Part shown: in pieces, positions 1 through 21,843 of the stretch
Layout: each line of letters starts with the position of its first letter
Position numbering within the stretch: the first letter of the stretch is position 1
IMG/VR virus record: IMGVR_UViG_3300005537_000071
Location: 1 to 21,843 of that record
DNA: 21,843 nucleotides
Origin: a virus
Strand: one strand, 5' to 3'
Notes under the pieces: generated by a model
The model's input: only the letters and a program-made list of their open reading frames with translations
Told to the model about the DNA's origin: nothing
Databases searched by the model: none
Program-made: the position numbers and the translations under genes

Positions 1-1145
1 TCGGGCAGCACGGTGAACACCTGGGAGCCCGCGTTGCCGGTGGCTCCGACGTTGCTCTTGCGGGTGATGACCGTGTTGGTGCCGCCGTCCGACCATGCGG
101 CTGCCTGGCCCTGGAGCGTGCTGCCTGAGACCACCACGTTGGAGCTGGTGTCGATCTCGATGCCGTTGGCCGGGTAGGTCACCGCACTGTTGACACCCAC
201 CTCAACGTTGACCCCGGAGATGGTGATCGGAACTGTGCTGCCGGTGATCTTGATGCCGTTGTTGTTGGTGCCACCGAGACCGTCACCATGGAACTTGCCG
301 CCCGAGATGACGAGCCCACCGCCGTCTGTGGATTGCCCGGTGGCCGCGTGAATGCGGAAGCCCTCTGAGAAGTTCTTGTCTGTGGTGCAGCCGTTGAACA
401 CGACAGAGCCAGCTGAACCGGTGAGGTCAAAGCCACGGCCCGCGCTCGACCACTCGGCCCGGCAGGCGTTGAACACGCAGTTCGAGTTGTTCTGGAGCGC
501 GTAGTTGTTCGCGACGCTGGCGAAGGCCAAGCAGTTCGTGAGCGTGGTGTCCGTGAAGTTGATCATGTTGAAACCGGTGTTGGTGGCGAGGTTCGTCGTC
601 ACCCGGTTCCAACGCTGATGGTAGGGGAACGTTGCTGTGATGCCTGACTCGGCCTGGCTGATCGCGTGCACACCGTTGTGAGGGGCTGAGGCGATGTAGA
701 CGTCTTCCAGGTGGGTGTCGTACACTGGCCCCTGGTAGAAGATGCCGTTGAGGTTGGCGTTGCTGTTCTGGGAGCCGTCGATGTAGAAGTTCCGCAGCCC
801 ACTTGACTGAGCGGTCACCGACCAGCCGCCAGGCGTCTTCGACAGGAACGAGATGATGCCAGTCGATGAGCTCGGGGCCCAGCTCGCAGCCGCGATGATG
901 CGGGGCACAGTGGTTGGTAGGGTGCCGAGGTTCAGTGTGATCTGCGTCTGGCCGACCATCATGACGAACGGGGGCACGCTGATGGTCGAAGACACCAGGT
1001 ACTTCGCAGTGGGGAAGAACAGCGTGCCGCCCCCAGCAGTGTTCAGAGCCGCCAGGGCAGCGTTGATTGCCGCTGTGTCGTCTGTGACACCGTCCCCAAC
1101 GGCCCCGTAGTCCTGCGGTGTGACGTAACCTACGAGAAACGGCAT
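1..1145 (-). CDS. Tailspike / pectate-lyase-fold minor tail protein (partial)
   Basis: This is the N-terminal 381 complete codons of a gene that runs off the left edge; I read the frame through to position 3 and found no stop. Residues 10-30 (PQDYGAVGDGVTDDTAAINA) are the hallmark opening of the Pectate_lyase_3 family, the start of a right-handed beta helix. The rest is rich in short Asn/Gly/Val/Ile strands such as GIKITGS and GIEIDTS, as expected for helix rungs. Such proteins sit at the tail tip and bind or cleave host surface glycans. No catalytic residues can be assigned because the C-terminal part is missing. The ATG lies 2 nt after the stop of the preceding minor tail gene, with GGAG about 10 nt upstream. 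The fold call is strong; an enzymatic role is inferred. Confidence 0.85.
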   Translation of the reverse strand, partial: MPFLVGYVTPQDYGAVGDGVTDDTAAINAALAALNTAGGGTLFFPTAKYLVSSTISVPPFVMMVGQTQITLNLGTLPTTVPRIIAAASWAPSSSTGIISFLSKTPGGWSVTAQSSGLRNFYIDGSQNSNANLNGIFYQGPVYDTHLEDVYIASAPHNGVHAISQAESGITATFPYHQRWNRVTTNLATNTGFNMINFTDTTLTNCLAFASVANNYALQNNSNCVFNACRAEWSSAGRGFDLTGSAGSVVFNGCTTDKNFSEGFRIHAATGQSTDGGGLVISGGKFHGDGLGGTNNNGIKITGSTVPITISGVNVEVGVNSAVTYPANGIEIDTSSNVVVSGSTLQGQAAAWSDGGTNTVITRKSNVGATGNAGSQVFTVLP

Positions 1146-1147
1146 GG

Positions 1148-1903
1148 CTAGTTGACTCCCGTGAGGAACCCGTTAGTGTACGTAAGGTTCCGTGTGTTCT
1201 GAAGATTGCCTGGCGTGGTCTGCCCGACCGTGAATTCAGTGATCTGACTCAGCAACCCCTGGCTATTATAGCTCACCTGGATTGTTCGCGCCCCATTGTC
1301 CTCAATGATGAACTGGAGCTGACCAGCGCCTGTCAGGTCGGTGACCTGGAACATGAGGCTGTAGTTCTGAAGAGTCCAAGTGACACCATCAGGAGAGGTG
1401 GCAGCCCCTGTCGGCTGGTTGGACTGCTGCCAGACGTAGTAGTTGCCGCTGGTCCCCACCATCTCCACCACAATGTGGTAGAAGGCGTTGGGTGTCAGGC
1501 CGGTCACAGAGATCGGTACCGTCAGCCAGAAGGGGGCCGAGTAGACAGCTGTCTCGCTGACCGTGGCTGTGGCCAGCGCGGGCCCTGTGGGAAGACCACC
1601 AGCATCTGCGTAGATCTGAACGGTCAACGGGCTGATTGTCTGGGTGACCGGGGAACCGCCCACCGTGGACAACTGAATGTTGACGCCGCCGATGGTGCTC
1701 TGGGTAGCTCCTGTGGCGAAGATCTGGGACAGCCACTGGGAGGTGGTCGACTGGTAGGTTGCGATTCCCACAGCGTTCTGGCTCTGGATGGTGCCACCTG
1801 AGCGCAGGAATGTGACCGAGTGGGAGCCCAGAAACTGGTTGATCATACCAGCGTTGGCCCCTTGGCCAGCAACCGCAGCCCGCCAGTTCTGAGTCGCGTT
1901 CAC
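1148..1903 (-). CDS. Minor tail protein, beta-rich (251 aa)
   Basis: GTG start with GGGGTG six bases upstream, three bases after the previous gene's stop. The protein has almost no charged residues and is dominated by Ser, Thr, Gly, Val and aromatics, typical of fibre or baseplate-periphery proteins. Residues about 60-150 resemble a jelly-roll or lectin-like sandwich (LTVQIYADAGGLPTGPALAT, then FYHIVVEMVG). The C-terminal 60 residues (QVSYNSQGLLSQITEFTVG, then RNLTYTNGFLTGV) look like the short terminal module seen on many actinophage minor tail proteins. Its place between the tail hub group and the tailspike fits a receptor-binding or tailspike-anchoring role. No enzyme motif is visible. Exact function is not known. 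Confidence 0.75.
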   Translation of the reverse strand: MNATQNWRAAVAGQGANAGMINQFLGSHSVTFLRSGGTIQSQNAVGIATYQSTTSQWLSQIFATGATQSTIGGVNIQLSTVGGSPVTQTISPLTVQIYADAGGLPTGPALATATVSETAVYSAPFWLTVPISVTGLTPNAFYHIVVEMVGTSGNYYVWQQSNQPTGAATSPDGVTWTLQNYSLMFQVTDLTGAGQLQFIIEDNGARTIQVSYNSQGLLSQITEFTVGQTTPGNLQNTRNLTYTNGFLTGVN

Positions 1904-1906
1904 AGG

Positions 1907-2479
1907 CTACACCCCGGCCAGCTGGAAAGTCGCCTGCAAGATCATTGTATTGGGGTTCGACACTGTGACAGTGGGCGTGAACACCCAATGGTCGAGCAGG
2001 GTTCCGGCTGTGGCGACCGTGGAGCCGTTGGCCGACCCGTTGGCAAAGACCCCGGCCTCACCCACCGTGTAACTGGTAGCCGGTGTGGCGAAGTAGAACG
2101 TCCAGATGACCTGCGCGTTGATCGTGGGCGTCGCCGGTGTGGAACTGCCAGCCCCCACTGTGACACGGGCCAGCTCTGCTGTCAACAGGGTGTCAGCCGC
2201 TGTGGCGGGGGTGGTTCCCGAGCCGATGGCCCCATAGAGAGGAGTCAGATAGGTGGCTGAGGGAATGCCCAGTGAGGCCGCCTGATCCTGCACACCGGAC
2301 CACACCAGAGCGTTGACGAGGGCTGTGAGACCCGCCGTGCACATGGTGTTGTCGCCCTCGCGCTTGTCGACCACATTGCCATCTGGGTCGACCACTGTCA
2401 AAGACAAACGACCGTTGATGGCCAGCAGCCCCGACGCTTCCAGCTTTGTCGAGTCTACGCCCATACTGACATTCCCCAT
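1907..2479 (-). CDS. Minor tail protein (190 aa)
   Basis: Hydrophilic, beta-rich protein. It has a recurring phage tail-fibre layout: a sheet-forming start (LSLTVVDPDGNVVD), then NTMCTAGLTALVNAL, then a Gly/Thr loop (YGAIGSGTTPATAADT), then TAELARVTV, a WTFYF strand and a VGEAGVFA segment. This resembles the 'G-T-G-T-T-P ... D-T-x-L ... E-x-x-R ... EAGLF' pattern of minor tail proteins, recalled from family knowledge. The start is ambiguous. ATG 2479 overlaps the upstream gene by 25 bases and has AGGA only 2 nt away. ATG 2464 (MGVDSTKLEAS) has GGGGA 8 nt upstream and may be the true start. It sits between a 69-residue protein and the 251-residue minor tail protein. Confidence 0.75.
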   Translation of the reverse strand: MGNVSMGVDSTKLEASGLLAINGRLSLTVVDPDGNVVDKREGDNTMCTAGLTALVNALVWSGVQDQAASLGIPSATYLTPLYGAIGSGTTPATAADTLLTAELARVTVGAGSSTPATPTINAQVIWTFYFATPATSYTVGEAGVFANGSANGSTVATAGTLLDHWVFTPTVTVSNPNTMILQATFQLAGV

Positions 2480-2664
2480 GTTCCTGCGTCCCAGTTGGGA
2501 TTCGACGTGACTGTGGCGGTGACCTTGTCAGACATGATCGCCTGCTCGTTGGTCGGGTTGAAGAACCCCTGAAGAGGGACGATCGAGCCCTGCGTCTGGT
2601 CGGTGTTCTGGTTGAGCTGCCCCAGAATATCCTGGAGTGTGTACGGACGGACTGTTCCCGCCAC
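2455..2664 (-). CDS. Small tail-module protein (69 aa)
   Basis: GTG start preceded by a full AGGAGG five bases away, the best ribosome site in the tail-tip block; this is why I accept so short a gene. The protein has a Gln/Asn-rich amphipathic start (YTLQDILGQLNQNTDQTQG) followed by SIVPLQGFFNPT and a Trp-containing end. Its end overlaps the next gene's start. It follows the tail hub by nine bases. I do not recognise a family. A small tail-tip accessory or chaperone role is only inferred from position. Confidence 0.7.
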   Translation of the reverse strand: MAGTVRPYTLQDILGQLNQNTDQTQGSIVPLQGFFNPTNEQAIMSDKVTATVTSNPNWDAGTWGMSVWA

Positions 2665-2673
2665 GTCTGCCTC

Positions 2674-4113
2674 CTAGATCCTGATGGCCTTGATCTGACA
2701 CTGCCGGTAACCACCCTGGATGAACTGGATCGAGTTGCCGATCACGATGAAGGTGGCGTTCGTGAGGCCCCAGCTGTAGTTGTTCCGATCGTCTGGCACC
2801 AGCGAATTGGTCAGAGTGAACGTCTGACCTGCTCGAATCCACCCCAGCCAGTCAGGTGACGTTGTGAAGGTGAAGCGGTCGACCACGGTCGCGTATTCCT
2901 GCTGCTGGCGGAATGCGATGGCCTGAGCCATGTTGACGGTGGTCAGGGATGTGTCGGAGATGTATTCAGCGAAAACGCCGTGGTTGGGGCCAGTGTAGAG
3001 CTGTTGACTGGCGATGTCGTTGGCCTGGGCGATGATCGGAATCTGGTAATCGTACCAGATCTTGATGGTGCCACCCGAAGGCACGTGGCCGACTGGCGCA
3101 TTCAGGAACCAGGCTCCGATTGCGTTCTGGGCCACGATCCATGTTGGGGTGGTGTCGCCTGGGGCCGGGGTGAACGAACCACCCGCCTGAACGACCGCCA
3201 CGGCCTGCTGCACTGTGCCCAGCTTGACGACGGGTGTTCCTGACACAGTATACCGCAATGGGTAGGCCAGCGAGCCCGCGTTGAAGGTGTCGGTGGGCTT
3301 GTCGATCTTGGCGTTGCCATACTTGACGATCTGAGTAGCGCCCTGAACCAGGATGCGGTTTCGAACGCTCGCGCCATCCCACTCGTAGCTGAACGAGTTG
3401 TTGAAGAGCATGTGCCCTTCGGTCAGGTTGGGCGTAGACGAAGCAGAGTAACTCAGACTTGTCGTGAAATTGACTCCAGACTTCTGCGCCGTGGTCTGAT
3501 CGAAGAAGTGGAGGTTCAAATTTTCGTCTACGAACCATCCATAGGGAGTCACCAACGAGGCCAGCTTGGCCAGCTTGCGCCAGGCGTCGCTGAGCGTCGA
3601 ATAGTTCAGCACGAAGGACTGGATCAGGGGCGCAGTGGTGACAAAGCCGGGCTGACCACCAGTGGACTTACCAGTCTGAATGGCCTTGATGCCGCAGTTG
3701 GCCTGCTGAGTCAGACTGACGATGATCTCGTCGATGGTCTTGCCGATGAAGGTGCCCTGCACGATGGCGTTGTCGGCGTAGAACGTGTAGTCTGTGCAAC
3801 TCAGGGTCCACTCGTTGCGGTTGATCTCCGAGTTGAGCTGAACATCTGTGACGACGCCCGCGAACAGGTTCTGGTTGGCCGTGTGGTCGAAGAACTGGAT
3901 CTGGCTGAGAGCCTTGATCACGAAGTTGGGGGTAGTCCGGCCCGAGTAGTCGTCCACGACCACGAACGAGGCCGTGTCGCCCTGACGACCGAAATTCTGT
4001 GTGATAGAGGGCGCGGTTGAGCCACCCCATGCCAGGTTGTTCGAGAAGTCGGTCTGCGAGCCACCTGGCGGGGTGATCTTGAATGAGATGTTCGGTACGG
4101 GGATGATCGACAT
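2674..4113 (-). CDS. Tail hub / baseplate protein (Tal/gp27-like, 479 aa)
   Basis: It starts three bases after the tape-measure stop, the usual place for a distal tail or hub protein. Residues 1-130 form a beta domain with the pattern 'FFDHTANQNLFAGVVTDVQ ... EWTLSCTDYTFYADN'. Phage hub proteins use this pattern to describe how a local frame is modified. Residues about 185-225 (LSDAWRKLAKL, TPYGWFVDENLNLHFFD) match the central hub motif seen in siphophage Tal and gp44/gp27-like proteins. The C-terminal third has AIAFRQQQEYATVVDRFTF and a conserved-looking WLGWIRAGQTFTL. It probably caps the tail tube and carries the fibres. No lysozyme or peptidase domain is visible. Family placement comes from motif recognition, not a search. 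Confidence 0.75.
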   Translation of the reverse strand: MSIIPVPNISFKITPPGGSQTDFSNNLAWGGSTAPSITQNFGRQGDTASFVVVDDYSGRTTPNFVIKALSQIQFFDHTANQNLFAGVVTDVQLNSEINRNEWTLSCTDYTFYADNAIVQGTFIGKTIDEIIVSLTQQANCGIKAIQTGKSTGGQPGFVTTAPLIQSFVLNYSTLSDAWRKLAKLASLVTPYGWFVDENLNLHFFDQTTAQKSGVNFTTSLSYSASSTPNLTEGHMLFNNSFSYEWDGASVRNRILVQGATQIVKYGNAKIDKPTDTFNAGSLAYPLRYTVSGTPVVKLGTVQQAVAVVQAGGSFTPAPGDTTPTWIVAQNAIGAWFLNAPVGHVPSGGTIKIWYDYQIPIIAQANDIASQQLYTGPNHGVFAEYISDTSLTTVNMAQAIAFRQQQEYATVVDRFTFTTSPDWLGWIRAGQTFTLTNSLVPDDRNNYSWGLTNATFIVIGNSIQFIQGGYRQCQIKAIRI

Positions 4114-4116
4114 CGA

Positions 4117-7100
4117 CTAGTGGAACCTCACTCCGGCCTGCGGTAGGATCTTGGTGGCGATGGCACTGCCCAGCTTGTTGGTCAGGTCCTCCATACCGCG
4201 ATCACCCGCCACCACAGCTCCTCGGAGATCGACGTTCAGATTGATCTGGCCCCCGCCACCCGAGTTGACACCCAGGCCAAGACCGGTACCATAGACAGAG
4301 CCAGCCTGGCCCATGCCCTCGACACCGAGGTTGACCGCGCCTCGCACACCGATAGCCTGCGGGAGAGCACCAGCCATCTTCTTGACAGCATCGACAGCCT
4401 TCTGCGTGTGGGCGGTGACACCAACAGCAACACCGTGAGGAATCCACTGGCCGACCTGGTTGGCGAATTCCTTTGACGGGGAGCCGATGCCCAGGATACT
4501 CTTGGCAGCCTTGAGCGCCCCGTTGGCCAGGTTCTCCAGAGTGCTGAACAACCAGCTGGCAGCGTTCTCGATACCGTTAATGATACCAGTAACAATGTTG
4601 TGGCCGATGTCGACAAACCAGGAGGCGACGCCATTGAGCCAGTTCAACACCTTGTTGAAGGCACCCGAGATCGTGTTCCAGACGCCACTGGCAAAGCCGC
4701 CCAGCCAGTTCCAGGCGGCCTGAAGAGGCTGAATGATGGCGTCCTTGATGAAGTTCCAAGCAATCTTGGCACCTCGGACCAAGCCATCCCACAGAGCGCT
4801 CAGACTACGGACCAGAATGTCCCAGCCCGCCTTGAGCATGCTCCACAGAAACTTCATTGGTGTGATCACGAACAACTGGATCTGAGACCACGCGACCTGA
4901 GCGGCCATCTTGATTCCGTCCCAGATGACGCCGAGGAAGTCCTTGATCCCGGTCCACACCACGTTGACAACGTCCGTGATCTCTGAGTGGAAGTGATTCC
5001 ACATGCCGATCAGAAGGGCGATGGGGGTGGCGAAGATCAACAGAAGCAGCGGCCACCACTTCTTGAAGAAGTCGGAAATGCCGTTCCACACTGTGGTAAT
5101 CAGACTGACGATGCCGTTCCAGACACCTACGAAGAAGTCAGCCAGCGCCTTGACACCGGTCTTGATTCCGTTCCAGACCGTGTTGACGAAGTCGCGGAAC
5201 CAGGCAAAGTGGTTGTAGGCGTAGATAATCGCGGCTACCAGGGCGACGATTCCAGCGATGATCATGATCAGCGGGAAGTTGTCCATGGCCACGTTCAAGA
5301 GCCACTGTACACCAGCCCAGACCTTGGCCGCACCTGAGGCGATGGTCGACCAGATCTCCCAACCCTTGACCGCCTCCGTCGCTGTCGTGATGACACCTGA
5401 AACAGCCGACCAGCTGCTGGCGATCTTCTCACCGATGGCCCAGCCCTTAAGAGCGGCCGAGATCCCGGAAATCATCTCCTTGGTGCCCTTGAACAGGTTG
5501 AACAGGCCCAACGTAGTCTTCAGAGCGACACCGACCACACCAAGGCTCAGGCCGACTCCCATAAGGATTTCGGTCAACTTCTGGTGATGCTCGATCAGAT
5601 TGGCCAGCTCGGTCAACCAGGGCGAAATCATCTTGACGATGGTGACCACGGCCGGAATCAAAGCGGTGCCCAGTTGAATCGTAGCCGCGTTAAAAGCCTG
5701 CTTGGCCTGAGCCATCTTGAAGTTGAGGGTCTCCTGAGTGGCAGCCCAGCCCTGAATCTGGCCGTTGGCCTTACCACCCGCTGCTGCGGCCTCGTTGGTG
5801 ATCTCTGTCCACTTCTGGGAGTGCTGACCGCCCAACAACAGAGCTGTGTTCAGGGAGGTTGAGTCACCGTAGGCACTCTTCAGCAGAGCGTCGAAGTTGG
5901 CGAATCCGGGCTTACCGGCCTTGAGCGCGTCGTTGAAGCCACTGGACGCCTTCATCAGGGCCAGGAACTGGGTCGCCTGAATGCCTGACTGGGCCCCCAT
6001 AGCGCGCGCGGCCTTGGTGTAAGCTGTCTGGCCGATGGCCCCGCTCTGGAACTCCTGAGCCAGGTTACGAGCCTGCGGGGTCATGTTCTGGAGCATGGTC
6101 GTCAGGGAGGCGGCAGCGTCCTGAGAATGCTTGAACGTGTCGATGACAACCTGGCCAGACGGCCCCACATGCTGCTCGGCCGTCTTGGTGATCAGGTCGA
6201 GGGCAGCGTGGAGACCACCAGGACCTGACATGGCGTCAGCGACATTCTTCTGGGTGATGCCCATCTGGTTCCAGGTCGACAACATGGTGGAAGTCGGACC
6301 CGAAATGTGCTGGATCGTGTGCGAAAGATCCTGAGTGGCCTGGTTGGCCGACATACCCTGCTGGGTCATGACCGCCAGAGCACCAGCCACCTGCGGCAGC
6401 TTGATGCCCATAGACGAGGCGATCGGCAGCACGGTCGACAGCGAGCTGGCCAGGTTCTGGAAGCTCATACCACCACGCTCGACCGCCACACCAAGGACGT
6501 TCGACACCTGTGTGGCGTCACCAGCGCTCTTACCGTAGGCGTTCATGGTGTTGGCCAGAGCCGTTGCCACGGTGCCCAGGTCAGCCATGTGGGCCTTGGC
6601 AATTTCGGCCGCAGCCTGAACAGCCTGAGTCGACATCTTCACGTCACCCAAGCGGGAGTTGACGTTGAAGAACGCGGTCGACAAATCCTTGGTCGCAGTG
6701 CCTGTGTCGACAGACATCTTCAGCAGACTTGACCGGACACCGTCAATCTGGTTCTGCTGAACGCCTGCGCCAGAGACCAGAACCTGAGTCTGGGCCTGGA
6801 AGTCACCAGCCATCTTGACAGAATAGCCCGACGCCATCGCCGTGGCCACACCGACACCGATCATCGCAGTGGCAGAGGTGTCCAGAGCTGTGTGCACAGC
6901 GTTGCTGTTGGCTGTGACTTCCTTCGAGGCAGCCGCCTGGCCTAGCTGGGCGTCACGAAGATTACCGGTGGCGATGGTGTTGTCAATCTGGGCCCGACGC
7001 AGACGTGCCTGAGCAGCGGCCGTGGTGTCAGTTGCCTTGCCGTTTTCGTCGAGTGAAGCAGCCAGCTCGATTTGAGCGTCTCGCAGAGCCTTGGATGTGT

Positions 7101-7341
7101 CGTAGGCTTCTGTTTGAGCTGTGGCCAACTTGGCCTCAGCGTTGGACAGACGTTCGGCCGCTGTCGCTCCCTCCAGCAGTCCGGCATCCTGGAGCTTACT
7201 GGATTCTGCTGCGGCTGCGCCAGCGGCCTTGAACGCGTCGGCTACCTTACCGATAGACCCGAAGATGTTGCCCAGCATGCCGCTCGCGCGGTCCTCGGCC
7301 TCAATGATGGCGAGAACTGTGAGGGCTTCGATGTTGGCCAT
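4117..7341 (-). CDS. Tape measure protein (1074 aa)
   Basis: The longest gene in the window, placed just after the tail assembly chaperone pair. The N-terminal 150 residues are Ala-rich and helical (coiled-coil-like). Residues about 215-350 contain the PhageMin_Tail-type core, with TATKDLSTAFFNVNSRLGD, LANTMNAYG, and MTQQGMSANQATQDLS. Two hydrophobic stretches lie at about residues 685-710 (FPLIMIIAGIVALVAAIIYA) and 760-780 (WPLLLLIFATPIALLIGMW). They are followed by repeated short 'VWNGI'/'WDGI'-type units, as expected for a protein that enters the host membrane on ejection. The C-terminus is Gly-rich (GLGLGVNSGGGG) and ends in a short amphipathic segment. It sets tail length; about 0.15 nm per residue would give roughly 160 nm, which is inference. 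No lytic transglycosylase or peptidase motif was seen. Confidence 0.95.
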   Translation of the reverse strand: MANIEALTVLAIIEAEDRASGMLGNIFGSIGKVADAFKAAGAAAAESSKLQDAGLLEGATAAERLSNAEAKLATAQTEAYDTSKALRDAQIELAASLDENGKATDTTAAAQARLRRAQIDNTIATGNLRDAQLGQAAASKEVTANSNAVHTALDTSATAMIGVGVATAMASGYSVKMAGDFQAQTQVLVSGAGVQQNQIDGVRSSLLKMSVDTGTATKDLSTAFFNVNSRLGDVKMSTQAVQAAAEIAKAHMADLGTVATALANTMNAYGKSAGDATQVSNVLGVAVERGGMSFQNLASSLSTVLPIASSMGIKLPQVAGALAVMTQQGMSANQATQDLSHTIQHISGPTSTMLSTWNQMGITQKNVADAMSGPGGLHAALDLITKTAEQHVGPSGQVVIDTFKHSQDAAASLTTMLQNMTPQARNLAQEFQSGAIGQTAYTKAARAMGAQSGIQATQFLALMKASSGFNDALKAGKPGFANFDALLKSAYGDSTSLNTALLLGGQHSQKWTEITNEAAAAGGKANGQIQGWAATQETLNFKMAQAKQAFNAATIQLGTALIPAVVTIVKMISPWLTELANLIEHHQKLTEILMGVGLSLGVVGVALKTTLGLFNLFKGTKEMISGISAALKGWAIGEKIASSWSAVSGVITTATEAVKGWEIWSTIASGAAKVWAGVQWLLNVAMDNFPLIMIIAGIVALVAAIIYAYNHFAWFRDFVNTVWNGIKTGVKALADFFVGVWNGIVSLITTVWNGISDFFKKWWPLLLLIFATPIALLIGMWNHFHSEITDVVNVVWTGIKDFLGVIWDGIKMAAQVAWSQIQLFVITPMKFLWSMLKAGWDILVRSLSALWDGLVRGAKIAWNFIKDAIIQPLQAAWNWLGGFASGVWNTISGAFNKVLNWLNGVASWFVDIGHNIVTGIINGIENAASWLFSTLENLANGALKAAKSILGIGSPSKEFANQVGQWIPHGVAVGVTAHTQKAVDAVKKMAGALPQAIGVRGAVNLGVEGMGQAGSVYGTGLGLGVNSGGGGQINLNVDLRGAVVAGDRGMEDLTNKLGSAIATKILPQAGVRFH

Positions 7342-7349
7342 CTGGTAGG

Positions 7350-7592
7350 CTATCCTCGGGTGCTAGGGCCGGAACCTCGGTGGTTCTGCTTGGCCTGGTC
7401 TGCTGCTTCCTTGCGTTGGATCATCTCGATGAAGAAGCAGTAGTCCTTGATCTCCTGCGCAGGGCGGTCGGCCAATTCTTCCCTACGCAGTCCTAGCCTC
7501 TTGAAGAACTCCATCTCCGTGAGGAATGTGCCGAGCGAGGGAACCCCTTCAGCCGTTGCCCCCATGTTGATGACGGCAGAGACCCTACTCAC
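7350..7592 (-). CDS. Tail assembly chaperone, downstream (T-like) frame (80 aa)
   Basis: This short frame follows the 121-residue chaperone and precedes the tape measure, the classic position of the frameshifted chaperone extension. It contains TEMEFFKRLGLRREELADRP and a FFIEMIQRKEAADQAKQ segment, like the C-terminal part of many siphophage chaperones. The only start is GTG 7592 inside the 8-nt overlap GTGAGTAG. The nearest SD-like GAGGAG is about 13 nt away, too far to be convincing. It is therefore more likely expressed as an extension of the upstream gene by +1 frameshifting at TTTC (7596-7593), giving a 199-residue fusion. That mechanism is inferred. Confidence 0.8.
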   Translation of the reverse strand: MSRVSAVINMGATAEGVPSLGTFLTEMEFFKRLGLRREELADRPAQEIKDYCFFIEMIQRKEAADQAKQNHRGSGPSTRG

Positions 7593-7950
7593 GAAAGTCG
7601 ATCTGCTCCTCAGAGCTCCGTTCCGGAGTGGAGTTGCGCTCTGAGACCTGCTGCCACAACTCGTTGAAGACGGGGATCGGCAGCCGCTGGACAGACTGCA
7701 TGCTGATCGGTAGGATCTGTCCGTCCTCGTCGTCCAGGTTCCACTGGTCGATGGAGGCGAATACCATGTGCTTCCGGTAGCTTGCCACGTCAGGGCGAGC
7801 CTCAGGAGACCCCGCCACGGTGACCATCTTCATGAGCGCCTTCTCGGCCTGCTCCTGGCCACCCTGCGTGATGTACTTCTTGAGGTCGACCCAGTAACCG
7901 CCGTCGAACTCGACCCGGTAAGTGCCGGTGTATGCTGAAAGGAAACCCAT
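7585..7950 (-). CDS. Tail assembly chaperone, upstream (G-like) frame (121 aa)
   Basis: I place the start at ATG 7950 (MGFLSAYTGTYRVEFDGGYW), with AGGTG eight bases upstream; the frame is open further upstream but that part overlaps the HNH gene. The protein has YWVDLKKYITQGGQEQAEKA near the start, a frequent theme in chaperones and tail proteins that describes a substrate-like sheet. An acidic end (SERNSTPERSSEEQIDFRE) follows. It binds the tape measure before tail tube polymerisation in related phages. Its stop overlaps the next frame. It follows the HNH gene, so the usual tail-tube/chaperone adjacency is interrupted here. Confidence 0.8.
   Translation of the reverse strand: MGFLSAYTGTYRVEFDGGYWVDLKKYITQGGQEQAEKALMKMVTVAGSPEARPDVASYRKHMVFASIDQWNLDDEDGQILPISMQSVQRLPIPVFNELWQQVSERNSTPERSSEEQIDFRE
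7593..7596 (-). other. Candidate +1 frameshift site TTTC in chaperone overlap
   Basis: On the minus strand the upstream frame reads GAC TTT CGT GAG TAG. A Phe tRNA on TTT (7596-7594) could slip forward to TTC, after which GTG AGT AGG is read in the downstream frame. The offset between the two frames is exactly +1. The pairing is favourable because the Phe anticodon GAA matches TTC better than TTT. The downstream frame has no convincing ribosome site of its own. No pseudoknot was modelled. Confidence 0.45.
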
Positions 7951-7969
7951 GGTACTCGCACCTATGTTT

Positions 7970-8545
7970 CTATGACTTGGACTTACGGTTGTACTTGTCA
8001 AGGGTAATTCTACGGCAAACCCAGCACTTGCGACCACCTGACGGAGTGAAGAAGTACGTTCCCTCCGACTGCCAGTCGTGTCCGTTAATGCAGAGAGGTC
8101 GGTTGAACACTTCTTCGGCCTGCCTACGCATGTGCTCTTGGTGAGTGACCGGGTCTAGATGCTCAGGGTTGACGCATTTCCGGTTCTTACACAAGTGATC
8201 AAGCTCAAGCTCTGAGATGTCCTCGGTTCGAAGGAGCTCGAAAGAGAACCGGTGAGCTGACACATTCTTGGGATGCAACTTGAAAAGGCCGTATCCCAAC
8301 CGATTGAGTCCGCTATCCCAGTCCCAACAAGGGGCCAGAGGTTCGCCCGTTATATAGTTGTCATGCGAAGGGCCCTGCTTGTTGACCTTTTGCCAGAAGC
8401 GATTGGTCGGATCACCACCGTAAGAACGAGGAGTTCTCCCTGACTGAACACGCTCAGTCATGTACTGAGTCATGTAGTGGCTGCTGCAAAGTCCCTTGGC
8501 TTTGACCTTGGATTCACACTTGGAACAGGTGCTAGGGGTTGTCAT
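7970..8545 (-). CDS. HNH homing-type endonuclease (191 aa)
   Basis: Residues 114-140 carry the HNH core: LDHLCKNRKCVNPEHLDPVT. D116/H117, N126 and H129 are the metal and catalytic positions, and C119/C124 are structural. An upstream SAHRFSFELL (H98) fits the HNH_3 arrangement. An N-terminal C7-C10-C20-H23 cluster and a C-terminal LCINGHDW ... CWVC cluster (C152, C174, C177) look like added zinc fingers for DNA binding. The gene stands alone between the major tail and chaperone genes, and its base composition is visibly more A+T rich than its neighbours. There is no good SD before the ATG. It probably cleaves DNA to spread itself or to exclude rivals; it is not needed for virion assembly. No intron was identified. 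Confidence 0.9.
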   Translation of the reverse strand: MTTPSTCSKCESKVKAKGLCSSHYMTQYMTERVQSGRTPRSYGGDPTNRFWQKVNKQGPSHDNYITGEPLAPCWDWDSGLNRLGYGLFKLHPKNVSAHRFSFELLRTEDISELELDHLCKNRKCVNPEHLDPVTHQEHMRRQAEEVFNRPLCINGHDWQSEGTYFFTPSGGRKCWVCRRITLDKYNRKSKS

Positions 8546-8589
8546 GGACTGGAGTCCAGCACCTGCTCTAGAAAGGTGTCAATCTAAGA

Positions 8590-10248
8590 TCAGAACGGGA
8601 GATATTGCTGGTCAGCGACAAGCGCTGTGATGGTGTTCAGGTTGTTGCCCGTCACCGGCTTGCTCGCCTCGAACGACATGGTCGACAGGATCACGTCTTC
8701 CATCTTGATGTCGTTGGCGAACTTGGAGATCGTGATCTGGTTGATCACGATCGTCACAGTCGAACCTGTGGTAGCGTGGACCAGCGACAGGTTGAGCGCC
8801 GCGAGGGTACCCTGCGACATCTGCGTGAAGTCGCCGTAGGTCGCGTTGTTGAAGCTCGACCAGACCGCCTCGAACGAACCCGAGACGTGCAGCGTCACCG
8901 GGGTGATGAACGCTGGGCCACGGTTGCCCGAGTAGGTGTAGGTCTCCTTGAGACCGTTGTCGATCGTGATGTTGACGTTGCGGATGTCAGCGCGCTGGTT
9001 GCCGTTGAAGACCAGGTTGGCCTCAGCGAACACGTACGGCTGCTCATTCAGCACGCTCACCTGGGACGGAGTGTTGAGCACCGTCACAGACTGGCCACTC
9101 ACATCAGCGGTGATGTCGGCTGCGCTGGAACCCGTAGGCACCTTGACATCGAGCTTGCCGATGCGCATACCAGCGAACTGGAGACTCTGGAAGCCACCGA
9201 CGTTCTTCTCGATCGTGTAGGACGGCAACGAGGTTGCGTCGAGCACGGTGTGGAGGAACGGAGCCACGACGATCGTTACGATCGCCCCAGAGGCGTGGGC
9301 GTAGGTCAGCGCCTGGTCCAGAGTCAGCGTGTTGGTCGACACCAGAGTGACCTTGCGGACCTCGGAGGTGAAACCACCAGTGACGCTGTTGGTGTCGATC
9401 TGGATGATTGTACCAGCGACGATGCCTGTGGCCGAGGTGACTGTGACAGTCGTGGCTGTGGCCACAGAAGGCGCACTGAGCGTCGTGGTCGAGGCGGTGA
9501 CAGCCGGGACACCAGAGGCGTGGGCGAAGAAGAACGCCGAGTCCACGGTGATGACGTTGGTCGACACGTTCGTGATACGACGGGTCTCAGCGTTCAGACC
9601 GGTGTCCACCTCGATGAACTGGCCGACAGCGAAACCGGTGGCCGAGGTCAGGGTGACCGTGGTCGCACCAGCGGCAGTCGAGCCGTTGGTCGTGGTGGAA
9701 GTCAGGCCAGCTGTGGTAACGTTGACACCGGACGCGTGGTTCTGGGAGATCGCCGAGTCGACGGTGATGTTCAGGCTGGAGATCGAAACGATACGCTTCT
9801 GCTCAGCCAGCAGACCGGTGTCGATCGTGATCGTCTGACCAACCGCGAAGCCAGTGGCCGAAGTCACCGGGATTACGGTAGCATTGATCAGAACCGCAGC
9901 CGTCGTGGTTGTGGTGACCGGGGCGGTCATGTTCGGGGTGCCCGAAACTCCGAAGCCGACCTGGGCGTCGAAACCGATCGAGCCGAGAAGGAAGGCCACG
10001 CCGTTGGTCGGGAACAGAGGACCGTTGATCGCGCCGGTGAACTTCTGCTCACCATACAGGTTGTAGACCTGAAGGGCGCGGTTGTTCTGCATGACGTGCG
10101 GGGAGAACCAGCCTACGTCGAACTCTAGGCTGTTGCTCATCATCGGCAGGAAGCTCGTTGCGGTTACCGGAATGCCGAAGGAAGTTTCCTTCGAGAATCC
10201 GGTGGCAGACTGAGCACCAGACCGCTCAATGATGTTCGGGAATGGCAT
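8590..10248 (-). CDS. Major tail protein with three internal domain repeats (552 aa)
   Basis: Good SD (GGAGG, four bases before ATG). Residues 1-110 (IERSGAQSATGFSKETSFGI, then VYNLYGEQKFTGAINGPLFP) and 330-552 look like the two halves of a siphophage tail-tube protein. The end includes TLHVSGSFEAVWSS and a strand-rich finish. Three tandem repeats of about 70 residues fill 112-328. Each has the pattern VTSATGFAVGQ-x-I-x-IDTG, a basic 'E-x-RRI', and 'ITVDSA ... HASG'. Tail-tube proteins are usually 150-350 residues, so the repeats account for the extra length and probably decorate the tube surface. It follows the connector block; HNH and chaperone genes follow. Confidence in the tail-tube identity is high from position and architecture, moderate from sequence alone. 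Confidence 0.85.
   Translation of the reverse strand: MPFPNIIERSGAQSATGFSKETSFGIPVTATSFLPMMSNSLEFDVGWFSPHVMQNNRALQVYNLYGEQKFTGAINGPLFPTNGVAFLLGSIGFDAQVGFGVSGTPNMTAPVTTTTTAAVLINATVIPVTSATGFAVGQTITIDTGLLAEQKRIVSISSLNITVDSAISQNHASGVNVTTAGLTSTTTNGSTAAGATTVTLTSATGFAVGQFIEVDTGLNAETRRITNVSTNVITVDSAFFFAHASGVPAVTASTTTLSAPSVATATTVTVTSATGIVAGTIIQIDTNSVTGGFTSEVRKVTLVSTNTLTLDQALTYAHASGAIVTIVVAPFLHTVLDATSLPSYTIEKNVGGFQSLQFAGMRIGKLDVKVPTGSSAADITADVSGQSVTVLNTPSQVSVLNEQPYVFAEANLVFNGNQRADIRNVNITIDNGLKETYTYSGNRGPAFITPVTLHVSGSFEAVWSSFNNATYGDFTQMSQGTLAALNLSLVHATTGSTVTIVINQITISKFANDIKMEDVILSTMSFEASKPVTGNNLNTITALVADQQYLPF
9265..9915 (-). repeat. Three tandem ~70-codon repeats inside the major tail gene
   Basis: Copy 1 is 9915-9706, copy 2 is 9705-9493 and copy 3 is 9492-9265. 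Shared protein elements are TSATGFAVGQ (TSATGIVAGT in copy 3), an acid-Thr pair after an I-x-IDT strand, a basic turn, and a closing HASG. The three differ at many positions, so the array is old or under selection rather than recent. Copy boundaries are approximate. Confidence 0.85.
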
Positions 10249-10280
10249 ATACCTCCAGGGTATAGGCTAGCGGCTGGGCT

Positions 10281-10499
10281 CTACTGAGCGGCCTTCTTGG
10301 TCGGCTTGGCGGCAGGCTCCTCAGGAACCAGCTCGGGTTCTGGGGCAGGAGCGTCCTCGGGAGCCAGCTCGATGTCCGGCCGACGGATGAAGCTCTCAAG
10401 CAGATCGTCTGGTACGTGGAACGTCTCGCCCGGCTGCAAAGACACAGGGTGGCTCATGAACGAGATCGGCACACTGCCTGTGTACACAAGCTTTGTCAC
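10281..10499 (-). CDS. Small acidic-tailed connector-region protein (72 aa)
   Basis: GTG start in a 4-nt GTGA overlap with the stop of the preceding gene, so translation is probably coupled. The N-terminal half (KLVYTGSVPISFMSHPVSLQ, then GETFHVPDDLLESFIRRPDI) looks like a small beta barrel. The C-terminal half is a low-complexity Pro/Glu/Ala stretch (EDAPAPEPELVPEEPAAKP) ending in a basic KKAAQ. It lies between the gp10-like neck protein and the major tail protein. Small proteins of this layout recur at this site in actinophages, but I do not know their function. Confidence 0.75.
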   Translation of the reverse strand: MTKLVYTGSVPISFMSHPVSLQPGETFHVPDDLLESFIRRPDIELAPEDAPAPEPELVPEEPAAKPTKKAAQ

Positions 10500-10948
10500 G
10501 GGGTGAACTCTTTCTCTACGCTCTTGCGAAGTCGCTGACGCATGTATGGCATCATGCTGTCCACGGCTTCCTTCACAAAAGGGTTGGCCTTTGTGCCAGG
10601 ATGGTTGACATAGCGAGCGAACACGTCCCCACCATTCGTGGTCCAGTGTAGCGCACGTGCCTGCCTTGGTTCAATTCTGTGCGGAACAGTTCCATCTTCT
10701 ACATACTTAGCATATGGAGCCGAGGAGACGAAACGAACCGAGATGCCAGCCTTGCCCTTGGACCGCTGAATGGAGATGGAGTCTCGCAGACGGCCAGCGC
10801 CAGGATCAGTGCCGACAGGGGCTCGACGACGGATCTCGGCCATGGCGACAGGGGCGACCTCGTTCTCCCACACCAGGATAGCCCTGGGCATGGAGAAATC
10901 GCTCAGGCCGCGCTTGCCTGTGATCTGGACACTGACGCCGTCCGGCAT
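10496..10948 (-). CDS. HK97 gp10-like neck / tail completion protein (150 aa)
   Basis: Starts in a TAATG overlap with the preceding gene. The motif GRLRDSISIQRSKGKAG, then FVSSAPYAKYVEDGTVPHRI, then NHPGTKANPFVKEAVDSMM is the standard HK97-gp10 family layout: a basic 'LR-S' strand, 'Y-A-x-Y-V-E-x-G-T', and a late 'HPGTKANPF' near a C-terminal helix. These proteins sit in the neck where head and tail join. Length matches the family. Its position after the tail-terminator-like gene agrees. Confidence 0.9.
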   Translation of the reverse strand: MPDGVSVQITGKRGLSDFSMPRAILVWENEVAPVAMAEIRRRAPVGTDPGAGRLRDSISIQRSKGKAGISVRFVSSAPYAKYVEDGTVPHRIEPRQARALHWTTNGGDVFARYVNHPGTKANPFVKEAVDSMMPYMRQRLRKSVEKEFTP

Positions 10949-11469
10949 TAGCCCTGCACCATCTCCGTGATGCTGGCACTGATCCGGGCGGTGTAGAAAA
11001 GCATCCGCAGGGTGTTGGGAGTTCGTTCAGGAAGCATCTCGAAATCCCATTCCTCACCGATCGAGGTGATTTCTGAGACCACCCCAGTAATCGAGTCCGT
11101 GATGAAGGTGTTGAGCGGTGTCGTCCAGAGCTTTGTCATGACCGCGTCAACGATGATAGGGAACTCGGAGTCGGTGGTGGTGGTGTTCGGGACAGTCTCG
11201 TAGGCGAAGTAGATGTCAACTGTCCAGTTGATTTCCTTGAACCCGGACCGGCCGTCAACCAGCTGGCCAGAGATGTTGCGGGGCATCGTCTGACGGTGGC
11301 CACGAGCTCGACCGCCCCACACATACGTCTTCGGCCGGTCAAGGTCTTCGTACGCGGGTGGTGTGATGTAGCACTCGATGGCCGGAATACCGGCTAGAGG
11401 CACCTCAAGGTTGTTGAGCAGGCCAGCCACGTACTGCTGCACGCTATTGAGAGGCAAAGCTACCCCCAC
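10948..11469 (-). CDS. Head-tail connector / tail-terminator-like protein (173 aa)
   Basis: GTG start with AAAGGG upstream, overlapping the preceding small gene by 10 bases; its stop overlaps the next ATG (TAATG). Content includes VQQYVAGLLNNLEVPLAGI at the start, KEINWTVDIYFAYETV in the middle and LRMLFYTARISASITEMVQG at the end. A helix followed by a sheet is a common shape for terminator or connector proteins. Position between the adaptor and the gp10-like neck protein supports a head-tail joining role. Whether it is a stopper or a terminator cannot be decided from sequence alone. Confidence 0.7.
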   Translation of the reverse strand: MGVALPLNSVQQYVAGLLNNLEVPLAGIPAIECYITPPAYEDLDRPKTYVWGGRARGHRQTMPRNISGQLVDGRSGFKEINWTVDIYFAYETVPNTTTTDSEFPIIVDAVMTKLWTTPLNTFITDSITGVVSEITSIGEEWDFEMLPERTPNTLRMLFYTARISASITEMVQG

Positions 11470-11720
11470 CGGCCCTTTGGAGCGTTGATGCCGTGCGCAG
11501 ACGGGTGAGAACCGGTCGAAGTACGACGGCGGTCAGTTGGGCTGTTCACGTCATGCATGCCGTGGGGCAGGTTATCGCGGGCCACGGGGGGCTTGTGACT
11601 GAACGACAGCAGACGAGGCGCGTTCACTGTGCGCAGCAAGGTGGCCCTGGCATGCAGAAGACGAGGGGCTACGAGGGTGCCTCGGGGCTTGTTTCGCGGA
11701 TTCTTGCTCGCCTTGGCCAT
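11460..11720 (-). CDS. Small very basic protein (86 aa)
   Basis: ATG in a TAATG overlap with the adaptor gene's stop, and its own stop lies inside the next gene's start region, so both ends are coupled to real genes. The protein is strongly basic with many Arg, Lys, His and Pro (AKASKNPRNKPRGTL, then DRRRTSTGSHPSAHG). It contains no long hydrophobic or helical stretch and may be disordered. It could bind DNA or a capsid vertex, but that is speculation. I do not recognise a family. Confidence 0.6.
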   Translation of the reverse strand: MAKASKNPRNKPRGTLVAPRLLHARATLLRTVNAPRLLSFSHKPPVARDNLPHGMHDVNSPTDRRRTSTGSHPSAHGINAPKGRWG

Positions 11721-12673
11721 TAGATCACTCGCCGGTACGGAGCCAGCAGCATGTCTGCCTCCAGCAGTAGATCGTGGACACCCTTACCACCCGTTGTCAA
11801 GGAGCCAGGCATGTTCTGAATGGACACGGAAGTGATACCCGCCTCCAGAGCCTGAGCGGTTGCCTGCAACATTGTGGCCCACAAAATTGACCCTGGCAGA
11901 GATGATAGCACAAGCCCCTGGCTATGCCCGAATGACAACGGCTGGGACAGCGTCAGAGTTCCTGGGCCAGCGGGGACAGTGCCGATGTTGTTGGGTAGCA
12001 ACAGGGGGGTGTTGGCCGTGACTCCTGTTACTGTGACGGTCTCTCGGTTGGTGGCGTCATAGATGGTCCCCGCAGCGTTCAGCCAGCCGGTAACGTCGTC
12101 TACGTGGAGAGTAGTGTCGCCGACGTTCGCCTGCTGTGTCAGACTTGTATGTGGCCAGCCGTTGGTGTAGCTCACCAGATAGCGGAAACCCTGTCGGCCA
12201 GCCGACCAGCCACCATAACCAGGTGCGATCGTGATGGACTGGCCACCGTCACCGGAACCGGTAGGAGCACTCGACTGGTACACACCAAGGGTCGGCCGTT
12301 CGATATCGTAAAAGCCAGTTGGAATGGTCTGCCAGTTGGCGGCTGTTCGAGGGTAGGTCGCGGTGGGAATCCACTGTACTGCCAGGATCGAGGTGATCGG
12401 CCAGCGGCTCAGGATGATGCGGGTTTCACCAGTTGACGCCCGGTAGTTGGTACGGTAGTTTCCAGGTCCGTTGATCGGCTCATTGTCGACAGTCGAACGC
12501 AGAATCTGGTTGCAGTACCCGTCCACAATGGAGGTTGCTCGGGTGCAGATGTTGAGCTGCTCGTCGTACTGCTGTGCGCTCGTTGCCTTGGGAAAAGGAA
12601 TGATCGACCACGCGATGCCGGTAGGTGCATTGACCAGCATCTCGGGGGTCACATAAGGTGTAAGGGTAGGCAA
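11720..12673 (-). CDS. Head-tail adaptor with beta-domain insertion (317 aa)
   Basis: TTG start with AGAGG five bases upstream, two bases after the previous stop. Residues 1-60 form a helical adaptor start (EQLNICTRATSIVDGYCNQI), the gp6/gp15-like fold in which helices pack against the portal. Residues 262-317 return to helix (LWATMLQATAQALEAG). Between them, residues 178-258 hold a beta insertion (NVGDTTLHVDDVTGW, then ETVTVTGV, then GTLTLSQPLSFGHSQG). It has the same plan as the repeats in the major tail protein. Typical adaptors are 100-200 residues, so the extra length is this domain. First connector gene after the zinc-ribbon cluster. Confidence 0.75.
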   Translation of the reverse strand: MPTLTPYVTPEMLVNAPTGIAWSIIPFPKATSAQQYDEQLNICTRATSIVDGYCNQILRSTVDNEPINGPGNYRTNYRASTGETRIILSRWPITSILAVQWIPTATYPRTAANWQTIPTGFYDIERPTLGVYQSSAPTGSGDGGQSITIAPGYGGWSAGRQGFRYLVSYTNGWPHTSLTQQANVGDTTLHVDDVTGWLNAAGTIYDATNRETVTVTGVTANTPLLLPNNIGTVPAGPGTLTLSQPLSFGHSQGLVLSSLPGSILWATMLQATAQALEAGITSVSIQNMPGSLTTGGKGVHDLLLEADMLLAPYRRVI

Positions 12674-12675
12674 CG

Positions 12676-12861
12676 TTACCTCTCAGAACGAATACAGCGT
12701 GAGCACAGCCACCGGCCGGTCTCGGTAATTCCGACGTGGTCGTTGAAGTTCCGCCATTCTCCGTGCTTGACACAGAACTGGTTTCGGCACTCCATGCAGA
12801 TTCCGACCGGTGGCTGGCCCCGACGAGGGCACAGACTACAGGTGTGTCGGCCCCTCGCCAT
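12676..12861 (-). CDS. Small Cys-rich zinc-binding protein (61 aa)
   Basis: Start ATG with TAGGAG six bases upstream. Eight possible metal ligands: C8-C11, C22-C25, C30, H33, and C53-C56, in the pattern of two zinc sites, perhaps cross-braced. The sequence between them is basic and polar (RRGQPPVG, WRNFNDHVGITETGRWL). It lies between the 201-residue zinc-ribbon protein and the adaptor. It could bind nucleic acid or stabilise a virion joint; no family is recognised. Confidence 0.75.
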   Translation of the reverse strand: MARGRHTCSLCPRRGQPPVGICMECRNQFCVKHGEWRNFNDHVGITETGRWLCSRCIRSER

Positions 12862-12870
12862 CGGTTACTC

Positions 12871-13476
12871 CTACTTCAGGAGCTTGACAAGCGCGGCCTT
12901 GCCTGCACGGTGGTGCGGCTTGAGACCACGCTCTTCGGCCAGCGCGCGCAACTGGTCCTCGTCAAGAGCTTCGAGGTCTGCTAGGCTGGCGCTCTTGTTG
13001 GTCTGGTCGGGCTCGATTGTGGCGATCGGCTGAACAGCGAGGTTCAGGCCACACTCAGCGCAGAAGCGAGCGTTGCCAGAGTTGTCGGTGTTGCAGGCAG
13101 AGCAGTGCTTGACGTTGCGGTCACGCTTCGGCTCGTTGCCAGAGAACATTTCGGCCAGCTTCGCAATCGCGGCTGGCAGGTCACCGAGGCTGGAGAGCTT
13201 GGCCAGCGCCTCTGCTGTCTGGTTCTGCTGGTCCAGTCGGCCCTTGGTCTCCTGGTCAGTACGGTACTCCAGCTCGTCCGGAGTCTCGGGGATACCGCTG
13301 ATCGTCGGTGACCAGTGGGAGTCCTTACGCAGCACATCCTCGCAGGACGGGCAGTCAAGGCTCCACAGCTTGACAGGGGCACCCTCACGAACGGGTCGGC
13401 TGTGCAGATCGCCGCAGCCTCCGTGCTCAGGTGAGATGGTCACCGCAGCGATGTCGCTACGGGCGTGAATGGTCAT
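12871..13476 (-). CDS. Zinc-ribbon protein with C-terminal HeH/SAP-like helix pair (201 aa)
   Basis: ATG with GGAG about six bases upstream. C42-C45 (with C21 and nearby His) form one possible metal site. C125-x2-C128 and C139-x2-C142 form a clear zinc ribbon (CSACNTDNSG, then FCAECGLNL). Between them is a Gln/Ala-rich helical stretch (residues 75-112). The last 35 residues (LADLEALDEDQLRALAEERG, then AGKAALVKLLK) look like a helix-extension-helix or SAP/LEM-type nucleic-acid-binding end. Such a protein might bind DNA near the portal or act in assembly. Function not known. Confidence 0.75.
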   Translation of the reverse strand: MTIHARSDIAAVTISPEHGGCGDLHSRPVREGAPVKLWSLDCPSCEDVLRKDSHWSPTISGIPETPDELEYRTDQETKGRLDQQNQTAEALAKLSSLGDLPAAIAKLAEMFSGNEPKRDRNVKHCSACNTDNSGNARFCAECGLNLAVQPIATIEPDQTNKSASLADLEALDEDQLRALAEERGLKPHHRAGKAALVKLLK

Positions 13477-13517
13477 GCAGGACTCCTAGTTGAAATAGTG
13501 TTGGATGCGGTGTAGGG

Positions 13518-13799
13518 TCAGTCGACAAGCTGGCAGGCATCGCCACATCGAGGGCACTCCTTGTTCCAGCTGTTCCAGATGCGGTTGCAATTTGAGCACC
13601 AACGACCCTGACGGGTGCCGAAGCTTATTGCACTCTTGGCCGAGACGAACCCGGTCTCGCCGTACTGGCCCTTGTTGATGGCTGAGGCGTGGCGGTCAGA
13701 GACCTCAACCGTTCCGCCCTTGCGGTTGGCTGTGTACTTGGTACCATCGGCACAGTCAAATCCACTGCAACCAGGCGGAAGCTTTACCTTGACAGTCAA
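13518..13799 (-). CDS. Small zinc-ribbon protein (93 aa)
   Basis: TTG start chosen because an AAGGGG site lies about 8-10 bases upstream and no better ATG/GTG follows. The first 50 residues are a small beta domain (VKVKLPPGCSGFDCADGTKY) with C11 and C16. C68-x2-C71 and C82-x2-C85 form a zinc ribbon (WCSNCNRIWNSWNKECPRCG). The upstream SD lies in the 3' arm of a 9-bp inverted repeat, so translation may depend on RNA folding. First of three consecutive zinc-ribbon genes. No family recognised. Confidence 0.75.
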   Translation of the reverse strand: MTVKVKLPPGCSGFDCADGTKYTANRKGGTVEVSDRHASAINKGQYGETGFVSAKSAISFGTRQGRWCSNCNRIWNSWNKECPRCGDACQLVD

Positions 13800-13805
13800 A
13801 GGACA

Positions 13806-13863
13806 GGCCCCTTCCAGATACGACGGTCAACCATCAGTATAACCTGCCGATCAAGAAGGGGCC
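13806..13863 (-). promoter_or_regulatory. 9-bp inverted repeat covering the SD of the small zinc-ribbon gene
   Basis: Arms GGCCCCTTC (minus-strand 13863-13855) and GAAGGGGCC (13814-13806) match perfectly with a 40-nt loop. The second arm includes the AAGGGG that serves the TTG start at 13799. No T-run follows, so it is not a standard terminator. It may hide the ribosome site when folded. A TATACT stretch in the loop looks like a -10 box but has no matching -35. Confidence 0.45.
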
Positions 13864-13872
13864 AGCCGAATG

Positions 13873-14154
13873 CTACTGAGCTGAAGAAATCAGCCAGCTG
13901 ACGGGGCCTGTGATAGACCCTGTACCACCGATGACGGTCAGCTGAGCGCCTGTAGAGCTGGGGGCCGTGGAGAAGGGAACCGGAGCGCCACCGTTTGGAA
14001 TGGCGAACCCGTTGCCTGTGGTCACGGTCCCGATGCCGACATACACGGTGACGCCACTGGTGTTTGTGATGACCACCGAGTTGATACCAGGCGGCACAAA
14101 CACTAGATTCGCAGAGCTAGTGGTTGGCGTGACCTGGCCCATGTCAAGAGCCAT
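13873..14154 (-). CDS. Capsid accessory / decoration-like protein (93 aa)
   Basis: Starts in a TAATG overlap with the preceding gene. Almost without charged residues; mainly Val, Thr, Gly, Ser. Contains INSVVITNTSGVTVYVGIGT followed by GNGFAIPNGGAPVPF, the same plan as the 89- and 122-residue proteins nearby (N-x-S, a V/I-Y-V/I-G strand, then a Pro-Gly-like turn). This suggests a small beta barrel or sandwich on the virion surface. Last of the four short genes after the capsid gene. Confidence 0.75.
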   Translation of the reverse strand: MALDMGQVTPTTSSANLVFVPPGINSVVITNTSGVTVYVGIGTVTTGNGFAIPNGGAPVPFSTAPSSTGAQLTVIGGTGSITGPVSWLISSAQ

Positions 14155-14624
14155 TAGGACGCCACCACCTGCCAGCAGATCAGGTAGGTGTGAGCTGTGG
14201 TCAGGGCGGGGGCTACGATGCTGAAGCCAGTGGTGGCCAGAGCACCAGCACCTGAGGCCACTGTCAGAATCGGGGAACCGGTGGTGTCAACGATGCTGAC
14301 AACGACCGAGACAGGCGCAGCGGCCAGCGCGGTTCCGAACGTGATGGATGCGACTGGGCCCGCAGCCGGTGTTCCCGCTGTGGTCAGGACGAAGGAGCCG
14401 CCCAGGTCGTGACCTACCAGAGAGGCTACTGAGGAACCAGCGCCAGCGCCAGCGGTGATAGCTGCCGCGACCGGGGCAGAGCCTGTGCCGTTCAGCGTCT
14501 TGACTGTGGTCGGCCCCTGGTTGACGAACGGGGTTCCCGGGGTCATGGTGACCGGGCCGTCGAAAACCTGAGCGCTGGTTGTGAGAGTCGTGCCTGGGGG
14601 CTGTAGAGTGCCGACAGCAGACAT
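14154..14624 (-). CDS. Head-fibre / decoration-like protein (156 aa)
   Basis: ATG with AGGAG seven bases upstream. The first 65 residues are a low-complexity linker. Residues about 70-156 match a C-terminal module common in phage fibres: GHDLGGSFVLTTAG, then ASITFGTALAAAPVSVVVSI, then FSIVAPALTTAHTYLICWQV. This 'GHD ... VTFG ... P-V-V-V ... FTI ... W' module usually forms a small beta domain. It sits among capsid accessory genes rather than in the tail block, so a head fibre or decoration protein is likely. Stop overlaps the next start. Confidence 0.75.
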   Translation of the reverse strand: MSAVGTLQPPGTTLTTSAQVFDGPVTMTPGTPFVNQGPTTVKTLNGTGSAPVAAAITAGAGAGSSVASLVGHDLGGSFVLTTAGTPAAGPVASITFGTALAAAPVSVVVSIVDTTGSPILTVASGAGALATTGFSIVAPALTTAHTYLICWQVVAS

Positions 14625-14640
14625 GTGAAAACTCCTGAAG

Positions 14641-14910
14641 CTAAGAGACGCCCGCTACAACAGAGATGAACGGGGGCGGGGACGAGGCCCCTGAGACTGC
14701 GTAGATGGCCATGGGCACCCGGTTGAGGGTGAGCTTGTCTCCCGGCCACAAGGGGAGGCCCTGGGACGCTGTGACACCAGACTGACCGATGTACGCGATG
14801 TCCTTGGACTCGTTGATGAGCGTCAGGTTGTCGCGCGAACCGACAGGCTGGTAGATCAGCGTGGCAGAGGTGCCCACCTGAGTAGGCCGCTTGTCTCCGA
14901 TAGCTGGCAT
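14641..14910 (-). CDS. Capsid accessory / decoration-like protein (89 aa)
   Basis: I choose ATG 14910 (MPAIGDKRPTQVGTS) because GAGGTG lies nine bases upstream. The upstream GTG 14922 would put the SD on top of the start codon. Central motif NLTLINESKDIAYIGQSGVT then GLPLWPGDKLTLNRV is shared with its neighbours and resembles small virion-surface beta domains. Likely a capsid decoration protein; the exact role is unknown. Confidence 0.75.
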   Translation of the reverse strand: MPAIGDKRPTQVGTSATLIYQPVGSRDNLTLINESKDIAYIGQSGVTASQGLPLWPGDKLTLNRVPMAIYAVSGASSPPPFISVVAGVS

Positions 14911-14931
14911 TCTGATGGGCACCTCTTCCGA

Positions 14932-15300
14932 CTACTCGTTGACAGTGAGGGTGGCCAGGCCAACTTCGACAGCGGAAGTGCTAGCCGAGATGCCGTAGAT
15001 GCGACCAGCAGTCGCGCCCGCAGTCGCAGTGTAGCCCTGAAGGGTAAGCTGGCCACCCACAGGAACGGCTAGCGCCTGAGTGGTGCCTGTGTTGGTGATA
15101 GCAGAACCCTGGCCCACATACAGGATGCCGGGCCCCTGGTTGATGATCGTCACGTCCTTGAGAGTCTGTGCGGGGGTGAGGACGTTCACCTTACCGAGCG
15201 GACCGAACGCGGTTGCGCTAGTGTTGGAGGGGTCCCAGATCAGTGCCGCTGACGTGGTGATCGCGGTCGTCTGAACCAGGTTGCCTTCGAAGATTGGCAC
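14932..15300 (-). CDS. Capsid accessory / decoration-like protein (122 aa)
   Basis: GTG start at 15300 chosen from AGAAAGG eight bases upstream; a longer frame from ATG 15354 has no ribosome site and would add 18 unusual residues. The protein begins VPIFEGNLVQTTAITTSAAL. It contains KDVTIINQGPGILYVGQGSA then AVPVGGQLTLQGY, like the neighbouring small proteins. It has almost no Lys, is rich in Thr/Ala/Gly, and is probably beta-rich. First gene after the capsid terminator, so it is probably made at a lower level than capsid. Confidence 0.75.
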   Translation of the reverse strand: MPIFEGNLVQTTAITTSAALIWDPSNTSATAFGPLGKVNVLTPAQTLKDVTIINQGPGILYVGQGSAITNTGTTQALAVPVGGQLTLQGYTATAGATAGRIYGISASTSAVEVGLATLTVNE

Positions 15301-15317
15301 GAGCGTGACCTTTCTTG

Positions 15318-15401
15318 CTACGAAGAGGCTAGAGAATAGCCGATGTTGCCCCATTGAACAGGGACACCATTGTTGTTGATGGCGTAGATGGACACGAACA
15401 T
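15318..15401 (-). CDS. Possible 27-aa ORF or remnant
   Basis: Short frame MFVSIYAINNNGVPVQWGNI then GYSLASS, between the capsid terminator and the 122-residue gene. The same frame is open for 14 codons upstream (reading QFCPDVTG just before the ATG), and the composition looks coding-like. There is no convincing SD. It could be a decayed decoration-type gene or a leader peptide. Low confidence. Confidence 0.3.
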   Translation of the reverse strand: MFVSIYAINNNGVPVQWGNIGYSLASS

Positions 15402-15491
15402 GCCCGTAACGTCAGGGCAGAATTGACTGTTCCCTGGTCGAGTCGATCAGATAGTGTCTGAATTTTCGGGTTGGGCACAGTCGCCTACTCT

Positions 15492-15541
15492 GATAAAAAG
15501 GGGGTTGACCGGGGCCAGCGGGTGCGAGACACTGGCCCCGG
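15492..15541 (-). terminator. Rho-independent terminator after the capsid gene
   Basis: On the minus strand a 10-bp perfect stem, CCGGGGCCAG/CTGGCCCCGG (15541-15532 and 15518-15509), has a 13-nt loop. GTCAACCCCC and a TTTTT run (15499-15495) follow. It starts 21 bases after the capsid stop. It would end much of the capsid transcript and let the downstream genes be made at lower level through readthrough. Confidence 0.75.
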
Positions 15542-15561
15542 CGAACGAGGCTAAGCTGGGC

Positions 15562-17403
15562 TTAGCTGAACGGAGTCACGTCCGAGATCTGGAGGCCCTG
15601 GAGGATGCCGCTGTACTGCGGAGCGTGCGCCGTCATGGCACCGTACATGAAGATCGAGTAGCGGAACGTGGCGTCGATCACAGGCCAGGCGATGGACATG
15701 TAGTCCTGCACGACCGTCATCTCCCACGCGTTCGCCACGTTGGACCACGTCTGAGGCAGCTGGTAGCTCATCAGCATCGCGGTGCCCTGGGTCAGCCACG
15801 GGTGGACGACCAGCTTCAGGACGGAACGGGTGATCGGGTTCTGGAACTCGGAGACCGCCGCGCCAACCCGGACGCCACCGACGTCAGGCTGGTCCAGGAA
15901 GAGGCGGTAGTTGGTGGCAGCGCCCTGGCTGATCACGTCGTTGGAGAGGCGCATGATGTCGCCACCCTCACCGACGATCTCGGCCGGGTCCGCACGGAAC
16001 GCGCCAGGGTTGTTACCCGCGCCCTGAGCCCCGTCCCACAGAGCCTGGAGGGCAGTGTAGAGTACGTTGTAGCTCAGGTGGGTACCAACGCTCTGGTTGA
16101 CGTAGCCGCCCTGCCAGTTGGCCGGGTAAACGCCAGAAGAGGCGCTCTTACCGGTCAGGGTCGGGATCAGACCCTCCATGCGGTTGTTGTTGCCTGTGCC
16201 CGTGTCCGCTGACGGAGGAGTCGCACCAGAGGTCAAAAGCGCGCCCTGGATGGTGAACTTGACACCACCGATTCCGGACTTCTGGAGGAACGCGTTGGAG
16301 ATGGTCGGCGACGCGTTGGTGCTGACGTAGACGTTGTAGCTCTGGATACCAGCCTGCGGGCCGATCACCAGGTCGACAACCTGACCAGAAGTGGTCGAGA
16401 TGGTTGAGGACTGCGCCGAAGTGGTCTCGCCATAGAAGTTGGTACCAGTCACGAAGACGGTGAAGTTGGTGTTGGCACCAACCGTGGTCTCGCCGGAACC
16501 TGCGGTACGGGCGGTCAGACTGACGATGGTCGGAGCGGCCAGCGTGGTGCTGGAGCCCGCGATCATCTGGTACTCCTCGCCCAGCATGAACTGCTGGAGA
16601 AGGATCAGGTTGGCCAGCGCCGAGATGTCCTCGAAGCCCTGTCCCGCGAACTGGGCCAGCCAGCTCAGAGACTCGGTCATACCGAAGAACTTGTACGGCA
16701 CGTTGAGGGTGACCTGGCTCTGAGAACCGGCCGGTGGCAGGTTGAGAGGCCAGTTGGTTGTGCTCATGGCCGCGTTCTGCTGGACCAGCTCAGGCACGGA
16801 GATGTCGACCACGCCCTGGCCACCGGTCTGAGAACCGGAGATACCAGTGAAGACCTTCTCGATGCGGCTGGTACCCTGGCCCTGAGGACGCGGCAGCTTG
16901 TTGCGGAAGACCGTGTACATCGGGTAGATGAGACGGCTCGGGGCCAGCAGGTCGAACGGCACGAGACCGTAGATCGAACCGATGCCCAGGTTGCCCGCAG
17001 TGAAGCTCTTGACAGCGTCGCCGCCACCAGGCAGACTACCGACCAGCTGCTGGACCTGCTCGCCAATGGACGGGGCGGACAGCGCTGCGTTCAGGTAACC
17101 GAACTGGTTGAGGAAGCCCTGGTTGAGGCCCTTGGTGACCGACTGGCGGTCAGAGTAGCCTCGGTAGGTCGAAGTGCGCAGGTCCATGGTGGCCTGAGCG
17201 GACTTCTGAAGGATCTGAGTTGAGTCACTCAGGGGGGTGTTGCCACCGGGAGTTGCGTAGCCCGCGCCCTTGACCATGTAGGCCATACGGGACTTGAGCA
17301 TGTCACCCGTGTTGCTGTACTTTCCAGCGTCGCGAGCTGCGTCGTTGAGGACGGAGCCCGAGATGCCCGCTGGGCCGATGTTCTCGGCGTTCAGAGTCTC
17401 CAT
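15562..17403 (-). CDS. Major capsid protein with Ig-like insertion (613 aa)
   Basis: The C-terminal end (NPITRSVLKLVVHPWLTQGT, then QTWSNVANAWEMTVVQDYMS, then DATFRYSIFMYGAMTAHAP) matches the capsid proteins of several actinophages. It follows the prohead protease, the usual order. Residues 1-120 are an N-arm and helical region, perhaps including a delta domain cut by the protease. Residues about 290-400 look like an inserted Ig/FN3-type beta domain (PTIVSLTARTAG, then NFTVFVTGTNFYGETTS, then AGIQSYNVYVST) flanked by Gly/Ser/Thr. The ATG lies in a 15-nt inverted repeat, CTCCATA-C-TATGGAG; the nearest SD-like AAGGG is 13 nt away. A strong terminator follows. I infer an HK97-like fold. Confidence 0.9.
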   Translation of the reverse strand: METLNAENIGPAGISGSVLNDAARDAGKYSNTGDMLKSRMAYMVKGAGYATPGGNTPLSDSTQILQKSAQATMDLRTSTYRGYSDRQSVTKGLNQGFLNQFGYLNAALSAPSIGEQVQQLVGSLPGGGDAVKSFTAGNLGIGSIYGLVPFDLLAPSRLIYPMYTVFRNKLPRPQGQGTSRIEKVFTGISGSQTGGQGVVDISVPELVQQNAAMSTTNWPLNLPPAGSQSQVTLNVPYKFFGMTESLSWLAQFAGQGFEDISALANLILLQQFMLGEEYQMIAGSSTTLAAPTIVSLTARTAGSGETTVGANTNFTVFVTGTNFYGETTSAQSSTISTTSGQVVDLVIGPQAGIQSYNVYVSTNASPTISNAFLQKSGIGGVKFTIQGALLTSGATPPSADTGTGNNNRMEGLIPTLTGKSASSGVYPANWQGGYVNQSVGTHLSYNVLYTALQALWDGAQGAGNNPGAFRADPAEIVGEGGDIMRLSNDVISQGAATNYRLFLDQPDVGGVRVGAAVSEFQNPITRSVLKLVVHPWLTQGTAMLMSYQLPQTWSNVANAWEMTVVQDYMSIAWPVIDATFRYSIFMYGAMTAHAPQYSGILQGLQISDVTPFS

Positions 17404-17412
17404 AGTATGGAG
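17398..17412. promoter_or_regulatory. Inverted repeat over the capsid start codon
   Basis: CTCCATA/TATGGAG with a single central base. In RNA it could fold as CTCCA-TACTA-TGGAG with the start codon in the loop and 3' arm. It could affect initiation, or be chance. No SD sits at a normal distance. Confidence 0.35.
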
Positions 17413-17464
17413 GCATCCCTTCGCTTAGGAGGATGTGGTTAGGGGCCTAAACCCCGAGGTAGGG

Positions 17465-20203
17465 TTACAGTCCCCGCATCTTCATGAGAGACGACCAGGC
17501 AGCCTCCCGCTGCGCAGGGTCGGGGCTGTTGCGGAACTGAGTTTCCAGCTCACGCATCATCATCAGCTGGGTCTGCTCCGCAGTCTCAGCGACCGAGCGC
17601 GCCGTTGGGGACGCGCCCTTGTGGATCGGGTGGGTGAGAGCTACACCCTTGAACGCTGCCACGTTCGGGTCAGGCAGTGCCGCCATGGAATCGACGGTGG
17701 CCTGAAGCTGCTCGTTGCGCTTACGCTCTGCCTTGAGGGACTTGGTCAGAGTCTTCAGCTCCGCTGAGAACTCGTCCTTCATGCCCTGGAGCAGTGCGGC
17801 GATGTCGACCGGGGCAGCCTCGACTGGGGCAGCAGCCTTGGCGACCTCGGGCTCCTCGCTCTTGCTTGCGCGATTCCCTACCGGCTGTGGTACGGTGGTG
17901 TCACCAGCAGGGACGTGGCCGAGAGACTCGGTTCCGCCCGGTGAACCCATCGGGCACAGGTCCGGGAAGGTGTGTGAGATGTGGTCGTGGATGGCGTTCA
18001 TCGCGGACTTCGCAGCGTCGCGGGAAGCGCCAGAGAAGTCGATCGTCTCGATGCGGCCAGTGGCCTTCGGGTAGGCGATCGAGTCGTTGGCCTTGCTGGA
18101 GTTCGAAGGAGACTCGTCAGCGTGACCGCTTGACAGGTAGCCGCCTGAGAACTGGCTGGCAGCAATGCCGCCGTCAGGGACGTCAGCCGTGTTCGGGCTC
18201 TCCTGGCCGCTGGACGGACGACCGTGGCCAGCTGTGATCAGGGGGCGCTTGAACTGGCCAGCGCGGATCTGGGTGGGAACCGGAGCGGTGCCAGGGCCGA
18301 TCTGGGCGTCCTTGAACGCCTTGTGGGCCTCGTGGCGGATCTCCAGAACCTCGGTCGGGTTGTCGATCGCGCGGCTCTTCACGGCCTCGGCAGCCTGCCA
18401 GCGGTTGCTCGCGGCGACAGCCTCGTCCAGTGGAGCGCCAGCCGCAGCGTTCAGCGCCTCGGTCTGCCAGTAAACGGTGTCCATCGACTTCAGTGAGTGC
18501 GACGGGTGGCACTTCTCGGCGTCGTCGGGGTGAAAGCCGGGGCACAGCAGGTCGTGAAGGGCACCGAGGTCAGCCGGAACGTTCATGCCCTTGAGGAGCA
18601 TGGCGGTCTGAGTGGCGTGGTCGAAGCTCTTGCTGGTCTGCGTTGAAGGAAGCCCATCAACGGACTGCGCCTCAGCCGGAACCGGGATCTTGCCGTTCTT
18701 CTTCGGCTTCTTCTCGTAGACACCTGTGGCAGGGTCCAGAGACTTGGGCTTCGGCTGCTTCTTCTTCGGCTTCTTGGCCTCGGTCACAGAGTCGACCGGG
18801 TCGGACTCCTTCGGCTCGCCCACAGAAGTGGTGGCCCCTGACGGAACGTCAGCCTTGGTGGCGTCCTGGCCGTCGTGCTGAGCACCAGCGTGCTGCTGCA
18901 TAGGAACCTCGACGTGGAGCATACCGTCAGACGCCACGTTGGGTCCTCCGTTGTTCTGGTCGCCCTTGTCCACGGGAGAGCCGCAGCCAGGGCAGAAGTT
19001 CATGTGGTCGTCCATCTCATACCCACATGGGCAGTTGCACTTGCCGATAGCGGCTGGCTCCTGACCGGGCTGAGGTGGGGCCTGGTGGGCCTGAGGCTGG
19101 CTCATGTCGCCCTGACCTGAACCCGGAGCCGGGTGAGCTGGCCCAGGAGCGGGAGCAGCGTGCTGAGGCATCTGGCCGGGGGCTGGAGCCGCAGGAGCGG
19201 GAGCGTGGCCGACAGGAGCGGCCGGGTGAGGTGCGCCAGCAGGTGGCATGGCACCGGGAGTCGGAGGAGACTGGGGCGGATTGGCCTGCATGGCGTACTT
19301 GTCCACCTTGCTGCCCTTCTCACTCGTCCAGCTCTCAGGAAGTTCGGCCACGAAGGACGGACCCTTTCGACGGGCGATCCGAATGATGTTCCGCTTCAGC
19401 TTCTCGCTGGAGTAGTTGGACGAACCAGCGCGGCCAATAGAGGAGGCAGCATCGGAAACATCGCCCGGAGTCACGATGGGGAATGAACGGTCGCGACCCG
19501 CGAAGTCAGAAGCTGGGAGCTTGTCGCGGTCGACGCCGCCACCGACATCCGGGTCCATGTTGCGCTTCTCGGCAGCCTGACGGTGCGCGAGCAGCTTGGC
19601 CAGGTCGGCAGGAGAGAAGGTTCCGGCAGCCTTCTTGACAGTGTCATCGCTGACACCCTCGTGGAAAACCCCGGTCAGCTGGGCCTTGTTGGAGCCAGCA
19701 GCCTTGGTGGCAAGTTCCAGGTAGCTGTTCTTGTTGGCCGGACGGTCAACAATGGACAGCTCGGACAGCTCACCGCCACAAATAATGCCACCAGGCGCAC
19801 GACCGGATGGGTCACGCTTGATAACAGGCTGGGAGATGCCTACACTATAGGCACGGAGAATGCCCTTCTCGACCAGCCGCTGGGCAACAGGGTCCACAAC
19901 GACAGACTTGACCCAGTGCTGGCCATTGCCGTCACGGTCGAGCTCTACGCTGAGGCCCTTGCCGACGGGGCGCTGTGGGTCGTGGCTCATCCGGACGTTT
20001 CCGCCCGTGCTCAGCCAGTCTGCCAGAGCCTTGCCTGACCACTCCGGGTCTACGATCTGACGGTCGCTGTCGACGGTTCCGTCTGTGGCAACACCGTAAA
20101 CGACAAGGTCGCCGTCAGCGTCCCGCTCGGTCTTCGAGATAGGGAAGCTGAAGGACAGCGCCTCAACGTCTGTAGACGAAGGCTCAGTTAGAGTGGTGGC
20201 CAC
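17465..20203 (-). CDS. Prohead protease-scaffold-like fusion with zinc ribbon (912 aa)
   Basis: GTG start with AGGAG four bases upstream. Residues 15-165 are an HK97-type prohead serine protease (U35-like): H74 in RMSHDPQRPVGKGL, S120 in LRAYSVGIS, and E145/E148 in GELSELSIVDRPANKN, matching the His/Ser/Glu positions of the family. Residues 225-295 (DRDKLPASDFAGRD, then KRNIIRIARRKGPSFVAELP) resemble the DUF6582-like part of other phage proteases. Residues 308-385 are Pro/Ala/Gln-rich. Residues 389-407 have a zinc ribbon (CNCPCGYEMDD, then MNFCPGCGSP). A Lys/Pro-rich stretch is at 477-505. Residues 800-840 are a coiled coil (LLQGMKDEFSAELKTL), the likely scaffold part. It processes prohead proteins before DNA packaging. 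Usual proteases are about 200 residues; this one is more than four times longer. Confidence 0.9.
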   Translation of the reverse strand: MATTLTEPSSTDVEALSFSFPISKTERDADGDLVVYGVATDGTVDSDRQIVDPEWSGKALADWLSTGGNVRMSHDPQRPVGKGLSVELDRDGNGQHWVKSVVVDPVAQRLVEKGILRAYSVGISQPVIKRDPSGRAPGGIICGGELSELSIVDRPANKNSYLELATKAAGSNKAQLTGVFHEGVSDDTVKKAAGTFSPADLAKLLAHRQAAEKRNMDPDVGGGVDRDKLPASDFAGRDRSFPIVTPGDVSDAASSIGRAGSSNYSSEKLKRNIIRIARRKGPSFVAELPESWTSEKGSKVDKYAMQANPPQSPPTPGAMPPAGAPHPAAPVGHAPAPAAPAPGQMPQHAAPAPGPAHPAPGSGQGDMSQPQAHQAPPQPGQEPAAIGKCNCPCGYEMDDHMNFCPGCGSPVDKGDQNNGGPNVASDGMLHVEVPMQQHAGAQHDGQDATKADVPSGATTSVGEPKESDPVDSVTEAKKPKKKQPKPKSLDPATGVYEKKPKKNGKIPVPAEAQSVDGLPSTQTSKSFDHATQTAMLLKGMNVPADLGALHDLLCPGFHPDDAEKCHPSHSLKSMDTVYWQTEALNAAAGAPLDEAVAASNRWQAAEAVKSRAIDNPTEVLEIRHEAHKAFKDAQIGPGTAPVPTQIRAGQFKRPLITAGHGRPSSGQESPNTADVPDGGIAASQFSGGYLSSGHADESPSNSSKANDSIAYPKATGRIETIDFSGASRDAAKSAMNAIHDHISHTFPDLCPMGSPGGTESLGHVPAGDTTVPQPVGNRASKSEEPEVAKAAAPVEAAPVDIAALLQGMKDEFSAELKTLTKSLKAERKRNEQLQATVDSMAALPDPNVAAFKGVALTHPIHKGASPTARSVAETAEQTQLMMMRELETQFRNSPDPAQREAAWSSLMKMRGL

Positions 20204-20252
20204 ATAGCTCCTAGCTGAGGTGAATCAGAGCGCGAGGCATCTGATATCGACC

Positions 20253-20281
20253 ATTGTAGTACGTCAAGTTGCAATACGCAA
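20253..20281 (-). promoter_or_regulatory. Promoter-like site before the protease-capsid genes
   Basis: On the minus strand a -35 box TTGCGT (20281-20276), 17-nt spacer, and -10 box TACAAT (20258-20253) fit a sigma-70/HrdB-type promoter. It lies about 50 bases upstream of the protease start in the 87-base gap. A perfect AGTTGC-GTATT-GCAACT inverted repeat (20283-20267) covers the -35 box and may be an operator. An alternative TTGACG/TATCAG pair has only 15 nt spacing and is less likely. Confidence 0.55.
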
Positions 20282-20283
20282 CT
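20267..20283. promoter_or_regulatory. Operator-like inverted repeat over the -35 box
   Basis: 6-bp perfect arms AGTTGC and GCAACT with 5-nt centre. Overlap with the -35 suggests a repressor site, which would be unusual in late structural genes. It is too short to be certain and may be chance. Confidence 0.35.
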
Positions 20284-20290
20284 CAAGCTA

Positions 20291-20518
20291 TTAGTAGTCT
20301 TGAGCGCTTTCATTCGCGGGTTCGACCAAAGGCTCGCCAGGCACGACAAACACCCTGGCCACCCAGCCCTCATTCGAGGTGGCAAACACAATGCCCGCTT
20401 CGGTAAACACGGTATTCTGCTTGGCCTTGACCGTAAGGCCCTGAGCTTCCAGGACATTGAGTCCTTCAGCGATTTGGCTCAGGGCCTTCGACAGAACGTC
20501 GATGTTGGGGGTCTGCAT
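20291..20518 (-). CDS. Hypothetical protein (75 aa)
   Basis: ATG overlaps the stop of the portal-ParB gene (TAATG). Small protein with a helical start (NIDVLSKALSQIAEGLNVLE) followed by a short beta region (GIVFATSNEGWVARVFVVPG) and acidic end. No family recognised. Its place between portal and protease suggests a small head-assembly protein or a co-factor, but this is inference. An 87-base gap with a promoter-like site separates it from the protease gene. Confidence 0.7.
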   Translation of the reverse strand: MQTPNIDVLSKALSQIAEGLNVLEAQGLTVKAKQNTVFTEAGIVFATSNEGWVARVFVVPGEPLVEPANESAQDY

Positions 20519-21843
20519 TACCCCGCCGAGTGGATCAGGCCGGAAGGCGTCTGACCAGTCATCTTGGAGTAACGAACCTGGCAGAACGTCTGGGCGTTCT
20601 CCAACCCGAGAGTCTGAGTCGCCAGCGTGACACAGCGGGAGATGTCACCTGTGGTGCCCCACTTGATCTGGCTGGCTCCCGCGCCCGTCTCGAAGAACTC
20701 GATCAGGGTCGGATCGACCATCGCGCCCTCTTCGGTCTGAACCGCCGCAGGATCAGTCGCTGGCTGTAGAGGGGCCGTCGGAGACGCTAGCGGAACACCA
20801 GGACCAGAGCCGTCGGCCAGACCGCCACGAGCCCCACCACCGAAGTCGCCAGGCCCCTTGATCGCAGGCTTGATCTCCTTCTCGGTGAACTCACGAGCAT
20901 CCACCAGACCCTTGACAGCAGGCGAAGTCTCCTGAGAGCTGTGTGTCTGCTCCCAGCGGTCGTCGCCCTCGGTCACGAACCCGATGTAGGTCACGAACGG
21001 AACCTCAGCCTTGAGGCTGGCCAGGTAGCGGTGGTGGCCGTCAACGATCTTGATCCGAGAGTCGCCCTCGGTCTGACGCACACTCACACCAGGCTTGAGG
21101 CGCTTGCCCTTCTTCAGGAGCTTGACGAACTTCGCCACCTTCTCAGGTTCGTGGCTCGCCGCCCACCCATCGATGTCGTCCGTGTCCACGCGCTCCAGCG
21201 GAACCTCTATCGGTCCGATCCATGTGGCGTCGCGCATCCACTTGATGGCCTTCGGCGGGAACTTGTCAAGCATCATGTTGTAGACATGCTCAGCAGCTAC
21301 CGGGTTCGGGTCATCGAGGTCAGTCGCGCCCTTGGGCTGGAACTGCATGTCGTTCACATCGTGCGGCTTCTTCTCGTAGCCACCGTGAACGCCCTGTGAC
21401 GTGCCTGGCTCCCAGTCTCCCAGAAGGTCACGCCAGAATACCTGGCCAGCGGAGTCGACTACTCGCTGCTGGCGGACCATCTCGACCGCCTGGTCAACGT
21501 CAGCGCCCTTGGCCATGAACTCGTTCACACGGGCCAGCACGTCAGCAGACAGGTGGCGGGGCTCCCACTCGGAAACCTTGCGCCCCTTCTTGACGTGGCG
21601 GGCCATCGACTCCAGCTCGCTCAGAATAGCACGAGTCTTGCTGGCGAAGATACGACTGATGTCGGTCTCGTCAACGTCCTCGGGCTGAATCAGCTGAGCC
21701 GGGCGCTTACCCTGGCCAGCCGCCTGAGCATTGGCCAGGTCTGCGACCCGCTGACGGACATCATCCGGAGCCATCCGCAGGTGATTCTCCTCGTCCAGCG
21801 GCTTGAACGAGGTGTCCTTCGGCTTGGCCTCTTCGAACTCCAG
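20518..21843 (-). CDS. Probable portal-ParB-like fusion protein, C-terminal part
   Basis: The frame is open to the right edge (21843), so the start is outside the window. Counting from the Met at 21774, residues 45-90 (KTRAILSELESMARHVKKGR, then LARVNEFMAKGADVD) resemble the helical C-terminal end of siphophage portals. Residues 190-266 are a ParB/Srx-like domain (VPLERVDTDD, then KIVDGHHRYLASL; the GHHR motif is typical). After a Gly-rich linker, residues 354-418 form a small Cys-containing end (IKWGTTGDISRCV, then FCQVRYSKMTGQTP) that recurs in actinophage head genes. Portal identity is inferred from position and partial similarity, as the core is not visible. In some phages such ParB-like domains are nucleases; catalysis here is unproven. 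The stop overlaps the next start. Confidence 0.65.
   Translation of the reverse strand: MEFEEAKPKDTSFKPLDEENHLRMAPDDVRQRVADLANAQAAGQGKRPAQLIQPEDVDETDISRIFASKTRAILSELESMARHVKKGRKVSEWEPRHLSADVLARVNEFMAKGADVDQAVEMVRQQRVVDSAGQVFWRDLLGDWEPGTSQGVHGGYEKKPHDVNDMQFQPKGATDLDDPNPVAAEHVYNMMLDKFPPKAIKWMRDATWIGPIEVPLERVDTDDIDGWAASHEPEKVAKFVKLLKKGKRLKPGVSVRQTEGDSRIKIVDGHHRYLASLKAEVPFVTYIGFVTEGDDRWEQTHSSQETSPAVKGLVDAREFTEKEIKPAIKGPGDFGGGARGGLADGSGPGVPLASPTAPLQPATDPAAVQTEEGAMVDPTLIEFFETGAGASQIKWGTTGDISRCVTLATQTLGLENAQTFCQVRYSKMTGQTPSGLIHSAG

Follow-up and report, generated by a model that had tools for sequence, protein, structure and literature searches.

A 912-residue candidate protease-scaffold polyprotein encoded just before the major capsid gene of an uncultured virus

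The stretch of DNA analysed here (the window) is a virus record on its own, 21,843 bases long, and carries on its minus strand an ORF encoding 912 residues (17465–20203), which is our protease-scaffold candidate. The ORF begins with GTG preceded by the Shine-Dalgarno sequence TAGGAG. The initial annotation had proposed a single ORF of this length without giving its strand, and it indeed runs free of internal stops. Its parts follow one another in one frame: the protease, a domain that we call RSFPI, a linker, a middle helical domain (block 3), and a predicted coiled coil with C-terminal helices. These parts and the major capsid gene downstream all lie on the minus strand, and coordinates are those of the window unless a locus is named. 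In 64 distinct full-length proteins including the window's (860–1292 residues, the relatives being counted stop to stop), the parts come in this order within a single frame just before the capsid gene, and the ORF is therefore not an artefact. Its start column holds a start codon in 61 of the 64 aligned proteins, and a start codon together with a Shine-Dalgarno-like site in 57. We conclude that the ORF is real and uninterrupted; it is ordinary in plan and unusual in its size and its middle part.

A scan with the ORF itself yielded one close viral relative over residues 1–912 (61%), and a scan using the downstream capsid protein of 613 residues yielded 79 loci. By BLAST, 76 of 81 loci have a homologous stop-to-stop ORF ahead of the capsid gene; L033 and L034 carry the ORF though BLAST missed both, and L024, L056 and L070 start within or just ahead of the capsid gene. 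The block counts were made with HMMs for four blocks instead of BLAST. A single ORF joins the protease, the RSFPI block, block 3 and the C-terminal block in 147 of 159 loci; there is overlap among the loci, since many contigs are present twice, and L002 is the window itself. Seven of the 12 remaining loci have an ORF truncated at the locus end (L017, L026, L087, L115, L125, L133 and L152), and the other five are the three that begin at the capsid gene and two distant phages (L082 and L083). All relatives are IMG/VR contigs except L160, which lies on a contig binned to an Armatimonadetes MAG. There the protease, block 3 and the C-terminal block share one ORF of at least 1097 residues adjoining a capsid protein that is 46% identical, while the RSFPI block was not detected in that ORF. 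A pattern scan of genome contigs with block 3 gave no match. As the capsid-protein scan found L160, which carries block 3, and the block 3 scan did not, pattern scans of this kind miss relatives. None of 50,697 annotated phage records had a match covering 80% of the 912-residue protein. Two alignments took in 60 of the 64 proteins each, one leaving out L018, L027, L044 and L064 and the other L073, L018, L044 and L064. The tree is a quick tree of the 64 full-length rows with the linker columns excluded, in which 17 of 60 inner branches are weak. In the open-access literature nothing was found that joins a zinc ribbon with a phage scaffolding protein or prohead, and its titles and the opening parts of its abstracts hold no description of the 912-residue protein.

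The protease domain (residues 24–165; 19709–20134) was delimited by conservation, an AlphaFold model and structural alignment. Four residues, H74, S120, E148 and D153, are present in all 64 proteins, and by resemblance H74 (19982–19984) and S120 (19844–19846) are the candidate catalytic residues. The AlphaFold model is confident across residues 31–160 (pLDDT blocks 87–96). In VIA-align the top match of model residues 25–154 was T4 gp21 (5jbl; Z 11.6, rmsd 2.4 over 123 residues), and the varicella-zoster protease was about level with it (Z 11.3, rmsd 3.2 over 120). The top Foldseek matches in the PDB were likewise herpesvirus proteases (best E 1.5e-3). Sequence profiles place the domain below the cut-offs of both Pfam S78 (PF04586; 18.4 vs 21 bits) and the NCBIfam HK97 protease (TIGR01543; 18.5 vs 59 bits). 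The best PHROG is a family of unknown function (E 4.4e-14) and the second a head maturation protease (E 6.1e-8). Thus, the domain described at first as a normal HK97-type protease does appear to be a prohead protease, but by sequence it is not an ordinary HK97-type one, and its model lies nearest to T4 gp21 and the herpesvirus assemblins. The model points to a prohead-protease fold for the N-terminal part, which may act on the capsid protein.

The RSFPI domain (about residues 220–297; 19313–19546) was recognised from the model, hhalign and a PDB sequence match. Together with the protease it aligns to the head maturation protease of the Alicyclobacillus phage MMB025 (hhalign probability 99.7, E 3.7e-27, 251 columns). 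The only notable PDB sequence match of the domain is to residues 281–319 of crAss001 gp45, and it is weak (E 3.5e-4 when the family profile is the query, 0.041 for the window sequence by itself). DUF6582 (PF20223) matched the region in one of ten proteins scanned, L031, at E 0.063 and 14.1 bits against a cut-off of 27.3. The domain may be of the DUF6582-like type, which is common in phages.

The linker (residues 298–525; 18629–19312) is mostly disordered in the AlphaFold model. The stretches of biased composition described earlier are confirmed: Pro and Ala make up 54% of residues 301–385 (19049–19303) against 23% overall, and Lys 33% of residues 470–505 (18689–18796) against 6% overall. Between them lies a zinc-ribbon-like unit (residues 389–407; 18983–19039), seen from Pfam and from the cysteine pattern; the cysteines of the window linker are 389, 391, 393, 404 and 407. 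Pfam Zn_Ribbon_1 (PF13240) matches residues 393–411 at E 1.4e-4, under its cut-off (22 vs 25 bits), and passes it in L076 (40.6), L029 (28.2), L031 (25.8) and L005 (25.5). Among ten proteins scanned, Zn_Ribbon_1 and DZR are above the Pfam cut-off in some members, and DnaJ_CXXCXGXG falls under it in L018, L031 and L021.

Counted by pattern, at least one zinc-ribbon-like unit is found in 43 of the 64 proteins; a narrower pattern gave 40, and the wider one was adopted. The number of CxxC..CxxC units is 0 in 21 proteins, 1 in 17, 2 in 16, 3 in 9 and 4 in 1. The initially annotated zinc ribbon C389–C407 is therefore present in the window copy but is not a conserved part of the family. DnaJ-like units occur in 11 proteins, and 14 of the 21 proteins lacking a zinc-ribbon unit have C-x(2-4)-H-x-H..KC. 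Cysteines number 403 in 12,606 linker residues and 314 in 49,875 residues elsewhere. On the 64-row tree the presence of zinc units switches at least 7 times and their number changes at least 18 times; the close relative L004 retains just one Cys pair. These sequences suggest that the units, which may bind zinc, have been gained and lost repeatedly. A motif HREPDG stands ahead of block 3 in 45 of the 64 proteins and is absent from the window. In the linker of L160 (ORF at 2–3295 of that locus) a DnaJ-like CxxC unit occurs once and a motif resembling EKYSPDQxRDDHGR[WF]G twice.

Block 3 (residues 526–753; 17945–18628), defined by the model and by conservation, is a helical domain with five invariant residues (H550, D551, C554, H739 and C750, in 64 of 64 proteins). 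Modelled alone, it has a mean pLDDT of 76.5, with values mostly of 95–98 in the helices of its first 108 residues, and its last helix spans 198–220. A fold in which the first and last helices bring the two HD..C stretches together would suit a metal site, and from the sequences H550, C554, H739 and C750 may be the ligands of a single metal ion. L160 retains both the HDxxC stretch and the HD..C stretch. The loop in between (residues 641–723; 18035–18283) carries family-specific [FY]xR..GH motifs: the pattern [FY]xR[PGA]x[LIVFQ]xx[GD][HQR][AQE] occurs in 105 copies across 58 of the 64 proteins, and in 5 ORFs among 2.6 million residues of other six-frame ORFs. The middle region singled out in the initial annotation for its CHPSH does lie here, at residues 565–569, but CHPSH itself is poorly kept (C565 in 14 and H569 in 5 of 64), and it is the surrounding domain that holds the invariant H, D and C residues.

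Searches with block 3 gave no match at E ≤ 1 either by tblastn against the 50,697 phage records or against PDB sequences. With 60 members, Pfam and PHROGs gave single-member weak matches only (best E 0.031 and 0.022). The best structural matches were also weak, by Foldseek E 5.1 in the PDB and 4.2 in BFVD, and by VIA Z 2.6 at rmsd 6.5 over 76 aligned residues. Block 3 has no convincing match in the libraries searched, which is not thereby proof of a new fold.

Downstream of block 3 the AlphaFold model has a long helix at residues 801–841 (17681–17803), followed by helices 871–892 and 896–909 (residues 871–909; 17477–17593, from the model and the alignment), and the protein ends in the conserved DPAxREAAWxxLxKMxG. 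The long helix agrees with the C-terminal coiled coil suggested at the outset, but the heptad-periodicity test is weak, with p 0.09 for the window and a shuffle p ≤ 0.05 in 23 of the 64 proteins. The next gene encodes the 613-residue major capsid protein (15562–17403), identified by its position and by its resemblance to the protein annotated as major head protein in MMB025. The gap between the two genes is 43–151 nt (median 75, 77 loci), and therefore no separate scaffold gene fits into this interval.

On the other side of the ORF a portal gene is found upstream in L001. The portal protein upstream in the window (20518–21774) is apparently fused to a ParB-like domain; in L001 (1873–5856) a 1327-residue protein matches portal at 94–524 and ParB-like at 1044–1113, and 101 ORFs of the overlapping loci match the window's part of this portal/ParB-like protein. 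The protease frame of L018 (2694–6572) and L044 (3023–6871) runs on for some 240 residues further upstream, and the extension in L018 includes low-complexity sequence that begins MAGFNPAEPRSVTGQWTTG; this looks like a fusion to the upstream gene. The capsid gene is unbroken in the window and split into 2–4 coding pieces, at several positions, in 11 of 77 loci (L035, L039, L041, L044, L069, L072, L073, L077, L078, L079 and L080). In L078, L035 and L041 group I introns coincide with the breaks and pass the Rfam cut-off, and two in L080 fall just below it (E 1.6e-9 and 3e-9); at the thresholds used Rfam gave no group I intron at the breaks of the other seven. Further along, the head-tail region encodes a second zinc-ribbon protein (12871–13476; double zinc ribbon just under the cut-off), whose relative in L001 (13179–13775) has an additional SAP domain above the cut-off. 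An HNH endonuclease gene (7970–8545; PHROG 826, E 7e-37) adjoins the tape-measure gene.

Candidate cleavage sites were sought in the capsid protein and in the ORF. The motif [KR][SN][FV]T stands at the start of the conserved core of the capsid protein in 144 of the 155 loci with a capsid ORF (79 distinct ORFs), and in the window this gives the candidate site K132|S133 (K132, 17008–17010). For comparison, the HK97 capsid protein is cut at K103/S104 according to a passage of PMC10275583. In two cultured relatives the capsid-site sequence is repeated in the protease linker: in MMB025 as KKTFDTSSGLQPYNLE vs NKTLDTSSGLQPYNLD (z 13.9) and in the Thermoanaerobacterium phage THSA-485A as AKTLNVASGLQMYNLE vs EKDLTVASGLSNYNLD (z 5.9), both in 16-residue comparisons. 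For MMB025 we predict that a capsid cut at K37|T38 would give the N-terminus TFDTSSGLQPYNLE, and that a protease cut at K271|T272 would give a fragment starting TLDTSSGLQPYNLD. The same comparison gave no repeat in Polewnik (z -0.2), PSTCR5 (z 0.6) or L160 (z -1.0), and the best match in Herbaspirillum (z 3.0) lies away from the capsid site. The repeat in MMB025 and THSA-485A is firm, and by extension the window protein may be cut at sites of the same kind.

One such candidate is K167 (19703–19705) in the motif [LIV]xK[SA], which we place after the protease domain. Across 28 representatives, which are homologous so that the counts are not independent, [VIAL]xK[SA] was compared with shuffles and is enriched in all four linkers, with 56 vs 10.2 in the first, 62 vs 23.7 in the second, 57 vs 15.9 in the third and 12 vs 3.2 in the fourth. 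It is not enriched in the protease (14 vs 11.9), the RSFPI domain (3 vs 8.0) or the coiled coil (10 vs 9.1); the folded helices of block 3 do show an excess (53 vs 13.6). A second candidate is K628 (18320–18322), which a profile of the capsid site ranks first in 40 of the 64 proteins and among the top three in 53; permuted profiles averaged 9.6, and 1 of 200 reached 40. Against 514 real capsid windows, a stricter null, it came second (36/64, shifted by three) or about tenth (27/64, as trained) by count, and its score was not outstanding. This weakened the permuted-profile result, and K628 is therefore only suggestive as a capsid-like site. L160 has V at this position.

Taken together, we consider it rather probable that the ORF product is a P2 gpO-like polyprotein joining a prohead protease to an internal scaffold, which cuts the capsid protein and probably itself. 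This reading is based on the P2 gpO precedent, the single ORF, the protease fold, the conserved H74 and S120 and the K|S motif of the capsid protein, and also on the lack of an adjacent separate scaffold gene and of a conserved nested start. The combined role of protease and scaffold, judged probable in the initial annotation, is supported at that strength. The N-terminal 165 residues would be the serine protease, and the remainder of the chain would travel into the procapsid, where the coiled coil and C-terminal helices probably drive assembly and grip the capsid protein. Block 3 would be a lineage-specific folded part of the scaffold core, and the linker a tolerant spacer in which zinc-binding units come and go. 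After closure of the shell the protease would remove the capsid residues up to 132 at K132|S133, and similar sites with Lys before a small residue would be cut in its own linkers. What we infer here is the proteolysis, the scaffold and metal binding, and what becomes of the pieces. Against the scaffold part of the reading, searches gave the C-terminus no scaffold homologue, and the support for the coiled coil consists of a single model and a heptad test that is weak. A second scaffold may also not be needed, since the capsid protein has about 132 residues ahead of its candidate cut, and such a stretch is the scaffold in HK97.

Regarding the zinc units and block 3, we rate spacer and core parts as most likely and cargo second. 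As cargo, the protease would be freed near residue 167 and the C-terminal 740 residues would stay as a virion-internal protein, possibly bound to the portal or to DNA and ejected on infection, with the zinc units part of the delivery. We regard this as unlikely, and keep it mainly because of the RSFPI match to crAss001 gp45 and the virion peptides over that stretch: according to passages of PMC10172136, the cargo protein gp45 has parts in the tail and the capsid of the crAss001 virion, and its peptides 275–300 and 307–320 were detected in virions. The fast change of the zinc region on the tree is also what a payload may undergo. However, the piece shared with gp45 is shorter than 40 residues and of a domain type that we take to be common in phages, and a coiled coil with short C-terminal helices beside the capsid gene suits a scaffold better. 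Doubtful to a greater degree is the specific version in which the virion-internal protein is built around a helical domain metal-stapled by H550, C554, H739 and C750, its exchangeable zinc modules being a lineage-specific payload that first meets host DNA or proteins.

We also find it improbable that the metal-binding units are a functional switch, by which zinc or redox state would activate or release the protease, and not a spacer. The concentration of cysteines in the linker would fit such a switch, as would the C-x(2-4)-H-x-H..KC motif in most of the ribbon-less proteins and the DnaJ-like units, but a required switch should persist, whereas the presence of the units changes repeatedly on the tree and L004 is left with one Cys pair. 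Very improbable is a scaffold made separately from an internal start, as with herpesvirus UL26.5 or lambda Nu3, two well-known protease-scaffold genes that work so. Window residues 423, 435 and 881 do combine a start codon with an SD-like site, but when the 64 proteins were scanned no internal start-plus-SD column was conserved in frame besides M881, present in 20 of 64 and leaving 32 residues. An assembly error or frameshift fusing two genes is ruled out by the 64 distinct proteins from many assemblies and by the more distant L160, and nothing was found in its favour. Thus, the frameshift, assembly error and internal-start pieces that the initial annotation had raised against its own proposal were each looked for and none was found.

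If the preferred reading, a protease-scaffold polyprotein, is true, the plan of P2 gpO, in which one chain is both protease and scaffold, reaches about 900–1290 residues in these uncultured tailed phages, with a folded domain absent from the searched libraries and a linker open to unrelated zinc-binding units. It would then offer a direct test of how far a scaffold core can be elaborated. The repeats in MMB025 and THSA-485A suggest in addition that the cleavage sites of such polyproteins can be recognised in sequence when the capsid protein and the protease linker are set side by side.

Among known systems, crAss001 gp45 shares with the window protein the stretch of less than 40 residues like the RSFPI domain; it is an 842-residue virion cargo protein in which no further similarity was found. 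T4 gp21 and the herpesvirus assemblins are alike in protease fold, as judged from the model comparison. In T4 the scaffold comes from separate genes, and in herpesviruses a nested gene is a further source of scaffold. Tsac_2860 of THSA-485A is a 661-residue protein encoded before the capsid gene, headed by the protease domain and with a linker that repeats the capsid-site sequence, but the RSFPI block and block 3 were not detected in it and no zinc units were seen. The MMB025 protein (XXN61403.1) has the protease and the RSFPI domain in the same order, followed by the capsid gene; it differs in its 523 residues, in which no zinc units and no block 3 were seen. The available passages of the MMB025 paper (PMC13141910) make no mention of a maturation protease, scaffold or major head protein. 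The closest parallel in plan is P2 gpO, which passages of PMC7552001 describe as a protease (residues 1–141) and a scaffold (195–284) in one chain that cuts itself and the N-terminus of the capsid protein. The window ORF likewise has a predicted N-terminal serine protease and, ahead of the capsid gene, a downstream helical region that we suggest is the C-terminal scaffold. By that description P2 gpO has 284 residues against 912 here, and the RSFPI domain, the linker with its zinc units and block 3 are what the window protein has in addition.
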